A stretch of 64,000 bases of DNA, from NCBI RefSeq assembly GCF_015704865.1, contig NZ_JADQTO010000011.1, forward strand, positions 124,001 through 188,000, written 5' to 3'. Numbering within the stretch: the stretch's first letter is position 1; each line of letters starts with the position of its first letter. The notes beneath the pieces were generated by a model that searched no databases, was not told where the DNA came from, and worked only from the letters and a program-made list of their open reading frames with translations. Position numbers and translations under genes: made by a program. The stretch comes from Actinoplanes aureus (GTDB lineage: Bacteria > Actinomycetota > Actinomycetes > Mycobacteriales > Micromonosporaceae). Below, piece by piece: positions 1 through 64,000 of the stretch.

Positions 1-505
1 TCAGCAGCCGGACGTCCTTGGCGAACGCCTTCGCGATCTCGACCAGCTGCTGCTTGCCGACGCCGATGTCCTTGACCAGGGTGTCCGGGTCCTCCTTGAG
101 GCCGACCAGCGCCATCAGCTCGAGGGCCCGGTGGTTGGCGGCCTTCCAGTCGATCCGGCCGAAGCGGCGCGGTTCGTTGCCGAGGAAGATGTTCTCGGTG
201 ATCGACATGCCCGGGACCAGGGCCAGTTCCTGGTGGATGATCACGATGCCGGCCTGCTCGCTGGCCCGGATGTCGGCGAACCGGGTCTCCGAGCCCTGAT
301 AGACGATCGACCCGCGGTACGACCCGTACGGGTGGACGCCGCTGAGCACCTTCACCAAGGTCGACTTGCCGGCGCCGTTCTCCCCGCAGATCGCGTGGAT
401 CTCTCCGGGACGCACCACGAGGCTGACGTCCGACAGTGCCGTGACGCCGGGGAACTCCTTGGTGATCGAGCGCATCTCCAGCAGTGGTGGAGCGTGTTCG
501 TCCAT
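1..505 (-). CDS. Sugar ABC transporter ATP-binding protein (5' part only)
   Basis: ATPase of a multiple-monosaccharide (xylose/ribose-class) importer, which would energise sugar uptake at the inner face of the membrane. The visible N-terminal ~168 residues carry Walker A (GENGAGKST, about residue 39) and the Q-loop region ([10 protein letters not shown], about 98). The [11 protein letters not shown] stretch between them resembles the MmsA/GguA subgroup. The ATG at 503-505 is followed directly by conserved family sequence. The gene runs off the left edge, so the ABC signature, Walker B and second ATPase half are not seen. It diverges from a ROK regulator across a 95-bp AT-rich gap, the usual layout for ROK-controlled sugar operons. 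The family call is firm, the substrate is inferred. Confidence 0.88.
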
Positions 506-600
506 GTGCGCCTCAGCTGTTTCACAACGGGAAAGTTTGTGTGCCGGAACTGTAAATCCAAATATTTTACTAAGTCAATCGTCTGGGGCATCATGACTGC
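506..600. promoter_or_regulatory. Divergent control region between sugar ABC ATPase and ROK genes
   Basis: This short gap is much richer in A/T than its surroundings. It holds an imperfect inverted repeat, GTAAAT (552-557) and ATTTTAC (564-570), as expected for a ROK operator. Promoter boxes cannot be assigned with confidence. Binding by the adjacent ROK protein is inference from position. Confidence 0.5.
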
Positions 601-1860
601 GTGCGACGCACAGGTACCAATCTGCCGAAGGTCGGCCAGTACAACCGGGCCGTCGTGCTGGACCAGATCCAGCACGCCGACGGCATCAGCCGCGTCGAGA
701 TCGCCGAGCTGACCGGCCTCACGCCGCAGGCCGTGTCGGGCATCGTCCGCCGGCTGATCGACGAGGGCATCGTCCGCGAGGACGGGTCGGGGCTGTCCAA
801 CGGCGGCAAGCCGCGGACCCGGCTGCGCATCAACGCGGGAGCCGGCCTGGCCGTCGGCGTCCACTTCGATCCGGCCGGGCTGTCCTGTGTGGTCGTCGAC
901 CTGCTGGGCCGCCCGCTGGCCACCGCGCAACGGCCGACGCCGGCCGGTGCCGACCCGGCCCGCATCACGGCGGCCGTCGCCGGCCTGGTCGATGAGGTCC
1001 TCCCGGCCGCCGGGGTGCGGCGCGGCCAGGTCCTCGGCCTCGGGGTCGCCGCACCCGGCCCGATCGACCAGCCGCTCGGCGACCTGGTGGCACCGCCGCA
1101 ACTGACCAGCTGGGGCCGGGTTCCGCTCAAGGAGATGCTGGCCGGGGCCACCGGCCTGCCGGTGACCATCGACAACGACGGAACCGCCGCGGCGATCGGC
1201 GAACGCTGGGCGGGCGTCGGGCGGGGAGTGGCCAACTTCGCCTACTTCTTCTTCGGCTCCGGCATCGGCGGGGGACTGATCCTGGGTCACCAGGTGCACC
1301 GCGGCGGCTCGATGAACGCGGCCGAGTTCGGGCACACCTCGGTACGGCCGGACGGTCCGCTCTGCTACTGCGGCAACCCGGGCTGCCTGGAGAGCCTGAT
1401 CAGCCCGGCGGCACTCACGGCCGACGTGCGGCGACGGCTGTTCGCGGGCGCCGATTCGCGGCTCGCCGCATCGTTCCGCGACGACCCGGCGACTGTGGAC
1501 TACGACGCGCTCCGGCTTGCCGCGGCGGCCGGTGACCCCCTGGCGGCCGAGGTCGTCGACACCGCCGCCGGATGGCTCGCCACCGCCGTCGTCAACGTGG
1601 CGAACATCGTCGACGTCGATCTGGTGGTCCTCGGCGGGCACGGCATCCGGCACATCGGGGAACGGTTCCGCAGCGCGGTGGGCCGGGCGCTCGCCACCCG
1701 TACGCTCGCCCGGCGCATCCACACCGTGCGGGTGGAGTTGTCCCCGCTCGGTGCGGATGCCGCCGTCGTCGGCGCGGCCGCGCTGGTGCTGTACGCCGCC
1801 TACTCACCGCAGGTCTCGGAGTTGCTGTCGTTGCCTAGGCGCGCCGCCACTTCTGGTTGA
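601..1860 (+). CDS. ROK-family transcriptional regulator
   Basis: 419 residues, full length for a ROK repressor. An N-terminal winged HTH lies at about 25-60 (SRVEIAELTGLTPQAVSGIV). It is followed by a ROK sugar-kinase-like domain with the FGSGIGGGLI phosphate-binding loop near 220 and a CYCGNPGCLE zinc-binding cluster near 255-263. Such proteins sense free sugars and repress sugar uptake and catabolic operons. The GTG at 601 has no clear Shine-Dalgarno, so it may be leaderless or start a little later. The divergent sugar ABC ATPase is the likely target. Its 3' end overlaps the convergent protease gene by 26 bp. Confidence 0.9.
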   Translation: MRRTGTNLPKVGQYNRAVVLDQIQHADGISRVEIAELTGLTPQAVSGIVRRLIDEGIVREDGSGLSNGGKPRTRLRINAGAGLAVGVHFDPAGLSCVVVDLLGRPLATAQRPTPAGADPARITAAVAGLVDEVLPAAGVRRGQVLGLGVAAPGPIDQPLGDLVAPPQLTSWGRVPLKEMLAGATGLPVTIDNDGTAAAIGERWAGVGRGVANFAYFFFGSGIGGGLILGHQVHRGGSMNAAEFGHTSVRPDGPLCYCGNPGCLESLISPAALTADVRRRLFAGADSRLAASFRDDPATVDYDALRLAAAAGDPLAAEVVDTAAGWLATAVVNVANIVDVDLVVLGGHGIRHIGERFRSAVGRALATRTLARRIHTVRVELSPLGADAAVVGAAALVLYAAYSPQVSELLSLPRRAATSG

Positions 1861-3355
1861 GCGTGCCGGCGCAGTCCCACAGCTGCACCCGGGCCCCGTC
1901 GTTGCCGTTCCACTCCTGGATGTCCAGGCACTTGTTCGCCTGCGGGTTCACCAGGTCACCGGCGGCGCTGAGCACCCACTGCTGGGCCGGGTTCCCGCTG
2001 CAGGTGACGATCTGGATGACCACGCCGTTGGCGGTGGAGCCCCACGGCACGTCCAGGCACTTGTTGTTGCCGGTACGCAGCGCGCCGCCGACCGCCTCCC
2101 ACCGCTGCGCCGCGGTGCCGTTGCACGTCCACATCTGCACCAGCACGCCGTCGGAGAAGTTGCCGTTCGGCACGTCCAGGCACTTGTTGTTCCAGTTGCT
2201 GACGATCGCCGAGCCGCCACCGCCCCCGCCGGTGGTGGTCAGCGACAGGCCGTACACCTGGAGGATCTCGTTGACCGGCTGGAACCACATGGTGCCGCCG
2301 GTCGTGCAGTTACCGGAGCCGCCCGAGGTGACGCCCTGCGCCTGGTTCCCGGAGATCCACGAGCCGCCGGAGTCGCCCGGCTGGGCGCAGGCGTTGCTGC
2401 GGCTCAGGCCGGAGACCGCACCCTGCGCGTAGTTGATCGTCTCGTTCTTGCCGAGCAGGGTGCCGCACCGCCACCCGGTGGTACGCCCGGAGCGGCAGAT
2501 CGAGCTGCCGACGGCCGCCTCCTGCGACCCGGCGACCAGCACGTTCCCGCCGGCGTAGTTGTTCACCCAGGGCTGTGGGACCCAGTTGCCGTTGGTGCGT
2601 ACCCAGGCGTAGTCGTTGCCGGGGAACGAGGAGCCGGCGAACGTACCCTGTGCCTGGTTGTTGAAGCCGAGCGTCGGGCTGCCCACGCCGCCGCAGTGGC
2701 CGGCGGTGACGAACCCGCCCGCGACCGAGAACCCGACCGAGCACAGCGTGTTGCCGTTGATCACGTACTGGTCGCCGCCGCGGATGTCGTACATCGGCTC
2801 CGGCCGTCGCGCGCTGGTCCGGACGGTGACCGCGCCGGCGCCGCTGCTCGCGGCGAACTGGCGGGCCTGCGCCTCGGCGCCCGGTTTCGCGGTGACCACG
2901 ACACTGTTGGCCGCCGGGTCCACGTACCAGCTGTGCACGGCGTCCGGCGCCTGGGCGCCGTACCGGTCGAGCTTCGCCCGGGCCGCGGCGAGGTCACTCT
3001 CGCCGCGCTTCACGATCGTGGCGGTGGCACCCTCCGCGCGGACCTTGGCGGCGGCCGCCTCGCTGGTCACGGCCACGGTGAGGCGGGTCGCGCCGTCCGG
3101 GATCCACGCGCCGGCGAACCTGGTGCCGAGTTGAGCGCGCAGCCGTTTCTCGATGACCGGGGCGGCGGCCTCGGTGGTGAGCCGTTTGGCGATCTCCTTG
3201 TCGTCGAGCTGGAGGTCTCGGCGCATCGCGGTCAGCATGCCGGGATCCAGGTCGGCTTGCGGGGCGGCGGGGGATGGTGCGGCGGGGGACGGGGCGGGCG
3301 TCACGCCGAGGGCGGTGAGCACCACCGCGGCGACGACGAGGGCTCTGCGTGGCAT
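1835..3355 (-). CDS. Secreted S1-family serine protease with ricin-type lectin domain
   Basis: 506-residue extracellular protease. After a signal peptide (about residues 1-26, Ala/Val-rich, PAPSPAA) comes a long pro-region. A chymotrypsin-like streptogrisin/alpha-lytic-type domain follows, with the triad visible as TAGHC (His ~219), NDYAW (Asp ~248) and GDSGG (Ser ~328). A glycine linker at ~375-380 joins a C-terminal beta-trefoil (CBM13/ricin B) with three KCLD...QRW/QQW/QKW repeats, which probably binds polysaccharide. The ATG at 3355 is chosen because the signal peptide begins there; upstream sequence in the same frame is the antisense of the sigma gene. A promoter and palindromic operator lie just upstream. 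Confidence 0.9.
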   Translation of the reverse strand: MPRRALVVAAVVLTALGVTPAPSPAAPSPAAPQADLDPGMLTAMRRDLQLDDKEIAKRLTTEAAAPVIEKRLRAQLGTRFAGAWIPDGATRLTVAVTSEAAAAKVRAEGATATIVKRGESDLAAARAKLDRYGAQAPDAVHSWYVDPAANSVVVTAKPGAEAQARQFAASSGAGAVTVRTSARRPEPMYDIRGGDQYVINGNTLCSVGFSVAGGFVTAGHCGGVGSPTLGFNNQAQGTFAGSSFPGNDYAWVRTNGNWVPQPWVNNYAGGNVLVAGSQEAAVGSSICRSGRTTGWRCGTLLGKNETINYAQGAVSGLSRSNACAQPGDSGGSWISGNQAQGVTSGGSGNCTTGGTMWFQPVNEILQVYGLSLTTTGGGGGGSAIVSNWNNKCLDVPNGNFSDGVLVQMWTCNGTAAQRWEAVGGALRTGNNKCLDVPWGSTANGVVIQIVTCSGNPAQQWVLSAAGDLVNPQANKCLDIQEWNGNDGARVQLWDCAGTLNQKWRRA

Positions 3356-3379
3356 GGGTCGTCCTTTCACCGGGGATGA

Positions 3380-3427
3380 GAGAGCGCTCTCGCGGCTGAT
3401 TCTTGACAACCCATCGATAACTGTCAA
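3380..3427 (-). promoter_or_regulatory. Promoter and LacI-like operator of the protease gene
   Basis: Reading leftwards, TTGACA (3427-3422) and AAGAAT (3404-3399) are separated by 17 bp, an excellent housekeeping-type -35/-10 pair. The perfect 12-bp palindrome GAGAGCGCTCTC (3380-3391) covers the predicted start of transcription, the classical place for a repressor. It resembles LacI/CebR-class operators that control secreted hydrolases in actinomycetes. The hexamers are seen directly; the controlling protein is not identified in this window. Confidence 0.72.
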
Positions 3428-3476
3428 CAAACCTCCCCGTTTCCCGGCGGGCACCGGGATGTTGCACTCTGGTGCG

Positions 3477-4685
3477 GTGGACGATGTGGCCGCACTTGTC
3501 GACCGGATCTGGCGCAGCGACGCGGCCGGCATGCTCGGCGCGCTCAGCCGGCGGCTCGGCGACTTCGACCGGGCCGAGGAGGCGCTGTCGGATGCCCTCG
3601 CGGAGGCGCTGAAACGCTGGCCCGGCGAGGGCGTGCCGGACAGCCCTGCCGGCTGGCTGGTCACCACGGGCTGGCGCAAGGCCCTCGACCGGCTGCGCCG
3701 GGACGCGGTCGCCCGGGAGAAGACCGCCCGGCTCGCCGCCGAACCGCCGCCGGAACCGGGCGTGGACGACCGGCTCGCCATGATCTTCGCCTGCTGCCAC
3801 CCGGATCTCGCCGAGCCGGCCCGGGTCGCCCTGACCCTGTACGCCGCCGGCGGCCTGAGCACCGCCGAGATCGCCGCCGCGTTCCTGGTCCCGCTGCCCA
3901 CGATGGCGCAGCGCCTGTCCCGGGCCAAACGCCAGCTCCGCGAGCGCGGCATCCGGTTCGAGATGCCAACACCGCAGGAGTACGCCGACCGGCTGTCCTC
4001 CGTGCTCGCGGTCATCTATCTGGTGTTCAACGAGGGCTACCTGTCCACCGGCCGCTCCGCCCAGCGCGGCGAACTGGCCCGCGAGGGCGTCGAACTGGCC
4101 CGTCAGCTCGCCGCACTGCTGCCCCGCGAACCGGAGGCCGCCGGCCTGGCCGCCCTCCTGGAGCTGCACCACGCCCGCGCCGCCGCCCGGTTCGACTCGT
4201 GGGGCCGCATCGTGCTGCTCGAACAGCAGGACCGCCGGCTGTGGGACGAACCCGCCATCGAGCGTGCCGCCCTGCGGCTGCGGTCGGCGGTACGCCAGGG
4301 CCGCCCCGGCCCCTACCAGGTACGCGCCGGCATCGCCGCCCTGCACGCCCTGGCCGTCTCCTACGCCGCCACCGACTGGGCCGACGTGCGCTCACTGTAC
4401 GACCGGCTGTACGCGCTGGACCCGTCCCCGGTCGTGCTGCTCAACCGTGCGGTGGCCACCCGGTTCGCGGCCGGCCCGGCCCAGGCCCTCGAGGAGGTCG
4501 ACGCGCTCGCCGACCGGCTGGCCGGTTACCACCTGTGGCACGCCACCCGGGCCGATCTGCTGGCCACCCTGGACCGCCCGGCCGAGGCCCTCGCCTCGGC
4601 CGAGCGGGCCCTGGAACTGGCGTCCAACCCGGCCGAACGCGAGCTGATGTCGCGCCGGGTGGGCGAGCTGAGACGCCGGCTGTGA
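3477..4685 (+). CDS. ECF42-type RNA polymerase sigma factor with C-terminal TPR-like domain
   Basis: 402 residues, about twice the length of a plain ECF factor. Region sigma2 lies at about 1-75 (EEALSDALAEALKRW) and sigma4 at about 105-165 (LSTAEIAAAFLVPLPTMAQRLSRAKRQL). A long alpha-helical extension follows (VFNEGYLSTG, LHALAVSYAATDWADVRSLYDRLYAL, then TPR-like helices). This is the ECF42 (DUF6596) layout, which works without an anti-sigma factor. GTG 3477 is taken as start; an in-frame ATG at 3459 is possible. The convergent gene encodes a DGPF/YCII protein, the standard ECF42 neighbour, so class assignment is strong. Confidence 0.9.
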   Translation: MDDVAALVDRIWRSDAAGMLGALSRRLGDFDRAEEALSDALAEALKRWPGEGVPDSPAGWLVTTGWRKALDRLRRDAVAREKTARLAAEPPPEPGVDDRLAMIFACCHPDLAEPARVALTLYAAGGLSTAEIAAAFLVPLPTMAQRLSRAKRQLRERGIRFEMPTPQEYADRLSSVLAVIYLVFNEGYLSTGRSAQRGELAREGVELARQLAALLPREPEAAGLAALLELHHARAAARFDSWGRIVLLEQQDRRLWDEPAIERAALRLRSAVRQGRPGPYQVRAGIAALHALAVSYAATDWADVRSLYDRLYALDPSPVVLLNRAVATRFAAGPAQALEEVDALADRLAGYHLWHATRADLLATLDRPAEALASAERALELASNPAERELMSRRVGELRRRL

Positions 4686-4689
4686 ACCC

Positions 4690-5049
4690 CTACTCGCGAC
4701 TCATCAGCGGCCGGACCTCCAGCGCGGTCATGCCGGCGGCCAGGGGCCAGGTGGCCGCGATCCGGGCGGCCTCGTCGATGTCGTCGCACTCCAGGATGAC
4801 GAGCCCGCCGATCACCTCTTTCAGTTCCATGTACGGCCCGTCGGTGATCACCGGCGCGCCGTCCGCCCCGGCGCGTACCGTCTTCGCCGTCGCCCGCGGC
4901 TCCAGCTCGACGCCGCCGTCCGCGATCTTGCCGGTCGGCTGCCACCGCTCGTACCAGGAGTAGACCTGCTTCATGACGTCCTGCTCGTCCTCCGGGGCCA
5001 GGGAGGACCACTCGCGGTCGTCGCCGCAGATCAGCATCGCGAACTTCAT
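4690..5049 (-). CDS. DGPF-domain (YCII-related) protein, ECF42 partner
   Basis: 119 residues, a single ferredoxin-like alpha/beta fold. It begins MKFAMLICGDD and contains the family signature as TDGPYMELKE near residue 70-80 (Y instead of the usual F). The biochemical role of the family is unknown; these proteins are the conserved genomic partners and targets of ECF42 sigma factors. The start overlaps the stop of the upstream GlxA-type gene as ATGA, and GAGGAG lies a few bases before the ATG. An ECF42-like promoter sits inside the upstream gene's 3' end, so it may be transcribed both with that gene and alone. Confidence 0.88.
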   Translation of the reverse strand: MKFAMLICGDDREWSSLAPEDEQDVMKQVYSWYERWQPTGKIADGGVELEPRATAKTVRAGADGAPVITDGPYMELKEVIGGLVILECDDIDEAARIAATWPLAAGMTALEVRPLMSRE

Positions 5050-6062
5050 GGGCTGCTCCTCGTTGCTCGTGAAGGGCTGTTGCTCCCGGGTGACGAATGG
5101 GCGGCATCACTTCTCGACAGCCTCGACCGGAACGTCGTCCGATAATTTTGCGGGCTCGTCCCGGTGATCCGCTTGAAGCGGTCGCGGAAGGCGGTGGGCG
5201 AGCCGAAACCCACCTGCCCGGCGATCTGCTCGACCGGTTGATCGGTGGTCTCCAGCAGGTGCTGCGCCCGGCGGACGCGAGCGCGCAGCAGCCACTGCAA
5301 CGGCGTGGTCCCGGTCTGCTCGCGGAAGCGCCGGTTCAGCGTACGGATGCTCATCCCGCCCCGCGCGGCCAGATCGGCGAGCGAGAGATCGATGTCGGTG
5401 TTCTCCTGCATCCAGCGCAACAGCGGCTCCAGGCCGGCGCCGCGCGGGGCCGGCGGCTGCTCCGGGACGATGAACTGCGCCTGGCCGCCCTCCCGCTCGA
5501 GGGGCATCACCGCCAGGCGGGCGGCGTCGGCGGCGACCGCGGAACCGAGGTCGCGGCGGATCAGGTGCAGGCACAGATCCAGGCCGGCGGCCGCGCCGGC
5601 CGAGGTGAGGAACTGGCCGTTGTCCACATAGAGCACGTGCGGGTCGACGTCGACGGCCGGGAAGCGCTCGGCGAGGGCCGGCGCGGCGAGCCAGTGTGTG
5701 GTGGCGCGCAGCCCGTCGAGCAGCCCGGTCGCCGCCAGGATGAAGGCGCCGACGCAGACGGAGGCGAGCCGGGCGCCGCCGGCGGCGGCTTTGCGAAGAT
5801 GATCAAGAACCTCTTCCGGTACGCGTGAAGCGGGATCCTCGCAGCCCGGCAGGATGATCGTGTCGGCGTCGAGAAGGGTGTCCAGTCCCCACGGCGTCTG
5901 GAGAGTGAACACTCCGGCGTCCACTGTGGCGCTCGCGGCGCAGGCGCGTACCTCATAGGGTCTGCCGCCGTCGGCGAGCCGGAGTCGTCCGAACACCTCG
6001 ATCGGGGTGGCCAGGTCGAACGGGATCACCTTGTCCAGGGCGAGGACGGCGACGACATGCAT
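5046..6062 (-). CDS. GlxA-family regulator (DJ-1/PfpI domain plus AraC HTH)
   Basis: 338 residues in the standard GlxA order. A DJ-1/PfpI-like class I glutamine amidotransferase fold lies at about 1-185, with the nucleophile-elbow-like ASVCVGAFILA. A double AraC helix-turn-helix lies at about 225-320 (LSLADLAARGGMSIRTLNRRFREQTG and the PVEQIAGQVGFGSPTAFRDRFKR element). It should be a DNA-binding regulator whose N-terminal domain senses an unknown small molecule. The stop overlaps the DGPF start by 4 bp. It may regulate its own operon or the divergent DUF2269 gene. Confidence 0.9.
   Translation of the reverse strand: MHVVAVLALDKVIPFDLATPIEVFGRLRLADGGRPYEVRACAASATVDAGVFTLQTPWGLDTLLDADTIILPGCEDPASRVPEEVLDHLRKAAAGGARLASVCVGAFILAATGLLDGLRATTHWLAAPALAERFPAVDVDPHVLYVDNGQFLTSAGAAAGLDLCLHLIRRDLGSAVAADAARLAVMPLEREGGQAQFIVPEQPPAPRGAGLEPLLRWMQENTDIDLSLADLAARGGMSIRTLNRRFREQTGTTPLQWLLRARVRRAQHLLETTDQPVEQIAGQVGFGSPTAFRDRFKRITGTSPQNYRTTFRSRLSRSDAAHSSPGSNSPSRATRSSP
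5092..5119 (-). promoter_or_regulatory. Putative ECF42-dependent promoter for the DGPF gene
   Basis: On the reverse strand TGTCGA (5119-5114) is followed after 18 nt by CGTC (5095-5092). From memory, the ECF42 consensus described in Streptomyces is TGTCGA at -35 and CG(A/T)C at -10. Transcription would start about 35 nt upstream of the DGPF start codon. The motif is seen directly; use by the neighbouring sigma factor is inference. Confidence 0.6.
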
Positions 6063-6155
6063 CGCCCGATCCTACGGAGCCGGTGGCCAGAATCCGTTGG
6101 AGGCGGGCAATCCAGCCAGTTCCGACCGGCCGGAACCGTCAATAGCGTTCCTCGC

Positions 6156-6599
6156 GTGACAAAGCTCCTGCTCAGCCTGCACGTCCTCGCCGCGATCATC
6201 ACGATCGGCCCGGTAACCGTCGCGGCCAGCATGTTCCCGGCCGCCACCCGCCGCGCCCTCGCACCCACCGGCACCGGCCGCGACCGCGCCGCGCTGCGCC
6301 TGCTGCACCGCATCTGCCGCGTGTACGCCCTGCTCGGCATCGCCGTGCCGGTCTTCGGCCTGGCCACCGCCAGCAGCCTCGGCGTCCTCGGCGACGCCTG
6401 GCTGATCACCTCGATGCTGCTGACCGCGATCGCCGCCGCCCTGCTGGCCCTGTTGATCCTGCCCGGCCAGCGGCGCGTGCTGGCCGGCGCGCCCCTGCCG
6501 CCGGCCCGGCTCGGCATGCTCACCGGCGTCTTCAACCTGCTCTGGGCGGTCGTCGTGGTGCTGATGATCGTCCGTCCCGGCTCGACGACCGGAGCCTGA
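6156..6599 (+). CDS. DUF2269-like integral membrane protein
   Basis: 147 residues from GTG 6156, with about four hydrophobic helices (LLLSLHVLAAIITIGPVTVA at the N-terminus, then near 50-70, 75-98 and 115-138). The N-terminal LHVLAAI...G pattern and the size fit DUF2269 predicted membrane proteins, whose function is unknown. Earlier in-frame starts exist but would place it on top of the divergent regulator's start. The next gene begins 2 bp after its stop, so the two are probably co-transcribed. Confidence 0.72.
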   Translation: MTKLLLSLHVLAAIITIGPVTVAASMFPAATRRALAPTGTGRDRAALRLLHRICRVYALLGIAVPVFGLATASSLGVLGDAWLITSMLLTAIAAALLALLILPGQRRVLAGAPLPPARLGMLTGVFNLLWAVVVVLMIVRPGSTTGA

Positions 6600-6601
6600 C
6601 C

Positions 6602-6859
6602 GTGCCCAGGCGCCCCTTGGAGATCGCCGCCGTCGCCGAGCTGCTCTCCCTCGCCGTCCTGCTGGTCAACCTGGCGACCGCCCACGTCCCGCAGGTCACG
6701 TCCCTGGGCGGCCCGGTGCACGGCTGCGCCTACCTGTTCGTGGTGATCCTGACGGCCTGGCACCCGGCGGCCTCCCGGCGGACACGGCTGCTGGCCGCCA
6801 TCCCCGGCGTCGGCGGCCTGCTCGCCACGCGCGCCCTCCGCGCCGGGCGGTCTCAGTAG
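6602..6859 (+). CDS. Small membrane protein, DUF3817-like
   Basis: 85 residues with two or three hydrophobic helices. The central GGPVHGCAYLFVVILTAW matches the GxVHG...L signature seen in DUF3817 proteins. GTG 6602 follows the preceding stop almost immediately, so expression is probably coupled to the DUF2269-like gene. Function is unknown. The last 7 bp overlap the end of the convergent TrmO-like gene. Confidence 0.7.
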   Translation: MPRRPLEIAAVAELLSLAVLLVNLATAHVPQVTSLGGPVHGCAYLFVVILTAWHPAASRRTRLLAAIPGVGGLLATRALRAGRSQ

Positions 6860-7323
6860 TAGCGGCGCATGAGCCGGGTGGCCCAGCCGGGCTGGATGAC
6901 CGGGTGGCGGGGGGCGAACTCGGCCAGGTAGGGCTTGATGTCGAGCACCGGAGTGCCGGACAGTGCGTCCAGGTCGGCGACGTGCAGGTCCAGGCCGCTG
7001 ACGGTGAGCAGGCGGCAACGGGAGACGCCCAGGCGATTGGGGCGGTACGGGCCCCGGTGCGCGAAGACTCCCACGGGTGCCCCGTCCGGGTCGCCCCGCG
7101 GCGGGCGAGGCTCGCGCGGGACGGCGGACGGGTCGATCCGGTCGAACTGGAAGACGACCTCCAAGTGGGAGAAGTGTTCCAGGCCGAGCAGGGCGGACTC
7201 GTCGTAGGACGTGGCGTCCAGCCGGATCACTGCGCGCACGTCGTGCCAGTCGTCCTCGAAGATCTCGTGGCGGCCGCCGATCACCTGGCCGACGGGTCGC
7301 AGCGTCACGGAGTCGGTTGTCAT
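6853..7323 (-). CDS. TrmO/TsaA-family protein (tRNA t6A37 N6-methyltransferase-like)
   Basis: 156 residues forming one TsaA-like beta-barrel domain. It begins with LRPVGQVIGGRHE and carries HRGPYRPNRLGVSRCRLL, the variant here of the RPNPIG motif that binds S-adenosylmethionine in TrmO. In E. coli TrmO methylates threonylcarbamoyl-adenosine 37 of tRNA-Thr. This protein is much shorter than E. coli TrmO (about 235 aa), lacking the C-terminal part, so its substrate may differ. Only 13 bp separate it from the upstream ABC permease, so it may be the last gene of that operon. Confidence 0.75.
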   Translation of the reverse strand: MTTDSVTLRPVGQVIGGRHEIFEDDWHDVRAVIRLDATSYDESALLGLEHFSHLEVVFQFDRIDPSAVPREPRPPRGDPDGAPVGVFAHRGPYRPNRLGVSRCRLLTVSGLDLHVADLDALSGTPVLDIKPYLAEFAPRHPVIQPGWATRLMRRYY

Positions 7324-7336
7324 GTGGGCTCCAGGG

Positions 7337-8134
7337 TCAGGGACGGCCGAGCGTGCCGCGGCGTTTGGCGAGGTGTTCGAGCCGGTTGAACGCGATGCTC
7401 CCGGCGGTCAGGATGAGCAGCGGCTGGATGAGAAGCCAGCCGAGACCCCAGCCACTGGGCAGGTCGGTCAGGGTGTGACCACCGATCAGGATGTCGCGCA
7501 TGGCCTCGACGCCGGGTGCGATCGGCACGGCGAGCCGGCTGACGGCGGCGACGGCGTCGGGCATGGCGGCGAGCGGTACCAGGGTGCCGCCGACGATGGC
7601 GTAGACGGCGACGGACAGCTGAGTGATGATCTCGATGCGTTTGAACACCAGCGTCAGTCCGCACAGGACGAGCGCCAGCCCGCAGGTGCCCACGACGATG
7701 GCGGCCAGCGGCACGATCACCCGCGCGTCGAACGGTACGCGTCCACCCTGGGCGTGGATGACGACGGCGCCGGTGGCCAGCACGGCCAGCGCGGTGGGCA
7801 GGGCGGCGATCGCGGCGGCGACCTGCCGGCCGAGGATGAGCGCGGACGAGGGGAGCGGGGTGAGGTAGGTCTGTTCCAGCACACCGGACTGGATGTCGCC
7901 GAGGTATCCCCAGAACATGCGGTTGACCTGTTCGTGGATGAACGTCAGCGCCATCATGCCGAGCAGGGCCGGCAGCAGCAGTTCGGCGCGGAGCTGGCCC
8001 CGTCCCATGAACAGGACGATGAGCAGGTAGAAGACGGGGAAGGTGATGAGGTTGACGAGGACCTCGCGCCATCCGGCGACGACGTTGAGCAGGCCCTTGC
8101 GTACCTCCGCGGTGAACCCGCGGGTGAAGGTCAT
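7337..8134 (-). CDS. ABC-2 type transporter permease
   Basis: 265 residues with about six hydrophobic helices and the ABC-2 layout. The N-terminal cytoplasmic stretch and first helix (LVNLITFPVFYLLIVLFM) are followed by an amphipathic EQTYLTPLPSSALILGRQ segment. It forms the membrane channel with the neighbouring permease. Start ATG 8134 overlaps the upstream permease stop by 4 bp. The pair resembles drug, daunorubicin-type or lipid exporters; the substrate cannot be read from sequence. Confidence 0.85.
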   Translation of the reverse strand: MTFTRGFTAEVRKGLLNVVAGWREVLVNLITFPVFYLLIVLFMGRGQLRAELLLPALLGMMALTFIHEQVNRMFWGYLGDIQSGVLEQTYLTPLPSSALILGRQVAAAIAALPTALAVLATGAVVIHAQGGRVPFDARVIVPLAAIVVGTCGLALVLCGLTLVFKRIEIITQLSVAVYAIVGGTLVPLAAMPDAVAAVSRLAVPIAPGVEAMRDILIGGHTLTDLPSGWGLGWLLIQPLLILTAGSIAFNRLEHLAKRRGTLGRP

Positions 8135-8898
8135 GACGGCTCCCGCAGGGTTCGGCGGTGGTTGCGGACGAACAGCAGGCCGCTGGCGACCGTGAGCACC
8201 ACGGTGTGGGCGAGCAGCTGGGGCAGGGTGCCGCCGGTCCAGAGCTCGGCCACGGTACGGCCGTCGAACAGCGTCCTGGTGATCGCCTCGATGCCCAGCG
8301 TGGTGGGCAGGAGTCTGGCCAGGACGGCCAGCCAGTCCGGGTAGAGGGCCAGCGGCAGGAACGACCCGTTGAGCAGCAGCACCAGCGAGACCAGCAGCGA
8401 CTGGAGGGCGCCGATCATCGGCGAGCGCAGTGCGACGGCGGCCAGCAGGAAGGTGAAGGCCAGCACGTCGACCCCCAGCAGCAGGACCGGAAGCAGCGCC
8501 GCCCAGGACAGCGGGAGGGTGATCCCGGCAACCAGCATCGGCACGGTGGCGGCGACCGCCGCCACCGCCAGGCCGAAGATCGAGGCGGTGATCAACCGGC
8601 CGAGCATCGGCAGCCACGGCGGCGCCGGGCTCATCCGAGCCTGAGCGAGCGTGCCGGTGCGCTGTTCCTCGATCAGGTCGGCCACCATCACCAGACCGGC
8701 GTACTGGAGGAACCAGTACGCACCGATGGCGACCAGTGTCTGGGGCAGGACGTCCTGGCGTAGCTCGCCCTGACCGAGCACGAACTGCAGACCCAGATAC
8801 ATCATCGTGCTGATCAGGAGCGTGATGACGTGACCGGCCGGGTGGGCGAGCTGGATCCGCAGGCCCTTGCCGATCTCGGCGCGCAGGACGTCAAGCAT
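8131..8898 (-). CDS. ABC-2 type transporter permease
   Basis: 255 residues and six predicted helices. EEQRTGTLAQARMSPAPPWLP, the conserved coupling-helix region of ABC-2 permeases, lies near residue 78-98. It overlaps the ATPase gene upstream by 8 bp and the second permease downstream by 4 bp, so the three genes are one translationally coupled exporter operon. It is homologous in layout, not nearly identical, to the second permease, suggesting a heterodimeric channel. Confidence 0.85.
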   Translation of the reverse strand: MLDVLRAEIGKGLRIQLAHPAGHVITLLISTMMYLGLQFVLGQGELRQDVLPQTLVAIGAYWFLQYAGLVMVADLIEEQRTGTLAQARMSPAPPWLPMLGRLITASIFGLAVAAVAATVPMLVAGITLPLSWAALLPVLLLGVDVLAFTFLLAAVALRSPMIGALQSLLVSLVLLLNGSFLPLALYPDWLAVLARLLPTTLGIEAITRTLFDGRTVAELWTGGTLPQLLAHTVVLTVASGLLFVRNHRRTLREPS

Positions 8899-9805
8899 GC
8901 GCCGGCTCCTGGATCAGGGCGAGGAACACGTCCTCCAGGTCGGGCCGGACCTGGGTCAGCGACTGCAGCACCACACCGTGCGCGCGGAGGCGTTCGACCA
9001 GGTCGTAGACCTCGCCCGGCGCGTCGACCCGCAGCGTGATCGTGGTGACGCCGTCGCGCGTGACGCCGTCGAACCCGGGCGGCGCCGCTCCCTCCACCCG
9101 GATCTCGTATCGGTCGCGTTCCCGGGAACCGGCCAGCAGCTCACGCGTGGGCAGGTCGGCGACGAGCCGGCCCTGGCGGATGACGGCCACCCGGTCACAC
9201 ACCTCTTCGACCACGCCGAGCTGGTGGGTGGTGATCAGGACGGTGGTGCCGAGTTCGCCGGCGAGCTCGGCGATCCACCGCTTGATCGTGCGGGTGGCCT
9301 CCACGTCGAGGCCGAGGGTGGGCTCGTCCAGCAGCACGATCGGCGGGTCGGCGATCAGCGCGGCGGCGATCGCGACCTTCTGTTGCATGCCGCGGGAGAA
9401 GCCGCCGACCTTGTCGTCACGGCGCTCCCACAGACCCAGTTCGGTCAGCAGGTCGCGCGCCCGGTCCTTGATCCGGGCCCTGCGCATGCCTTTGAGCCGC
9501 CCGAAGTACATCAGGTTCTGCCAGGCCGACAGGCTCCAGTAGACGTTGCGGGAGCCTTCCAGCACCGCGCCGATCCGGGTCATCGCGGCCGGCCGCTGCC
9601 GGGTGACGTCGAAACCGCCCAGCCGGACCTGGCCCGAGGTGGGGGTCAGCAGGCCGGCCATCATCTTGATCGTCGTGGTCTTGCCGGCACCGTTCGGTCC
9701 CAGGAAGCCGATCACCGATCCGGCGGGGACGTGCAGTGACAGGTTGTCGACCGCCGGCAACCCGGCGGTGGCGTACACCTTGGTCAGAGCGTTGATTTCG
9801 ATCAT
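8891..9805 (-). CDS. ABC exporter ATP-binding protein
   Basis: 304 residues of DrrA/CcmA type: Walker A GPNGAGKTTTIKM (about 39), a variant signature GGFSRGMQQKVAIA (about 140), Walker B IVLLDEPTLGLD (about 162) and the H-loop ITTHQ. A C-terminal ~80-residue domain is typical of drug-export ATPases. GGAGAG lies just before the ATG at 9805. It drives the two permeases that follow. The divergent TetR regulator across 370 bp, with a monooxygenase-fold gene between, suggests efflux induced by a toxic ligand. Confidence 0.9.
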   Translation of the reverse strand: MIEINALTKVYATAGLPAVDNLSLHVPAGSVIGFLGPNGAGKTTTIKMMAGLLTPTSGQVRLGGFDVTRQRPAAMTRIGAVLEGSRNVYWSLSAWQNLMYFGRLKGMRRARIKDRARDLLTELGLWERRDDKVGGFSRGMQQKVAIAAALIADPPIVLLDEPTLGLDVEATRTIKRWIAELAGELGTTVLITTHQLGVVEEVCDRVAVIRQGRLVADLPTRELLAGSRERDRYEIRVEGAAPPGFDGVTRDGVTTITLRVDAPGEVYDLVERLRAHGVVLQSLTQVRPDLEDVFLALIQEPAHA

Positions 9806-9824
9806 GTCTCTCCTCGGTCCGGAG

Positions 9825-10115
9825 TCAGTGCTCGTCGACGATCTCGATGTCGCTGGCGACCGGTCCCCGGGCCAGCGCGAACGCCGTGGTGGCCTCGGCG
9901 CCGCCGGGCACCGCCTGCCGGGCCGCTCGCAGGCTGTCGGCCGAGTCCCAGCGCCAGATGCCGACCCAGTTCTCGTCGTCGATCCGGCCCAGGCGTGCCT
10001 CGGTGAGACCGGGGACGGCCGCCCGGGTGGCGGTGACCAGGGCGGCGTGGCGGGCACGCAGCTCGTCGGCGTCGGCCGGATCGATCTGGAAGCGGGTAAC
10101 GGTGACCACTGGCAT
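9825..10115 (-). CDS. Antibiotic-biosynthesis-monooxygenase (ABM) fold protein
   Basis: 96 residues, a single dimeric alpha/beta-barrel domain (MPVVTVTRFQIDPADADELRARHAAL...GRIDDENWVGIWRWDSADSLRAA). Members are cofactor-free oxygenases, heme-degrading enzymes or structural relatives, and the active residues cannot be assigned here. It is first in the reverse operon, 19 bp upstream of the exporter ATPase, and sits next to the TetR operator. It probably belongs to the TetR-controlled response, perhaps modifying the exported compound. Confidence 0.78.
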   Translation of the reverse strand: MPVVTVTRFQIDPADADELRARHAALVTATRAAVPGLTEARLGRIDDENWVGIWRWDSADSLRAARQAVPGGAEATTAFALARGPVASDIEIVDEH

Positions 10116-10117
10116 GA

Positions 10118-10160
10118 CTAGACCTCTTCTCTAGAGTCGACTTCTAGTTACGAGGTCTAG
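10118..10160. promoter_or_regulatory. TetR-type operator between divergent genes
   Basis: A perfect 9-bp inverted repeat, CTAGACCTC (10118-10126) and GAGGTCTAG (10152-10160), encloses a second pair, CTAGA (10131-10135) and TCTAG (10143-10147), with a 7-nt centre. Four CTAG tetramers in 43 bp are remarkable in such GC-rich DNA. The element fills the 60-bp gap between the ABM and TetR genes, so it probably binds the TetR protein and controls both directions. Confidence 0.7.
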
Positions 10161-10175
10161 ATATAGTCTCCAGTC

Positions 10176-10811
10176 ATGAGTGACGTCAAGCGGACGAACA
10201 AGCGGGCACAGAAGTCTCAGGAGACGCGCGGGCGGATCCGGCAGGCGGCGCTCGAGTTGTTCACCCGCGACGGCTACGGCGCCACGAACCTGCAGGACGT
10301 CGCCGACCGGGCCGGCGTCGCGATCCAGACGATCTACTTCGTCTTCGGCAACAAGCGCGCCCTGCTCAAGGAGCTGGTCGACGTCACGATCGCCGGCGAC
10401 GAGGAGCCGGTGGCCACGATGAACCGGCCCTGGTACACCGATGCGCTAGCCGCCGGCACGGCTCCGGAGATGCTGCGCGCCTACGTCGCGGGCACCACGT
10501 CCGTGCTGGAGCGGGTCGCCCCGATCGGCAGGATGCTGCGGGCCGCGGCCGCGAGCGATCCCGAGGTCGGCACGCTGTGGCCAGCCGGGACCGACCCGCG
10601 GTACGTCGTACACCAGCACGCCGCCGAGGCGCTGGCCGGAAAACCGGGCGCGAACCCGGACGTGCCGGTGGAGGAGGTCGCCGACCTGCTGTACGGCCTG
10701 CTCAGCCCGGAGTTGTACCTGGTGTTCGTGGAAGAGCGCGGCTGGTCGGCCCAGCGCTGGCAGCGATGGGCCGGCGACACGCTGCACGCCCAGCTGTGCC
10801 GATCCGACTAG
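10176..10811 (+). CDS. TetR-family transcriptional regulator
   Basis: 211 residues. The HTH is at about 18-62 (RIRQAALELFTRDGYGATNLQDVADRAGV, then the recognition helix IQTIYFVFGNKRALLKEL). A C-terminal ligand-binding/dimer domain follows. Divergent from the ABM/exporter operon with inverted repeats in the gap, it is the likely ligand-responsive repressor of that operon. The ATG at 10176 immediately follows the operator, so the leader is short. The stop overlaps the convergent MEDS/STAS gene by 4 bp. Confidence 0.92.
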   Translation: MSDVKRTNKRAQKSQETRGRIRQAALELFTRDGYGATNLQDVADRAGVAIQTIYFVFGNKRALLKELVDVTIAGDEEPVATMNRPWYTDALAAGTAPEMLRAYVAGTTSVLERVAPIGRMLRAAAASDPEVGTLWPAGTDPRYVVHQHAAEALAGKPGANPDVPVEEVADLLYGLLSPELYLVFVEERGWSAQRWQRWAGDTLHAQLCRSD

Positions 10812-11605
10812 GGCTGATCCGACCGGGACGGAATTCCGTCGCCCGCCCGGATCAGGTCGAGCAGCTCGATCTGGTCTCGGCTGGCCCTGATGGTCAGGCC
10901 GGTGAGCTCGGTATAGCCGCGGACGATGGTGGCGAGGGCTCGTACGTCCAGGAACGTCATCGCCGTGATGTCCAGGACGTCGCCGGGCCGCAGGGTGCGG
11001 GCCAGGGCCGCGAACGCGAGGGAGTTCGCCAGGTCGGTCTCGCCGGAGAGTCGCAGGGTCCGGCCGGTGCGCCGGTGGCGGAGCGGCGACCTGTCCTGGA
11101 CGCCGGCGGGATGGGCCCGGCAGGCCGCCGCGACCTGCTTGGCCGGGAAGACGCGGGTGTCGTACTGGCAGATGGCGGTCAGCTCGCGGCTGGTGAACAG
11201 GCCGGCCGACTCGGCCTCGAAGTCGGTGAGCGCGTCGGGATCGACCCCGGCCGCCCAGGTCATGTCGACACTGACCCACAACCCGGAAAAGCCGGCGTCG
11301 ACGGCCTGGCGGGTCGCGCCCGCGTACGCCTCGTTCAGGTAGGCCGGGTCGAATCGGCCGGGCGCCAGCTGCACCTGCCGGCTGTCCGCGATCTGTACCT
11401 GACCGCTGCGGACCGCCCCGGCGATCACCGGGCTGCTCGCACCGAGGCGGTGCTGGAAACAGCTCCGGTGCGGGCCACCGGGAAAAACCATGACCAGGGC
11501 GGACGCGGCGACGGCCTGCTCGGCGAAGCGGATGGTGTTGCCGGCGAACTGTGCCTCCGCCGCGAAGGTGGCGCTGATGTGGTCACCCGGTTGGATGGCG
11601 AGCAC
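10808..11605 (-). CDS. MEDS-domain and STAS-domain signalling protein
   Basis: 265 residues. The N-terminal ~155 residues (GDHISATFAAEAQF, GLWVSVDMTWAAG, the ELTAICQYDTRVFP segment) form a MEDS/DcmR-like sensory domain. The C-terminal ~90 residues look like a STAS anti-anti-sigma domain (LSGETDLANS...GDVLDITAMTFLDVRALATIV). The conserved position that would be phosphorylated appears inside DITAMTFLD as Thr rather than Ser. The GTG at 11605 is chosen because GAGGAGG lies 8 nt upstream. It is probably a partner-switching regulator of a sigma factor not present here. Sensed signal unknown. Confidence 0.8.
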   Translation of the reverse strand: MLAIQPGDHISATFAAEAQFAGNTIRFAEQAVAASALVMVFPGGPHRSCFQHRLGASSPVIAGAVRSGQVQIADSRQVQLAPGRFDPAYLNEAYAGATRQAVDAGFSGLWVSVDMTWAAGVDPDALTDFEAESAGLFTSRELTAICQYDTRVFPAKQVAAACRAHPAGVQDRSPLRHRRTGRTLRLSGETDLANSLAFAALARTLRPGDVLDITAMTFLDVRALATIVRGYTELTGLTIRASRDQIELLDLIRAGDGIPSRSDQP

Positions 11606-11748
11606 GGCGATCACCTCCTCGGCCCGACCCGCCGGCCTGGCTGAGCGTATCGCGGCCCCGCGCCGGGAGGGGATCGCCGAACCGGACAAGCGGTGCGTCA
11701 TCGGCAGGCGCGTCACCCGGCCGAGAAGCCGATCTTGAGCCTGCTAAG

Positions 11749-11767
11749 TTAGGCCTGCCTTACCTAA
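11749..11767 (+). promoter_or_regulatory. Iron box (IdeR/DmdR-type operator)
   Basis: TTAGGCCTGCCTTACCTAA is a 19-bp imperfect palindrome close to the actinobacterial iron-box consensus (TTAGGTTAGGCTAACCTAA). It ends 21 bp before the start codon of the siderophore-binding lipoprotein gene. This predicts repression of the uptake operon by an iron-loaded DtxR-family protein. The site is seen directly; the regulator is elsewhere. Confidence 0.85.
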
Positions 11768-11788
11768 CACAGAGTGGAGTCCCCCGCC

Positions 11789-12826
11789 ATGCGCGCAACC
11801 CGGTTCCTCGCGGGAATCGTCGCCGCCACCACCGCACTGGCACTCGCTGCCTGCGGCGGCTCGTCCGACACCGAAGACACCCCCGCCGCGTCCGGCAGCG
11901 CCGCTGCGTCGTTCCCGGTCACCGTCACCCACGCGTTCGGCACCACGACCATCGCGAAGAAGCCCGAGCGGGTCGCCACGGTCAACTGGGCCAACCACGA
12001 GGTGCCCCTCGCGCTGGGCATCGTTCCGGTCGGCTACGCCAAGGCCAACTTCGGCGACGAGGACGGCGACGGCCTGCTGCCCTGGGACGCCGCGAAGCTC
12101 AAGGAGCTGGGCGCGCAAACCCCGGTGCTGTTCGACGAGACAGACGGCATCGACTTCGAGGGCGTGGCCAACACCAAGCCGGACGTCATCCTGGCCGCCT
12201 ACTCCGGTCTGACCCAGCAGGACTACGACACGCTGACCAAGATCGCGCCGGTCGTCGCGTACCCGAAGGCGGCCTGGGCCACCTCGTGGCGCGACAGCAT
12301 CAAGCTGGAGAGCCAGGCTCTCGGCCTGGCCGCCGAGGGCGACGCGCTGATCGCGAAGATCGAGAAGCAGATGACCGACGAGGCCGCGCGCTACCCGAAG
12401 CTGGCCGGCAAGTCGGTGATGTTCCTGACCCACCTCGACCCGACCGACCTCAGCAAGATCAGCTTCTACACCACGCACGACACCCGGGCGCAGTTCTTCA
12501 CCGACCTCGGCATGAAGCACCCGGCGAGCATCGAGAAGGCCTCCGCCGCGACCACCGAGTTCAGCCTCACGCAGAGCGCCGAGCAGGTCCAGAACCTCAG
12601 CGACGTGGACATCATCGTGACCTACGGTGACGCCGAGGGCACCACCCTGGCCACCCTGCAGAAGGACCCGCTGCTCTCCAAGATCCCGGCGATCAAGCGT
12701 GGCTCGTTCGTCTCGCTGCCCGGCAGCACCCCGGTGGCCACCGCCGCCAACCCGACGCCGCTGGCCGTCTCGTTCGTACTCAAGGACTACGTCGACCTGC
12801 TCGGCAAGGCCGCCGACAAGATCTGA
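11789..12826 (+). CDS. Iron-siderophore ABC transporter substrate-binding lipoprotein
   Basis: 345 residues. A lipoprotein signal ends in the lipobox LALAAC (Cys ~22), followed by a Ser/Ala/Thr linker. The periplasmic-binding fold is of FepB/FecB type (TVTHAFGTTTIAKKPERVATV near 45, KPDVILAAYSGL near 135). It captures ferric siderophore outside the membrane for the two permeases downstream. ATG 11789 is chosen because the signal peptide begins there. An iron box lies immediately upstream, and the stop overlaps the next start by 1 bp. Confidence 0.92.
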   Translation: MRATRFLAGIVAATTALALAACGGSSDTEDTPAASGSAAASFPVTVTHAFGTTTIAKKPERVATVNWANHEVPLALGIVPVGYAKANFGDEDGDGLLPWDAAKLKELGAQTPVLFDETDGIDFEGVANTKPDVILAAYSGLTQQDYDTLTKIAPVVAYPKAAWATSWRDSIKLESQALGLAAEGDALIAKIEKQMTDEAARYPKLAGKSVMFLTHLDPTDLSKISFYTTHDTRAQFFTDLGMKHPASIEKASAATTEFSLTQSAEQVQNLSDVDIIVTYGDAEGTTLATLQKDPLLSKIPAIKRGSFVSLPGSTPVATAANPTPLAVSFVLKDYVDLLGKAADKI

Positions 12827-13869
12827 TGACGCTCGTCGAAACCAGGTCCGGGCCGGACGTCGCCGACGTGCGACGCCCGGCCCGGGTGCGCCTGGCCTGG
12901 CTCCTGGCCGTTCTCGCCGTCCTGATCCTGGTCCTGCTGGCATCGGTCGCCTTCGGCTCCCGGATCGTCGGCTGGGCCGACATCACCGCCGCCTTCGGCG
13001 GCAGCGACGAGACGCTCGATCAGGCGGCCGTGGTCAAACGCATTCCGCGTACGGTGCTCGCGGCACTCGTCGGCGCGGCGCTCGCCCTGTCCGGCGCGGT
13101 CATGCAGGGCGTCACCCGTAACCCGCTCGCCGACCCGGGCATCCTCGGCGTGAACATGGGGGCCATGCTCGCGATCGCGGTCGGCATGGTGACCATCGGG
13201 CTGTACACCGCGACCGCGTACATCTGGGTCGCCATCGCCGGAGCGGCCGTGTCCACCCTGTTCGTCTACGCGGTCGGCTCGCTCGGCCGTGGCGGCGCCA
13301 CCCCGCTCAAGATCGCACTGGCCGGTGCGGCCACCTCCGCCGCGCTCGCGTCGCTGGTGGTCGCGGTCGTGCTCCCGCGCGGCGACATCGCCGAGAACTT
13401 CCAGTCCTGGCAGGTCGGCGGGGTCGGCGGCGCGAGCTGGGAGAGCATCGGCCAGGTGCTGCCGTTCCTGATCGGCGGCCTGGTCATCTGCCTGCTCTGC
13501 GCCAGGTCGCTGAACTCCCTCGCGCTCGGCGACGAACTGGCCGCCGGCCTCGGTGAACGCGTCGCCCTGGTACGCGCCGTCGCGGCCCTCGGTGCGGTGG
13601 TGCTGTGCGGCGCGGCCACCGCGGTCGCCGGGCCGATCGCCTTCGTCGGCCTGATCGTCCCGCACCTGTGCCGGCTGCTCGTCGGCCTGGACCACCGCTG
13701 GCTGCTGCCGTTCGTCACGCTCGTCGGCGCCGCGCTGCTGACCGCGGCGGACGTCGTCGGCCGGGTGGTGAACCGGCCCGACGAGATCGAGGCCGGCATC
13801 ATCACCGCGCTGATCGGCGCCCCGTTCTTCATCTACATCGTCCGCCGGCAGAAGGTACGCGAGCTGTGA
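12826..13869 (+). CDS. FecCD-family iron-siderophore permease
   Basis: 347 residues, about ten membrane helices, the full FecCD length. Family motifs are RIPRTVLAALVGAALALSGA and QGVTRNPLADPGILGVN near 65-105, and GPIAFVGLIVPHLCRLLVG near 265. It pairs with the next permease to form the membrane channel for ferric siderophore import. The ATG shares a base with the preceding stop, and the end overlaps the next gene by 4 bp, so the operon is tightly coupled. Confidence 0.93.
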   Translation: MTLVETRSGPDVADVRRPARVRLAWLLAVLAVLILVLLASVAFGSRIVGWADITAAFGGSDETLDQAAVVKRIPRTVLAALVGAALALSGAVMQGVTRNPLADPGILGVNMGAMLAIAVGMVTIGLYTATAYIWVAIAGAAVSTLFVYAVGSLGRGGATPLKIALAGAATSAALASLVVAVVLPRGDIAENFQSWQVGGVGGASWESIGQVLPFLIGGLVICLLCARSLNSLALGDELAAGLGERVALVRAVAALGAVVLCGAATAVAGPIAFVGLIVPHLCRLLVGLDHRWLLPFVTLVGAALLTAADVVGRVVNRPDEIEAGIITALIGAPFFIYIVRRQKVREL

Positions 13870-14897
13870 GCACCACCTTGACGGCCGTCACCCGCGGCCG
13901 GGTCCGGCGCGGCCGGCGACGGCAGACCGTACTGGCCGTCCTCGGTGTGGCGGTGGCCGTGATGTTCCTCGTCTCGCTGATGGTCGGGCAGACCTTCTAC
14001 CCGCCCGGCGACGTACTGCGGGTGATCCTCGGCGGGACCGTGCCGGGTGCCTCGTTCACCGTGGGTGAGCTCCGGCTGCCCCGGACCGTCCTTGCCCTGA
14101 TCACCGGGCTGTGCTTCGGGATGGGCGGGGTCACCTTCCAGACCATGATGCGCAACCCGCTGGCCAGCCCCGACATCATCGGTATCAGCTCCGCGGCGGG
14201 CGCGGCGGCGGCCTTCGCCATCATCGTGCTCAACCTCGGCGAGACCGGCGTCTCGGTCTTCGCCATCACCGCGGCACTCGGCGTGGCCCTGGTCATCTAC
14301 GTCCTGTCGTTCAAGGACGGTGTGGCCGGCACCCGGCTCGTCCTGATCGGCATCGGCATCGCCGCCATGCTGAACAGCGCCACCTCGTACATCCTGAACC
14401 AGGCCGGGCAGTGGGACCTGCAGGCCGCGACGCGCTGGCTCAACGGCAGCCTGAACGGGTCCACCTGGAACGAGGCGCTTCCGGTGCTGCTCGCCCTGCT
14501 GGTGTTCGGCCCGGTGCTGCTCGGCCAGGCCCGGAACCTGACCATGCTGCAGCTCGGCGACGACACCGCGGCGGCTCTGGGGACCCGGCTGGAACGTACC
14601 CGGCTGGTGTCGATCGTCGCCGCTGTCGGCCTGATCGCGTTCGCCACCTCGGCCACCGGCCCGATCGCGTTCGTGGCTTTCCTCGCCGGGCCGATCGCTG
14701 CCCGGCTGGTCGGCTCCGGCGGCTCGGTGCTGCTGCCGTCCGCCCTGGTCGGCTCGTTGCTGGTGCTGGTCGCGGACTTCCTCGGCCAGTTCGCCTTCGA
14801 CACCCGCTTCCCGGTGGGTGTGATCACCGGCGTGCTCGGCGCCCCGTACCTCATCTATCTGCTCGTCCGCACGAACCGCGCGGGAGGCTCCCTGTGA
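13866..14897 (+). CDS. FecCD-family iron-siderophore permease (second subunit)
   Basis: 343 residues from GTG 13866, with ten predicted helices. FecCD motifs ELRLPRTVLALITGLCFG, MRNPLASPDIIGISSAAG and ATGPIAFVAFLAGPIAARL are clear. The start sits in a GTGA overlap with the upstream permease. Together they make a heterodimeric FepD/FepG-like channel. Confidence 0.93.
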   Translation: MSTTLTAVTRGRVRRGRRRQTVLAVLGVAVAVMFLVSLMVGQTFYPPGDVLRVILGGTVPGASFTVGELRLPRTVLALITGLCFGMGGVTFQTMMRNPLASPDIIGISSAAGAAAAFAIIVLNLGETGVSVFAITAALGVALVIYVLSFKDGVAGTRLVLIGIGIAAMLNSATSYILNQAGQWDLQAATRWLNGSLNGSTWNEALPVLLALLVFGPVLLGQARNLTMLQLGDDTAAALGTRLERTRLVSIVAAVGLIAFATSATGPIAFVAFLAGPIAARLVGSGGSVLLPSALVGSLLVLVADFLGQFAFDTRFPVGVITGVLGAPYLIYLLVRTNRAGGSL

Positions 14898-15703
14898 CCA
14901 CCGACCACTCCCTGACGGCCGAGAAGCTGACCGTTGGCTACGGCGACCGGGTCGTCATCGAGTCGCTCGACCTGCTCGTGCCGCCGGGCCGGATCACCGC
15001 GATCGTCGGCGCCAACGCCTGCGGCAAGTCGACGCTGCTGCGCTCGATGTCCCGGCTGCTCGCACCGCGGGCCGGGCACGTCCTGCTGGACGGCCGCGAG
15101 GTGCACCGGATGCCGGCGAAGGAGCTGGCCCGCACCCTCGGCCTGCTGCCGCAGTCACCGATCGCGCCGGAAGGCATCACCGTCGCCGACCTGGTCGGCC
15201 GGGGCCGCAACCCGCACCAGCGGATCCTGTCGCGGTGGAGCCGGGACGACGACGTCGCGGTGGCCGCCGCCCTGGACGCCACGCACACCGCGGACCTGGC
15301 GGAACGCTCGGTCGACGAGCTCTCCGGCGGTCAGCGCCAGCGGGTGTGGATCGCGATGGCCCTGGCACAGCAGACCGAGCTGCTGCTGCTCGACGAGCCG
15401 ACCACGTTCCTCGACGTCAGCCACCAGGTCGAGGTGCTGGACCTGCTCACCGACCTGAACCGGGACCGCGGCACCACGATCGTCATGGTCCTGCACGACC
15501 TGAACATGGCGGCCCGTTACGCGGACCACCTGATCGCGCTGGCCGCCGGCGGCGTGCACGCCGCCGGCGAGCCGGCCGAGGTGCTGACCGAGGATTGCGT
15601 ACGCGCGGTCTTCGGCCTGGACAGCCAGGTGATCGACGACCCGGTGTCCGGCAAGCCGTTGATGCTGCCGATCGGCCGGCACCACGTGCGCACCCCGGTG
15701 TAG
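14894..15703 (+). CDS. Iron-siderophore ABC transporter ATP-binding protein
   Basis: 269 residues of FepC/FhuC type: Walker A GANACGKSTLL (about 40), Q-loop LLPQSPIAPEGITV, ABC signature ELSGGQRQRVWIAMALAQ (about 145), Walker B LLLLDEPTTFLD and H-loop VLHDLNMAARYAD. It powers import through the two permeases. The start overlaps the second permease's stop as GTGA. This completes a four-gene uptake set; no siderophore biosynthesis or reductase gene is adjacent. Confidence 0.94.
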   Translation: MTTDHSLTAEKLTVGYGDRVVIESLDLLVPPGRITAIVGANACGKSTLLRSMSRLLAPRAGHVLLDGREVHRMPAKELARTLGLLPQSPIAPEGITVADLVGRGRNPHQRILSRWSRDDDVAVAAALDATHTADLAERSVDELSGGQRQRVWIAMALAQQTELLLLDEPTTFLDVSHQVEVLDLLTDLNRDRGTTIVMVLHDLNMAARYADHLIALAAGGVHAAGEPAEVLTEDCVRAVFGLDSQVIDDPVSGKPLMLPIGRHHVRTPV

Positions 15704-15742
15704 CCGTTGCGGGGATGCCGGGCTTGACCCGCGAGGCGTAGC

Positions 15743-16021
15743 GTGCCCGATGTGGCAGGCCGAACCCGCGTCCAACTCCTGACCGCGGTCGGGCATGTGG
15801 TCCTGCTCATCGGCGCGATCGCCACTGTCGCGGTGGGATTCGCGATCGTCACCACCCGGTTCGCCGGGCCCGGCATCGAGTTCGCCGTCGCGCTGGCGAC
15901 GACGGTCGCGGTCAGCCTTTACGGCAGCCTCGTCGCGTCGTCTACTCTGCACCGTCGACTGGACGGGCCGCGGCGCCCCGGCGCCCCGGCCGCCGGGAGC
16001 CGCGCTCCAGGCGAGCCCTGA
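15743..16021 (+). CDS. Small two-helix membrane protein, unknown
   Basis: 92 residues from GTG 15743, with GAGG nearby upstream. Two strongly hydrophobic helices are visible (QLLTAVGHVVLLIGAIATVAV near 11-35 and EFAVALATTVAVSLYGSLVAS near 46-68). A Pro/Arg/Gly-rich hydrophilic tail follows. No family recognised. The last 80 bp overlap the end of a convergent gene, which lowers confidence in the C-terminus. It lies 40 bp after the siderophore operon and could be read through from it. Confidence 0.5.
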   Translation: MPDVAGRTRVQLLTAVGHVVLLIGAIATVAVGFAIVTTRFAGPGIEFAVALATTVAVSLYGSLVASSTLHRRLDGPRRPGAPAAGSRAPGEP

Positions 16022-16760
16022 CGGCTCGGCCGGCGATCGTCGCACCGGTGCCGCCCAGGGCGGTGGTGATCGCCGCGCCGGCGAGGATCATCTGTTCGTG
16101 TGTGGTGAGTTCGGGTGTGAGCTCGCGCAGGACAAGGAACAGCACGAGGTAGATGGCGGCGAGGCCCGCGACGGCAGCCAGCCCGGCGACGACTTTGAAC
16201 GCCTCGTACAGCAGGTACCGCTTCAGCGTCTCGCCGTCGTTCGTGGCCCGCGTCATGTGCCAGACCGCGAAGTCGTAGTAGTCGGCGGGTCCGCGCGGCG
16301 TTTCCTGGGGCTTCGAAGGCTGCTGCCGGACCACCTCGCGAAGGGCGTCCTCGATAGCGTCGCGCGCCGGCTTACCGAGGCGTTTCGGGTCTGCGGGCCA
16401 GGTGGCGCACTCTTTGAAGATCACCCGGCACACGGCGGCGGGGCCGCCGGCCCGGCACAGGTCGGCTGTCTGGTGCCGGCGCGCGAAGTCCTCGATCAGT
16501 CCATGTACGAGTCGGCAGAGTTGGACGACCCGCTCGGTCAATTCGAGCGCGGCCGGATGAATTGCGACGTCCACAGTCGACTTCGCGTCGAGTTCAACAA
16601 ACGCTATTTGTTTCTGCTTGAGCCAGCGCGCGGGGAGAGCCGTGGGGTCGGAGAGGAGGCTCGCGGCAAAGTCCCGGAGGTGCTTGGGCTCGACGCGCTT
16701 GGTGCCACGCCGGATGAGCTGCGCTTTCGTCATCCGCGGCGGCGACGCCTTCTGGTCCAT
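15942..16760 (-). CDS. Hypothetical membrane-anchored protein
   Basis: 272 residues: a ~185-residue hydrophilic, probably cytoplasmic, N-terminal part with several charged helices, then two membrane helices (FKVVAGLAAVAGLAAIYLVLFLVL near 187-212 and MILAGAAITTALGGTGATIAGRAV near 222-246) and a basic tail. No family recognised. It is divergent from the XRE/glycosyltransferase pair across a 220-bp gap that includes an AT-rich stretch, so it may belong to the same cassette. Its 3' end overlaps the small convergent membrane gene. Confidence 0.7.
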   Translation of the reverse strand: MDQKASPPRMTKAQLIRRGTKRVEPKHLRDFAASLLSDPTALPARWLKQKQIAFVELDAKSTVDVAIHPAALELTERVVQLCRLVHGLIEDFARRHQTADLCRAGGPAAVCRVIFKECATWPADPKRLGKPARDAIEDALREVVRQQPSKPQETPRGPADYYDFAVWHMTRATNDGETLKRYLLYEAFKVVAGLAAVAGLAAIYLVLFLVLRELTPELTTHEQMILAGAAITTALGGTGATIAGRAVRARLERGSRRPGRRGAAARPVDGAE

Positions 16761-16980
16761 ACGGGGACACCCCCGGCTGATTGCGCTAAACTGGAATCGA
16801 GATTTAGTAGACTTGAATCGACTAGATTGAAGCTAGATATGCTCGATTCTCGTGTTGTCTACTGTGCTACTGTCCATTAAAGCTACGCCGGTTTACTCAA
16901 GGTATTCAAGTGCTCACTGAGGCGGGCGGGACGGCGCGTGAAGTGCCCACCGTCAGCCGTCGGGTTGGGAGGTGGCCATC
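16761..16980. promoter_or_regulatory. AT-rich divergent control region with GAATCGA repeats
   Basis: The stretch from about 16785 to 16905 has far more A/T than its neighbours. It contains GAATCGA at 16794-16800 and again at 16815-16821, exactly 21 bp apart (two helical turns). The reverse complement TCGATTC occurs at 16843-16849. CTAGAT occurs twice, 11 bp apart (16822, 16833). This looks like a multi-site operator for the adjacent XRE-type protein; that role is inference. Confidence 0.5.
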
Positions 16981-18075
16981 GTGGCTACACCAGCAGCGGA
17001 ACAGCTGGCGCACCGGCTCCGCACGCTCCGCGAGAAGGCCGGCCTCACGCAGGGCGAGCTGGCCGAGATCTTCACGAAGGACGGTCGGAAGGTGGGCGCG
17101 GCCGCCATCTCCTCGTGGGAGCGGCTGAGGAATCCCGTGCTGGTGCCGGAGAACCGGATCGAGCCCTACTCGCGGCTGCCCTTATTGGCCGGTGATCCTC
17201 CGCGACTGCGGGCGGAGGACGACCTCACGCAGTCGCAGCTGGCCGAGCGTGACGAGCTGCTCCTGGATCTGACGGTCCTCTCCGACCAGGCGCGCGGCGG
17301 GACGGCGGCGGCCGAGGCGGCTCGTGTCCCGACGTACCGGTCATGGTTCTTCTCTGACGGCGGCCCGATCGTGATCATCGCTCCGGATGCGCCCGCCTGG
17401 GCGATGGGGCCCCTGGCGGACGATGCCGATCCGAACTACACGGCCCTGCACCTGTTCGCGGATCAGGACGCCCTGATCGAACTCCATGGGCACATTCGCG
17501 CCGAGAACGACCCCTCGCTGCCGGTCCGGTTCAAGCGGGCGTCGACGGTCACCGCTGACGACCTCTCCGGCCACCTCGTTCTCCTGGGCGGCATCGCGTG
17601 GAACTCGGTGACGCGGCGGCTGCTCCGCCAGTTGGAACGGCTTCCCATCCGTCAGATGGAGATGCCCGAACTGACCTCGGGGGAGATCTTCGCGGTCGGC
17701 CACGGTGCGGCGGAGCGGCGGTTCCTGCCGGTCTGGTCCAAGGCCAACGGTGAACCCTCCCCGGAGCTCGAGGAGGACGTCGGTCTGCTGGCCCGGGTGC
17801 CCAACCCGTTCAACTCCAGCAAGACGCTGACCCTGTGCAACGGCATCCACAGCCGGGGCGTTCTCGGCGCGGTCCGGACGCTGACCGATGCCCGCATCCG
17901 GGAGGCCAACGAGGCGTACCTCGCCGAGCATTTCGCCAACGACGAGTACGGGCTGCTGGTCCGGGTCCCGGTCTTCCACGGCGAAGCGCTCTCCCCGGAT
18001 CTCCAGGACCCGGCGAACGTCCTGTACGCGTGGCCGCAGAGCGCAGGAGTCAAGCCGCGGCGGGACCGCCCATGA
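16981..18075 (+). CDS. XRE-family HTH protein with uncharacterised C-terminal sensor-like domain
   Basis: 364 residues. An XRE HTH at about 8-45 (LRTLREKAGLTQGELAEIF) is followed from ~110 by a large conserved domain. Its visible motifs are WFFSDGGPIVIIAP, LIELHGHIRAEN, HLVLLGGIAWNSVTRRLL and NPFNSSKTLTLCNGIHSRG. I recognise this arrangement as a recurrent actinomycete type with no assigned function; the GG-x-x-N segment suggests a Rossmann-like ligand-binding fold (inference). The GTG at 16981 is chosen for GGGAGG about 9 nt upstream. The stop overlaps the glycosyltransferase-like start as ATGA, so the two proteins are made together. Confidence 0.75.
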   Translation: MATPAAEQLAHRLRTLREKAGLTQGELAEIFTKDGRKVGAAAISSWERLRNPVLVPENRIEPYSRLPLLAGDPPRLRAEDDLTQSQLAERDELLLDLTVLSDQARGGTAAAEAARVPTYRSWFFSDGGPIVIIAPDAPAWAMGPLADDADPNYTALHLFADQDALIELHGHIRAENDPSLPVRFKRASTVTADDLSGHLVLLGGIAWNSVTRRLLRQLERLPIRQMEMPELTSGEIFAVGHGAAERRFLPVWSKANGEPSPELEEDVGLLARVPNPFNSSKTLTLCNGIHSRGVLGAVRTLTDARIREANEAYLAEHFANDEYGLLVRVPVFHGEALSPDLQDPANVLYAWPQSAGVKPRRDRP

Positions 18076-19238
18076 GCACCAGGGCAGGTACTCAGCGGTC
18101 CGACCACGACCGGCTGCTCCGCAGGCTCGACTGGAGCCCGGAAGTGCGGCCGTCCGGGCGGCCACTCGACGCGATCATCGTGCCCGCCTCCCGGCGAGCC
18201 AATCGGCTGAGTGCGGTGATCGACCTCGCGTCCCGCTGCGAGACCACACTCGTCATTCTCGCCTCGCACCAGTGCGACATCGACGAGGTCGCGGCGCTGA
18301 TCGCCAAGCGCCCCGGCAAGGCGCGCGCGGTCCTGGCCGAGGTCCCGTTGCAAACCGATCATGAGGCATTGCGGCTGGTCACCTCGGCGGAGGACATCCG
18401 CGCCCTGAGCGGTGATCGGTCGAGCAACCTCAGCCTCAAGCGGAACATCGGACTGCTGCTGGCTCGCTACCGCGGGTGGCAGAAGATCATGTTCTTGGAC
18501 GACGACATCATCAGGATCACCCCCGAGCAGGTCGCGCGGGTCGCGCATCACCTGGACAGCAACCGGTTCGCCGGCTTCAAGACAGTGGACTTCCCGGACA
18601 ACTCCGTGGTCTGTCACGCCAACCGCTTGGTCGACCGGCCCCAGGGTATCTTCGTCAGCGGTGCCGCGCTCGGCGTGAACACCGCCGGTCATCGCCCCTT
18701 GGAGGTGTTCCCCGACATCTACAACGAGGACTGGTTCGCCTTCGCCGGTGAGGCGGAGACCAACGGCGTCGCGCACGTCGGGGACGTCGGGCAGCTGTCG
18801 TTCAATCCGTTCAAGGACTCCGGGCGAGCGACGTTCGAGGAGTTCGGCGACCTGATCGCCGAGGGCCTCTACACCCTCTTCACCGATGGCGGCGGTCTCC
18901 ACCGGGCGACGACCGACTTCTGGAGACAGTTCATCGACGAACGGTGGGCACTGATCAGCGAGATCCGGCGGAAGCTCGACGAGAACGCGACGCACGAGGC
19001 GGTGCAGGCGGCCAAGTCGCTGCAGGCGGCGCAGTGCCAGCTGGAGATCACCAACGCGGACGACTGCGTGCGCTTCCTCGATGTCTGGCAGGAGGATCAG
19101 CGCCGGTTCGGGAAGGCGAGCCGGTTGGCGTTCGGGCGCGACTACGACTACCGCGAGGCTTTCGACGCGCTGGGTCTGTACCGCTGGCAGGAGGCCCGGT
19201 TCGGGATAGAGAGGCTGCCGGTCAGCGCTGGCTGGTAG
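18072..19238 (+). CDS. Glycosyltransferase-like protein (GT-A features)
   Basis: 388 residues. The region at about 135-145 reads KIMFLDDDIIRITPEQV, an acidic DxD-type metal-binding motif after a hydrophobic strand. YNEDWFAF near 217 matches the ED motif that supplies the catalytic base in GT-A enzymes. The N-terminal ~100 residues (LDAIIVPASRRANRLSAVIDLA) fit a Rossmann-like nucleotide-sugar fold. No signal peptide or membrane helix is seen, so it is cytoplasmic. Donor and acceptor are unknown. It is translationally coupled to the XRE/sensor protein, which suggests a dedicated functional pair. Confidence 0.68.
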   Translation: MSTRAGTQRSDHDRLLRRLDWSPEVRPSGRPLDAIIVPASRRANRLSAVIDLASRCETTLVILASHQCDIDEVAALIAKRPGKARAVLAEVPLQTDHEALRLVTSAEDIRALSGDRSSNLSLKRNIGLLLARYRGWQKIMFLDDDIIRITPEQVARVAHHLDSNRFAGFKTVDFPDNSVVCHANRLVDRPQGIFVSGAALGVNTAGHRPLEVFPDIYNEDWFAFAGEAETNGVAHVGDVGQLSFNPFKDSGRATFEEFGDLIAEGLYTLFTDGGGLHRATTDFWRQFIDERWALISEIRRKLDENATHEAVQAAKSLQAAQCQLEITNADDCVRFLDVWQEDQRRFGKASRLAFGRDYDYREAFDALGLYRWQEARFGIERLPVSAGW

Positions 19239-19725
19239 CGTCGCTGAGCCGTAACCGTTCCTCGACGCGGCCGGCGGTGCCGAGCTCCTGATACTCCTTC
19301 GTCCGTTCGAAGCCCAGCGATTCGTAGAGTTTCAACGCGTCCGGGTTGGGGTGGATGACCCACACGAAGACCTCGTGTTCCCGCACGTCGTCCAGCAGCA
19401 TGCCGATCAGCTCGGAGGCGATCTTCTTGCGCCGGTGCCGTGGGTCGGTCCAGACCCACCCGATGTGCGGGCCGTCCGGCTCGTGGGTCAGCCGCGCCAT
19501 TCCCACGACCGTCCCGTTCAACCGTGCCACAGCCCACCGCCCCGTCCGGCAGGAGGTGCGCCACTTCGCGGCGCTCCACGACGACTCGTGCGGTTCGGCC
19601 GGTAGGAAGAACTCCGGTGAGTCGCGCAGCGCGGCGAGGCGGGCCTCGCGCGCCAGAAGCCAGTCATCCGGAGTCAGAATCAGGTATTCCGTCGTCGCGT
19701 CGCTGTCACTTTCGGGAGCCGCCAT
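19222..19725 (-). CDS. GNAT-family N-acetyltransferase
   Basis: 167 residues from ATG 19725. GNAT motif A is seen as IGWVWTDPRHRRKKIASELIGMLLDDV (acetyl-CoA pyrophosphate loop, about 94-120), and motif B as NPDALKLYESLGFERTKEY. The N-terminal LREARLAALRDSPEFF-like segment is common in small-molecule acetyltransferases. Substrate unknown. A TTG at 19761 in frame would add 12 residues and is not preferred. It overlaps the convergent glycosyltransferase-like gene by 17 bp. Confidence 0.85.
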   Translation of the reverse strand: MAAPESDSDATTEYLILTPDDWLLAREARLAALRDSPEFFLPAEPHESSWSAAKWRTSCRTGRWAVARLNGTVVGMARLTHEPDGPHIGWVWTDPRHRRKKIASELIGMLLDDVREHEVFVWVIHPNPDALKLYESLGFERTKEYQELGTAGRVEERLRLSDATSQR

Positions 19726-19845
19726 CCACACCCTTTCGCTCTCGGCGCTGAACCTCTTCAATGTGAGGCATCCGCGCTCGGCGCGCCACGTGAGGCCCTT
19801 GATGGCGGCTCGGCTCCCGGTCGGACCGGCTAGAGCGCTTCCCTA

Positions 19846-19931
19846 GTCAGGGTGATCTTGCTCGGCCCACGCTCAATGCTGGCTCAACGGCCGCCAGACA
19901 GCACCCACGTTGGGCCGGACAAGGCCCTGAC
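19846..19931. repeat. Dispersed repeat family A, copy 1 (stem-loop element)
   Basis: An 86-bp element bounded by GTCAGGG (left) and CCCTGAC (right). Nested arms include CTTG/CAAG and GGCCCA/TGGGCC around a GC-rich loop. The same sequence recurs at 46835-46909 (inverted) and 54292-54388. It lies in a 786-bp gene-free stretch (19726-20511). The rest of that stretch is a low-complexity CGGCGC/CGGCTC tract near 20025-20105 and a B/C repeat. It could act as a transcription terminator or be a non-autonomous mobile remnant. Confidence 0.75.
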
Positions 19932-20182
19932 CAGCAAGGCTCTCTGGACAGCTTTCGCGTCAAGGTCTGGTCGTAACCGCTCCAGGAGCGACCGTTGCGG
20001 CAGTCGGGCGGTAAGCCCGTAGGCGGCGGCCAGCGCGGCGCGGCCCAGCGCGGCGCGGCGCGACAAGGAACCGGCTCGGCTCGGCCCGGTTCGGCGCGGT
20101 TCGGGAGGCGGTGACAGCCATCAGGCACAGCCGGCCCGCAAAGCCCGGCCTTGTCGATCACCGAGCTAGTAGCGCGGGGACT

Positions 20183-20511
20183 ACTGGCGGTAGCCGTCGT
20201 TGCGTGGTGGGTTTGCGGAATGCGGTGGATCGGGTGCGCCCGCGCGCACCGGATCCACCACGATCCGCGAGACCGGCCGTAAACCCGGCTACCCGATGTC
20301 ACGTCAGTCGTGCGCGCACACGAGTGCCGACCGCAGATATACCCAGGCGGCGGGCCGTAACCGGCAGGCGATGCCGTTTCCCGGCGGTCGCGCTGGGGCG
20401 GTGAGGGGAAGCCGGGCTCGCGCCGGGGGAGCGGGGACAGGGTCGGCTTCGGCGAGACGCCGGTTACGCGTACCCCAAAGAAGCGGGACTGGCAGGCAGA
20501 GATCCAGGGGC
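20183..20511. repeat. Dispersed repeat family B/C, long copy 1
   Basis: A ~330-bp composite. The B half (20183-20360) includes a hairpin with 16-nt arms and one mismatch at 20224-20259. The C half (20360-20511) carries the GTTTCCCGGCGGTCGC core, GGGTCGGCTTCGGCG and ACGCGTACCCC. The same order is found at 31749-32080; the C half alone recurs at several other gaps. It ends directly at the TAG stop codon of the neighbouring reverse gene. No coding capacity is evident. Confidence 0.75.
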
Positions 20512-21399
20512 CTAGCCGCGCTCGCGTTTGACCAGGTCGCGGACCGCAGGCGCGACCTCGGCGGCGAAGCGTTCGGCGACCGCGTGGTCGTCGCCGCCGA
20601 TGATGAAGGCGGAAATGCCGTGAGTGAGGGCCAGGTCGGCGAGCTGGTCGGTCCACTGTGCGGGCGGGCCGTCCAGCAGGCCGCGGCCGGTGGGTGAGAA
20701 GCCGACCTGCATGAAGTTCATCAGGCGGCGTACGGCGGCGGGGGAGCGGCCGGCGCCGGCGGCGGCCTCGTCGATGCGGGCGTTGGCGTCCGGGAGGGAG
20801 GCGGGGCCGTGCGGCAGGTAGTCCATGGTGGGTAGCCAGCCGTCACCGAGTGCGCCGGTGAGGGCGAGCATCCGGGGTTTGTAGGCGCCGACCCAGATGC
20901 TGATGTCGTGCGCCGGGCGCGGACCGCGTTTCGCGCCGCTGACGGTGTAGTAGGTGCCCTGGTGGTCGACGCGGCCGCGGGCGTCGACGTTCCACAGGTC
21001 GCGGATGATGCCGATGCCTTCGGCTAGGGCGTCGACGCCCTGGGCCGGGGTGAGGTGGCGTCCGCCCATCGCGGCGATGCTGTCGCCGAAAGCGCCGGCG
21101 CCGAGGCCGAGTTCGAGGCGGCCGCCACTGAGGATGTCCAGCGACGCGGCGGCGCGGGCGAGGACGGCGGGTGGGCGCAGCGGGAGGTTGAGGACGTTGC
21201 CGCTGAGCCGTACCCGTTCGGTGCGCGCGGCCGCGTACGACAGCAGCGTCCAGGTGTCCAGGAAGGCCGGCTGGTAGGGGTGGTCCTGGAAGGTGACCAG
21301 GTCGAGCCCGGCACGGTCGGCGGTGAGGGTGAGGTCGAGCGCCTTCTCGCCGGGTGTCACGAACGTGCCGAACAGCAGGTCGTGTCCGTAGTCGGTCAT
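20512..21399 (-). CDS. LLM-class (luciferase-like) flavin-dependent oxidoreductase
   Basis: 295 residues, a bacterial-luciferase-like TIM barrel. Typical motifs are LDLVTFQDHPYQP near 31, RTERVRLSGNVLNLPLRPPAVLARAAASLD near 60-90, SGGRLELGLGAGAF and DISIWVGAYKPRML. These enzymes use reduced FMN or F420; the cofactor is not decidable here. The start overlaps by 4 bp the stop of a fusion oxidase whose own N-terminus looks like a piece of an LLM protein. The two are probably a redox pair under the MarR gene upstream. Confidence 0.88.
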   Translation of the reverse strand: MTDYGHDLLFGTFVTPGEKALDLTLTADRAGLDLVTFQDHPYQPAFLDTWTLLSYAAARTERVRLSGNVLNLPLRPPAVLARAAASLDILSGGRLELGLGAGAFGDSIAAMGGRHLTPAQGVDALAEGIGIIRDLWNVDARGRVDHQGTYYTVSGAKRGPRPAHDISIWVGAYKPRMLALTGALGDGWLPTMDYLPHGPASLPDANARIDEAAAGAGRSPAAVRRLMNFMQVGFSPTGRGLLDGPPAQWTDQLADLALTHGISAFIIGGDDHAVAERFAAEVAPAVRDLVKRERG

Positions 21400-23132
21400 G
21401 CTTGCACCTCCGGGTCGATGTTGAAGTTGTCGCGGAACAGGTTGCCGGGGTCGTAGCGGCGCTTCAGGGTGCGCAGCCGGGTCAGCACGTCCGGTGGGAA
21501 GGCGTCGAGCAGGCGTTCGGGGCGCGGGTCCGTCTCGAAGCTGAGGTACAGGCCGTCGAAGTGGTGGGCGAGTCGGTCCCACGCCCGGTTGAGCGCATCC
21601 CGGTCACTGCCCATCACGGTGAGCTGGAACTCCGGTGTGCGATGGGCGAACGCCGTCGCGGAAGGCGGGGTGTCGGTGATCGCGCCGCCCATGTGCCGCA
21701 GCTGGAAGAAGTAGACCTCACCGGAGTGCAGCAGCCGGGCCGCGTCGCGGGCGAACTCGTCGGTGAGCCGCGGCAGGAAGGCTGACCGGGACACCGGCTC
21801 GCCGCGGCTGTGGTGGCCGTCCGGGCCGACGTCGGCGGCCTCGGCCATGACCTGGGCGTACGACGTGAGCACCACCCGCTGCTGGACGAGCAGACCGGTC
21901 GACGCGAACGGGGTGAGCCGCTCCACGACGACCTCGGGGTCCGGGTTGTCGACTATGCCGTAGAGCTGGACGACCGACTGCCCCGGCTGTGCCGGGCCGG
22001 AGCCGAGGAAGACCGTCGTGTCGCGCGGGGCGGTGCGGGCCACCGCGCCGTACTGTTTCAGGGTCTGTTCGATGTCCGGGCTGACCAGCACGAGCTGAGC
22101 CCAGCCGACCTCGCCAACCTCGCTCACCTCGAACTCGAACGCGGTCGCCACACCGAAGTTCGCGCCGGCGCCGCGGATCGCCCAGAGCAGGTCGGGGTTC
22201 TCCCGCTCGCTCGCCCGGACCGGTGTGCCGTCGGCGAGGACCACCTCGACGGCTCGCAGATGGTCGATGGTGAGGCCGTGCTCGCGGGACAGCAGGCCGA
22301 TCCCGCCGGCGGTGGCCAGCCCGCCCACCCCGACACCGCCGTAGTCGCCGGAGCCGAGCGCCCAGCCGTACCGGTCCAGGACGGCGGCGACCTGCTTCCA
22401 GGTCGCGCCCGGCCCGACGCGGACGATGCGCCGCTGTTCGTCGAGCACCCGGATCTCGTTCATCGCACCGAGGTCGATGATCAGGCCGCCGTCGTTGGTG
22501 GAGCGGCCGCTGACTCCGTGCCCGCCGCTGCGGAGGCCGAGCGGGAGGTGCCGGTGCCGGCGCGCGAACGCCAGGGCGTCGGCGACCTCGGCCGGGGTAC
22601 GCGGACGCAGCACCAGCCCCGGCGAGCCGCCCCGCATGTAGGTCGACCGGTGCCCGCGGTAGCCGGGATCGCCGGGCTCGATCGCCACGTCGGCGAGGGA
22701 CGCCGGGATCCCGTCGTAGTCGATGCCGTCCCGGCGCAGGGCCCGGACCGCCGCCGGCCGTCGCGGACGGTCCCGCACGCCGACTTCCTGGATGAGGCGA
22801 TCCACGTCCTCGGGTGCCGCCGCGGGCACCGCCTCCCATGCCATCTCCGTGGTGACCACGCGCGTGCCGGCCAGGATGCCGAGGCTCTCGCGCGCCTTGC
22901 CGGCCATCGCGGGTGTCAGGCCGTCCAGCGCGCCGGGCACGCCGATCTGGATGCGATCGGTCCGGCCGGCGAGCCAGGCCGCCGTCGTCCACGGGTCCAG
23001 CCCGCCCTCGTCGTCACGCAGAACGACGACGTCCAGGCCGCCGGCCTCCGCTCGGCCGGCCAGCGCTGTCAACTGCTCGGGCTCGGCCTGGGCGCCGGCG
23101 AGGCACAGGGCGATTCCCCATTCATCCGCCAC
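21396..23132 (-). CDS. FAD-linked berberine-bridge-type oxidase with N-terminal LLM-like fragment
   Basis: 578 residues. Residues ~1-105 (EWGIALCLAGAQAEPEQL..., AAWLAGRTDRIQIGVPG, KARESLGILAG) resemble a shortened luciferase-like segment. From ~150 a VAO/PCMH FAD domain begins, with RSGGHG near 205 (His for covalent FAD), GGVGVGGLATAGGIGLLSR, and the BBE C-terminal signature YDPGNLFRDNFNI. The second covalent cysteine site of bicovalent oxidases appears replaced (WAIRGAGANFG). GTG 23132 is preceded by AAGAGGA. The 4-bp overlap with the LLM gene implies coupled expression. Substrate unknown. Confidence 0.82.
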   Translation of the reverse strand: MADEWGIALCLAGAQAEPEQLTALAGRAEAGGLDVVVLRDDEGGLDPWTTAAWLAGRTDRIQIGVPGALDGLTPAMAGKARESLGILAGTRVVTTEMAWEAVPAAAPEDVDRLIQEVGVRDRPRRPAAVRALRRDGIDYDGIPASLADVAIEPGDPGYRGHRSTYMRGGSPGLVLRPRTPAEVADALAFARRHRHLPLGLRSGGHGVSGRSTNDGGLIIDLGAMNEIRVLDEQRRIVRVGPGATWKQVAAVLDRYGWALGSGDYGGVGVGGLATAGGIGLLSREHGLTIDHLRAVEVVLADGTPVRASERENPDLLWAIRGAGANFGVATAFEFEVSEVGEVGWAQLVLVSPDIEQTLKQYGAVARTAPRDTTVFLGSGPAQPGQSVVQLYGIVDNPDPEVVVERLTPFASTGLLVQQRVVLTSYAQVMAEAADVGPDGHHSRGEPVSRSAFLPRLTDEFARDAARLLHSGEVYFFQLRHMGGAITDTPPSATAFAHRTPEFQLTVMGSDRDALNRAWDRLAHHFDGLYLSFETDPRPERLLDAFPPDVLTRLRTLKRRYDPGNLFRDNFNIDPEVQA

Positions 23133-23160
23133 TCGATCCTCTTTCGTCTGTCCCACAGAA

Positions 23161-23200
23161 GGTATTTGTGGAAGACGGTATTTCCAAGAGATAGTATGGC
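23161..23200. promoter_or_regulatory. Probable MarR operator/promoter between divergent genes
   Basis: GGTATTT occurs twice, 16 bp apart (23161 and 23177). GGAA/TTCC arms lie at 23170-23185 in an AT-rich patch just upstream of the MarR start. The gap between the oxidase and MarR genes is only 71 bp. Control of both by MarR is inference from layout. Confidence 0.5.
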
Positions 23201-23203
23201 GCC

Positions 23204-23680
23204 GTGAGCAAGTCGACAACGCCCGAGGACCTCGGGGCGGCACTGGGTCTGCTGCTGCGGGCGTACGCGGAGGCCGTGACACCAGCACTCGGCGACCTGC
23301 CGCACGGCTCCCGCGGCTACCAGACGATGTGCGAGGTGGTGCACGGCCGGCAGCCCAGCCAGGCGGCCCTGGCGGCCCGGCTCGGCATCGACCGCACGAT
23401 GATGACGTACCTGATCGACGACCTGGTCGAGGCCGGCCTGGTCGAGCGCCGGCCCAACCCGGACGACCGGCGGCAGCGGCGCATCGTGGCGACCGATCGT
23501 GGGCGCGGCACGCTCGAAGAACTCTGCGGGCGGGTCCGGGCAGCGGAGGACGCTGCGCTCGGCGCCCTGGGCGATGAGGAGCGCGCGGTGTTCCGGCGGC
23601 TGCTCTTCAAGGCGGCCGGGGCCGGAGCGGTCCACACCGCGGAGACCTGCGCGCTGGTGGAGCAAGCCCTCAAGTCCTGA
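23204..23680 (+). CDS. MarR-family transcriptional regulator
   Basis: 158 residues. The winged HTH is at about 48-110: QPSQAALAARLGIDRTMMTYLIDDLVEAGLVERRPNP as recognition helix region, then DDRRQRRIVATDRG as the wing. Helices at both ends form the dimer interface. It starts at GTG 23204 and diverges from the oxidase/LLM pair, which it most likely represses until a phenolic or other small ligand binds. Confidence 0.92.
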   Translation: MSKSTTPEDLGAALGLLLRAYAEAVTPALGDLPHGSRGYQTMCEVVHGRQPSQAALAARLGIDRTMMTYLIDDLVEAGLVERRPNPDDRRQRRIVATDRGRGTLEELCGRVRAAEDAALGALGDEERAVFRRLLFKAAGAGAVHTAETCALVEQALKS

Positions 23681-23715
23681 CCCGCGGTACGCCAAGATCA
23701 TTTATCGTCTCCTGC

Positions 23716-24075
23716 GTGGAGCGCATCGAACTGACGTACGAATACGGTGTTCAGCGGCGCCGGAAGTGGCGCAACGCCGTATCCGGGTCGGCGTTCCTGA
23801 TTCAGGTGACCGTCGGTCAGCTGCGCGACGGGCGGTGGTTCGCGCAGTGCGCCGGCTACGGCGTCGCCGCCCGCTACGACGGCGAGGCGGCGTACGTCTT
23901 CGACAACCGGAGGTACGGGGAACGGCTCGCCGTCCAGCTGGCCTACCGGTGGATGCGTGAGCTGGGCGGCGGGTGGGAGCCGGCACCCGCCCGGTACAGC
24001 CCCGACGGCTCACGTCCCGACGACGGGCTGCCGTGGCGGCGCTCGGGCGGTGGCTGGGTGCTCGACCGGCGCTAG
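23716..24075 (+). CDS. Conserved-looking hypothetical protein
   Basis: 119 residues from GTG 23716, rich in aromatic and basic residues (TYEYGVQRRRKWRNAV, WFAQCAGYGVAARYDGEAAYVF), with no signal peptide or membrane helix. No family recognised; the composition suggests a small beta-rich cytoplasmic protein. Its stop overlaps the stop of the convergent hydrolase gene by 4 bp. It could be read with the MarR gene 35 bp upstream. Confidence 0.6.
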   Translation: MERIELTYEYGVQRRRKWRNAVSGSAFLIQVTVGQLRDGRWFAQCAGYGVAARYDGEAAYVFDNRRYGERLAVQLAYRWMRELGGGWEPAPARYSPDGSRPDDGLPWRRSGGGWVLDRR

Positions 24076-24938
24076 CGGCCGCGGATGTGTTCGACGATGG
24101 CCCGCCGGCCGGCTTTCGCCTCGGGCACGGGCAGCAGCGGATAGACGTGCAGCGCGCCCGGCTCCTCGTGGTAGGTCAGCGGCACCCTGGCCGGCAGCCG
24201 GTCACGCAGCGTCCGGCAGTCGGCCAGGGTGATGTCGCGGGTCCCGACCAGCACCTGGAGCGGCGGCAGGTGGTCCAGATCGCCGTAGATCGGGCTGAGC
24301 CGGGGATCGTCGAGGGCCAGCCCGCCGGCCCAGGCGGCCGCGAGCGGGCGCAGGCCGGGACGGGCCAGCCACGGGTCGTAGGGTTCGATCGCGTCGATGC
24401 CCGGGTTCGACATGGTGAGGTCCAGCCAGGGCGCCAGCAGGGTCAGCCCGGCGACGTCGCCGGGCGTGGCCTGGGCGGCGAGCAGTGCCAGGCCGCCGCC
24501 GGCCGAGTCGCCGGCCAGATAGCAGCGGCGGCCTGCCCGGGCCAGGTCACGGACGATGCCGGTGACCAGTTCCAGCGCCTGGAGACCGGTGTGGTGCGGA
24601 GAGAGCCCGTAGATGGGCACGTGCACCTCGTAGCCGGTCCGGTCGGCGATGTGGCCGATCAGCGACCAGTGCTCCGCGACGATCTCGCTGGTGTACGCGC
24701 CACCGTGCAGGTAGATCACGACCGGCTTGTCGTCCGCGGGCCGGCTGCGGACCCGGTAGACGTCGAAGCCCTGGACGCTGTCGCGGGTCACGTCGAACCG
24801 CCGGGTGAGCGCGCTCGGCGGTGCCGACGGCCCCTTGGCACGCGCGAGGGTGCGATGACCGGCCGCCTCGGTGCCGAACTTCCGCCGGTAGGCCAGCCGC
24901 GTGAACACCGCGACGCCTCTCATCTGCCAACTCGCCAT
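24072..24938 (-). CDS. Alpha/beta hydrolase, hormone-sensitive-lipase type
   Basis: 288 residues. The oxyanion motif HGGAY is near residue 76. The nucleophile elbow GDSAGGG (Ser ~145) is clear. The acid and histidine are plausibly in VLVGTRDI and GALHVYPL near the C-terminus. This is the HSL/esterase-acetylesterase family acting on short-chain esters. No secretion signal is seen. It is divergent from the radical SAM gene across 143 bp. Confidence 0.88.
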   Translation of the reverse strand: MASWQMRGVAVFTRLAYRRKFGTEAAGHRTLARAKGPSAPPSALTRRFDVTRDSVQGFDVYRVRSRPADDKPVVIYLHGGAYTSEIVAEHWSLIGHIADRTGYEVHVPIYGLSPHHTGLQALELVTGIVRDLARAGRRCYLAGDSAGGGLALLAAQATPGDVAGLTLLAPWLDLTMSNPGIDAIEPYDPWLARPGLRPLAAAWAGGLALDDPRLSPIYGDLDHLPPLQVLVGTRDITLADCRTLRDRLPARVPLTYHEEPGALHVYPLLPVPEAKAGRRAIVEHIRGR

Positions 24939-25081
24939 CGCCGGAGGCTACAAGATCACACCGGGCTGTCGCGAGCGTCTCTATTCTCCGACCCCGATGA
25001 CGGCGCCCGGATGTGATGGCATGGGATGTGGTGACGCACCATTGACCGGCAGACCCCGGTAAGCAGCTGACAGGAGGACGC

Positions 25082-26392
25082 ATGGAGTCGCGTACCGATC
25101 TCGTCGAAGACCTGATGGCCCGCTTCCCGCACGTGCCGCGCGAGGCGGTGATCAAGGAGGATCTGCTGCGCGGCGGGCTCGCCTTCGACGACTCGGCGCT
25201 CACCGACAACGAGAACGGCGAGGTCAAGCCCAAGTCGTACTTCATCTTCTCGTTCGACCACCGCACGCTGCCCGAGCTCGGCGAGGCCGCGCTGCGGCGG
25301 CCGCCGGAGGAGATCGTGCTGACCGGGGGACCGTACGGGCTGCGGCGCACGGTGGTGTCGGTGCGCATCAACCCGGACTCGCCGTACCGGGTGAAGCCCG
25401 ACGCGGACGGCCGGCTGATGCTGTTCCTCGACGGCCGGGCGATCGCCGAGGTGGGGTTGCCGCCGATGCCGGACTACTACCGGCACACCCTGGCCAACGG
25501 CAAGCAGGTGATGGAGGTCGCCCCGACCATCCAGTGGGGTTATCTCGTCTACCTGACCGTCTTCCGCGTGTGCCAGTACTTCGGCGCCAAGGAGGAGTGC
25601 CAGTACTGCGACATCAACCACAACTGGCGCCAGCACAAGGCGGCCGGGCGGCCGTACACCGGGGTCAAGCCGGTCGACGAGGTCCTCGAGGCGCTCGAGA
25701 TCATCGACAAGCACGACACGCTGAAGGTGTCGACGGCGTACACACTGACCGGCGGCAGCGTCACCTCGCACGTCGGCGGGAAGGCCGAGGCGGACTTCTA
25801 CGGCCAGTACGCCCAGGCCATCGAGGAACGGTTCCCGGGCCGGTGGATCGGCAAGGTCGTCGCCCAGGCGCTGCCCAGGGCGGACGTGCAACGGTTCAAG
25901 GACTACGGCATCCAGATCTACCACCCGAACTACGAGGTCTGGGACAAACGCCTCTTCGAGCTCTACTGCCCCGGCAAGGAGCGCTATGTGGGGCGCGAGG
26001 AGTGGCACCGCCGCATCCTGGACTCGGCCGAGATCTTCGGGCCGCGCAATGTAATCCCCAACTTCGTCGCCGGCATCGAGATGGCCGAGCCGTTCGGGTT
26101 CACCACCGTGGACGAGGCCATCGCGTCGACGACGGAGGGCCTGCACTACTTCATGTCGCGTGGCATCACCCCGCGGTTCACCACGTGGTGCCCGGAGCCG
26201 ACGACCCCGCTCGGCCGGACCAACCCGCACGGTGCGCCGCTGGAGTACCACATCCGCCTGCTGGAGGCGTACCGCGCGACCATGGACGAGTACGGCCTGG
26301 CCAGCCCGCCGGGATACGGCCCGGCCGGTCCCGGTAACGCGGTCTTCTCGGTCAGCTCGTTCATGGACAGCCTGCCGGCCGACCGGAGCTGA
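25082..26392 (+). CDS. Radical SAM protein with atypical CX8CX2C cluster motif
   Basis: 436 residues, well expressed by the look of AGGAGG just before the ATG. The only cysteine cluster suited to a 4Fe-4S site is CQYFGAKEECQYC (Cys ~164, 173, 176), i.e. CX8CX2C instead of the usual CX3CX2C. The barrel-like strands after it (STAYTLTGGSVTS, IQIYHPNYEVWDKRLFELY, NVIPNFVAGIEMAEPFG) fit a SAM-radical TIM barrel; TGGSVTS may serve as the GGE-like SAM-binding motif. The reaction is unknown. It stands alone, with repeat DNA on its 3' side. Confidence 0.78.
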   Translation: MESRTDLVEDLMARFPHVPREAVIKEDLLRGGLAFDDSALTDNENGEVKPKSYFIFSFDHRTLPELGEAALRRPPEEIVLTGGPYGLRRTVVSVRINPDSPYRVKPDADGRLMLFLDGRAIAEVGLPPMPDYYRHTLANGKQVMEVAPTIQWGYLVYLTVFRVCQYFGAKEECQYCDINHNWRQHKAAGRPYTGVKPVDEVLEALEIIDKHDTLKVSTAYTLTGGSVTSHVGGKAEADFYGQYAQAIEERFPGRWIGKVVAQALPRADVQRFKDYGIQIYHPNYEVWDKRLFELYCPGKERYVGREEWHRRILDSAEIFGPRNVIPNFVAGIEMAEPFGFTTVDEAIASTTEGLHYFMSRGITPRFTTWCPEPTTPLGRTNPHGAPLEYHIRLLEAYRATMDEYGLASPPGYGPAGPGNAVFSVSSFMDSLPADRS

Positions 26393-26399
26393 CGCCGGG

Positions 26400-26752
26400 A
26401 TTGCTCGCCGGTCACCCTCCTTTTTCGGTACGGGTGACCGGCGTCTCGCCGAAGCCGACGGCTGCTCGCCCTGCTCGGCGCGAGCCGGGCATTGCGCCCC
26501 GGCCCCAGCGCGGCCGCCGGGAAACACCAGTCCGTCCCGCTGCGGGAGAACCGGGCGTGGTCGCTCGCCGGGCTGCCGGCGGCGGGCCGCGATTGCCCGC
26601 GTTCGCCGTCAGGTGATGCCGTTTCCCGGCGGTCGCGTTGGGGCGGTGAGGCTGAGCCGGGCTCGCGCCGGGAGAGCGGGGACGGGTCGGCTTCGGCGGG
26701 ACGCCGTTACGCGTACCCCGAAGAAGCGAAACCGGCAGGCAGACCTCGACCC
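26400..26752. repeat. Family C repeat, inverted pair
   Basis: The whole 360-bp gap is repeat DNA. A reverse-oriented C copy (about 26415-26535, ending in GCGGCCGCCGGGAAACACC) faces a forward C copy (26610-26752, starting GATGCCGTTTCCCGGCGG), joined by a ~75-bp middle. The same head-to-head arrangement and middle sequence occur at 51783-52203. The right end touches the TAG stop of the SDR gene. The left flank is the end of the radical SAM gene. Confidence 0.7.
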
Positions 26753-28093
26753 CTAGCGGGAGTTCCTCGCTTGCCGGGCGGTGCGCCATCCGGAGGCGGC
26801 CAGGGCGCCGGCGACAGCGGCGTCCAGGAGGGCGACGCGGCGCCAGCGTGCCGACACGGCGGCCAACGCCACCCCGGTGCCGGCGTGCAGCGCGTCCACC
26901 GCGGCGCTCACACCGGCTACCCGCGGTGCCGGCTCGGTGGCGGTCGCCGCGGCCTGGACCAGCTGGCGTGCGGCGAGTACCCGGGCGACGGTGACGGCGG
27001 CCGCCGGAGGCCGCCGGCCGGCGCGCCGCAGCACGATGGGGGCGAGCAGCAGGACGCCGGCCCATCCGGTACGCGCGACCGCAGCCGCGCGCACCGGGGC
27101 GGACGCCGGCCGCTGACGCCCGCGGCGCACGGCCTCGAACACGAGCTCACCGGGCCGCCGCTGCCGCCCGAGCAGCGTGGTGAACACACTGCGCCGCAGC
27201 ATCCGCCCGGGGTGCGTGCCGTGGACGCGTCCGGGCTCGTCGAGCGGCGCCTCCAGGTTGTCGGTGCCGTTGTCGGGGCGGTCCGTGTGCTGCGTGCCCG
27301 CGCCGAGGCGCCGCACAGACAGCAGCGCGTCGGTCAGCGCGGGGGAGAGGCGCTGACCGAGGTACATCGCGGCCGCGGCGCCGCCGACCGGGATCTCGCG
27401 GCGGGGGTGGCGGGCCGCGTAGACGATGGCGTTCGCGACCACCTCGGGTGCGTACACCGGTGGCGGAGGTTTCGGCATGGCGCCCAGCTTGGACCGGGCG
27501 TGCTCGAAGAACGGGGTGGCGATCGACGCGGGCAGGATCGTGGTCACCGTGATCGGCGCGCCCTCCTGGGCGAGTTCCACGCGCAGGCTGTCGTAGAACG
27601 CGCGCATCGCGAACTTGCTGGCGACGTACGGGCTCTGCAGCGGCATCGACCGTACGCCCTCGGCCGACACGACCCCGATGAGCGTGCCACCGCCGGCGCG
27701 CCGCAGCGCCGGCAGGGCGGCGTGCACGCCGTGGACTTGGCCTAGGAAGTTCACCCGCATGACCCGCTCGAACTCGGCGCCGGTGATGTTCTCGACGCGG
27801 CCCCACACCCCGACGGCGGCGCAGCCCACCCAGGTGTCGATGCGCCCGTACCGTTGCTCGGCGGCCTCGGCGAGCGCTCGCACCGCCTCCGGATCCGCCA
27901 CGTCGGTGGGTACCGCCACGGCCGTCCCGCCGCTTCCGGTGATCTCGTCGACCAGCGAGTCCAGCGCCGGCTTGCCCCGGGCCGCGCAGACCACCGTCGA
28001 GCCCCGGGCGGCGAAGGCCAGCGCGGTCGCGCGCCCGATGCCGCTGGACGCGCCGGTGATCACGACGACCTGCTCGGATAGCGGTTTCGGCAT
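26753..28093 (-). CDS. Short-chain dehydrogenase/reductase with hydrophobic C-terminal extension
   Basis: 446 residues. A classical SDR occupies about 1-255: TGASSGIG near 13, the catalytic Ser in GVVSAEG and Tyr-Lys in SPYVASK near 160. The remaining ~190 residues are alanine/arginine-rich with hydrophobic stretches (WAGVLLLAPIVL, VALLDAAVAGALAASGW), suggesting membrane association. SDRs of this long type are usually annotated as NAD(P)-dependent oxidoreductases of unknown substrate. The ATG at 28093 begins directly before the Rossmann fold. The stop codon abuts a C repeat. Confidence 0.85.
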   Translation of the reverse strand: MPKPLSEQVVVITGASSGIGRATALAFAARGSTVVCAARGKPALDSLVDEITGSGGTAVAVPTDVADPEAVRALAEAAEQRYGRIDTWVGCAAVGVWGRVENITGAEFERVMRVNFLGQVHGVHAALPALRRAGGGTLIGVVSAEGVRSMPLQSPYVASKFAMRAFYDSLRVELAQEGAPITVTTILPASIATPFFEHARSKLGAMPKPPPPVYAPEVVANAIVYAARHPRREIPVGGAAAAMYLGQRLSPALTDALLSVRRLGAGTQHTDRPDNGTDNLEAPLDEPGRVHGTHPGRMLRRSVFTTLLGRQRRPGELVFEAVRRGRQRPASAPVRAAAVARTGWAGVLLLAPIVLRRAGRRPPAAAVTVARVLAARQLVQAAATATEPAPRVAGVSAAVDALHAGTGVALAAVSARWRRVALLDAAVAGALAASGWRTARQARNSR

Positions 28094-28181
28094 GTCAGCG
28101 CCGTCCTCTCTGCGGGGAGACGTCGGATTCCCCGCACGGGCGGTGGTAAACACGCCCGTCACCGCGGCGCCTGGCCTGCTG

Positions 28182-28853
28182 TCAGGCGGTCTGCTGGACC
28201 CAGCCCCGGCGGCGTGCCGGCATGACGCGGCGATCCCGGGCCGGCAGGTACTGACGCAGGGCGGCGGCTCGCGTGGCAGCGGCGTCCGCCTCGAGGCGCA
28301 GGCTGTCGCGCGCCGCCCTGGCGAGCTCGGCGTCGTGCCGGGCGGTCGCCTCGGTGGCCGTGGCCTGCCGGTACAGGTGGTGCCGGACCGCGGCGATCGC
28401 CCGGTGGAGCACCAGTTCCTGCTCCACCGGATGGAGTCGTGGATTCCAGCCGCCGTCGCCGGTGGTCAGGTCGGTCATCACCGTGGCGGGCAGGTCACCA
28501 CGCTCGACGGCCGCCGCCACCGACCGGCGCATGAACCGCTCGCGGTCGGCGAACTCCGTCGCCGTGCCGAAGCCGTAGGGCGCGGGGAACGCCGCGGCGG
28601 TGCGGGTCCGGGTCAGCCGCTGCTCGGCCTCCTGCCAGGCGTGCCACGCTTCGTCGGTGTGGCGCTCGGCCTGGCGCCGGCAGTTCTGCCAGCGCTGGGC
28701 GGCGTCGTCCGCCCGGGAGGCGGCCACGGAGACCTCGTCGGCATAGCGCTGGGCCTCGACCGCGTCGGTCCGTCGCCGGGCACGGTGGCGCAGGACGGAC
28801 CACCACGGCAGGGCGTGCGACGGGTCCTGGGCCACGGGTCCCACCGTACCCAT
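28182..28853 (-). CDS. Hypothetical helical protein
   Basis: 223 residues, almost entirely alpha-helical, rich in Ala, Arg, Glu and Gln (SRADDAAQRWQNCRRQAERHTDEAWHAWQEAEQ-like heptads) with coiled-coil character at both ends and a short Pro/Gly break near 90-110. No signal peptide or membrane helix and no family recognised. It lies 14 bp downstream of the ThuA gene on the opposite side of a convergent-free boundary, and both are read leftwards, so it may share that transcript. Confidence 0.6.
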   Translation of the reverse strand: MGTVGPVAQDPSHALPWWSVLRHRARRRTDAVEAQRYADEVSVAASRADDAAQRWQNCRRQAERHTDEAWHAWQEAEQRLTRTRTAAAFPAPYGFGTATEFADRERFMRRSVAAAVERGDLPATVMTDLTTGDGGWNPRLHPVEQELVLHRAIAAVRHHLYRQATATEATARHDAELARAARDSLRLEADAAATRAAALRQYLPARDRRVMPARRRGWVQQTA

Positions 28854-28867
28854 CAGCGGGAGTCGTC

Positions 28868-29536
28868 TTATCGATCATCGAGGGTGACGTGAGGCATAGC
28901 CCACTGGATGCCGCCGAGCAGGTGGGCCAGCATGGCCGGCTCCTCGTACGACTCCGCGGTGTGGCCCAGTGCGGTGTAGAAGGACCGGCCGCCGAGGTTC
29001 TCGTGGCACCAGGCGAGGGGATGGTCCGCGCCCGTCCGGCCGCCCTCGTACGACGTCTCGTCCAGTCGCAGCAGGACCTTTACCTGTCGCGGACGGGTGC
29101 GGAAGTCGTACCACTCGTCGGTGCGCTCCCACACGGCCGGCAGGTGTGCCGTCGCCGGGTGACCGCGGTCGGCGACCAGGATCCGGCCGGGTTGGGGCTC
29201 CGGGTGCTGGTCGAACCAGGCGCCGACGAGCTCGCCGTAGAACGGCCAGTCGTACTCGCTCGCGGACGCACTGTGTATGCCGGCGAACCCGCCTCCACCC
29301 CGTACGTAGCCTTCGAGCGCGGCCCGGCCCTCCGGTCCACCGCTGGCCTCACCGCTCGTGCTGAGGAACACCACGGCCGCGAAGGCGGACAGCTCGCCGG
29401 GGGTGAGCACGGCGGGATCCTCGGTCGCGACAACCGTGAACCCGTGCGCCCGGCCCAGCCCGGTGAGAGCCGCGACACCGGCCGGGATGGACTCGTGCCG
29501 GTACTCGGTGGTCCGGCTGTAGACCAAGATCCGCAC
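28868..29536 (-). CDS. ThuA-domain protein (trehalose-utilisation-like)
   Basis: 222 residues, the length of a single ThuA domain with a glutamine-amidotransferase-like fold. Motifs seen: ILVYSRTTEYRHESIPAG at the N-terminus, VVFLSTSGEA, GGGGFAGIHSASASEYDWPFY, DEWYDFRTRP and HENLGGRSFYTALGHTAESY. Members take part in disaccharide (trehalose, sucrose-type) metabolism, exact chemistry poorly defined. It begins with GTG 29536 and diverges from a LacI regulator whose operator-like palindrome lies between them. Confidence 0.88.
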   Translation of the reverse strand: MRILVYSRTTEYRHESIPAGVAALTGLGRAHGFTVVATEDPAVLTPGELSAFAAVVFLSTSGEASGGPEGRAALEGYVRGGGGFAGIHSASASEYDWPFYGELVGAWFDQHPEPQPGRILVADRGHPATAHLPAVWERTDEWYDFRTRPRQVKVLLRLDETSYEGGRTGADHPLAWCHENLGGRSFYTALGHTAESYEEPAMLAHLLGGIQWAMPHVTLDDR

Positions 29537-29552
29537 GCGCCAAGCCTACTCT

Positions 29553-29566
29553 TGGAAACGTATCCA
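29553..29566. promoter_or_regulatory. LacI-family operator in thuA-lacI gap
   Basis: TGGAAACGTATCCA is a 14-bp palindrome with one mismatched pair and the central ACGT typical of LacI-family operators. It sits 16 bp upstream of the ThuA start in the 84-bp divergent gap. It probably mediates repression of ThuA and autoregulation by the adjacent LacI protein. Confidence 0.65.
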
Positions 29567-29620
29567 CAGAATTTGCAGAACGTGTCATATGCTGGCGCCG
29601 GATGGCGAGGGGGACAGCCG

Positions 29621-30616
29621 GTGCGCAAGACCGTGCACGACGTCGCGGACGCCGCGGGAGTGTCGGTGTCGACGGTGTCGCGTGCCCTCACCGGCGGCAG
29701 CGTCAGCCCGGCGACCCGGGAGACCGTGATGGCCGCCGCGGAGCGGCTGGGCTACCGGCCGAACCGGACCGCGCGCGGGCTCATCACCGGCCGGACCGGC
29801 AACTACGGTCTGATCGTTCCGGACCTGCGCAACCCGTTCTTCGCCGACATCGCCAAGGGCGTGACGGCCCGCGCCCGCGCCGTCGACTGCGGTGTCTTCA
29901 TCACCGACACCGACGAGGACGTCGCGGCGGAGCTGGAAGCCCTCGCCACGCTCGGCCGCAACACCGACGGCGTGCTGCTCTGCTCACCCCGGGCCACCGA
30001 CGCGGAGCTGCTGGAGGCGGCCGACCCGGACACCACGGTTCTGGTGCACCGCCAGGTCCCCGGCATGCTGTCGATCGCGGCCGACATCGCCGCCGGAACC
30101 CGGCAGGCCATCGACCACCTGCGCGCGCTGGGCCACCGGCGGATCGCCTTCCTGGCCGGCCCGGACGACTCCTGGGCCGGCCGGCAGCGGCTGGCCGCCC
30201 TCGCCGAGTACGCCGACGGCGGCGGCGCCGAGATCCTCCGATTCGGCTCCGTCTCGCCCACCTTCGAGGGCGGCGTGCTCGCCGGCGACCTGGTGCTGGC
30301 CAGCCCGGCGACCGCGGTGCTGGCCTACAACGACCTGGTCGCGATGGGCCTGCTGCACCGGCTCGCGGCGCGCGGTGCCGCCGTGCCGGAGCGGATCAGC
30401 GTCGTGGGCTACGACGACATCAGCCTGGCCGCCATGAGCCACCCGCCGCTGACCACGGTCGCCGTGCCGAAGGACAAGGCCGGCGCGGCCGCGCTCGAGC
30501 TGCTCCTGCGCCGGGCCGGCGGCGCCGGCAAGCCGGCCACGGCGGTACGCGACCGCGAGGTCACCCTGCCGACCGGTCTGGTCGTGCGGGCGTCCTCCGG
30601 CGTCGTTCCCGCCTAG
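29621..30616 (+). CDS. LacI-family transcriptional regulator
   Basis: 331 residues from GTG 29621. HTH TVHDVADAAGVSVSTVSRALTG and hinge helix ERLGYRPNRTARGL occupy about 1-60. A periplasmic-binding-like effector domain follows (NYGLIVPDLRNPFFADIAKG, GHRRIAFLAGP, ISVVGYDDISLAAMSHPPLTTV). It senses a sugar and represses neighbouring genes, most likely the divergent ThuA gene. The start is fixed by the conserved HTH beginning at residue 3. Confidence 0.92.
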   Translation: MRKTVHDVADAAGVSVSTVSRALTGGSVSPATRETVMAAAERLGYRPNRTARGLITGRTGNYGLIVPDLRNPFFADIAKGVTARARAVDCGVFITDTDEDVAAELEALATLGRNTDGVLLCSPRATDAELLEAADPDTTVLVHRQVPGMLSIAADIAAGTRQAIDHLRALGHRRIAFLAGPDDSWAGRQRLAALAEYADGGGAEILRFGSVSPTFEGGVLAGDLVLASPATAVLAYNDLVAMGLLHRLAARGAAVPERISVVGYDDISLAAMSHPPLTTVAVPKDKAGAAALELLLRRAGGAGKPATAVRDREVTLPTGLVVRASSGVVPA

Positions 30617-30648
30617 ATGGCCGACTTGTCCGCCGCCTTGACGCAGGA

Positions 30649-30927
30649 TCAGAAGGGCGCGGGGCCGCTGCCGGTGAGTGACACCAGTATCTGGGTCGCG
30701 AGCAGCTTCCGGACGCCGGTGACGGCCACCGTGCCGATCTGGTCGTAGGGCAGTTCCAACGACAGGCCGTCAGTCGCGTTGCGGATGTCCGCGCTGGTCT
30801 GGTCCGGGCGGAACGTGCCGCCCCAGCCATCGGTACCTCCGCGCTGATTGGTACTGAGCGAAGCCATGCCGGAGACGTGTGTGCCGTCGACGAGGGTCAG
30901 CCTCGCCGGACCGGAATAGGTGGTCAT
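30649..30927 (-). CDS. Small hypothetical protein
   Basis: 92 residues from ATG 30927 (MTTYSGPARLTLVDGTHVSG). It is beta-rich with a central GGTDGWGGTFRPDQ loop, and its end is VSLTGSGPAPF. No signal peptide or membrane helix and no family I can name; the fold might be a small beta-barrel that binds a ligand. A longer GTG start at 30972 is possible but adds a basic low-complexity leader. Confidence 0.55.
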   Translation of the reverse strand: MTTYSGPARLTLVDGTHVSGMASLSTNQRGGTDGWGGTFRPDQTSADIRNATDGLSLELPYDQIGTVAVTGVRKLLATQILVSLTGSGPAPF

Positions 30928-30997
30928 AGCGGCCAACCGTATCCGGTTCTCGCGCCGTTGCGGCCCACTCACGCGTGACTTGGGCCCTGACGGTCGC

Positions 30998-31618
30998 TCA
31001 GAACGGTGTGGGCTCGTCGAACGGGATGGCGTCGATGTACCCGGAAGGGAGAGGCGCCGGGGTGGCCGGGCAGTGGACCCGGGCCAGGCGGCCCAGCGGA
31101 TCCTCCGGCGGGGTGAAGCTGCCGCACTGGAGGCCGCCGACCTCGATCGTCGTCCACGTGGTGAAGACGCCGGTGACCGGAGTGGCGCAGGAGACGGTGA
31201 ACTCGGCCGACAGGCTCGTCACGCCCTCGTAGAACAGGCTCTGCGGGATGCCGGGAACGTCCGCGGAGCCCATGGGGAAGCTGTAGCCGCCGTCCGGCAG
31301 CTGGGCCGGACCGGTCTCGACCTTCGTGCCGGTCTCGGCGCCGAGTGAGGTGGCGAGCATGCCGGTCCAGTCGGCCGGGGCGGTCACGCCGGTGATCGAC
31401 GGCGCGAACGGCTCGTTGAGAACGTCCCGGCCGGCCAGGTCCTCGGGCCTCTCACTGAGCGTGACCCGGGTCAGGCGCGGCTCCGTCGTCGGAGCCGACC
31501 ATCGCACTTCCGCAGGTGCACAGCCGGACGGAACGGTGGCCGGGGTGGTCCCGGGAGCGGCGCAGGCAGCCGCCGAAAGCGTCGCGAGGACGGCGAGGCC
31601 GGCCCGGTAGTTGATCAT
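30998..31618 (-). CDS. Putative lipoprotein, unknown function
   Basis: 206 residues. A short signal (MINYRAGLAVLATLSAAAC) ends in a lipobox with Cys ~19, followed by an Ala/Thr/Pro linker, so it is probably anchored outside the membrane. Two further cysteines (SCATPV and LQCGSF) could form a disulphide. No domain recognised. A purine-rich ribosome site is not visible before the ATG. Divergent flank: 485 bp (31619-32103) containing only repeat DNA and no gene. Confidence 0.68.
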   Translation of the reverse strand: MINYRAGLAVLATLSAAACAAPGTTPATVPSGCAPAEVRWSAPTTEPRLTRVTLSERPEDLAGRDVLNEPFAPSITGVTAPADWTGMLATSLGAETGTKVETGPAQLPDGGYSFPMGSADVPGIPQSLFYEGVTSLSAEFTVSCATPVTGVFTTWTTIEVGGLQCGSFTPPEDPLGRLARVHCPATPAPLPSGYIDAIPFDEPTPF

Positions 31619-31748
31619 CGGAGGATGATGACTGGCGGGGGTGGCGGGCTTGCGATCGGGGGGCGAACGGCAGCGACGTCGGGGAGAGCGACGGCCCTGC
31701 TTCGTATACGATCCCTCCCCCCACGGCTCGGCGATCGGCGCGGCAACC

Positions 31749-32080
31749 ACTGACGGTAGTCGCCGTTGCGTGGTGGGTTGCGGAATGCGGTGGATCCGGC
31801 GCGCTTTCACCCACCCGAACCACCATGATCCGCGAGACCGGCCGCAACCCCGGCCGGCCCCGGCTACCCGATGTCACTTCAGCCGTGGGCCGACCCGTAG
31901 ACATACCAGGCGGCGGGCCGTGGACGGTCGTGACCGGCAGGTGATGCTGTTTCCCGGCGGTCGCGTTGGGGCGGTGAGGGGAAGCCTGGCTTGCGCCGGG
32001 AGAGCGGGGACGGGTCGGCTTCGGCGGGACGACCGGTCACGCGTACCCCGAAAGAAACAAGACCTCGACCTAGCTGGCGG
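31749..32080. repeat. Dispersed repeat family B/C, long copy 2
   Basis: It runs parallel to the copy at 20183-20511. The B half shows GTTGCGTGGTGGGTTGCGG, ATCCGCGAGACCGGCCG and GGCTACCCGATGTCAC. It continues without a break into the C half with GTTTCCCGGCGGTCGCG, GGGTCGGCTTCGGCGGGACG and ACGCGTACCCCGAA. The hairpin of copy 1 is not preserved here. The stretch from 31619 to 31748 shows nothing I can assign. Confidence 0.75.
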
Positions 32081-32103
32081 AATGATCCGCGTAGGGTCGG
32101 CCG

Positions 32104-32523
32104 GTGACCGTGTACGAGCTCTGCACGAAGCTGCCCGCAATCGATGTACTGCGTAGCCGTTGCCAGGCTCTCGCCGTCCTCGAGCGCATCATCGACCGGG
32201 GTGAGCCGTCCTACGTCTATACGACGACGTGGGGCGACGGCGAAGCGCTCCGGCGCGGTCCGTACGACGGTGATCCTGACGGGACCGCGATGCTCGAGAT
32301 CCTGCTCGACGACATCGTCGAGCAGGATCTCGAGTTCGCTGACGACTACTACGAGATGGAAACCAACCGGGCGAGCGTCGAGGACATCGTGAGGCATCGC
32401 CCGCTTACCGACGCTGTGGTCCAGGCCCTGAACCCCGGCATCACCGTTGCGGACCTGCGCGACGACCTCGCCGTGATCGGGTATCCCACGCTAGGCGGGA
32501 TGTCCGGCCTTCATCGGTCCTGA
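32104..32523 (+). CDS. Small hypothetical acidic protein
   Basis: 139 residues from GTG 32104 (MTVYELCTKLPAIDVLRSRC), acidic, predicted alpha-helical with a YVYTTTWGDGEAL beta segment. No recognised family, signal or membrane helix. Its middle (LLDDIVEQDLE) is encoded by a 42-bp near-perfect palindrome. An ORF also exists on the opposite strand through the same region, but the forward frame gives the more protein-like sequence. Confidence 0.58.
   Translation: MTVYELCTKLPAIDVLRSRCQALAVLERIIDRGEPSYVYTTTWGDGEALRRGPYDGDPDGTAMLEILLDDIVEQDLEFADDYYEMETNRASVEDIVRHRPLTDAVVQALNPGITVADLRDDLAVIGYPTLGGMSGLHRS
32293..32334. repeat. 42-bp near-perfect palindrome inside a gene
   Basis: Two 20-nt arms that are exact reverse complements of each other flank a 2-nt centre (CA). 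Each end is a CTCGAG hexamer. The structure lies wholly within coding sequence and could extrude as a cruciform or form a very stable RNA hairpin in the mRNA. The arms are seen directly; any function is unknown. Confidence 0.9.
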
Positions 32524-32548
32524 GCGGAAGGATCCGGTCCGCCGCATG

Positions 32549-33340
32549 TCACCGTTCTCGGACGGCTCGGACTTCGGCGAGCCGCTTGACGGCGTATTCG
32601 TCGTCCCAGCAGACAGCTGCCTCCCACGCGGCTGACGCTTGCGCGGCGATGTCGTAGGCGCCGTCGTCGAGGCCGGCGGCGTTGTCGGGCAGCACCAGAT
32701 CGAGGTCGGGGACGTCGACGTGCGACTCGTCCCAGTCGATCAGCGCGACGCGATCCGCGGTCATCCGGACGTTGCCGAGGTTGTTGGGGTCGCCGTGGAC
32801 GACGCATGTCTGACGCCCGGCGAGCCGCGCCCACGCTGCCCGGCACCGAGCGACGCTCTCCACGGGCATCGCAGCGAGGTCGATCCTCGTGCCGGACTCG
32901 ACACGGAGGAGATCGGTCGACGATCGCCAACCTGGGCGCTGCGGCCAGCCCTGTGTCAACCGGTGCAGTTCCCGGAGCGTGCCGGCCACGCGACGCCAGT
33001 CGGCCGGCGTCTCGGGCGGTCCACCCTCCAGAAAGGTCATCACCACCAGACCGTCGGCGAACAGCCGGCCGTCCCTGGTCGGGATCGGGACCGGCACGGT
33101 CAGGCCTTCACGGTCGAGGTATTGCAGGAGCTCGGTCTCCCACGCCAGATCGGCATCGCTTCGGGCACCGAGGCGACCGACCGCGCGGTGCCCGTTGACG
33201 CGTACGCTCCACACGTCGTTGGCGACCCCGCCAGCAAGCGGTTCGGTGCGCGCGGCGTCTTCACCCCACTGCCCGAGTGCCTCCCACCCCACCGGCCACA
33301 CTCTACGGGCGCGCGCACTCGCGCTGGTCAGTGGCTGCAC
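32549..33340 (-). CDS. Phosphotransferase (APH/choline-kinase-like)
   Basis: 263 residues with an aminoglycoside-phosphotransferase-like kinase fold. ATP-binding N-lobe LAGGVANDVWSVRVNGHRAVGRL lies near 35-58. The catalytic loop is CVVHGDPNNLGNVRM (Brenner HxDxxxxN, about 180-194) and the metal-binding IDWD is near 203. Such proteins phosphorylate small hydroxylated molecules, antibiotics or choline-like compounds. The neighbourhood gives no substrate hint, so resistance activity should not be assumed. Confidence 0.85.
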   Translation of the reverse strand: MQPLTSASARARRVWPVGWEALGQWGEDAARTEPLAGGVANDVWSVRVNGHRAVGRLGARSDADLAWETELLQYLDREGLTVPVPIPTRDGRLFADGLVVMTFLEGGPPETPADWRRVAGTLRELHRLTQGWPQRPGWRSSTDLLRVESGTRIDLAAMPVESVARCRAAWARLAGRQTCVVHGDPNNLGNVRMTADRVALIDWDESHVDVPDLDLVLPDNAAGLDDGAYDIAAQASAAWEAAVCWDDEYAVKRLAEVRAVRER

Positions 33341-33353
33341 ATATAGTCCGGGC

Positions 33354-33853
33354 GTGTCCGATGGTCAGCCCAAGCGCGGCACGGTGGTGTGCGGAACCGT
33401 TTCAGAGATTCGCAACTTCGGCGTCTTCGTGCGCCTTGCCGGGGATCCGGCTGACCAGTCCGGGTCCGGATTCATCCGGATTCCGGAGCTGACCTGGGAG
33501 TACTTCGACGACCCCGCCGACGTGGTGCACGTAGGCCAGCAGATCTCCGCTGAGGTGCTTGACTTCGACTCCACTCGCGGACAGTGCAGCTCTCGTTGAA
33601 AGCCTTGCAGGAGGACCCACTCGTCCGGTTCGCCGATCGGGTCGGTGAGGTGTTGTCCGGGCCTGTCGTCAAGGTTGTGCCGTTCGGTGTCTTCGTTCGC
33701 GTGGCGCCGGGCATCGCGGGACTCCTTCACGAGTCGGTCCTGACTCAGGAGCCGGCGATGGGAACGATGGTGACCGTCACGATCGCCGAGGTGGACCGGC
33801 CGCGGCGCCGCGTGCGGCTGGAGCCGGCGCCGGTAGAAGAGGCGAAATGCTGA
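33354..33853 (+). pseudogene. Double S1 RNA-binding domain protein, frameshifted
   Basis: The first frame (33354-33599, GTG start) encodes an S1 domain (KRGTVVCGTVSEIRNFGVFVRL ... GQQISAEVLDFDSTRGQ) and then runs into a stop. The second frame from about 33584 continues exactly where the domain should go on (QLSLKALQEDPLVRFADRVG) with a second S1 domain (KVVPFGVFVRVAPGIAGLLHES). Restoring one G at about 33583 would give a continuous ~166-residue protein, the usual size of this two-S1 family. Either a real single-base deletion or a sequence error. A GTG at 33584 could allow separate translation of the second half. Confidence 0.75.
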
Positions 33854-34212
33854 AGATGTATACGGCCTATCTCGCCGCCTGCAATGACCGGGCGTGGGAG
33901 ACGATCGCGGACTTTGTGCACTCGTCGGTGCTCGTGAACGGCATCCCGCGAACCCGGGAGCAATATGTGGACGACATCAGAAAGACGATCGCGGTGTTCC
34001 CGGACTACGTCTGGGAGCTCCGGCACGTGGTGGAAGAGCCGCCCTGGCTCGCGGTCCACCTTCACGACACGGGTACGCGACATCAGGAATTCCTCGGCGC
34101 ACCCGGCGATCTGTCTGCGGTCGAGACCGACGAGTTCGCCATGTACCGGATTACCGCTGGGCGCATCGCCGAGCTGTGGGGCACAGCGGACAACGCCCGG
34201 CTCCGTCTCTGA
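33847..34212 (+). CDS. SnoaL-like (NTF2-fold) protein
   Basis: 121 residues forming one cone-shaped NTF2/SnoaL domain: MYTAYLAACNDRAWETIADFVHSSVLVNG at the start, then RTREQYVDDIRKTIAVFPDYVWEL, WLAVHLHDTGTRH and FAMYRITAGRIAELWGTADN. This is the ester-cyclase/polyketide-cyclase-like group, often of unknown substrate. It overlaps the broken S1 gene by 7 bp, suggesting it was once coupled to it. No polyketide genes are nearby. Confidence 0.8.
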   Translation: MLKMYTAYLAACNDRAWETIADFVHSSVLVNGIPRTREQYVDDIRKTIAVFPDYVWELRHVVEEPPWLAVHLHDTGTRHQEFLGAPGDLSAVETDEFAMYRITAGRIAELWGTADNARLRL

Positions 34213-34233
34213 GGTCAAGGAAGCGGTCGTGGC

Positions 34234-34629
34234 GTGAGGCGGAATTCGGTGCGGTCATACTTCGGCTGGCCTGTGCCCGCTGAGCCGCGTGTCGCCTCGG
34301 GCGACGAATTGATGAGACTCATCAAGGTTGCCGCGCAGCGGGGTTTCAGCCGTACCGCGAAGGGTCTCCACCCGGGAAGCCACGACGCATTCGCGCTTAT
34401 CGCTTACCTGTACGAGGGTTCTCCAGAAGCCTCCTGGATCTGTCTGGTCGTCCAGGTCGGCGATTGGCAGCCACCGGCGGGCGTCCGGCCCGACTTCGCC
34501 TTCGGCCGGCTCGACGTCGCCGTTGCCGACTTCAAGTCACTCCGGCGCCCTACGCGGGCGCAACGCGATCAGCTCCTCCACTGGACAGCCTGGCTGGCTT
34601 TTCGTGCCAGGCGAGCCGATTCCCCGTGA
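34234..34629 (+). CDS. Hypothetical protein
   Basis: 131 residues from GTG 34234, with AAGGAAG about 10 nt upstream. It is basic, with FGWPVPAEPRVASGDELMRLI at the start and a mixed alpha/beta middle (DAFALIAYLYEGSPEASWICLVVQVG). No family recognised. It lies 21 bp after the SnoaL-like gene and 13 bp before the HAD gene, so it is probably part of that short operon. Confidence 0.55.
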   Translation: MRRNSVRSYFGWPVPAEPRVASGDELMRLIKVAAQRGFSRTAKGLHPGSHDAFALIAYLYEGSPEASWICLVVQVGDWQPPAGVRPDFAFGRLDVAVADFKSLRRPTRAQRDQLLHWTAWLAFRARRADSP

Positions 34630-34642
34630 CTATGCTGGCGCG

Positions 34643-35293
34643 ATGATCAACGGGGTGGGGCTTGTCATCTTCGACTGCGACGGGGTGCTGGTCGACAGCG
34701 AGAGCATCGCGGTGCGCGTCAACGTGGCCATCACGGCCCACCTCGGCTGGCCGATGACGGCGGCCGAGGTGATCGATCGTTTCATCGGCCGCTCCCATGC
34801 GTCCATTGCTGAGATCATCGGTGCGAAGCTCGGCGACGAGGCGGCGGCGACCTGGACGGAGCGGTTCGAGACCCAGCTCCACCAGGCTGTGGACGCCGAG
34901 CTGGCGGCGGTGGACGGGATCGCGGAGGCGTTGAGCCAGATCACCGTACCGACGTGTGTGGCGTCCAGCGGCACGCACGAGAAGTTGCGGCACACCCTGG
35001 GCCGTGCCGGCCTGTACCCGCGCTTCGCCGGCCGGATCTTCAGCGCCACCGAGGTTCCCGTCGGCAAGCCCGCCCCTGATCTGTTCCTGCACGCCGCGGC
35101 GAGGATGGGCGTGCCACCGGAGGCGTGCGTCGTGGTGGAAGACAGCCAGTACGGGGTTCAGGCGGCCCGCGCGGCGGGCATGCGGTGCCTGGGTTATGCG
35201 GGGGGACTCACCGCCGCCGACCGGCTCGAAGGCCCCGACACGATCGTCTTCGACGACATGCGAGATCTCCCGGCTCTGCTCGGCAAGATCTGA
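34643..35293 (+). CDS. HAD-superfamily hydrolase (beta-phosphoglucomutase/phosphatase-like)
   Basis: 216 residues. HAD motif I is FDCDGVLVDSE (nucleophile Asp ~10), motif II CVASSGTHEKL, motif III Lys in PVGKPAPD and motif IV VVVEDSQYGVQAARAAGM. A helical cap domain is inserted after motif I (ITAHLGWPMTAAEVIDRFIG). This subgroup handles sugar phosphates such as 2-deoxyglucose-6-phosphate or fructose-1-phosphate. ATG 34643 begins 6 residues before motif I. Confidence 0.9.
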   Translation: MINGVGLVIFDCDGVLVDSESIAVRVNVAITAHLGWPMTAAEVIDRFIGRSHASIAEIIGAKLGDEAAATWTERFETQLHQAVDAELAAVDGIAEALSQITVPTCVASSGTHEKLRHTLGRAGLYPRFAGRIFSATEVPVGKPAPDLFLHAAARMGVPPEACVVVEDSQYGVQAARAAGMRCLGYAGGLTAADRLEGPDTIVFDDMRDLPALLGKI

Positions 35294-35512
35294 TCCGTAG
35301 GCGCGGGCTCCACTGTGGTCGGCCATCACGGCGAAGATCAGGGTACGTGCGAACGCGTCACCGGCATGTTTCATGATCGTCCGGCAGATCTTGACCGGTA
35401 GCGGTGCCGAGAGTCCGGGCTAGGACGCAGAGTGGCCGTCCTCGGATTCCGGCAAGTCCGGCGGCCGCCCCGGGTAGCCTTTGACCTGGGAATCGGTGAT
35501 GGTTTGGGGGCG

Positions 35513-37189
35513 ATGGCCGTGAACCCGGGGAGCGTTGCGGGGCGGCCGGAGGAGGTCCCGGTACGCCGGGGTTTGTGGGTGTGCGCGGCCACGGTGATCG
35601 CGGTAACCCTTGTCGTCGTGCCGATCGCCGACTACCGCCTGGCCCTTCACACGAACCTGATAAACGCGTTCTTCGTCCTCATGGCGTCGGCTGATCTGCT
35701 GACCGCGCATCTACTGATCCAGCAGTTCCTGGCCGGTGGCCGGCTGGCGACGCTAGGCCTGTCGTCGGCCTACCTCTACTCCACCCTGCTGATGGTGCCT
35801 TACGCCGTCATCGTCACCCAGATACAGCGCTTGGGCGCCGACTCCACCTGGTCCGAGGTCAGCGGACCGTGGCTATTTTTGCTACTTTTAGGCGGTTTTC
35901 CCGCGTTGGTGACGGCGCAACAGTACGTTGTCGCGGCGCTACCAGCCCGGCTGAGCGAGCTGGCCCGGACCCGGCGGCGGACCGCGGTCGCGATCGCCGC
36001 CACCGCGGTGCTCGCGCTGGTGGTCGCGATAACGGGCAGCGTCCTCGCTGCCGCGGACCGGCTGCCCCGGATATATCAGAGCGGTACGCCGACCGTGGCC
36101 GGTCGATGGGTGGTGGCCGCGACGCTGCTGGTCACGGCGCTCAGCCTGCTGGCGGTGATCAGAAATCTGTGCTACCGGCCACCGGTGGAACAGTGGGTAG
36201 TGGTGGCGATCAGCGCATCTGTGGCCACCGCGACGCTGTTCATGTTCGCTCCGTATCGCTACACGCTGGGCTATTACGTGGCACGGATTACTCTGCTGCT
36301 CTCCTCCGGGGTGGTGCTGCTGGCCCTGCTCGCCGAAACCGCGAGCCTCTACCGCCGGCTCTCGGCAGCCCACGAGGACCTCGACCGGGCGCACCGCGAG
36401 CTGAGCCGCCGGGCCGAACATCTGGCCACCGTCAATCGTGAGCTGGAGGCCGCGGGCACCTGGAAGAGCGACATCATCGCCACCCTCTCCCACGAGATCA
36501 ACCAGCCCCTGGCCGTGATCTCGGCCTACTCCGAGGAACTGACCCAAGAGTGGGGTTCCACCACCGACGACGAACGCCGCGCCGCCGTCCAGGCGCTGGG
36601 CAACCGGGTCAACCAGTTGCTCGACATGGCCGCGCACCTGCTCTCGCTCTGTCGCACCGAGCCGGGCGAGATCCATACCAAGCCCGTCGTTCTGCCGGTC
36701 GAGCAGGCGCTGACCCGCGTCACCGAGAACCTGACCAAGCAGGCCCGTGTGCGGGTCAGCGTCAACTACGGCCCGCCCGGCGCGGCCGTGTGGGCCGACC
36801 CGGTGCACACCCACGAGGTGCTGACCAACTTCGTCACGAACGCGGTCAAGTACAGCCCCGGCGACATCCACGTGTCGGCGGCCCTCGACGAGACGGGCGA
36901 CGAAGTCCTGCTCGCCGTCACCGACGAGGGCAACGGGGTACCGCCGGACTTCGTCGAGCACCTGTTCGACCGGTTCACCCAGGCCGAGCAGTCCGGCGGA
37001 GCGAGAACCGGCGCCGGTTTCGGGTTGTACCTGTCCAGGCTGCTCGCCGAGGCCAACCAGGGCCAGGTCTGGTACGAGGACGTCGTTCCGCACGGCGGCC
37101 GGTTCGTGCTGCGCCTGCCCTGCGCGCAGCGAAGCCCGGATACGGCGGCTTCGCTGGATCTGGTGGACGGTGAGCGTCCCTCGCTCTGA
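35513..37189 (+). CDS. Orphan membrane sensor histidine kinase (MASE4-like)
   Basis: 558 residues. About eight hydrophobic helices fill the first ~285 residues, with ALHTNLINAFFVLMASADLLTAHLLIQQF resembling MASE4 sensors. A coiled coil (AAHEDLDRAHRELSRRAEHLATVNRELEAAG) leads to HisKA with the phospho-acceptor in LSHEINQPLAVI (His ~329). HATPase motifs are NFVTNAVKYSPG (N box), DEGNGVPP (G1) and TGAGFGLYLSRLL (G2). ATG 35513 is preceded by GGGGG; an in-frame GTG at 35432 would add 27 residues. No response regulator gene is adjacent. Confidence 0.86.
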   Translation: MAVNPGSVAGRPEEVPVRRGLWVCAATVIAVTLVVVPIADYRLALHTNLINAFFVLMASADLLTAHLLIQQFLAGGRLATLGLSSAYLYSTLLMVPYAVIVTQIQRLGADSTWSEVSGPWLFLLLLGGFPALVTAQQYVVAALPARLSELARTRRRTAVAIAATAVLALVVAITGSVLAAADRLPRIYQSGTPTVAGRWVVAATLLVTALSLLAVIRNLCYRPPVEQWVVVAISASVATATLFMFAPYRYTLGYYVARITLLLSSGVVLLALLAETASLYRRLSAAHEDLDRAHRELSRRAEHLATVNRELEAAGTWKSDIIATLSHEINQPLAVISAYSEELTQEWGSTTDDERRAAVQALGNRVNQLLDMAAHLLSLCRTEPGEIHTKPVVLPVEQALTRVTENLTKQARVRVSVNYGPPGAAVWADPVHTHEVLTNFVTNAVKYSPGDIHVSAALDETGDEVLLAVTDEGNGVPPDFVEHLFDRFTQAEQSGGARTGAGFGLYLSRLLAEANQGQVWYEDVVPHGGRFVLRLPCAQRSPDTAASLDLVDGERPSL

Positions 37190-37260
37190 CGGAACCGGTG
37201 GACGAACTGTCCCGGGTAATCTGCGTCGGCGGGCGTCCGGCGAGTACTGCGGGGGACGGG

Positions 37261-37725
37261 ATGAGCGAGCTCTATATCAGGGTGATTCCCACAGATCCCG
37301 AATGGCAGCCCACGGCCGAGGCGGCCGCCGGGACTGCCGAGTACGTGGCTGGGCTGTTCGCCGGGTCGGGCGACCATGTCGAGGCGGTCGAGCCGGTGTT
37401 TTACGAGCGCGTCACGCTCATCGACGGCGGCGAGTACATGGAGGACGTCTTCTGCCCCCGGTGCGGCGGTGCTATCGGGATGGACTGGTTCTGGGAACTG
37501 CTGCACGCGGAGGCCGCAGTCGGGGACCTGGGCGTGACAGTTCCGTGCTGTGGGGCCGCGCTTTCCTTGTCCGCACTGCGTTTCGAGGCGCCGATCGGAT
37601 TCGCGCGATTCGAGGTGAGCGTCCGGAACTGGTCGCGCGGTGCATGGGAACTCAGCGGCGAGGAACTGGCCGCGGCCGGGGCCGTTCTGGGGCATCCGGT
37701 GACGCAGGTTCACGCCCATTACTGA
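37261..37725 (+). CDS. Hypothetical protein with possible zinc ribbon
   Basis: 154 residues from ATG 37261, with GGGGGACGGG just upstream. The centre has two cysteine pairs, VFCPRCGGAIG (about 62-65) and TVPCCGAALSL (about 93-94), fitting a zinc-ribbon-like site. Around them are tryptophan-rich segments (MDWFWELLHAE, VRNWSRGAWELSG). No family recognised. Its 3' neighbour is a C-type repeat. Confidence 0.62.
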   Translation: MSELYIRVIPTDPEWQPTAEAAAGTAEYVAGLFAGSGDHVEAVEPVFYERVTLIDGGEYMEDVFCPRCGGAIGMDWFWELLHAEAAVGDLGVTVPCCGAALSLSALRFEAPIGFARFEVSVRNWSRGAWELSGEELAAAGAVLGHPVTQVHAHY

Positions 37726-37739
37726 ATCGGCGCCGGGCG

Positions 37740-37860
37740 GGACGGACTGGTGTTTCCCGGCGGCCGCGCTGCGGCCGGGACGGAGCGCCTGGATCGCGCG
37801 GGAGTGCGGGACGGGGTGAATCGTCGTCACTGCGCGGACGCGTACCTCGAAAAGGCGTGA
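37740..37860. repeat. Family C repeat, divergent single copy
   Basis: Contains GGTGTTTCCCGGCGGCCGC at 37750-37768 and a recognisable but decayed right half ending in GGACGCGTACCTCGAAAAG. It fills the gap between two convergent genes (37726-37888). The core variant is that of the copies at 26.5, 51.9 and 54.5 kb rather than that of the long B/C copies. Confidence 0.65.
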
Positions 37861-37888
37861 GTGAAAGGCTCACCGTGCCCCGGAAGGA

Positions 37889-39430
37889 TCAGGTGACGGC
37901 GCCGATCTGCCAGGGGACGAACTCGTCGCGGCCGAGATCGAGATCCTCGCTCGCGGTGACCCGGCCGGATGCCACCGCGAGGATCTCGTCCAGGATTCGC
38001 TCGCCGATCCCCTCCACCGTGGCGTCTCCGGTGGCGATCCCGCCGGCGTCGAGGTCCATGTCGTCGCGCATCCGTTCGTACATCGGGGTGTTCGTCGCGA
38101 TCTTGATGGTGGGAACCGGTTTGGTGCCGAGCACGGAGCCGCGCCCGGTGGTGAAGCAGACGATGGTGGCGCCGCCGGCCACCAGGCCGGTCACCGAGAC
38201 CGGGTCGTAGCCGGGGGTGTCCATGAAGGTGAAGCCGGACGCGGTGACCCGCTCGGCGTACTCGTAGACCGCGGTGAGCTCGGCCGTGCCGCCCTTGGCG
38301 ACGGCGCCCAGCGACTTCTCCAGGATGGTGGTCAGCCCGCCGGCCTTGTTGCCGGGCGACGGGTTGTTGTCCAGGGTGCCGCCGCCGGCCTGCACGTACC
38401 GCTGCCACCAGTCGATGCGATCCAGCAGGCGCTTGCCGACCTCCTCGCTCACCGCACGCCGGGTGAGCAGGTGCTCGGCGCCGAACACCTCCGGGGTCTC
38501 GGCCAGGACGGTGGTGGCGCCCTGGGCCACCAGCAGGTCCGAGGCGTGCCCGAGAGCGGGGTTGGCGGTGATGCCGGAGTAACCGTCCGAGCCGCCGCAG
38601 TTGAGGCCGAGGATCAGCTTCGACGCCGGCACGGTGCTGCGAGTCCGCTGGTCGAGCTGCTCGATCAGGTTGCGTACGGCGGTGATTCCGGCGCGGACGG
38701 TGGCGCGTACGCCGCCCTGCTCCTGGATGACGAGGCGTTCGACGAGCGTGTCGGCCGGCGCGGGGAGGTCGTCGAGCAGGGACTCGACGGCGAGCATCTC
38801 GCAGCCGAGGCCCACGACCAGCAGTGCGCCGACGTTCGGGTGGGCCGCGTAGCCGCGCAGGGTGCGGCGCAGCAACTGCCCGCCCTCGCTGGTCGGAACC
38901 ATCCCGCAGCCGGAGTCGTGGGTCAGCGCGACCACGCCGTCGACGTTCGGGTAGGCGTCCATGATCGGGCCGCGGAACTGGTCGGCGATCATCCGGGCCG
39001 TCGAGGCGGAGCAGTTCACCGAGGTCACGATGCCGACGTAGTTGCGGGTGGCGGCCGCGCCGCCGGCCCGGACGAAACCTTCGAAGGTACGGGTGAGCGG
39101 GGCGACCGGCAGCTGTACGCGGGCGGTGCCGAACTCGTACGTCTGCTCGACCGTCCCCATCGCGAGGTTGTGACCGTGCACGTGGTCGCCCGGCCGCACG
39201 TCGGAGCTCGTCAAGCCGATCACCTGGCCGTACTTGTGCACGGCGGAACCGGCCGGCAGTGCGCGTACCGCCAGTTTGTGACCCTGGGGGATCGCAGCCG
39301 TGACCGTCATGCTCACCGTGCCGTGCCGCAGGCGAAGTCCCGGCGGCAGGTCGCGCAGCGCGACCGCGACGTCGTCATCCGGGCTCAGCAGCAGTGCGTG
39401 CTCGGCCAGCGGTGCGGCTTTGTCGGACAT
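37889..39430 (-). CDS. uxaA: Altronate dehydratase (UxaA family)
   Basis: 513 residues, full length. An N-terminal SAF domain (HKLAVRALPAGSAVHKYGQVIG) is followed by the UxaA/GarD core. It has conserved cysteine-containing motifs VTSVNCSASTARMIADQ, THDSGCGMVP and GLNCGGSDGYSGITANPALG, and the C-terminal FTTGRGSVLG and PTIKIATNTPMYERM. It dehydrates D-altronate to 2-keto-3-deoxy-D-gluconate in galacturonate breakdown, in the cytoplasm. Related enzymes act on galactarate, but the divergent reductase of the same pathway supports altronate. ATG 39430 starts the domain directly. Confidence 0.88.
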   Translation of the reverse strand: MSDKAAPLAEHALLLSPDDDVAVALRDLPPGLRLRHGTVSMTVTAAIPQGHKLAVRALPAGSAVHKYGQVIGLTSSDVRPGDHVHGHNLAMGTVEQTYEFGTARVQLPVAPLTRTFEGFVRAGGAAATRNYVGIVTSVNCSASTARMIADQFRGPIMDAYPNVDGVVALTHDSGCGMVPTSEGGQLLRRTLRGYAAHPNVGALLVVGLGCEMLAVESLLDDLPAPADTLVERLVIQEQGGVRATVRAGITAVRNLIEQLDQRTRSTVPASKLILGLNCGGSDGYSGITANPALGHASDLLVAQGATTVLAETPEVFGAEHLLTRRAVSEEVGKRLLDRIDWWQRYVQAGGGTLDNNPSPGNKAGGLTTILEKSLGAVAKGGTAELTAVYEYAERVTASGFTFMDTPGYDPVSVTGLVAGGATIVCFTTGRGSVLGTKPVPTIKIATNTPMYERMRDDMDLDAGGIATGDATVEGIGERILDEILAVASGRVTASEDLDLGRDEFVPWQIGAVT

Positions 39431-39466
39431 GGCGGCACCCTTCCGCAGCGCTGGAAATTGTGGGAA

Positions 39467-39479
39467 CGTTTGCAAAACG
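39467..39479. promoter_or_regulatory. LacI-like operator between uxaA and uxaB
   Basis: CGTTTGCAAAACG, an imperfect palindrome with central GC, occurs in an AT-rich patch (39455-39485) just upstream of uxaA in the 101-bp divergent gap. LacI/GntR-type operators with CGTTTGC or TTTGCAAA are common for hexuronate genes. No regulator gene is adjacent, so the binding protein is unknown. Confidence 0.5.
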
Positions 39480-39531
39480 CATCATCACACGGCTTCGCCG
39501 GTGGCGTCCACCGGCCCGGAGGGAGACACGC

Positions 39532-40911
39532 GTGAGTCCACTCGGCAACGCTGTCATCGAACGGCGCTCACTGCCGGTACGCGTCATGCAGATCGGTGCC
39601 GGTAACTTCCTTCGCGGATTCGCCGACTGGATGATCCACCAGGCCAACGTGGCCGGCGTGCTGGAGCACGGTGTGGCGGTGCTGAAGGTGACGCCCCGGG
39701 CCGGCGAGGTGATGAGCGGCCTGACCGAGCAGGACGGCCGGTTCCACGTGGTGCTCGACGGCATGCGCGACGGGCAGCCGTTCACCGAGGTCACGCTTGT
39801 CGACGTGGTGCGGGAGGCGGTCGACGCGTACGCGGACTGGGACCGCTGCCGCGAGCTGGCGTGCGGCGACGATCTGCGGCTGGTCGTCTCGAACACCACC
39901 GAGGCCGGCATCGTTTACGTCGACGACGATCTCACCGCGACGCCACCCGCCTCCTTCCCGGCGAAGATGGCCGTGCTGCTGCACGAGCGGTGGCGGCACT
40001 TCGGCGGCGACCCGGCGCGGGGACTGTTCTTCCTGCCGTGCGAGCTGAACGAGGACAACGGGCAGGCGCTGCGGGACGCCGTGCTGCGGCACGCCCGGCA
40101 GCTGTCGCCGGACTTCGCCGGGTGGGTCGCGGCGCACTGCCGGTTCTACGACACCATCGTGGACCGGATCGTGCCCGGCCTGGCCGACGTCGAAGGGGAC
40201 CGGCTGGCCGTCCGCGCCGAGCACTACGCCCGCTGGGCCATCGCCGGAGACCCGGCGATCCGTGACGAGTTCCCGCTCGACCGGGCCGGGCTGCCGGTCG
40301 AGTTCCTGGACGACATCCGGCCCTTCCGGGAGAAGAAGGTCCGGGTGCTCAACGGCGCGCACACCGCGCTCGCCGCGGTCGGCCCGCTGCTGGGCTGCAC
40401 GACCGTGGCGGAGGCGGTCGCGCACCCGCTGGCCGGCGGCTACGTGCGGCGCTTGCTCGACGACGAGGTGCTGCCGACGCTGCCGCCGGCCGCCGTGGAG
40501 TTCGCCGGCGCGACCCTCGAACGGTTCAGCAACCCCGCCCTCCAGCACCGTCTCGCCGACATCTCGCTCAACGCGGTCGCCAAGTGGCACACCCGCAACC
40601 TGCCCGTCCTGCTCGACCGCTGGCAAGCCGGCGGCGACGCGCCGCTGACCGCGTTCGCGCTGGCAGTGCTGTTGACCGGGTACGCGGGCGGGCTCGGGAC
40701 CTACCCGGCCCGCGACGATGCCGAGGTGATCAGCCGGGTACGGGACGGCTTCTCGACGGCCGATCCGGATACCTGGCTCGCCGGACTGCTGCCGTCTCTG
40801 CCGGGTGCGGTTCCCGCCGCAGCGGAGCGGCTCGCCGTTGAAGTCGCTCAGCACGTGCGTACGATTCTTGACGCCGGCGCTGCCGCGGCTCTGGAGAAGG
40901 TGACGCGCTGA
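39532..40911 (+). CDS. uxaB: Tagaturonate reductase (mannitol-dehydrogenase family)
   Basis: 459 residues from GTG 39532, with GAGGGAG upstream. An N-terminal NAD-binding domain (VMQIGAGNFLRGFADWMIHQA) and the polyol-dehydrogenase C-terminal domain with the conserved KKVRVLNGAHTALAAVG are seen. LFFLPCELNEDNGQALRD and FYDTIVDRIVPG are characteristic of UxaB/UxuB reductases. It reduces tagaturonate to altronate with NADH, supplying the divergent altronate dehydratase. Isomerase and later KDG steps are not in this window. Fructuronate reductase is the main alternative. Confidence 0.86.
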   Translation: MSPLGNAVIERRSLPVRVMQIGAGNFLRGFADWMIHQANVAGVLEHGVAVLKVTPRAGEVMSGLTEQDGRFHVVLDGMRDGQPFTEVTLVDVVREAVDAYADWDRCRELACGDDLRLVVSNTTEAGIVYVDDDLTATPPASFPAKMAVLLHERWRHFGGDPARGLFFLPCELNEDNGQALRDAVLRHARQLSPDFAGWVAAHCRFYDTIVDRIVPGLADVEGDRLAVRAEHYARWAIAGDPAIRDEFPLDRAGLPVEFLDDIRPFREKKVRVLNGAHTALAAVGPLLGCTTVAEAVAHPLAGGYVRRLLDDEVLPTLPPAAVEFAGATLERFSNPALQHRLADISLNAVAKWHTRNLPVLLDRWQAGGDAPLTAFALAVLLTGYAGGLGTYPARDDAEVISRVRDGFSTADPDTWLAGLLPSLPGAVPAAAERLAVEVAQHVRTILDAGAAAALEKVTR

Positions 40912-40982
40912 GCAGTGCGGTGGCGGTACGTCCCTGTTTCTTCCGACGGCTGCCATGGTGCTGATCGGTATGGTGACCTCGC

Positions 40983-41627
40983 ATGGATGACCTTGCGCAT
41001 CAGACGCGCTACTGGGACACGGCCGGCGCGGGTAAGACCTTTATGCATCCTCTCGAGGTTGCATGGTTGGCAACAGTCGGCCGAAGCGCGCGCATCCTCG
41101 ACTACGGCTGTGGCTACGGCCGGACCATGACCGAGCTCCGTGATCTGGGCTTCGCCGACGTGTCCGGCGTGGACATCTCGACAGCGCTGATCGAACGAGG
41201 CCGCCGTACTCGGCCCGGTCTTGACCTGTCCGTCATCGACTCACCGCCTTCTGTGCCCCACGCGGCTGCCAGCTTCGACGTCATCATGGTGCTGGCGGTG
41301 CTCACCTGCATTCCTGACGATCAGGTACAGGATGCGCTCGTCGCGGAGTTGGATCGCGTCTTGGCTCCCGGTGGCCTGATCTATGTCAGTGATCTCGTGC
41401 TGCAACCCGACGAACGAAATCGACAGCGCTATGCCGCGTACGTCCGGTCGGCCCGCGAGCCGTACGGGACTTTCATGACCGAGGACGGTGCTGTGTGCCG
41501 GCATCATGACCCGGGACACCTGCGCAGGCTCTTCGCACGCTTCGATCTGATCGGCGAACGCCATGTCGACACCGCGACCATGAACGGGCGCCGGGCATCA
41601 GCGCTACAGATGCTGGTACGCAAGTAG
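40983..41627 (+). CDS. SAM-dependent class I methyltransferase
   Basis: 214 residues. Motif I is RILDYGCGYGRTMTEL (about 39-54), post-I acid in SGVDISTALIERG, and motif III is in LDRVLAPGGLIYVSDLVL. The C-terminal half (HHDPGHLRRLFARFDLIGERHVDTATMNGRRASALQML) fits small-molecule methyltransferases. The substrate cannot be inferred. ATG 40983 begins MDDLAHQTRYWDTAG, a usual start for this group. Confidence 0.87.
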   Translation: MDDLAHQTRYWDTAGAGKTFMHPLEVAWLATVGRSARILDYGCGYGRTMTELRDLGFADVSGVDISTALIERGRRTRPGLDLSVIDSPPSVPHAAASFDVIMVLAVLTCIPDDQVQDALVAELDRVLAPGGLIYVSDLVLQPDERNRQRYAAYVRSAREPYGTFMTEDGAVCRHHDPGHLRRLFARFDLIGERHVDTATMNGRRASALQMLVRK

Positions 41628-41816
41628 TAGCCAACCACGCTGCTGGTCATCGGCCAGAAGCGGGCACCCGGACCTCGACGTTCGTCGAACGTGCCCTGGA
41701 TGGCGTTCCGCGCGGTCAGGCCGCGTCCCGCGCCGCAGAACGACGGCGTTGTCGTAGGGCTCGGCGAACAGGCTGTGCGCCGCACTGGAAGCGTCCGCCG
41801 CCCTCCGCGGAGATGA

Positions 41817-42014
41817 TCACGGTGAGTTCGATGAGGCCGGGTTCGGCCACGGCGAGGTCCAGTCCCCGGCCCGCCACCGGTACGCCTCCTGCCGCCCGGC
41901 GCCGGCGGGCAGTCGCCAGGACAGCCGGGGCCGGCCGGAACCGACGCGGGCGGTCGCGCCGGACGGGTGGTGTTCGACCCGGAGATTCAGCGGACTTTTC
42001 ACGGCTGCGAGCAT
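41817..42014 (-). pseudogene. Remnant of a GH78 alpha-L-rhamnosidase gene (5' end)
   Basis: The reverse strand encodes [10 protein letters not shown], then [22 protein letters not shown], the typical N-terminus of GH78 rhamnosidases, and then breaks. A full enzyme needs about 900 or more residues, but only ~65 remain before the neighbouring methyltransferase. Downstream antisense sequence to about 41640 is in other frames and only weakly protein-like. Together with the adjacent hexuronate genes this suggests lost pectin/rhamnogalacturonan use. The family call rests on pattern memory. Confidence 0.5.
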
Positions 42015-42021
42015 GTCCGCT

Positions 42022-42093
42022 CAAAACCGAGTGCGCTAGGTTTTGGACCCTGCCGAATCGGCCCTGACCAGCGCTCCCGGTGCGTATGGTCAG
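42022..42093. promoter_or_regulatory. Inverted repeats upstream of the chemoreceptor gene
   Basis: Two separate inverted repeats lie here: CAAAACC/GGTTTTG (42022-42028, 42039-42045) and CTGACCA/TGGTCAG (42064-42070, 42087-42093). The second ends 5 bp before the start codon. Either may be an operator; no promoter boxes are convincing. Confidence 0.4.
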
Positions 42094-42098
42094 CGGTG

Positions 42099-43712
42099 AT
42101 GATGCGCTTTCTCCGGAACCTGAAGATCGGTGTGCGGCTCGGTGCCGCGTTCACCGTGATCTGCCTGTGCATGCTCACCGCCCTCGGTTTCGGGCTGTGG
42201 GGCCAGGAGCGGTCCCGCTCCGCCGCCAAGGACGTCGCGGCAGCGACCGCCGCCCGCCAGGCGGCCATGCTGGCCAAGTTCCGCACCGCCGACTTCAACG
42301 GCTGGCAGACCGGGTACGCGTTCGACACCATCCGTGGCGTCAAGGGCGCCACCGACGACTCGGTCGGGCAGCGTGCGTCCTTCCTCGCCTCCACGGCCGC
42401 CTTCCGCGAGGATCTCGCCAAACTCGAATCCCTCGGGCTGACCGCCGACGAGCGGGCTCAGGTCGACGCCGTTCAGCAATCCTTCGAGCAGTTCATGGCG
42501 GTCGACGGGCGGATCATCGCCGGCTACCGGTCCGGCACCCGCGCGGGGACCCAGGAGGCGAACGGGCTCGCCTCCGGCGAAGCCCTGGAGCTGATGACCG
42601 CGATCATCGGCTCGGTCGACCGGCTGGTGGAGTTCACCAACGCCCGCGGGACAGCCGCCCAGCAGGAGGCCGACGACACCTCCGCGACGGCCGAGACCTC
42701 CATGATCGTCGCGGGACTGCTCTGCCTCGTGCTCAGCGTGCTGATCGCCGTCGTCGTGACCCGCAGCATCACTCTGCCGCTGGCCGCCACCGTCGCCGTT
42801 CTCCGGGACGTCGCGGACAAGGACCTGACCGTGCGAGCCCCGGAGACCGGCCGTGACGAGCTCACCTCGATGGGCCGCGCGGTGAACCGTACGCTCGACG
42901 TGCTGCGTACCGCGTTCGCCACGATCACCGAGAACAGCCGCACCCTCTCCGACGCCGCCGGCGAGCTGACCGCCACCTCCACCCGGATCGCGGCCGCCGC
43001 CGACTCGGCCTCCGGCCAGTCCGACATGATCGCCAGCTCCGCCGAGGAGGTGTCCCGCAGCGTGCAGACCGTGGCCGCCGGCACCGAGGAGATGAACGCC
43101 GCGATCCGGGAGATCGCCGACGGCGCCGGCCGGGCCGCCGGGGTGGCCGCCACCGGCGTGGACAGCGTCCGCACCGCCACCGAGACCATCGACCGGCTGG
43201 GCCGCTCCAGCAACGAGATCAGCGGTGTCGTCAGCCTGATCACCTCGATCGCCGAGCAGACCAACCTGCTCGCTCTGAACGCCACCATCGAGGCCGCCCG
43301 CGCCGGCGAACTCGGCAAGGGCTTCGCCGTCGTCGCCGGCGAGGTCAAGGACCTCGCCCAGGCCACCGCCCGCGCCACCACCGACATCAGCGACCGGGTC
43401 CAGGCGATCCAGGAGGACACCGGGTCGGCCGTCGCCGCCATCAACCGGATCGCCGAGATCATCGGTGAGGTCAACGAGCACTCCACCACCATCGCGGCCG
43501 CCGTCGAGGAGCAGACCGCGACCACCGCCGAGATGGGCCGCAACATCGTGGAGGCGGCGACCGGCTCCGGCGAGATCGCCGCCGGCATCACCGGGGTCGC
43601 GTCCGCCAGCCAGGACACCGCCCGGGGGGTCGTGGAGTCCCGGCAGACCGCCGAGCAACTGGCCAGCATGTCCCACCAGCTGCGCGACCTGGTCGGCCAG
43701 TTCCGCGTGTAG
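42099..43712 (+). CDS. Methyl-accepting chemotaxis protein
   Basis: 537 residues. An N-terminal membrane helix ([24 protein letters not shown], about 12-34) is followed by a four-helix-bundle extracellular domain (about 40-195), a second helix ([31 protein letters not shown]), HAMP, and a long cytoplasmic coiled coil. The signalling hairpin is [37 protein letters not shown] (about 386-420). It would bias a CheA/CheW array, consistent with motile spores as in Actinoplanes. No che genes are adjacent. The reverse strand shows long artefactual frames because of codon bias. Confidence 0.93.
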
Positions 43713-43734
43713 CGCCGGCAGCAGCGCTGGTGGG

Positions 43735-43785
43735 CGGGACGGTCCCGATTCGGCGGGACAGCCGGTCACGCGTACCGCTGATAGG
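43735..43785. repeat. Family C repeat, short 3' remnant
   Basis: GGGCGGGACGG, TTCGGCGGGACAGCCGGTCACGCGTACC matches the right-hand end of the C repeat (GGCTTCGGCGGGACG...ACGCGTACCCC). The core GTTTCCC is missing. It sits in the 81-bp gap after the chemoreceptor's TAG stop. Confidence 0.5.
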
Positions 43786-43793
43786 TTCGCCGG

Positions 43794-44264
43794 ATGGATG
43801 TTGCGCTGCGGCCGATCGCTGATGCCGACCTGGATGTGCTCTTCGATCACATGCGCGACCCGGAGTCGGTGAAGATGGCGGCCTTCACGGCCGCCGATCC
43901 GGAGGATCGGGTGGCGTTCGACGCGCACATGGCGCGGCTGCGCGCGTCACCGGAGGTGACGTTGCGTGCGGTGACCGCCGACGGGCGGCTGGCCGGCAGT
44001 GTGGCCGCGTTTGTCATGGAGGGCGACACCGAGGTCACCTACTGGATCGGGCGGGAGTTCTGGGGGCGCGGCATCGCGGGGCAGGCCCTGGCGCTGATGC
44101 TCGAGCTCGTTCCGGACCGGCCGCTGTTCGCGCGGGTGGCGGCCGACAACGCGGCGTCGATCAAGGTGCTGCTGAGGTCCGGATTCGTGGTCGTCGGGGC
44201 CGAGACCTCGTACGCGAACGGGCGCGCCACCGAGATCGAGGAGACGATCATGCGGCTCGGATGA
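43794..44264 (+). CDS. GNAT-family N-acetyltransferase (RimJ/RimL-like)
   Basis: 156 residues. The acetyl-CoA motif is VTYWIGREFWGRGIAGQALALMLELV (about 81-106) and the following NAASIKVLLRSGFVVVGAET is the C-terminal GNAT strand-helix. The start LRPIADADLDVLFDHMRDPESVKMAAF is typical of RimJ/RimL-like enzymes. The acceptor (amine or protein N-terminus) is unknown. ATG 43794 fits the domain boundary. Confidence 0.87.
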   Translation: MDVALRPIADADLDVLFDHMRDPESVKMAAFTAADPEDRVAFDAHMARLRASPEVTLRAVTADGRLAGSVAAFVMEGDTEVTYWIGREFWGRGIAGQALALMLELVPDRPLFARVAADNAASIKVLLRSGFVVVGAETSYANGRATEIEETIMRLG

Positions 44265-44303
44265 ATGGGCCCCGACCGGCGGACATCTGACAAGATCCCC
44301 GGC

Positions 44304-45086
44304 ATGAATCCCCCGAGCCGAGACCTGATCCGGCGCATCGTGTTCGACCCCGGCTTCTGGGACGGATACCTGGACCGGGACGACGAGGAGGACCCGCCGG
44401 AGTGGACGAGCCTGTCGCTGCTCACCGCCGGTGAACGGACCCTCGGCCTCGAGGTGATGCTGCACCCCACCCTGATGCGGGTGATTCTGCGGCACGGCGA
44501 CGCCGAGCTGCCGCAGCTGGGCTACGACGACGCCGCCGAGGCGTACCTGCCGTGGATCTTCCGGTGGGACGAGCTGGACCGGATCGCCCGGCTGGCCGCC
44601 CTGCGCGATCCGGATCTGCGGCACCCCGGGCCGTTCGTCGCGCTGCTCTCCCGGTTCACGCCGATGACCACATCGGAGGAGCGTGCGGTGGCCCAGCCGG
44701 TCCTGGCGGCCGCGCTGCGAGCGCTGGACGGGGAACCCCTGGCCTACCACCTCGAGCACTGGGACAACTGCGCCGCGCAGGGTGGCTATCGGTGGGTCCA
44801 GGACGGCGGCGGGTGGGTACTCCAGGGCGAGTACACCATGCGCGAGCGGGCGAACCCGGAGTTCCCGCACCGGGACCTGGCGGTTTTCATGGGTGATGTC
44901 GACGCGGCTCTGGCGGCGACCGTCGAGCCGGGCTGGCGGGCGGTCGCCCGGGCGGAAGCGGATCCGGCCGAACTGGCCCGGCGGCTCGGTGCGGCCGGAT
45001 GTGAGCATCCGGTGATCCTGCGGGCGCTGGTCGACGCGGTTGACGCGTACGAGACCGGATGGGTGCTCGACCTGCTCAGAGGGTGA
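44304..45086 (+). CDS. Hypothetical protein
   Basis: 260 residues from ATG 44304 (MNPPSRDLIRRIVFDPGFWDGYLDRDDEEDP). Acidic, Trp/Tyr-rich and mixed alpha/beta, with no signal peptide or membrane helix. GGYRWVQDGGGWVLQGEYTMRERANPEFP is a likely beta-rich centre. No family recognised. The next gene begins 7 bp after its stop, so it is probably co-transcribed with the second acetyltransferase. Confidence 0.6.
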   Translation: MNPPSRDLIRRIVFDPGFWDGYLDRDDEEDPPEWTSLSLLTAGERTLGLEVMLHPTLMRVILRHGDAELPQLGYDDAAEAYLPWIFRWDELDRIARLAALRDPDLRHPGPFVALLSRFTPMTTSEERAVAQPVLAAALRALDGEPLAYHLEHWDNCAAQGGYRWVQDGGGWVLQGEYTMRERANPEFPHRDLAVFMGDVDAALAATVEPGWRAVARAEADPAELARRLGAAGCEHPVILRALVDAVDAYETGWVLDLLRG

Positions 45087-45093
45087 GGCGGAC

Positions 45094-45585
45094 ATGCTGC
45101 GGTCGCTGACGTACCGGGACTGGCCCGCGGTGCACGACTGGGCCCGGCTGCCGGAGGCCTGCCGTTACCAGGCCTGGGGTCCGAACACACCGGAGCAGAC
45201 CCGGGACTTCGTCCGGGAGGCCGCGCGGCCGTCGCGGACCCGCTTCGTCTTCGCCGTGCTCGACGGGGACGAGGTGGCCGGGATCGGCGAGCTCAACCTG
45301 CGTGGGCCGCACCAGGCCGAGATCGGCTACGGCATCCACCCGGACCGGTGGGGTCGCGGTCTCGCCACCGCGGCCGCCCGCCGGCTGGTCGACCTGGCCT
45401 TCGCGGAGCACGCCCGGCACCGGGTCTTCGCCACCTGCGACCCGCGCAACGTCGCATCGGCCCGGGTGCTGCGGAAACTGGGCCTGCGACACGAGGGCCG
45501 GATGCGTGAGACCGAGCTGATCCGCGACGGCTGGCGCGACTCCGATCTGTACGCCGTCCTCAGCCACGAATGGACCGGCTCATAG
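45094..45585 (+). CDS. GNAT-family N-acetyltransferase
   Basis: 163 residues. Motif A: AEIGYGIHPDRWGRGLATAAARRLVDLAF (about 68-96); motif B: NVASARVLRKLGLRHEGRMRETELIRDGWRDSDLYAVL, the strong signature of RimJ-type protein or antibiotic N-acetyltransferases. Substrate unknown. ATG 45094 with GGTGAGG upstream. The 3' end overlaps the convergent phosphotransferase by 6 bp. Confidence 0.88.
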   Translation: MLRSLTYRDWPAVHDWARLPEACRYQAWGPNTPEQTRDFVREAARPSRTRFVFAVLDGDEVAGIGELNLRGPHQAEIGYGIHPDRWGRGLATAAARRLVDLAFAEHARHRVFATCDPRNVASARVLRKLGLRHEGRMRETELIRDGWRDSDLYAVLSHEWTGS

Positions 45586-46356
45586 GCCGAGGGCGGTGGC
45601 CGCGCGGTCGTACCGGCGGGCCTCGTCGTCGAAGTCCGCGTCCACGAGCTCGTTCGTGGTGGCCATCCGGAACAGCAGCGCCCGGGCCACCGCCGTGGCC
45701 GGCACCTCCAGCCGCCGCCACAACGACGCCGGGGCGTCATGCCAGCAGAGCGCGTCGGCGATCACGACGCCCTCGGCGTACGCGGGCGGCCGCCAGTACG
45801 TCGACACGTCGATGACCGCCGGCGGCAGACCCGGCGCGAAGAGCACGTTCCCGCTCAGATCGCCGTGCACGATCTGCGCCGGTCCGAGCGGTCGCAGCGC
45901 GGCTCGCAGCCGTGCCGCCAGACCGGCGAACGCGGGGTGGAAGCGGGTGGTGCGCTCGCCCCAGGCCACCCGGTCGGCCAGCGCCCACCGGTCGTGCCGC
46001 GTGTCCAGGTCGTCCGGCCGGGGCAGATCCGCCACGGCCCGGTGGAACGCCCGCCCGGCGGCGAGAATCGCCCGCCAGGTGTCGACCTGGGAGTAGTCCG
46101 GTGAGCTGCCGGCCACCCATCGGGTGGCGGTCCAGCCGTCATGGACGAGGTCGCCGTCCCGGGTGGTGACCGGAGCCGCGAGGCGGAAGCCGTCCGGGAC
46201 CACCGACGCCAGCCAGGCGGGTGCCGGGCCGTCGTCCGGCTTGAACACCAGGTCGCCGGCGGCCCAGGAGGTGCCGCGGCCGCCGGCCAGCGGGGCCGGC
46301 TGCCCTTGTGCCCCGAACGCGCGCAGGACGGCCGGCGAAGGCCGCTGGGACGACAT
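45580..46356 (-). CDS. Phosphotransferase-like (APH) protein
   Basis: 258 residues of an aminoglycoside-phosphotransferase-like fold. The catalytic loop is QIVHGDLSGNVLFAPG (about 173-188) and the metal site is VIDVSTYWRP (Asp kept, but IDWD-type motif altered to IDVS). An N-lobe LAGGRGTSWAAGDLVFKP takes the place of the nucleotide-binding loop. Activity against antibiotics cannot be assumed. ATG 46356 precedes a conserved-looking N-terminus; the divergent gap to the PPOX gene is 63 bp. Confidence 0.78.
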   Translation of the reverse strand: MSSQRPSPAVLRAFGAQGQPAPLAGGRGTSWAAGDLVFKPDDGPAPAWLASVVPDGFRLAAPVTTRDGDLVHDGWTATRWVAGSSPDYSQVDTWRAILAAGRAFHRAVADLPRPDDLDTRHDRWALADRVAWGERTTRFHPAFAGLAARLRAALRPLGPAQIVHGDLSGNVLFAPGLPPAVIDVSTYWRPPAYAEGVVIADALCWHDAPASLWRRLEVPATAVARALLFRMATTNELVDADFDDEARRYDRAATALGL

Positions 46357-46382
46357 GGCCGGAACGGTAAAGCGGCGAGCCC

Positions 46383-46413
46383 TTGACTTCAATCAATATT
46401 GAGGTTGCAGGGT
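46383..46413 (+). promoter_or_regulatory. MerR-type promoter of the PPOX gene
   Basis: TTGACT (46383-46388) and CAGGGT (46408-46413) are separated by 19 bp, the over-long spacer recognised by MerR-family activators. The spacer contains the imperfect dyad CTTCAATCAATATTGAGG. Transcription would start at about 46420, the ATG itself, so the mRNA may be leaderless. The MerR protein is not in this window. Confidence 0.6.
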
Positions 46414-46419
46414 GGGTCC

Positions 46420-46836
46420 ATGGCGTTCACCGAGATCGAGATCCACTACCTGGCCGGGCAACGGCTGGGCCGCCTGGCCACACTGCGCCCGGACGGGACC
46501 CTGCAGAACAGCCCGGTCGGCTACCGCTACCACGCGGCCACCGGGACCATCGACGTCGCCGGTCACCGGCTGACGGACAGCCGCAAGTACCGCAACGTGG
46601 CCGCCAACGGCCAGGTCGCCTTCGTCGTCGACGACTTGGTGTCCACCACCCCGTGGCGGGTCCGGTGCCTGGAGGTGCGCGGAACCGCCGAGGCGATCGA
46701 GCACCCGGCCGACTCGCCGTACGGCGACGCCCCGATCATCCGGATCCACCCGCGCCAGATCATCAGCTTCGGCCTGGACGAGCTCGACACCGAGCCGCAC
46801 CAGCTGGTGCCCTCCAACCGGAAGGTGGCCGGCTAG
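46420..46836 (+). CDS. PPOX-class F420-dependent oxidoreductase
   Basis: 138 residues, the size of a split beta-barrel flavin/deazaflavin reductase. LGRLATLRPDGTLQNSPVGYRYHAATGTIDVAGH (about 16-50) and RKYRNVAANGQVAFVVDDLVS are the usual strands, and the C-terminal PYGDAPIIRIHPRQIISFGLD closes the barrel. F420 use is the family norm in actinobacteria; FMN is possible. Start ATG 46420 lies close to a predicted transcription start. Its TAG stop is the left edge of a family A repeat. Confidence 0.85.
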   Translation: MAFTEIEIHYLAGQRLGRLATLRPDGTLQNSPVGYRYHAATGTIDVAGHRLTDSRKYRNVAANGQVAFVVDDLVSTTPWRVRCLEVRGTAEAIEHPADSPYGDAPIIRIHPRQIISFGLDELDTEPHQLVPSNRKVAG

Positions 46837-46909
46837 GGTCTTGCCCGGCCCAACGTGAGTGCTGTCTGGCGGCCGTTGAGACAGCATTGAGCGTGGGCCA
46901 GGACCCTGC
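46835..46909. repeat. Dispersed repeat family A, copy 2 (inverted)
   Basis: Reverse orientation relative to the copies at 19.8 and 54.3 kb: AGGGTCTTG ... GGCCCAACGTGAGTGCTGTCT ... AGACAGCA ... GTGGGCCAGGACCCT. Arms GGCCCA/TGGGCC and TGCTGTCT/AGACAGCA can pair around a ~11-nt loop. It fills the 83-bp gap between two convergent genes, so terminator use is plausible. Confidence 0.75.
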
Positions 46910-46919
46910 CTACGGCTAG

Positions 46920-47240
46920 CTAGCGCTGCACCAGGTTCGCGGCGAGGGCGGCCACCGAGGCGCCGAAGTAGACCGCCCACGCGCCGAGCCGGAAGTTCCG
47001 GGCCCGCACGTGCGCCCCGAGCGCGCCCAGGAAGTACAGCACCAGCCCGGCCGCGGCGAGCACGCTGACCGGTGGCAGGAGCAGGCCGATCGCCCCGGCC
47101 GCCAGAAGTACGCCGAGCGGCCGTACCCAGGACCGGGGCACCCTGTTGCGGTCCGCCTCGCGCTTGGGGTAGTCGGCGCCGATCAGGTTGGCGACCGCGG
47201 CCGCACCGGTGAGGGCCGCGGTGAGGTAGATGATGAGCAT
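46920..47240 (-). CDS. DoxX-like family membrane protein
   Basis: 106 residues with four hydrophobic helices (LIIYLTAALTGAAAVANLIGA, PLGVLLAAGAIGLLLPPVSV, LAAAGLVLYFLGALGAHVRARNF, LGAWAVYFGASVAALAANLV). AHVRARNF is the DoxX-like signature. Function unknown, in some cases linked to quinone or thiosulphate redox chemistry. It is 49 bp downstream of the ECF41 sigma gene on the same strand, an association expected of ECF41 targets. Confidence 0.82.
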   Translation of the reverse strand: MLIIYLTAALTGAAAVANLIGADYPKREADRNRVPRSWVRPLGVLLAAGAIGLLLPPVSVLAAAGLVLYFLGALGAHVRARNFRLGAWAVYFGASVAALAANLVQR

Positions 47241-47289
47241 TCCCCACGGACGGGGCGCCCCGACGAGCCGTGACGCCGTGTGCGCCGGG

Positions 47290-48138
47290 TCACACCACTC
47301 CGGTCAGCTTCGCCGGATTGCTCACCACGTGCAGGGTCCGCACCATCCCGTCGAACACGTGCAGGGTCATCGCGAGCACCGGCGCCGGCCCCGCCATGAC
47401 CACCAGCCCCGGCCCGCCGTTGATCTCGGCCGGCCGGATGACCGAGCCGGCCGGCCGCTGCCGGGACAGCACCAGCAGAGCCCGGGCCACCAGGGCCCGC
47501 TCCCGGATCGGTTTGCGGGGCGCGCCGGTCGTGCCGCCGCCGTCGCTCAGCATCGTCACGTCCGGCGCCAGCACCGCCATCAGGGCCGCGACATCGCCGC
47601 TCTCGCACGCCGCCCGGAACCGCTCGGCGACCACCCGCCGGGTCGCCGGGTCGCTGTCATATCGGCGCTCCCGCGCCTCGACCGCGGACCGCGCCCGGCG
47701 CGCCAGCTGCCGCACCGCCGGCTCCGCACGACCCAGCAGCGAACCGATCTCACCGTACGCGTAACCGAATGCCTCATGCAGCACGAACACCGCCCGCTCC
47801 AGTGGTGTGAGCGTCTCCAGGATCAGCAGGAGCGCGGTGGAGACCGACTCGGCGCGGACCACGTCCTCGGCGACGTCCGGCCGGGTCAGCAGCGGCTCGG
47901 GCAGCCACGGGCCGACGTACGCCTCCCGGCGCACCCGCGCACTGCGCAACTGGTCGATCGCCAGCCGGATGGTCACCCGCACCAGATAGCCCTCCGCGTC
48001 GGCCACCGTCCCCGGGTCGACACGGTTCCATCGCAGCCAGGCCTCCTGCACCACGTCCTCGGCCTCGGTGACGCTGCCGAGCATCCGGTACGCGACCGCG
48101 AACAGCAGACCGCGATGCTCGGTGAAAGCGGCCGTCAT
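47290..48138 (-). CDS. ECF41-type sigma factor (SigJ-like) with SnoaL-like C-terminal domain
   Basis: 282 residues. sigma2 (VAYRMLGSVTEAEDVVQEAWLRW, about 15-38) and sigma4 (LTPLERAVFVLHEAFGYAYGEIGSLLG, about 112-138) are followed by an NTF2/SnoaL domain of ~105 residues. The ECF41 marks are present: YVGPWLPEPL in the linker, DGGGTTGAP and the terminal NPAKL. In this family the C-terminal domain replaces an anti-sigma factor. ATG 48138 overlaps the PucR-like gene's stop by 4 bp and a DoxX-like gene follows. Confidence 0.93.
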   Translation of the reverse strand: MTAAFTEHRGLLFAVAYRMLGSVTEAEDVVQEAWLRWNRVDPGTVADAEGYLVRVTIRLAIDQLRSARVRREAYVGPWLPEPLLTRPDVAEDVVRAESVSTALLLILETLTPLERAVFVLHEAFGYAYGEIGSLLGRAEPAVRQLARRARSAVEARERRYDSDPATRRVVAERFRAACESGDVAALMAVLAPDVTMLSDGGGTTGAPRKPIRERALVARALLVLSRQRPAGSVIRPAEINGGPGLVVMAGPAPVLAMTLHVFDGMVRTLHVVSNPAKLTGVV

Positions 48139-49349
48139 CGGCCACGCCAGTGCAGGACCTCCAGGGCGACGGCGACGTGCACGCTGCCGGTCGCGAGAGG
48201 GCGGGGGAGCAGCTGATCGGCCCGGTGCAACCGGCGCAGCAGGGTGTTGCGGTGGGTGAACAGCCGCTCGGCGGCGCGGGAGGCGTTGCACTGCTCGGCG
48301 ACGAACACCCGGACCGCGTCGACGACCTCCGGTGGTGCGGTCTCCAGGCGGCCCAGGGTTCGCTTGATGAAGTCGTCGGCCCGCTGCGGATCGTGGGTGA
48401 TCAGCGAGACCAGCTCGACCTCGTCGTGCGTGGCCAGCTGCTGCGGGGACGCCAGCCGGGCCAGCATCCGCTGGGTGGTGAGGGCGTGCAGGTGGCTGCG
48501 GCGGAAGCCGTCCAGGTCGGCGTCGGCCGGGCCGAGGGCGAGGCGTACGGCGGGCAGCCCGGCCAGTGCGGCACGCAGCCGGACCGGATCGGGGTGGCCG
48601 TGCACCCAGACCCAGCGGGTGGCCGCGCTCGCCGTCACGCTGAGCGGATGCGCCTCGCCGGCGACCGTGGCGAGCAGATCGGCGGCCCGGTCCAGGTGTC
48701 CCAGGTCGGAGTCCGGGTCGTCGCTCCAGATGATCGCCGCGGTGTGCGTACCGGTCAGGGGGTAGCCGAGCCGTGCCTCCGCGCGCGGCCGGCCGATCGG
48801 CGCCCCGTCCAGCAGCAGCATCACGGTCTCCCGGCGCTCGGCATGGCTGCCGCGGGTCAGGTCGGCGCGCTCGGACTGCATGCGTGCCGAGATCGCGGCC
48901 ACGGTGTCGTCGATGAACGTGGAGATGGACCGGCACGACACGTCCAGCAGTTCGCTGAGCTCGGCCGGGTCGGTGGTCAGGGTGAACGCGACCCGGGTCC
49001 ACAGCCGCAATGACACGCCCTGGCCGATCCGGTACGCGTCCAGGGCGGACTCGTTGAGGCCACGGCGTACCAGATCGCGGGCGACCGCGACGGCCGGCTC
49101 GCTGAGCACCACCGGCACGCGGGCGCCCGGGTCGTTGATGTTGGCGGCCGCCCAGGTGGCCAGGTTGGCGCGGTTGGTGCGGCGGGTGCCGGCCGCCAGG
49201 ACCGGGTCGGCCGCGATCGCGTGCATGTTGCTGCCGGACAGGATGGCGTCGTCCAGCTCGGCCAGCCAGGCGGGCCGGGGATTGAGGACGATCGTGGCGC
49301 CGCGCCGGATCAGCTCCCGGACCGGTTTCGACGGCAGCTCCCACGCCAT
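48135..49349 (-). CDS. PucR-like helix-turn-helix transcriptional regulator
   Basis: 404 residues. The C-terminal ~60 residues (VVDAVRVFVAEQCNASRAAERLFTHRNTLLRRLHRADQLL) are the PucR-type HTH with the N-x-x-x-A-A-x-x-L-x-x-H-R-N-T core. The N-terminal part is a long regulatory region (LRRGATIVLNPRPAWLAELDDAI). It is divergent from the Baeyer-Villiger monooxygenase by 71 bp and translationally coupled to ECF41, so it probably controls both. Effector unknown. Confidence 0.86.
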   Translation of the reverse strand: MAWELPSKPVRELIRRGATIVLNPRPAWLAELDDAILSGSNMHAIAADPVLAAGTRRTNRANLATWAAANINDPGARVPVVLSEPAVAVARDLVRRGLNESALDAYRIGQGVSLRLWTRVAFTLTTDPAELSELLDVSCRSISTFIDDTVAAISARMQSERADLTRGSHAERRETVMLLLDGAPIGRPRAEARLGYPLTGTHTAAIIWSDDPDSDLGHLDRAADLLATVAGEAHPLSVTASAATRWVWVHGHPDPVRLRAALAGLPAVRLALGPADADLDGFRRSHLHALTTQRMLARLASPQQLATHDEVELVSLITHDPQRADDFIKRTLGRLETAPPEVVDAVRVFVAEQCNASRAAERLFTHRNTLLRRLHRADQLLPRPLATGSVHVAVALEVLHWRGR

Positions 49350-49420
49350 GGGTGCAGTCTGCACCACTGACGCCTCAGATCGCAGCACACCGTCACTGCG
49401 CCGCCGTGCCATGATCACGC

Positions 49421-50890
49421 ATGATGGGCGGCATGGACCTCGACGTCGTCATCGTCGGCGCCGGCATCTCCGGCATCGGCGCCGCGTACTACCTGCAGCG
49501 CGACCATCCCGGGCGGGACTACGCGATCCTGGAGGCGCGCGGGGCCAGCGGCGGCACCTGGGACCTGTTCCGCTATCCGGGCATCCGGTCCGACTCGGAC
49601 CTGCACACCTTCGGGTACGAGTTCGCGCCGTGGACCGACGACCACTCCATCGCCACGGCGGACCGGATCCTGGCGTACGTGCGCCGGACCGCCGCCGAGC
49701 ACGGCATCGACAAGCGGATCCGCTACCACCACCGGGTGGTCGCCGCCTCGTGGTCGTCCGCGCAGGCCCGGTGGACCGTCGAGGTGGAACGCGGCGACAC
49801 CGGCGCGACCGAGCGGCTGACCTGCCGGTGGATCTTCTCGGCCGGCGGCTACTACCGCTACGACCAGGGGTTCACGCCGCACTTCGAGGGGCGCGAGCGG
49901 TTCCGTGGTGAGATCGTGCACCCGCAGCACTGGCCCGAGGAACTCGACTACGCGGGCAAGCGGATCGTGGTGATCGGCAGTGGTGCCACCGCGGTCACCC
50001 TCGTCCCGGCGCTCGCCGAGACGGCGGCCCACGTGACGATGCTGCAGCGCACACCGAGTTACGTCATGCCGGTGCCGGCGAAGGACGCGCTCGGCAACCG
50101 GCTGCGGAGCCTGCTCGGTGAGGAGCGCGCGTACCCGATCATCCGCCGCAAGAACATCGTGAAGGGGCGCCTGATCTGGCAGTTCTGCCAGAAGTATCCG
50201 AGGGCGGCGCGCCGGCTGATCCGATGGGTGAACACCCGTCAGCTTCCCGACGGCTATCCGGTCGACGAGCATTTCAACCCGCCCTACGGGCCGTGGGATC
50301 AGCGGCTGTGTGCCGTACCCAATGGTGATCTTTTCCGGGCGATCCGCAACGGCCGCGCGTCGGTGGTGACCGACCGGATCGCGTCGTTCACCGAGACCGG
50401 CATCCTGCTCGAATCGGGCGCCTCGCTCGAGGCCGACGTGATCGTCACCGCCACCGGGCTGAACGTGCAGGCGATGGGCGGGACACGGCTGACCGTCGAC
50501 GGGCGGGCGGTCGAGCTGGCGGACACCGTCGCCTACAAGGGGATGATGCTGTCCGGCGTGCCGAATCTCGCCTACGCGGTCGGCTACACCAACAGCTCCT
50601 GGACGCTGAAGGTCGGGCTGCTCTGCGAGCACTTCTGCCGGCTGCTGAAGCACATGGACGAGCACGGGTACGACACCTGCCGCCCATCGCTCGCGGACCC
50701 GGACATGCCGACCCGGCCGTTCCTGGACTTCGGCGCCGGGTACATCCGGCGGGTCGTCGACCAGCTGCCCCGGCAGGGCGACCGGATGCCCTGGCTCACC
50801 TCGATGAGCTACTCCTCCGACGTCGCACTGCTGCGTTCCGCCGAAGTCACCGACCCGGAGCTGCGGTTCTCCGCACTGGTGACGGCATGA
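49421..50890 (+). CDS. Baeyer-Villiger/flavin-containing monooxygenase
   Basis: 489 residues. FAD Rossmann VVIVGAGISGIGAAYYL (about 9-25), the NADPH Rossmann IVVIGSGATAVTLVPALA (about 183-200) and between them the BVMO fingerprint as FRGEIVHPQHWP (FxGxxxHxxxW, about 161-172). It resembles EthA-type enzymes and converts ketones or aldehydes to esters using NADPH and O2. The start is uncertain: ATG 49421, with ATG 49433 as alternative. A coupled esterase-like hydrolase would cleave the ester. Confidence 0.92.
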   Translation: MMGGMDLDVVIVGAGISGIGAAYYLQRDHPGRDYAILEARGASGGTWDLFRYPGIRSDSDLHTFGYEFAPWTDDHSIATADRILAYVRRTAAEHGIDKRIRYHHRVVAASWSSAQARWTVEVERGDTGATERLTCRWIFSAGGYYRYDQGFTPHFEGRERFRGEIVHPQHWPEELDYAGKRIVVIGSGATAVTLVPALAETAAHVTMLQRTPSYVMPVPAKDALGNRLRSLLGEERAYPIIRRKNIVKGRLIWQFCQKYPRAARRLIRWVNTRQLPDGYPVDEHFNPPYGPWDQRLCAVPNGDLFRAIRNGRASVVTDRIASFTETGILLESGASLEADVIVTATGLNVQAMGGTRLTVDGRAVELADTVAYKGMMLSGVPNLAYAVGYTNSSWTLKVGLLCEHFCRLLKHMDEHGYDTCRPSLADPDMPTRPFLDFGAGYIRRVVDQLPRQGDRMPWLTSMSYSSDVALLRSAEVTDPELRFSALVTA

Positions 50891-51753
50891 GCGACGACTT
50901 CGTCGGGCTGCCCGGCGGTCCACGAATCTGCTACCGGGTCCACGGCACCGGCGAACCGCTGCTGCTCATCGCCGGGCTCGGCCTGGACCTGACCAGCTGG
51001 CCACAGCGGATGATCGACCGCTTCACCGGCGCCGGATTCCAGGTGATCCGCTTCGACAACCGGGACGCCGGATGCTCGTCGCGCATCGACACCCCACCAC
51101 CCGGCCGGCTGCGGCAGCTGTTCGCCCGCCCCCGCCCGGACGCCTACGACCTGGGCGACATGGCCGCCGACACGATCGGCCTGCTCGACCACCTCGGCGT
51201 CGAACGGGCCCACCTGGTCGGCATGTCGATGGGCGGCATGATCGCGCAAACCGTCGCGGCCCGGCACCCGGACCGCGTCGCCACCCTGACCTCGATCTTC
51301 TCCACCACCGGCCACCGCCGGGTAGGGCAGCCCGCCCGGTCCACGCTGGTCCGGATGGCCCGGCGCCCGGCCCGCAGCGTCGACGAGTCGGTGCGGCGGC
51401 ACCTCGCCATGCTGCGGCACATCGGCTCGGCCGCTTTCCCACCCGACGACGACCTGGAACGCGCCTGGGCCGCCGGGCTGTGGGAACGCACCGGCGGCCG
51501 GCAGGGCATCCCCCGCCAGATCAGTGCGATCCAGGCCAGCGGCGACCGTACCGCCGAGCTGGCCCGGATCACCGCGCCCACCCTGGTGGTCCACGGTGAT
51601 GTCGACCGGATGGTGCATCCCAGCGGTGGCCGGGCGACGGCGCGGGCGATCCCCGGTGCCCGGTATGCCGAGATCAGCGGCATGGGCCATCACCTGGCGC
51701 CGGGCGTCGTCGACCGGCTCGTGGATCTCACCACGGGATTGGTGCGGCTGTAG
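50887..51753 (+). CDS. Alpha/beta hydrolase (esterase-like)
   Basis: 288 residues. LLLIAGLGLDLTSW supplies the oxyanion region. The nucleophile elbow is GMSMGG (Ser ~114). The acid lies in VHGDVDRMV and the histidine in MGHHLAP near the C-terminus. It starts in an ATGA overlap with the Baeyer-Villiger enzyme, so it most likely hydrolyses the ester that enzyme makes. Haloperoxidase-like and lipase relatives share this fold. Confidence 0.9.
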   Translation: MSDDFVGLPGGPRICYRVHGTGEPLLLIAGLGLDLTSWPQRMIDRFTGAGFQVIRFDNRDAGCSSRIDTPPPGRLRQLFARPRPDAYDLGDMAADTIGLLDHLGVERAHLVGMSMGGMIAQTVAARHPDRVATLTSIFSTTGHRRVGQPARSTLVRMARRPARSVDESVRRHLAMLRHIGSAAFPPDDDLERAWAAGLWERTGGRQGIPRQISAIQASGDRTAELARITAPTLVVHGDVDRMVHPSGGRATARAIPGARYAEISGMGHHLAPGVVDRLVDLTTGLVRL

Positions 51754-51782
51754 CCAGCGTCCGGCGGGTATCTGTGGTCGAG

Positions 51783-52203
51783 GTTTGCTTGCCGGTCCTG
51801 CTTCTTCGGGGTACGCGTGAACGATGTCTTGCCGAAGCCGACGCGTGCCCGCTCTCCCCGCGCGGACCCGGCTTTGCGTCCCGGCCCCAGAGCGGCCGCC
51901 GGGAAACACCAGTCCCTCGCGCTGCGGGAAGAGCGAGGGCGCTCGCCAAGCGGCCGGGTGCCTGCCCGGGGGCTGCCGAGCCGGGCGCGTTTCGTCGTGG
52001 TTGCTTGCCAGCGGCCGGGGTGCCGGTCCAGCGGGCCGGAGGGGCCGTGATTGCCCGCGTTCGTCGCCGTAACCGGCAGGTGATGCTGTTTCCCGGTGGT
52101 CGCGTTGGGGCGGTCAGGGGAAGCCAGGCTCGCGGCGGGAGAGCGGGGACGGGGTCGGCTTCGGCGGGACGCCGATTGCGCGTACCCCGAAAAAGCTGGA
52201 CCC
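51783..52203. repeat. Family C repeat, inverted pair 2
   Basis: A reverse copy (about 51798-51915: CTTCTTCGGGGTACGCGT ... CGGCCGCCGGGAAACACC) and a forward copy (52080-52200: GATGCTGTTTCCCGG ... ACGCGTACCCCGAAAAAG) face each other around a ~165-bp middle. That middle shares GATTGCCCGCGTTCG with the 26.4-kb pair. The outer ends form terminal inverted repeats of about 18 bp. No coding gene lies in 51754-52208. Confidence 0.72.
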
Positions 52204-52208
52204 CCAGA

Positions 52209-52355
52209 ATGGGTGGGCGGCTGGCGGTGTTCGTCATGACCGACGGCCCGTTCGCCCGCTGGGCCTGGACCGCCATCGCCGTCCTCATGCTGATCCTCTG
52301 TGCCGTCTACGTGCTCTGGACGAGGAAGAAGCCAGCCACGGCCATTCGTCGCTAG
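52209..52355 (+). CDS. Short membrane peptide, possible gene
   Basis: 48 residues from ATG 52209, or 39 from ATG 52236. It has one strong hydrophobic helix (WTAIAVLMLILCAVYVLWT) followed by a basic RKK tail, which would leave the C-terminus in the cytoplasm. It begins directly at the edge of the repeat. No ribosome site is clear and no family is known, so it could be chance. Confidence 0.4.
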   Translation: MGGRLAVFVMTDGPFARWAWTAIAVLMLILCAVYVLWTRKKPATAIRR

Positions 52356-52402
52356 CGGCGACTGCACGGTGGCTCGCGACCGCGCGGTTGCACGATCCCG
52401 CT

Positions 52403-53017
52403 TTAGGCGGCGCCCGCGCCCGGGGTGCAGTTCTTGCTGGTACGCCGAACCGAATACTCCCGGTCGTCGGTGGTGATGCCGGCCGCGACCCCGTCGAAGT
52501 ACGCCTCCACCTTCTCCCGGGACCGGCGCTGCTCGTAGTGCAGGTGCGGCGCGCCCGACTTGCCGGTGCTGCCCACCTTGCCGAGCTGGTCACCGGTCTC
52601 CACCCGCTGGCCCACCTCCACCAGCGGCGGCTCCAGCAGGTGCAGGTACTGCGTTTCCCAGCGGCCACCGTGGTCGATCTTCACCCAGTACCCGGCGCCG
52701 GTGCCGTGCGGGCCCTTCGGGTTCTGCGGAGTTCGCTCGCCGAGCGTGCCGTTGACCCCGGCCTCGATCACGGTCCCGCCGAACGACGCCAGCACCGGCC
52801 GTCCCCAAGCCGGCCCTTTGACCGGGAAGAAGTCGATGTCGAAGTCGTCGTGTCCCGGATAGGTGCCGAGCAGCCACGCCTCCCCGCAGGCCACCGGCAT
52901 CTGGAACGCCGGCCGCGGACCGGCCGGCAGCAGCCGCGGCACGACGACCCACGCCACCGAGAGCAGAACCAGAACCAGGGCAGAGCCGAGAAGCACAACG
53001 GAGCGGCGGATCACCAC
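52403..53017 (-). CDS. M23-family (LytM-like) cell-wall peptidase
   Basis: 204 residues. A signal-anchor helix at the N-terminus (VVLLGSALVLVLLSVAWVVV) places the rest outside the cell. The LytM fold has zinc ligands expected in HDDFDID near 55 and HLHYE near 167, with GHGT-like loop ...GAGYWVKIDHGG. Metalloenzymes of this family cut peptidoglycan cross-bridges; with altered HxxxD spacing it may be a non-catalytic regulator. GTG 53017 has AGGA about 8 nt upstream. Confidence 0.78.
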   Translation of the reverse strand: MVIRRSVVLLGSALVLVLLSVAWVVVPRLLPAGPRPAFQMPVACGEAWLLGTYPGHDDFDIDFFPVKGPAWGRPVLASFGGTVIEAGVNGTLGERTPQNPKGPHGTGAGYWVKIDHGGRWETQYLHLLEPPLVEVGQRVETGDQLGKVGSTGKSGAPHLHYEQRRSREKVEAYFDGVAAGITTDDREYSVRRTSKNCTPGAGAA

Positions 53018-53126
53018 CCGATCCTGCCAAGCCCTGGCAACCACCCGAATTTTATCCTGATAAGTCGCTGTTTGGCCTAGGCTGGGGTGATCCAAGCTGC
53101 CGGGACACACCTCGCCGGAGGGCACT

Positions 53127-54278
53127 GTGGCGAGCTCAGCGCAACGAGTCTTCGTCCAAGACGTGCTGGCGACCGCGGACGCCCTGACCAACCGGCTCGC
53201 GGTTCTTCTGGCCAGGCACGACTACGTGTCGCCGGAGCGGCTGGCGGTCGCCGACGGTGTCACGTCGCTGCTGGACAAGGCGCGCGCGGCGGCGAAGGGC
53301 GAGAACCCGCCGTACCGCCGGCTGACGAACTGGTGGCGGGCGCCGCTGCTGGAGGCGGCCTACCAGTACCTGCACGCCGCCCAGGTGCAGATGATCGACC
53401 TCTACGACGACGAGGAGGTGGACGCCGCCATCCCGGCCGCTCTGGCCCGGTCCCGCCGCGAACTCGACCGGGACGACCCGCGCCGACTGACCGCCGAACG
53501 TCTGACCTCCACGCCCTCCGGGGCAGCCCGGCGGGTGGCGCTGCGCGCCTGCTCCGATGCCGCCTACACCGCGTCCGACGAGTGGCACCGGCGCCAGCGC
53601 AGCTTCCGCAACATCATCGTGCTCGCCACGATCGGAATCACGGTGCTCATGGCGTGTGTGGTGGCCCTGGTGTTCCACGAACCGTCGTACATGCCGTTCT
53701 GCTTCGCCAACGTGCAACAGGCCGAGGGCGCACCGCCGCTGACCGGCACACCGCCCGCCGAATACACGCCCCCCGGCTCGTCGGCCCAAGCGGTGACCGC
53801 CTTCCGGATCACCAGCTGCCCGACCGGCCGACCGGCCGACGGCTCGGTGCCCTCGTCCTTCGACATCGTGATCGTCGCTCTCATGGGCCTGCTCGGCGGT
53901 TCCCTGGCCGCCGCCGTGTCCATCCGCAAGGTCCAGGGCAGCGCGACGCCGTATGACATACCGGTAGTCCTCGCCACCCTCAAGGTTCCCACCGGAGCGC
54001 TGACCGCCGTCGTGGGACTGGTAGCCATCCGAGGCGATTTCGTGCCCGGTTTGTCAGGGTTGGACTCGCAGGAGCAGATCCTTGCCTATGCGCTCGTGCT
54101 CGGCTATGCCCAGCAGTTGGCCACCGGGTTCCTTGACCGCCGGGCCGAAGGGCTGGCGAGGGGATCGGCGGCCGACTCGGTGACCCGGCCGGAGAGCGAG
54201 AACTGCCGGACCGAACCCCTGCCGCCAAGACCGATCGAACGCCTGCGGAAGGGATTGGCCGCGCTGCTCCAGCGCTAG
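53127..54278 (+). CDS. Hypothetical multi-helix membrane protein
   Basis: 383 residues from GTG 53127. A hydrophilic helical N-terminus (~1-165) precedes a membrane helix (IIVLATIGITVLMACVVALVF, about 168-190). A ~50-residue loop with two cysteines (FCF and TSCPTG) follows, then two more helices (IVIVALMGLLGGSLAAAVSI and TGALTAVVGLVAI near 250-300). No family recognised. Its TAG stop is followed within 14 bp by a family A repeat. Confidence 0.68.
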   Translation: MASSAQRVFVQDVLATADALTNRLAVLLARHDYVSPERLAVADGVTSLLDKARAAAKGENPPYRRLTNWWRAPLLEAAYQYLHAAQVQMIDLYDDEEVDAAIPAALARSRRELDRDDPRRLTAERLTSTPSGAARRVALRACSDAAYTASDEWHRRQRSFRNIIVLATIGITVLMACVVALVFHEPSYMPFCFANVQQAEGAPPLTGTPPAEYTPPGSSAQAVTAFRITSCPTGRPADGSVPSSFDIVIVALMGLLGGSLAAAVSIRKVQGSATPYDIPVVLATLKVPTGALTAVVGLVAIRGDFVPGLSGLDSQEQILAYALVLGYAQQLATGFLDRRAEGLARGSAADSVTRPESENCRTEPLPPRPIERLRKGLAALLQR

Positions 54279-54291
54279 ACAGCTTCCGTGG

Positions 54292-54388
54292 TCAGGGTCC
54301 CCAAGCGGTGATCTTGCTTGGCCCACGCTCAAGGCTGTCTCAACGGCGTTCAGACAGCACCCACGTTGGGCCGGACAAGACCCTGACC
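54292..54388. repeat. Dispersed repeat family A, copy 3
   Basis: A 97-bp version in the same orientation as copy 1. It runs from GTCAGGG to CCCTGAC with inner TTGGCCCACGCTCAA, CAGACAGCACCCACGTTGGG and GACAAG. An ~11-bp insertion (CCCCAAGCGG) follows the left end. It sits between convergent genes directly before a C-type repeat. Confidence 0.75.
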
Positions 54389-54407
54389 ACGAAGGCTCTG
54401 GTCCCGC

Positions 54408-54540
54408 TTCTTCGGGGTATGCGCAACCACGACGTCACCGTGCACGGCCCGGCAACCCCGGGCAGGCAGGCCGCTTGGCGAGCACCCGCGCCCGGTTCTC
54501 GCGTAGCGGGACGGACTGGTGTTTCCCGGCGGCCGCTGTC
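54408..54540. repeat. Family C repeat, reverse copy
   Basis: From CGCTTCTTCGGGGTATGCGC (54408) to GGTGTTTCCCGGCGGCCGC (54513-54531). It begins about 20 bp after family A copy 3, so the two families are adjacent here and fill the convergent gap 54279-54552. The right end stops about 12 bp short of the MFS gene's TGA. Confidence 0.65.
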
Positions 54541-54552
54541 TGTGTCGCTTGG

Positions 54553-55740
54553 TCAGCGGGAGGCGGCGGGGACGCTGGGGCGGTCTCGGCGGCGGGTCAT
54601 GGTGGGCTCGGCGGCCAGGACGGCCAGGGCCGCGATCAGCACTAGGCCGCCGGTCAGGTAGACGCCTCGCAGGCCGGCGTGCGGTAGCAGCACGCCGCCG
54701 AGCAGGGCGCCGGCGGCTATGCCCAGGTTGTACACGGCTGACAGGGTGGCTGACGCCAGGTCGGTGCTGCCTGGCGCTACCACCAGCACGCGGCTCTGGA
54801 AGGTGGTCGGCACCTGCGGCAGCGCGAAACCCCAGAGCGCCACCAGTGCTGTCACGGCTGCCGGGTGGCCGCCGGACAGGGGGAGACCGAGCAGGGTCAG
54901 CGCGAGCAGCGCGATTGGGAGGCGTACGGCCAGGCGCGGTCTCCGGTCGGCCAGGAAACCGGCGGTGGCCACACCGCCGAGTCCGGCTATGCCGAAGACC
55001 AGCAGGAGCGCGCTCACCGCGGACGCGGAGAAGCCGCCGACGTCGGTCAGGAACGGGGTCAGATAGGTGTACGCGGTGAAGACGCCGGTGATCGTGATGC
55101 CGGTGATCGTGATCAGCAGCCAGAACGCGCGGGTGTCCGGCGCGGCGCCGGCGGCGGCGTGTCCGTCTCGTGGGGCTGTCGTCGGCAGCAGCGCCGCCAC
55201 GCCGGCCATCGCGAGCAGGGCCAGGCCGGCCACCGCCAGGAACGCCGTACGCCATCCGGCCTGCTGGCCCAGCCAGGTGGCGGCGGGTACGCCGAGGACC
55301 GGAGCGAGGGAGGAGCCGCCGAAGACCGCGGCGACCGCGCGGCCCCGCGCATGCGGGGGTACCAGAGCCGCGGCGGCTGGTGCGGCGACCGACCAGAAGA
55401 CCGCCTGCGACAACGCTGTGACGACCCGCCCGGCGAGCAGGAGCCAGTATCCGCCCAGCACCGAGACGCCGGTCGACACGACGAACAACGCCAGCAGACC
55501 GGTGATCAGGTAGCGGCGGGGGACGCGGCTGACCAGATGGGTCAGCGGGACCGAGAACACGGCGACGGTCAGGCCGTATCCGGTGACCAGCAGGCCTACC
55601 GCGGTCAGCGAGACGTCGAGGTCAGCGGCGATGTCCGGCAGCAACCCGACCGGCAGAATCTCTACGGTGAGGTAACTGAACGCCGCCGCCATGAGCGCCG
55701 CCAGCGCGGGGAGCCTGATCATTGCCGCATTCTGTGACAT
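54553..55740 (-). CDS. MFS transporter, drug:H+ antiporter-like
   Basis: 395 residues, twelve predicted helices. The first helix (LPALAALMAAAFSYLTVEILPVGLLPDIAADL) and motif A-like HLVSRVPRRYLI identify a DHA1-type MFS exporter of the AraJ/YdhP kind; SVTGYG-type motif C is weak. Substrate unknown. ATG 55740 is followed directly by the first helix. It is 24 bp downstream of the mycothiol-type enzyme on the same strand, so probably co-transcribed. Confidence 0.9.
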   Translation of the reverse strand: MSQNAAMIRLPALAALMAAAFSYLTVEILPVGLLPDIAADLDVSLTAVGLLVTGYGLTVAVFSVPLTHLVSRVPRRYLITGLLALFVVSTGVSVLGGYWLLLAGRVVTALSQAVFWSVAAPAAAALVPPHARGRAVAAVFGGSSLAPVLGVPAATWLGQQAGWRTAFLAVAGLALLAMAGVAALLPTTAPRDGHAAAGAAPDTRAFWLLITITGITITGVFTAYTYLTPFLTDVGGFSASAVSALLLVFGIAGLGGVATAGFLADRRPRLAVRLPIALLALTLLGLPLSGGHPAAVTALVALWGFALPQVPTTFQSRVLVVAPGSTDLASATLSAVYNLGIAAGALLGGVLLPHAGLRGVYLTGGLVLIAALAVLAAEPTMTRRRDRPSVPAASR

Positions 55741-55764
55741 CGCCGGAGCCGGCGGCCACCGATT

Positions 55765-56439
55765 TCACGGCACGAGCGGGCCGCGGAGCACCTTCCGCGC
55801 GGTGTCCTGGTCGCCGGTCAGGGTGTGCCACGGCATCGGAACCCGGTTCCACAGAGCCAGCATCAGCTCCGGCGCGGTGCCGGTGAGCTCGGCGACCGGA
55901 TCGCCGGGCCCGAGCATCCAGCAGGCGCCGAGGTCGGTGGCGGTGAACCGGACCGCCGCAGGCAGCGGGGCTAGCCCGCCGCGCTTGATCATGCGCGGTA
56001 CGAACACCTCGATGACCTCGGCGATCCCGTCGCCGCACAGGGCCGGGTCCAGAACGCTGGGCAGCCCGAGGGCGTGCTCGGCGTCCCAGCGGTGCACCAG
56101 GGTCTCCAGGCAGCGGCGGCGGCGCCAGAACCCGACGGTGTGCGGTGGCGCGAACGTCCAGGCCTCGGTGGCCGGGTCGGCCTCCAGCGCGCTGGTGAGA
56201 ACGCGCGCGGTCTCGGCGAACCAGTCGGGCAGCCCGCTCTCCGGCGGATCCGGGCGGTAGCCGCCGCGGCGTTCGGTGACGGCCACGGCGGCCCACAGGT
56301 TGCCGGTGCCGAGGTGGGCGGTGAGGTCGCCAAGCGTCCAGTCGCCACAGTGCTCGACCGCAACGTCCAGGTCGTCGCCCAGGTAGCCGTGGAAGGTGGC
56401 GAGTTCCCGCCGCAGGATCGCGAGGTGGTCCAGCTCCAT
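55765..56439 (-). CDS. Maleylpyruvate isomerase-fold mycothiol-dependent enzyme
   Basis: 224 residues from ATG 56439. A DinB-like four-helix bundle (LAILRRELATFHGYLGDDLDVAVEHCGDWTLGDLTAHLGTGNLW) carries metal ligands expected at HL in the second helix and VHRWDAEHAL near 122. A C-terminal MDMPI-C-like domain follows. Members are metal-dependent mycothiol transferases or isomerases in actinobacteria. ATG 56451 is a possible longer start. Confidence 0.85.
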   Translation of the reverse strand: MELDHLAILRRELATFHGYLGDDLDVAVEHCGDWTLGDLTAHLGTGNLWAAVAVTERRGGYRPDPPESGLPDWFAETARVLTSALEADPATEAWTFAPPHTVGFWRRRRCLETLVHRWDAEHALGLPSVLDPALCGDGIAEVIEVFVPRMIKRGGLAPLPAAVRFTATDLGACWMLGPGDPVAELTGTAPELMLALWNRVPMPWHTLTGDQDTARKVLRGPLVP

Positions 56440-56485
56440 CCGTCCGACCATAGTCACCGGCACGGCGCCTGGCTGCCCGCGCGAC

Positions 56486-56566
56486 CACGTGCTGTTTCCC
56501 GGCGGCCGCGTGGCGGCCTGGGGTGGCAGGTGGTCGCGCGGCTCGGCGGGACTGTGCGGTACGCGT
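56486..56566. repeat. Family C repeat, short copy
   Basis: CACGTGCTGTTTCCCGGCGG (56486) through GGCGGGACTGTGCGG to ACGCGTACC. It lies between the mycothiol enzyme start and the stop of the cupin gene; the right edge is the cupin's TAG stop codon. Confidence 0.6.
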
Positions 56567-56568
56567 AC

Positions 56569-57102
56569 CTAATCTCCTGGTCCCTCTCGCATGAGACCGG
56601 AAAGGCCTCCCGGGAGTGTCGCTGCCAGGCTTTCGTCGAATTCCGCGTCCACCAGGATGAAGGCCACCCGGGCCGGGACGTCGGCGCGGTTGGCCCAGGC
56701 GTGGTCGGTGCCGCGCTGGACCACCACGTCGCCGGCGTGCAGGGTGACCTCGGAGTCGTCGAGCAGGAGGGTGATCTCGCCGTCCAGGACGATGCCGTAG
56801 TCGATGGAGGCGGTCCGGTGCACCGGTGACTGGCGGCCGTGGGCGTCGAGGTGGCCGGGGAGGAACTCGTTGATGCGGATCTTCGTGCCGCGCGGGGGTG
56901 GCGGGACGGCGAGGGTACGTGCGGTGGGCTCGGTGGGTTCGGCCGCGAGGATGCGGGTGGGTGCTCCTTCGGTGTTCCAGATCTCGTGGAAGGCGACGCC
57001 GTCGGCGGGAAGTTCGCGGCTGACCGGGACCGGGCCGTCGGAAAGGACCACGGAGACGCCGTCAGGGGTGTGTCCGGTGACGACCCGGCGGGGGACGTTC
57101 AC
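56569..57102 (-). CDS. Cupin-domain protein
   Basis: 177 residues from GTG 57102, chosen for its 4-bp overlap with the upstream hydrolase; GTG 57111 is an alternative. The C-terminal half is a cupin: SPVHRTASIDYGIVLDGEITLLLDDSEVTLHAGDVVVQRGTDHAW (His, Asp/Glu ligands at HRT, DYG and the later H). It is a small beta-barrel that may bind a metal or small acid. It is co-transcribed with the MBL-fold hydrolase under a LysR gene. Confidence 0.85.
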   Translation of the reverse strand: MNVPRRVVTGHTPDGVSVVLSDGPVPVSRELPADGVAFHEIWNTEGAPTRILAAEPTEPTARTLAVPPPPRGTKIRINEFLPGHLDAHGRQSPVHRTASIDYGIVLDGEITLLLDDSEVTLHAGDVVVQRGTDHAWANRADVPARVAFILVDAEFDESLAATLPGGLSGLMREGPGD

Positions 57103-58028
57103 GCGTGGCACGGGATCGGCCCGCCGTGGAACGCCACCATGTCCGGCCAGACCGACGGGACGGTGATCCGGGTGTCGATCGGCTTGCCGGACAGCTCCGA
57201 GTAGGCGCGGTGCAGGTTGCCGACGAAGCGTTCGGTCTCGGCCCAGCCCTTGAACGGGTTGTCGCGGTGCTTGATCGCGGCTTCCAGAGGTGAGAGGCCT
57301 TCCTTGAACGAGCTCTCGGCCACCGAGGACACATAGGAGACGTAGGCGTCCAGGTTGTCCAGGAGAACACCGACCTCGTCACCGCGGCAGACCGGGCCGT
57401 GGCCCGGTGCCAGCACAGCCGGCTCCAGCGCCCGCATGTGCGCGATGGCTGACCGGAAGCCGGCCACCGAGCCCTCGAGCAGGAACGGCTGGCCGCCCGC
57501 GAAGGCCAGGTCACCGGCGAACAGGACCTTCTGCTCGGGCAGCCACACCACCACGTCGTTGCTGGTGTGCGCGCGGCCGACGTGCTGCAACTCGACCGGG
57601 AACCCGTCCAGGTGCATGGTCATCCGGTCGCTGAACGTGAGGTTCGGCGGGCGCACCACCAGGTCGCCGTAGTCCGGGGCGGTGATCACCCGGGTGGCTT
57701 CCAGACCGGCGGCCAGGACCTCGTCGCGGCACCGGTCATGCCCGATGACCAGGGTCTCGGAAGGCAGGAAACCGTTGCCGAACGTGTGATCCGGGTGGTG
57801 ATGGGTGTTCACCACGGCACGTGGTGCGCCGCTGCTGATCTTGGCGACCTCGGCGAGCACGGCCCGGTTGCGGCGTTCGGTCGAGGTGGTGTCCACCAGC
57901 ACCGCGCTGCCCCGGCCGTCGACGATCACGCCGCAGTTGTTCACCATCCAGCCGCCGTCGGGCTGGACATAGGCGTGAATGCCGTCGGCCAGGCGATCCA
58001 CGTACGGGCTGCCGTCGTCCCAGGTCAC
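57099..58028 (-). CDS. Metallo-beta-lactamase-fold hydrolase
   Basis: 309 residues from GTG 58028, with GGAGGAG just upstream. The metal motif is THHHPDH (HxHxDH, about 95-101), other ligands in GRAHTSND, FAGDLAF (bridging Asp) and APGHGPV. This group covers quorum-quenching lactonases and other ester/thioester hydrolases, and beta-lactamase activity should not be assumed. It is coupled to the cupin gene and stands next to the LysR pair. Confidence 0.88.
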   Translation of the reverse strand: MTWDDGSPYVDRLADGIHAYVQPDGGWMVNNCGVIVDGRGSAVLVDTTSTERRNRAVLAEVAKISSGAPRAVVNTHHHPDHTFGNGFLPSETLVIGHDRCRDEVLAAGLEATRVITAPDYGDLVVRPPNLTFSDRMTMHLDGFPVELQHVGRAHTSNDVVVWLPEQKVLFAGDLAFAGGQPFLLEGSVAGFRSAIAHMRALEPAVLAPGHGPVCRGDEVGVLLDNLDAYVSYVSSVAESSFKEGLSPLEAAIKHRDNPFKGWAETERFVGNLHRAYSELSGKPIDTRITVPSVWPDMVAFHGGPIPCHA

Positions 58029-58144
58029 GTGTCTCCTCCTTCGAAGGGGTTCTGCACCCATTGGGGCATCCCCGGCGCGGCCGCACAACGGTTTCCACCA
58101 TCGCTGACACCGATCGCTGGCATGCGTGAAACGGCCGTTGTGGC

Positions 58145-59089
58145 TCAGGCCGGTTCGGTGACATCGTCCTCGACGGCTACCGCGACCTCGTGGAGCAGGC
58201 GGCGCAGCCAGGCCACACCTGGATCCTTCTCCCGGCCGGGATGCCAGTGCGCGGCCTCGGTGATGCCGACCGTCGCCAGGGGCGTCTCGGCGATCGCCAG
58301 GTCCAGGATGCCGAGGCAGCGGCGGGCCAGCCGGGACGGCACGAACGCGCACATCTCGGTGCCGCCGACCGCGAACGGCAGCGTCAGCAGGCTGGTCACC
58401 TGGACCAGCACGGTACGGTCGGCGATGCCCTGCCGTTCCAGCTCGATCTCGAGGGGGCGTTTGTGCTCACCGGCGGCCGTGAACGCGGCGACGGCGTGCG
58501 GCATGGCGGCCAGATCAGCCAGAGTCAGTGCGCCTCCGGTCAGCCGGGGGTGGCCGCGGGACACGATGCAGACCAGGTGGTCGGTGAAGACCGGCTGGGT
58601 GTGGCCGGGGAACTCGTACCCCAGCGGGCCGATGATCAGGTCGCGGCGCATCAGCTGCGTCTCCAGCTGGGCGCCGTGCGCGTCGAGGGTGTCCAGGGCG
58701 ACCGAGCAGCCGGGTGCCTGCTCGCCCATCAGCCGGATCAGCGGCTCGGCGAGGACGGTCATCGCGTACTCCGACATGCTCACCCCGAACCGGCGGGTGC
58801 TGGACGCCGCGTCGAACTCGCGCTGCGTGCCGAGCAGCGCCTCGGCCGCCTCCACCGCCTCGGCCACCGCCGGTCGCAGCCGCTCGGCGAGCGGGCTCAG
58901 GTCGAAGCCGCGGCCGGAGCGGACCAGCAGTTCGTCGCCGAAGTGCCGGCGCAGCCGGGTGAGCGCGCTGCTCATCGCGGACTGGCTCATCGTCATCCGC
59001 TCGCCCGCGTGGGTCAGGTTGCGTTCCTCCAGCAGCGCGTGCAGGGAGAGCAGCAGGTTGGCGTCGACCTCACGCAGCCGTTCCTTCAC
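58145..59089 (-). CDS. LysR-family transcriptional regulator (NodD-like)
   Basis: 314 residues from GTG 59089; a longer start at GTG 59107 is possible. HTH LLLSLHALLEERNLTHAGERMTMSQSAMSSALTRLRRHFGDELLVRSG (about 14-62). A substrate-binding domain follows. The HTH and spacing resemble the NodD-like group that senses aromatic or flavonoid compounds. Back-to-back with a second LysR of the same subfamily. It probably controls the MBL/cupin operon downstream. Confidence 0.9.
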   Translation of the reverse strand: MKERLREVDANLLLSLHALLEERNLTHAGERMTMSQSAMSSALTRLRRHFGDELLVRSGRGFDLSPLAERLRPAVAEAVEAAEALLGTQREFDAASSTRRFGVSMSEYAMTVLAEPLIRLMGEQAPGCSVALDTLDAHGAQLETQLMRRDLIIGPLGYEFPGHTQPVFTDHLVCIVSRGHPRLTGGALTLADLAAMPHAVAAFTAAGEHKRPLEIELERQGIADRTVLVQVTSLLTLPFAVGGTEMCAFVPSRLARRCLGILDLAIAETPLATVGITEAAHWHPGREKDPGVAWLRRLLHEVAVAVEDDVTEPA

Positions 59090-59121
59090 GGCTCTAGTCT
59101 CAGGCACGAGGAGGCTCTGGC

Positions 59122-60039
59122 ATGACCCTGGGCGGTACCGATCTCAACCTGCTGCTCTTTCTGCGCGTCCTGCTGGAGGAGGGGAACGTGACCCGGGCCG
59201 GGACCCGGCTGGACGTGGGACAGCCGGCGATGAGCGCGGCCCTCGCCAAGCTGCGCCGCCGCTTCGACGACGAGCTGCTGGTCCGGGCGGGCCGGGACTA
59301 CGAGCTGACCCCGTTCGCCCGGGATCTGCTGCCCGAGGTGCAGCGCGCGGTCCGGCTGATCTCGCGGGCCCTCGACCTGGAGAACCGGTTCGACCCGGCC
59401 ACCAGCGAGCGGACCTTCCGGTTCGCGATGAGCGACTATGCGGTGGCGGTGCTGCACGAACCGCTGGTCCGGCTGCTGCGGGCCACCGCGCCGGGGGTCC
59501 GGCTGTCCATCGACCGGATCGGGCCGAAGGCGCGTACGTCCGAACGCACGCTGCTGGAGCATGACGCCCTCGTCGCACCGCTCGGGTTCGGCTTCCCCGG
59601 CGAGCGCAAGCCGCTGTGGCGCGACCGGATGGTGCTGATCGCCGACCGGCGGCATCCCCGGCTGGCCGGCGGCGAGATGTCCCTGCGCGACCTGGCCGAG
59701 GTGCCGCACGCCGTCGCCACGTTCGGCCCGGGCATTCTCACCCCGGTGGACCGGGTCTTCGGCGAGCACGGCATCGACCGGCGCATCGTGCTCCAGGTGG
59801 CCGGGTTCCTGCCGCTGGCGTTCGTCATCGAGGGGACCGAGCTGGTGGCCGTGGTGCCGGAGCGGCTGGCCCGGCTGCACCTGGTGCCGGGCGGCCCGAT
59901 CACCATGGTCGAGCCGCCGTTCGGGGAGGTGCTGCTCGCCGAGGGTTACTGGTATGCCAGGGATCGGCTCTCCGATCCGGCGCACCAGTGGTTGTTCGCC
60001 CGTCTCGACGAGCTGGCCATCACTCTAGGTAGCCAGTGA
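59122..60039 (+). CDS. LysR-family transcriptional regulator (second, divergent)
   Basis: 305 residues. HTH FLRVLLEEGNVTRAGTRLDVGQPAMSAALAKLRRRFDDELLVRAG, closely parallel to that of the neighbouring LysR, and a matching effector domain (FRFAMSDYAVAVLHEPLVRLLRATAPGVRLSIDRIG; LIADRRHPRLAGGEMSLRDLAEVPHAV). The pair likely arose by duplication. Its 3' end overlaps the stop of a decayed oxidase gene, and it may regulate the adjacent transporter/monooxygenase operon. Confidence 0.92.
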   Translation: MTLGGTDLNLLLFLRVLLEEGNVTRAGTRLDVGQPAMSAALAKLRRRFDDELLVRAGRDYELTPFARDLLPEVQRAVRLISRALDLENRFDPATSERTFRFAMSDYAVAVLHEPLVRLLRATAPGVRLSIDRIGPKARTSERTLLEHDALVAPLGFGFPGERKPLWRDRMVLIADRRHPRLAGGEMSLRDLAEVPHAVATFGPGILTPVDRVFGEHGIDRRIVLQVAGFLPLAFVIEGTELVAVVPERLARLHLVPGGPITMVEPPFGEVLLAEGYWYARDRLSDPAHQWLFARLDELAITLGSQ

Positions 60040-60469
60040 AGCAGCGCTCCGGGCGTTCCAGCCCTGGCCGCCTTGCAGCAGAAATCCGCCGAGGCCGACC
60101 GAAGGACAGTGGCCGCCGGCGAAGAACCGGCCCTGCTTCTCCAGGAACGGCGCCAGTTCCAGGCCGCCCTGCACCGCCGGCGACGCGGTGGCGATCCCGG
60201 TCTCCGGGTCGTAGGTCATCTCCCGCATGCCGCCAGGTCGATGACCAGGGCGTCGCCGCGGATCGACCACTGCGCCCAGCTGTGCCCACCGGAGCGCACC
60301 GCTACCTGCCAGCCGCGTTCGCGGGCCAGGCGTACCCCGGCGACCACGTCGTCCTCGCTGGTCGCCCGCAGGATCGCCGCCGGCTGCCGGCCGGTAGCCG
60401 GCGGTTGAAGATCCGGTCGACGCGGGCCGCCTCGAAGCCCTCGTCGCCGGGGAGGATCTGTCCGTTCAT
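60025..60469 (-). pseudogene. Decayed FAD-binding (berberine-bridge-type) oxidase
   Basis: Start ATG 60469 (MNGQILPGDEGFEAARVDRIFN), then the frame slips at about 60410 into RQPAAILRATSEDDVVAGVRLARERGWQVAVRSGGHSW. It slips again at about 60232 into MREMTYDPETGIATASP and ...GRFFAGGHCPSVGLGGFLLQGGQG, and stops. Only ~140 of about 450 residues remain, and the break falls against the LysR 3' end. The start is an ATGA overlap with the upstream monooxygenase, so it was once its translational partner. Each slip fits a one-base loss. Confidence 0.82.
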
Positions 60470-61587
60470 GCGGGTGCGCACATCGCGTGCAGCGTCTGGC
60501 CCATGACCCGGCCGGGGTCGGCGCCCGGGGTGTCCGGGTGGATCTCCCACTCGGCCAGCTGGAGGCTGTTGTCCAGCACCAGCTTGACCCGGGGCATGCG
60601 GCGGGCGTGGAACGCGGGCAGCACCTCGTCGATCGGATCGCCACTGGTCAGCATCTCGGCCAGCACCACGGCGTCCTCCGCGCACATGGCCGCGCCCTGG
60701 GCGATCAGCGGCGGGCAGGCGTGCGCCGCGTCGCCGATCACGATGGTCCGGCCCCGGTGCCACGGCCCGTCCAGCAGGATCGACTCGATGTACTGGTAGT
60801 TGACGACCGCGTCATCGGCGAGGCTGTCGCGGACCTGGCCCCAGACGCCGCCGTACCCCTGGCCGTGCTCCTTGAGGATCTTGCCGTTGGGGTGCTCCCC
60901 GACGTACGAGCGGTCCAGGTTCTCCTCGAGCAGGAACGCGTAGCAGAGGGTCTCCGAGATCGGGGTGTATCCGGCCTTGTACTTCGGCCCGCCGTAGTAG
61001 ACGCCGGAGCTGTCCATCGCCGCGGGCCGCTCGGCGACGACCCGCCAGATGCCCATGCCGACCGGCTTGGGCCGCGCCTCGATGCCGATCATCCGGCGGA
61101 CCGTGGAGCGGATGCCGTCGGCGCCGACGATCAGGTCGAAGGTCTCGGTGGCGCCGTCGGTCAGGGTGGCCAGCACGTGGTCGCCGCGGTCGTCGATCGC
61201 GGTGACCGTGGTGCCGAGCCGCACGTCGACGCCGGCCTCGCGGACCCGGCGGGCCAGGATGTCGGCCAGGTCGGCGCGCAACGCGCCCATGGTCGGGGGT
61301 ACGGCGTCGCCGCCCATCGGCGGTGCCGGCATCTCCATCAACTGGACGCCGTCGGCCCGGAACATCCGCAGCTTGTCGAAGGCGAAGCCGTGCTCGGCGA
61401 GTTCGTCGTAGATGCCGACGGCGTGGAACGCCTTGAGCGCGTTGCCCTGCAGGGTGATGCCGTGGCCGACACCGCCGAGGCCGTTGCGCAGCTCGGCGAT
61501 CACCACCTGCACGCCGCGCTGGGCCAGAGCCAGGGCCAGCACACCGCCGGTGATGCCGCCGCCGACGACGAGGACGCGGGAGGTCAT
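60466..61587 (-). CDS. FAD-dependent aromatic-type monooxygenase (PHBH fold)
   Basis: 373 residues. FAD-binding VVGGGITGGVLALALAQRG (about 6-24), the DG motif LIVGADGIRSTVRRM and the GD motif TIVIGDAAHACPPLIAQGAAMCAED are clear. The enzyme hydroxylates a substrate, usually aromatic, with NAD(P)H. A sugar-type ABC transporter upstream and a dead FAD oxidase downstream suggest a once complete oxidative pathway for an imported compound. ATG 61587 is followed at once by the Rossmann fold. Confidence 0.9.
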   Translation of the reverse strand: MTSRVLVVGGGITGGVLALALAQRGVQVVIAELRNGLGGVGHGITLQGNALKAFHAVGIYDELAEHGFAFDKLRMFRADGVQLMEMPAPPMGGDAVPPTMGALRADLADILARRVREAGVDVRLGTTVTAIDDRGDHVLATLTDGATETFDLIVGADGIRSTVRRMIGIEARPKPVGMGIWRVVAERPAAMDSSGVYYGGPKYKAGYTPISETLCYAFLLEENLDRSYVGEHPNGKILKEHGQGYGGVWGQVRDSLADDAVVNYQYIESILLDGPWHRGRTIVIGDAAHACPPLIAQGAAMCAEDAVVLAEMLTSGDPIDEVLPAFHARRMPRVKLVLDNSLQLAEWEIHPDTPGADPGRVMGQTLHAMCAPA

Positions 61588-61600
61588 CTCTTCTCCTTCT

Positions 61601-62374
61601 CTATGCGAATTGGGAGGCGCGGGCGCCGGTGATCCAGCCGACGATGTGGTCCGGTTCGGTGTCGGCCACGGCGACGTCGGCGACCTTGCTGCCACGGTTC
61701 AGGACCACCACCCGGTCGGCGACCTCGGAGCACAGTGGCAGGTTATGGGTGACCAGGACGATCGCGACACCCTGCGCGGCCATCCGCCGGATCAGCGCCT
61801 CGACCTGTCTGGTCTGCTCGTAGCCGAGCGCCGCGGTCGGCTCGTCGAGCAGCAGCACCCCGTTGGCCTCGCCGGAGACCCGGATCGCTCCCCGGGCCAG
61901 GGCGACGACCTGCCGCTGCCCGCCGGAGAGCATCTCCACCGGGCGGGTCATCGGGGCGGTGCGTACGCCGAGCCGGTCCAGCTCAGCCTCGGAGCGCTTG
62001 CGCATCGCCTTGCGGTCGACGAATCCGAGCCAGCCGAGCGGGCCCTTGCGCAGGATCTCCCGGCCGATGCTCAGGTTGGTCGAGATGTCCTGCGGGTCCA
62101 CCAGGGCCAGGTCCTGGTAGACCATCTGGATCCCGGCGTCCGCGGAGTCGCTGGGGGAGTGGAACTGCACCTCTTTGCCGTGCACGCGGATCGTGCCGCC
62201 GCTCGGCCGGTGCGCGCCGGACATCACCTTGAGCAGGGTGGACTTGCCGGCGCCGTTGTCGCCGAGCAGGCCGACCACCTCGCCGGGGTTGACGTGGAAG
62301 TCGATGCCGGCCAGCGCGCCGACGTATCCGTAGTGCATGTCGATGCCGCTGAGCTCGAGAGCGGGAGACGTCAT
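61601..62374 (-). CDS. Ribose-type ABC transporter ATP-binding protein (single-domain)
   Basis: 257 residues: Walker [17 protein letters not shown] (about 37), signature MLSGGQRQVVALARGA, Walker B GVLLLDEPTAALG and H-loop VTHN. It belongs to the CUT2 (ribose/xylose) ATPases but is half the length, a single ABC domain that would dimerise. Next to a CUT2 permease and substrate-binding gene, it completes an importer. The substrate is inferred, not visible. ATG 62374 lies 2 bp before the permease stop end. Confidence 0.9.
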   Translation of the reverse strand: MTSPALELSGIDMHYGYVGALAGIDFHVNPGEVVGLLGDNGAGKSTLLKVMSGAHRPSGGTIRVHGKEVQFHSPSDSADAGIQMVYQDLALVDPQDISTNLSIGREILRKGPLGWLGFVDRKAMRKRSEAELDRLGVRTAPMTRPVEMLSGGQRQVVALARGAIRVSGEANGVLLLDEPTAALGYEQTRQVEALIRRMAAQGVAIVLVTHNLPLCSEVADRVVVLNRGSKVADVAVADTEPDHIVGWITGARASQFA

Positions 62375-62376
62375 GT

Positions 62377-63429
62377 TCACACCTGCTTCTTGTGCACCGA
62401 GAGGTTGGCGCTGGCCATCAGCCGGTTCGACACGCTGGTCTGCACGACGCGCTCCAGCAGCAGGGAGGCGAGCAGCAGCACGCCGGTGGTGACGGTGGCC
62501 CAGTAGGGCTGGATGCCGCGGATGGTCAGGCCGTTGGCGATGGTGGCCAGGATCAGCGCGCCGACCAGGACCCGGGGGAGGCTGCCACGCCCGCCGGTCA
62601 GCGCGACGCCGGCCAGGGCGACCGCGGTCAGGGCGTTGAAGATGATGCTGGGGCTGGCCTCCGGGGTGGCCTCGGTGGTGATCGCCGCGGTGACCAGGCC
62701 GCCGAGCGCGGCGCACAGGCCGGAGATGACGAAACCGAGGACCTTGTACCGGTCGCTGTGGATGCCGGAGCGGCGTACCGCCTCGGCGTTGCCGCCGACC
62801 GCCATCAGCCGGATGCCGTCCCGGGTACGGGTCAGGAACACCGTCCCGACCAGGAACAGCAGACCGACGATGTAGACCGGGGCGGGCACCCCGAGGTAGC
62901 GGTCGGTGCCCATGAACGTCAGGCCGGTCAGCCCCGGGAAGGTGTAGCCGCCGGCGATCACCGCGGCCAGGCCGGACAGCGCCGACAGCGTGCCGATGGT
63001 GACGATGATCGGGTTGAAGCCGCGCAGCGCGATCAGCCCGTTGACCAGCCCGACGAGCACACCGCAGGCCAGACCGGCGACCAGGGCCAGCCAGATCGGC
63101 TGACCGTTGGTGATCAGCCAGCCGGCGACGCAGGCGGCGAAGGCGGCGGTGCCCGGCAGCGACAGGTCGAGCACACCGGTCATCACGCCGAAGCCCACGC
63201 CGGCCGCGAAGATCGCGGTGAGGGCGGCCGCGTTCGCGATCAGCAGCGCGTTGTCCAGGGTGGCGAAGTACGGCGCGCACCAGAACGAGAAGGCCACGAT
63301 GATCAGGCCCCACAGCACGAAGATGCCGCGATCCCGGACGAACACCAGCGCGGTGACCGCGCGCGGCATGTCATGGCCGGTGGGAACCGGGACGTCCGCT
63401 TTCTCCACGGGAGCGGCGGTCACGGTCAC
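62377..63429 (-). CDS. Ribose-type (CUT2) ABC transporter permease
   Basis: 350 residues from GTG 63429, which forms a GTGA overlap with the binding-protein gene. About nine to ten helices of the RbsC type: GVGFGVMTGVLDLSLPGTAAFAACVAGW (typical GxxDLSVG region as DLSLPG) and GFNPIIVTIGTLSALSGLAAVIAGGYTFPG. It makes the homodimeric channel fed by the adjacent binding protein. Confidence 0.9.
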   Translation of the reverse strand: MTVTAAPVEKADVPVPTGHDMPRAVTALVFVRDRGIFVLWGLIIVAFSFWCAPYFATLDNALLIANAAALTAIFAAGVGFGVMTGVLDLSLPGTAAFAACVAGWLITNGQPIWLALVAGLACGVLVGLVNGLIALRGFNPIIVTIGTLSALSGLAAVIAGGYTFPGLTGLTFMGTDRYLGVPAPVYIVGLLFLVGTVFLTRTRDGIRLMAVGGNAEAVRRSGIHSDRYKVLGFVISGLCAALGGLVTAAITTEATPEASPSIIFNALTAVALAGVALTGGRGSLPRVLVGALILATIANGLTIRGIQPYWATVTTGVLLLASLLLERVVQTSVSNRLMASANLSVHKKQV

Positions 63430-64000
63430 TGCCCACTTCCCGCGGTGATCACCTTCTGCGGCACGACGATCTGCTGTCCCGGCTTGGCGGGGTCGGCCAT
63501 CATCGCGGTCAGCGTGTCGAACGACTGCACCATGTCGGCCTCGAACTGGAGCGCCACCGACGCGTAGATCTTGCCGTCCTTGACCGCCTCCAGCACCTCG
63601 TCGTTGCCGCCGGTCTCGGTCACGCAGGTCAGCTCCTTGCCGGCGGCGGCGTACGCGCCGAGTGCGCCGAGCGCGGCCTCGTCGTTGGTGCCGAGCAGCG
63701 CGTTGGCGCCCGGGTTGCCCTGTAGCGCGCTGCCGACGTCGGTCTGCGCCTTGGCCCGATCGGTGACGGCCACCTCGGTCACGATCTCCGCTCCCGGCGC
63801 GGTGGCGGCCAGAGCGTCCTTCTGCGCCTTCTCCACCTCGGCCTTACCGGCGGTGCCGGCCACGCCGACGGTCAGGATGACCTTGGCCTTGCCGCCCAGC
63901 TTCTCGTTGACGCACTTGCCGAGCTGCTCGCCCATGGCCTTGCCCTGGGCCTCGTAGTCGATCCGGTCGAAGGTCACGCCCGGCTGCATGCCGGACAACC
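63426..64000 (-). CDS. Sugar-type ABC transporter substrate-binding protein (C-terminal part)
   Basis: The final ~191 residues of a periplasmic-binding-protein-like fold (RIDYEAQGKAMGEQLGKCVNEKLGGKAKVILTVG, GANALLGTNDEAALGALGAYAAAG, DGKIYASVALQFEADMVQSFDTLTAMM), typical of ribose/xylose-type binding proteins. The N-terminus and signal sequence lie beyond the right edge. It is the first gene of the operon in this window. Confidence 0.88.
   Translation of the reverse strand, partial: LSGMQPGVTFDRIDYEAQGKAMGEQLGKCVNEKLGGKAKVILTVGVAGTAGKAEVEKAQKDALAATAPGAEIVTEVAVTDRAKAQTDVGSALQGNPGANALLGTNDEAALGALGAYAAAGKELTCVTETGGNDEVLEAVKDGKIYASVALQFEADMVQSFDTLTAMMADPAKPGQQIVVPQKVITAGSGQ

Follow-up and report, generated by a model that had tools for sequence, protein, structure and literature searches.

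Coupling of an XRE-type regulator with a GT-A glycosyltransferase-like enzyme and GNAT acetyltransferases in an apparently undescribed actinobacterial gene set

In Listeria, the repressor MogR is coupled with the glycosyltransferase protein GmaR, a precedent for neutralization of a repressor by such a protein; as published (PMC9638930), the GT, TPR, linker, and anti-repressor domains of GmaR are joined, with the anti-repressor function in a separate C-terminal domain. The locus reported here, from Actinoplanes aureus, likewise couples a candidate repressor (B) with a glycosyltransferase-like protein (C), but whereas GmaR is a GT fused to an anti-repressor domain, C is predicted to consist of a GT-A domain and a helical tail with no such fusion. 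Other points of comparison are found among free-standing enzymes. Mannosyl-3-phosphoglycerate synthase belongs to family GT55 and mycobacterial GpgS to GT81; MpgS and GpgS are soluble enzymes that act on soluble small acceptors, and we know of no case in which either is coupled to a regulator. An earlier note on this DNA, made from the sequence alone, had proposed a system not known to be described, and we likewise found no description of the set formed by B, C, and an adjoining GNAT acetyltransferase (D) in the open-access literature. The gene set is widely shared in soil actinobacteria and apparently undescribed.

We analyzed a 64-kb stretch of the A. aureus genome (64,000 nucleotides, hereafter the window). 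The earlier note placed a membrane protein gene (A) divergent from adjacent B and C genes, and the coordinates and strands of the open reading frames agree with that arrangement:

15942–16760, minus strand: A, 272 aa, lineage-specific, with a membrane segment in its C-terminal part; a neighbor outside the core
16761–16980, no strand: control region upstream of B, with a presumed regulatory role
16981–18075, plus strand: B, XRE-type regulator of 364 aa with a sensor-like C-terminal domain; HTH_31 match over cut-off
17002–17124, plus strand: helix-turn-helix of B (residues 8–48; PF13560)
17332–18036, plus strand: C-terminal domain of B (residues 118–352)
18072–19238, plus strand: C, 388 aa, soluble GT-A glycosyltransferase-like enzyme
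18498–18506, plus strand: DDD metal/nucleotide-sugar motif of C (residues 143–145)
18720–18734, plus strand: YNEDW, putative catalytic-base motif of C (residues 217–221)
19222–19761, minus strand: D, GNAT acetyltransferase (PF00583), convergent with C with a 17-bp 3′ overlap

The best start for B is the GTG at 16981, behind GGGAGG (the open reading frame list begins at 16972), and the gene stops at 18075. As originally noted, B and C overlap by 4 bp (ATGA, 18072–18075), and the same −4 bp gap recurs in 27 of 61 loci. Conservation of both frames reaches down to about 30% identity across several actinobacterial families, so they are not chance frames. The gap between A and B is AT-rich for this genome, as had been claimed, since its GC content is 54.1% compared with 70.9% across the window; positions 16891–16922 within it resemble the matching stretch of a close relative (L112). 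D adjoins C and was absent from the earlier reader's list.

B and C form a conserved unit far beyond close relatives, as the proposal of a coupled system had supposed; the pair therefore withstands the refuting condition named in the earlier note, a lack of co-occurrence outside close relatives. B is encoded at all 61 loci found through C (59 distinct), and 100 related genomes divide into 39 with both genes, one with C only, five with B only, and 55 with neither; the contig scan for C relatives was a close-relative search. The identity matrices of B and C correlate (r = 0.92) over 53 of the 61 rows, near-duplicates and L025, L026, L032, and L057 having been left out. Within the genus the cassette is patchy, occurring in 33 of 60 genomes with G000 counted. 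A whole-B profile run over the phylum says little, because its matches besides G000 were short and mostly to the HTH; it was replaced by a profile of the C-terminal domain alone, which found eight further genomes in the class, five of them with C and a GNAT beside B. In the other three, which are more distant (L174–L176), the B-type domain is accompanied by no C gene and by no GNAT from these families. At L174 the distant B-type domain is linked to a sigma-like HTH and followed directly by an unrelated GT25 gene, and the L175 protein has a weak S_layer_C match in Pfam (E 0.0016, below cut-off). In Streptomyces, a search with the L156 domain gave nothing beyond fragment matches in 2 of 246 genomes, and in the family of G464 (35 genomes) the matches were confined to the L174 protein and a single other genus. 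Besides G000, the C profile met only short stretches around DDD in the phylum (about 20–31 bits), which we did not count as relatives.

Such linkage would suit self-modification, one of the possibilities raised in the earlier note, in which C glycosylates B, D may acetylate it, and the modification state sets repression. The single case of C without B among 40 genomes is a distant match (L101), and the 4-bp overlap, the joint divergence of B and C, and the pairing of a B-type domain with GT25 at L174 all point the same way. However, a regulator and the operon it controls would be just as likely to show coupling and co-divergence, B stands without C in 5 of 100 genomes, and the predicted structure of C has no extra domain for a protein acceptor; we regard this reading as unlikely. 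The near-absence of C without B, the occurrence of B without C, and the patchy distribution would also fit a toxin–antitoxin or anti-phage module with C as effector. Against it, no PADLOC match fell below 1e-3 (none for C, and a weak one for B at E 0.11), C had no match in 72,556 plasmid and 50,697 phage records, the B domain had a single plasmid match at 29%, and no relative was confirmed in viral contigs. The usual antitoxin is also far smaller than B, and a module of this kind appears very unlikely.

The membrane protein A, which the earlier note had counted as part of the system, does not belong to its core. Homologs of A (hydropathy peak at residues 193–211; weak PADLOC match, E 0.0034) occur in the five closest distinct loci only, and other clades have, at the position of A, gene clusters with no relationship to A or to one another (hhalign probabilities below 1% in all eight comparisons made). 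The proposed membership is supported for the B–C pair and not for A, and it overlooked the GNAT partner, found at 66 of 76 loci.

The GT-A hallmarks first seen in C, FLDDDI and YNEDW, are present; DDD and YNEDW show no variation across all 61 aligned rows. AlphaFold predicts C (pLDDT 92.7) as a GT-A core followed by the helical tail, with nearest folds in MtdL (Z 18.2, rmsd 3.6 over 262 residues), MpgS (Z 16.3), and OsUAM2 (Z 15.3), then GpgS (Z 13.8) and AvpGT (Z 12.9). Searches of Pfam, NCBIfam, PADLOC, and PHROGs yielded nothing significant for C; assignment as a TET-associated glycosyltransferase was rejected, the Pfam match (E 0.11) being not significant. The best structural match is to GT75, which includes MtdL and plant UAM/RGP and comprises NDP-pyranose mutases. 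DDD aligns between C and MtdL, and both carry a (K/R)RN.G.L.A stretch before it, although the DDD-bearing GT-A fold is common to many GT-A enzymes. Against a GT75 profile built from four bacterial proteins, one with the published residue numbering of MtdL, the likeness ends at DDD (104 columns, 74.8%). The segment from DDD to the presumed catalytic Asp (D145–D220 in C) is about half that of GT75 (D111–D260), on the presumed pairing of D220 with D260. At the level of sequence, the RG(F/Y)P motif of the autoglycosylated Arg159, which lies in the core insert of GT75, was not found in the C consensus, and PF03214 (RGP) matched neither C at E ≤ 1 nor anything in G000. A mutase of the GT75 type, suggested by the fold, was rejected on this profile comparison and on a higher-scoring GT2 control, in which C aligned with a profile of 20 GT2 domains from its own genome (88.9% over 162 columns). 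PF00535 (Glycos_transf_2) has 42 matches in that genome, none at C, and C differs from GT2 in its own N-terminal stretch and helical tail. We take YNEDW to resemble the ED motif of inverting GT2 enzymes, and by profile C is kin to GT2-like inverting GT-A enzymes and not a GT2 member. MpgS and GpgS share the GT-A fold with C at 10–13% identity in structural alignments. C belongs to a GT-A family of its own, with GT2, GT75, and GT55 as neighbors.

The C protein of the window has no membrane-like segment (one hydrophobic 19-residue stretch exceeds 1.6 in 17 of 61 family members), and the enzymes of nearest fold use soluble small acceptors; we count both points in favor of modification of a small molecule. 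The activity of MtdL is described in PMC9937993 and that of AvpGT, a nucleoside 3′-O-glucosyltransferase of GT2, in PMC11959488. If C instead acted mainly as an anti-repressor that binds B, in the manner of GmaR with MogR, the Listeria precedent would apply, but C is predicted to be a GT-A core and helical tail with no counterpart to the separate C-terminal domain of GmaR, and invariance of its putative catalytic motifs in all 61 rows would be unexpected for a binding role alone. We give this alternative scant credence.

The XRE-type DNA-binding part claimed for B is borne out by PF13560 (28.5 bits, cut-off 27), and in the AlphaFold model of B (pLDDT 89.9) it aligns with the HTHs of 2EF8, BldD, and C-protein (Z 6.5–8). 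The C-terminal domain, described earlier as conserved and of unknown function, gave, like C, nothing significant in any of the same four databases (Pfam, NCBIfam, PADLOC, and PHROGs). It has conserved polar residues and the motifs D-x-D-x-L-x-E, GG-x-x-x-N, T-x-T-x-CNG, and RG. The CNG motif holds as first read (C286 in 59, N287 in 61, and G288 in 64 of 64 rows); the motif given as GG-x-x-N exists with one more residue in its spacing, as GG-x-x-x-N (GGIAWN, residues 203–208; GG in 64 and N in 62 of 64 rows). The fold of this domain is modestly like those of BcsB (Z 10.2), the S-layer anchor 9fsa (Z 9.5), and a GH67 N-terminal domain (Z 9.3), although Foldseek gave no match at E ≤ 0.001 and a viral-library fold search nothing under E 0.2. 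BcsB, archaeal S-layer, and GH67/GH115/GH84 N-terminal domains, to which it shows this likeness, are extracellular or accessory; unlike them, the B domain is fused to an HTH and is therefore presumably cytosolic. The domain is sensor-like and may bind a ligand. That it is itself the acceptor or a direct gauge of C's reaction seems quite unlikely to us; nucleotide-sugar state would then be read through a glycosylated (and, by D, acetylated) repressor, and sugar supply and acetyl-CoA would set operon expression.

Evidence for a third member comes from the genes around the pair. D matches PF00583 (Acetyltransf_1) with 63.8 bits against a cut-off of 20.7, and at 66 of 76 distinct B–C loci a GNAT is encoded no more than 1.2 kb away (L101, with C alone, and L115, a duplicate of L022, left out) compared with one of nine loci with B alone (Fisher p = 7e-6, indicative only because the loci are related). 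The tally comes from an unfiltered ORF search, a simple gene caller having missed several GNAT genes. Three of the solitary-B loci, L098 because it is close to the end of its contig and L099 and L100 because their matches to B are partial, make the missing GNAT weaker evidence. GNAT models had zero matches in 643 kb of flanks, a count biased by the seeding of the models from the neighbors; PF00583 itself has 105 matches in this 10.7-Mb genome. The GNAT subfamily tracks the clade of the GT more closely than the taxonomy of the host (8 changes, compared with a mean of 26.2 after shuffling), and both GT clades occur in Micromonosporaceae and in Pseudonocardiaceae. Labels for this test were set by hand, with L003 and L004 left out (their hit values are identical to those of L021 and L022, for which they were taken). 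Counted there as 'none or other' are L008, L016, and L017, genomes with a GNAT beside the pair, and L011, for which the near flank was examined. The gene next to C encodes an Acetyltransf_3-type GNAT in L122 and an Acetyltransf_7-type in L110. Acetylation is not indispensable, as 10 of the 76 loci have no detected GNAT. In an Actinoplanes GT clade of six loci with no detected GNAT, five carry an MFS-cluster gene (one of the five checked by Pfam) convergent behind C, which may be shared synteny among related strains. An F420 luciferase-like neighbor (n5) at nine loci and an epimerase neighbor (n67) at three may reflect nothing beyond abundance or shared synteny.

At three Asanoa loci a PIG-L deacetylase lies behind C, its best NCBIfam match being BshB1 (58.6 bits, far below the 182.5 cut-off). 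Together with the GT and the GNAT it recalls the mycothiol/bacillithiol enzyme set, and the nearest GT-A folds of C include MpgS and GpgS, so C and D could instead be biosynthetic, making a small acylated glycoside (a signal, or thiol-like or osmolyte-like) that feeds back on B. We consider this possible but doubtful. No ligase or kinase recurs among the neighbor clusters examined, the patchy presence within the genus is unlike that of a core metabolite, and mycothiol's MshA is a GT-B enzyme.

Upstream of B, an operator-like repeat with the motif CTGAAGTTnAgtg, represented by six 7-mers chosen on these same regions, occurs in 43 of 63 regions, compared with 25 of the 707 that precede other genes called at these loci (near-identical regions dropped; 63–64 of 81 used). 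It was not found in the other 20, among them that of the window's B, those of three of the window's four closest relatives (L021, L022, and L112; L116 has it), and those of most Kribbella and Pseudonocardia loci. A regulatory role for the window's own control region is therefore presumed; its four TTGA/TCAA words (shuffled mean 1.3, maximum 5 in 500 shuffles) are not convincing.

Our preferred explanation, tentative and held at somewhat less than even strength, is that B, C, and D form an autoregulated cassette for glycosylation and N-acetylation of a small molecule, in detoxification or on a small metabolite. B would occupy operators upstream of its gene. The ligand of its C-terminal domain would probably be either the compound to be modified or a metabolite that contains a sugar, and binding of this ligand would alter operon expression. 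C, as a soluble metal-dependent GT-A enzyme, would transfer a sugar from a nucleotide sugar to the compound, probably with inversion, and D would acetylate an amino group, either on that compound or on the glycoside formed from it; in the Actinoplanes clade with no detected GNAT, an MFS transporter gene would mostly take its place. The likeliest purpose would be to inactivate either a toxic natural product that bears an amino group or a by-product of metabolism in the cell itself.

The set brings together a GT-A family and a sensor-like domain family, both lacking a Pfam or NCBIfam model, in a recurring pairing of B and C with acetyltransferases of several subfamilies. Its genera include Actinoplanes, Amycolatopsis, Nonomuraea, and Kribbella, which are reputed for natural products. 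If natural products are inactivated, the cassette would represent an unrecognized route of intrinsic resistance or self-protection; if it is biosynthetic, an unknown metabolite would be made. Were B modified, it would exemplify a novel means by which a repressor senses sugar supply, and if its domain gauges C's reaction, domains of this kind, as at L174, would be a general glycosylation-sensing module of transcription factors.

The window spans positions 124001-188000 of its contig. The genes at issue lie in it as follows, with B and C overlapping by 4 bp.

15942-16760, minus strand: A, a membrane-segment protein of 272 aa, upstream of B-C
16981-18075, plus strand: B, an XRE-type regulator of 364 aa
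18072-19238, plus strand: C, a GT-A glycosyltransferase-like protein of 388 aa
19222-19761, minus strand: D, a GNAT acetyltransferase of 179 aa, downstream of B-C

Just upstream of the cassette, at 11774-15703, the ORF list inspected by eye contains iron-siderophore ABC uptake-like genes (binding protein, two permeases, and ATPase).

Relatives of C were found in 40 of 100 related genomes (33 of 60 in the same genus, counting the window's own genome), and a scan of 84,980 species genomes yielded 41 C loci. Carriers include Actinoplanes, Symbioplanes, Asanoa, Mangrovihabitans, Kribbella, Pseudonocardia, Amycolatopsis, Kibdelosporangium, Nonomuraea, Spongiactinospora, Kineosporia, Rhodococcus, and others. 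B is encoded upstream of C in all 61 loci fetched via C (59 distinct, window included). With script-chosen start codons, B and C overlap by exactly 4 bp in 27/61 loci, and the gap does not exceed 60 bp in 53/61; the largest gaps, 872 bp (L036) and 968 bp (L038), contain another ORF. B occurs in 44 of the same 100 genomes: 39 carry both genes, one carries C alone (G082, a distant match), five carry B alone, and 55 carry neither (Fisher p = 4e-21, indicative only given the relatedness of the genomes). Across 53 loci, the pairwise identities of B track those of C (r = 0.92), against a correlation of 0.20 for the best of 2000 permutations. The coupling of regulator and enzyme proposed in the earlier note is borne out by the 61 loci and the 100-genome distribution. 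A, which that note had counted as a member, does not belong to the cassette: its homologs were seen only in the closest clade (window, L021, L022, L112, and L116), and different families occupy its place in other loci.

Other arrangements were also observed. A distant C-like protein without B shares one ORF with an alpha/beta-hydrolase domain (L101:4766-7054). In L122:5104-11133, the B-C pair is duplicated in tandem, followed by an Acetyltransf_3-type GNAT adjoining C. Four Actinoplanes loci (L092-L095) carry solitary B genes without C or D at apparently one common site, adjoined by a YchF GTPase cluster (L092, L093, and L095) and an Ada/AlkA repair cluster (L093-L095).

Searches of Pfam, NCBIfam, PADLOC, and PHROGs gave no significant family match anywhere in C. 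Its predicted structure (pLDDT 92.7) is nearest in fold to the GT75 NDP-pyranose mutase MtdL (Z 18.2, rmsd 3.6, 262 residues), followed by mannosyl-3-phosphoglycerate synthase (Z 16.3) and plant UAM, also of GT75 (Z 15.3). By profile, GT2 (88.9%, 162 columns) is at least as near to C as GT75 (74.8%, 104 columns). By analogy with GT2 motifs, YNEDW is presumably the catalytic motif, and C is likely an inverting transferase that uses it. In MtdL, mutants of Arg159, Asp195, and Arg257 lost or nearly lost mutase activity, according to PMC9937993; these residues fall in a part without profile alignment to C. The segment from the DDD motif to the presumed catalytic Asp is also about half as long in C as in MtdL. 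Given the proximity of GT2, the unaligned key residues, and the shorter segment, we favour treating C as a GT-A family of its own. No membrane-like segment occurs in the window's C; a single hydrophobic stretch above the threshold is present in 17 of 61 family members.

The HTH of B scores above the Pfam cut-off. The remaining 250 residues had no significant match in the same four collections, Pfam, NCBIfam, PADLOC, and PHROGs. The C-terminal domain of B is similar in fold to BcsB, S-layer, and GH67 N-terminal domains (Z 9-10, 10-16% identity), while a Foldseek search by itself returned nothing at E ≤ 0.001; this similarity does not indicate a function. Searching 246 genomes sampled from the class with the C-terminal profile alone gave eight further genomes. 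In five of these, C and a GNAT adjoin B; in the three most distant, neither does. In distant B-type proteins, the HTH is replaced by a weak sigma-70-region-4-like one (L176, E 6e-4; L156, E 0.05; both below cut-off; a sigma-like HTH was seen by eye in L174). At L174:5177-7493, the B-type ORF is overlapped by a Glyco_transf_25 (GT25-type) gene of uncertain start codon, the same kind of pairing with a glycosyltransferase family unrelated to C. In L175, the partner is a luciferase-like monooxygenase. At L176:5641-9660, a PP2C phosphatase, a C5 cytosine DNA methylase, and a protein without assigned family follow the B-type gene, possibly a separate conflict or modification locus. On a Streptomyces plasmid (NZ_CP109316.1; L156:4114-6624), the gene of a B-type protein annotated as hypothetical adjoins a divergent operon with sugar-phosphate isomerase and Gfo/Idh oxidoreductase genes; a methionine adenosyltransferase gene is divergent to it as well.

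Sites resembling CTGAAGTTnAgtg are abundant upstream of B. AACTTCA occurs 59 times in 64 regions before B, against 1.6 expected. Any of six 7-mers is found in 43/63 such regions, against 25/707 regions before other called genes and 134/4218 background windows of the same loci, a contrast somewhat flattered because the 7-mers were picked on B regions. The motif model reaches 18.0 bits per region versus 10.1 in shuffled sequence. Of the best sites in the 43 regions, 15 have their end 7-21 bp upstream of where B's profile begins, and seven lie 143-153 bp upstream of that point. The motif is absent from 20/63 regions, including the window, L021, L022, and L112, although the close relative L116 has it; most Kribbella and Pseudonocardia regions also lack it, with L056 and L058 having it. 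The enrichment fits an autoregulated HTH protein with putative operators.

A GNAT of subfamily D2 or D3 lies near the B-C pair in 40 of the 41 scan loci. Its position and strand vary: behind C it is convergent or co-directional, ahead of B it is divergent. A uniform unfiltered-ORF search of 86 distinct loci placed a GNAT ≤1.2 kb from the pair in 66/76 loci and from solitary B in 1/9, where L098 (near a contig end) and L099 and L100 (partial B matches) are weak witnesses. The 643 kb of flank farther out showed no GNAT, a background biased low because the models were seeded from neighbouring GNATs; independently, PF00583 has 105 matches in the window's 10.7-Mb genome, about one per 100 kb. In L110, an Acetyltransf_7-type GNAT adjoins C and a second GNAT precedes B. 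On the 59-protein tree of C, D2/D3 labels cluster by clade (eight changes versus a shuffled mean of 26.2), with Micromonosporaceae and Pseudonocardiaceae in both clades, one cassette of each kind in G012, and one exception, a D2 GNAT on the D3 side (L057). No GNAT was detected in one clade of six Actinoplanes loci, five of which have an MFS gene of a single cluster (one member Pfam-checked) convergent behind C.

The strongest hints that the cassette acts on a small compound are these exchanges of GNAT subfamily, and of GNAT for transporter, beside a constant B-C pair, together with the fact that enzymes structurally related to C act on small soluble acceptors. We tentatively propose, as the likeliest of the readings considered, that a ligand would control the cassette, C would add a sugar and D an acetyl group to a small compound, and in one clade a transporter gene would take D's place. 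That the same genes form a small biosynthetic route is unlikely, self-modification of B is improbable, a toxin or defence role is quite improbable, and anti-repression is the least probable of the readings.

Operons in which modifying enzymes accompany a one-component regulator are already known. As the open-access literature yielded no description of C's family, B's sensor-like domain, or their conserved combination (subscription papers may differ), we read the cassette as a new form of this known kind of operon.
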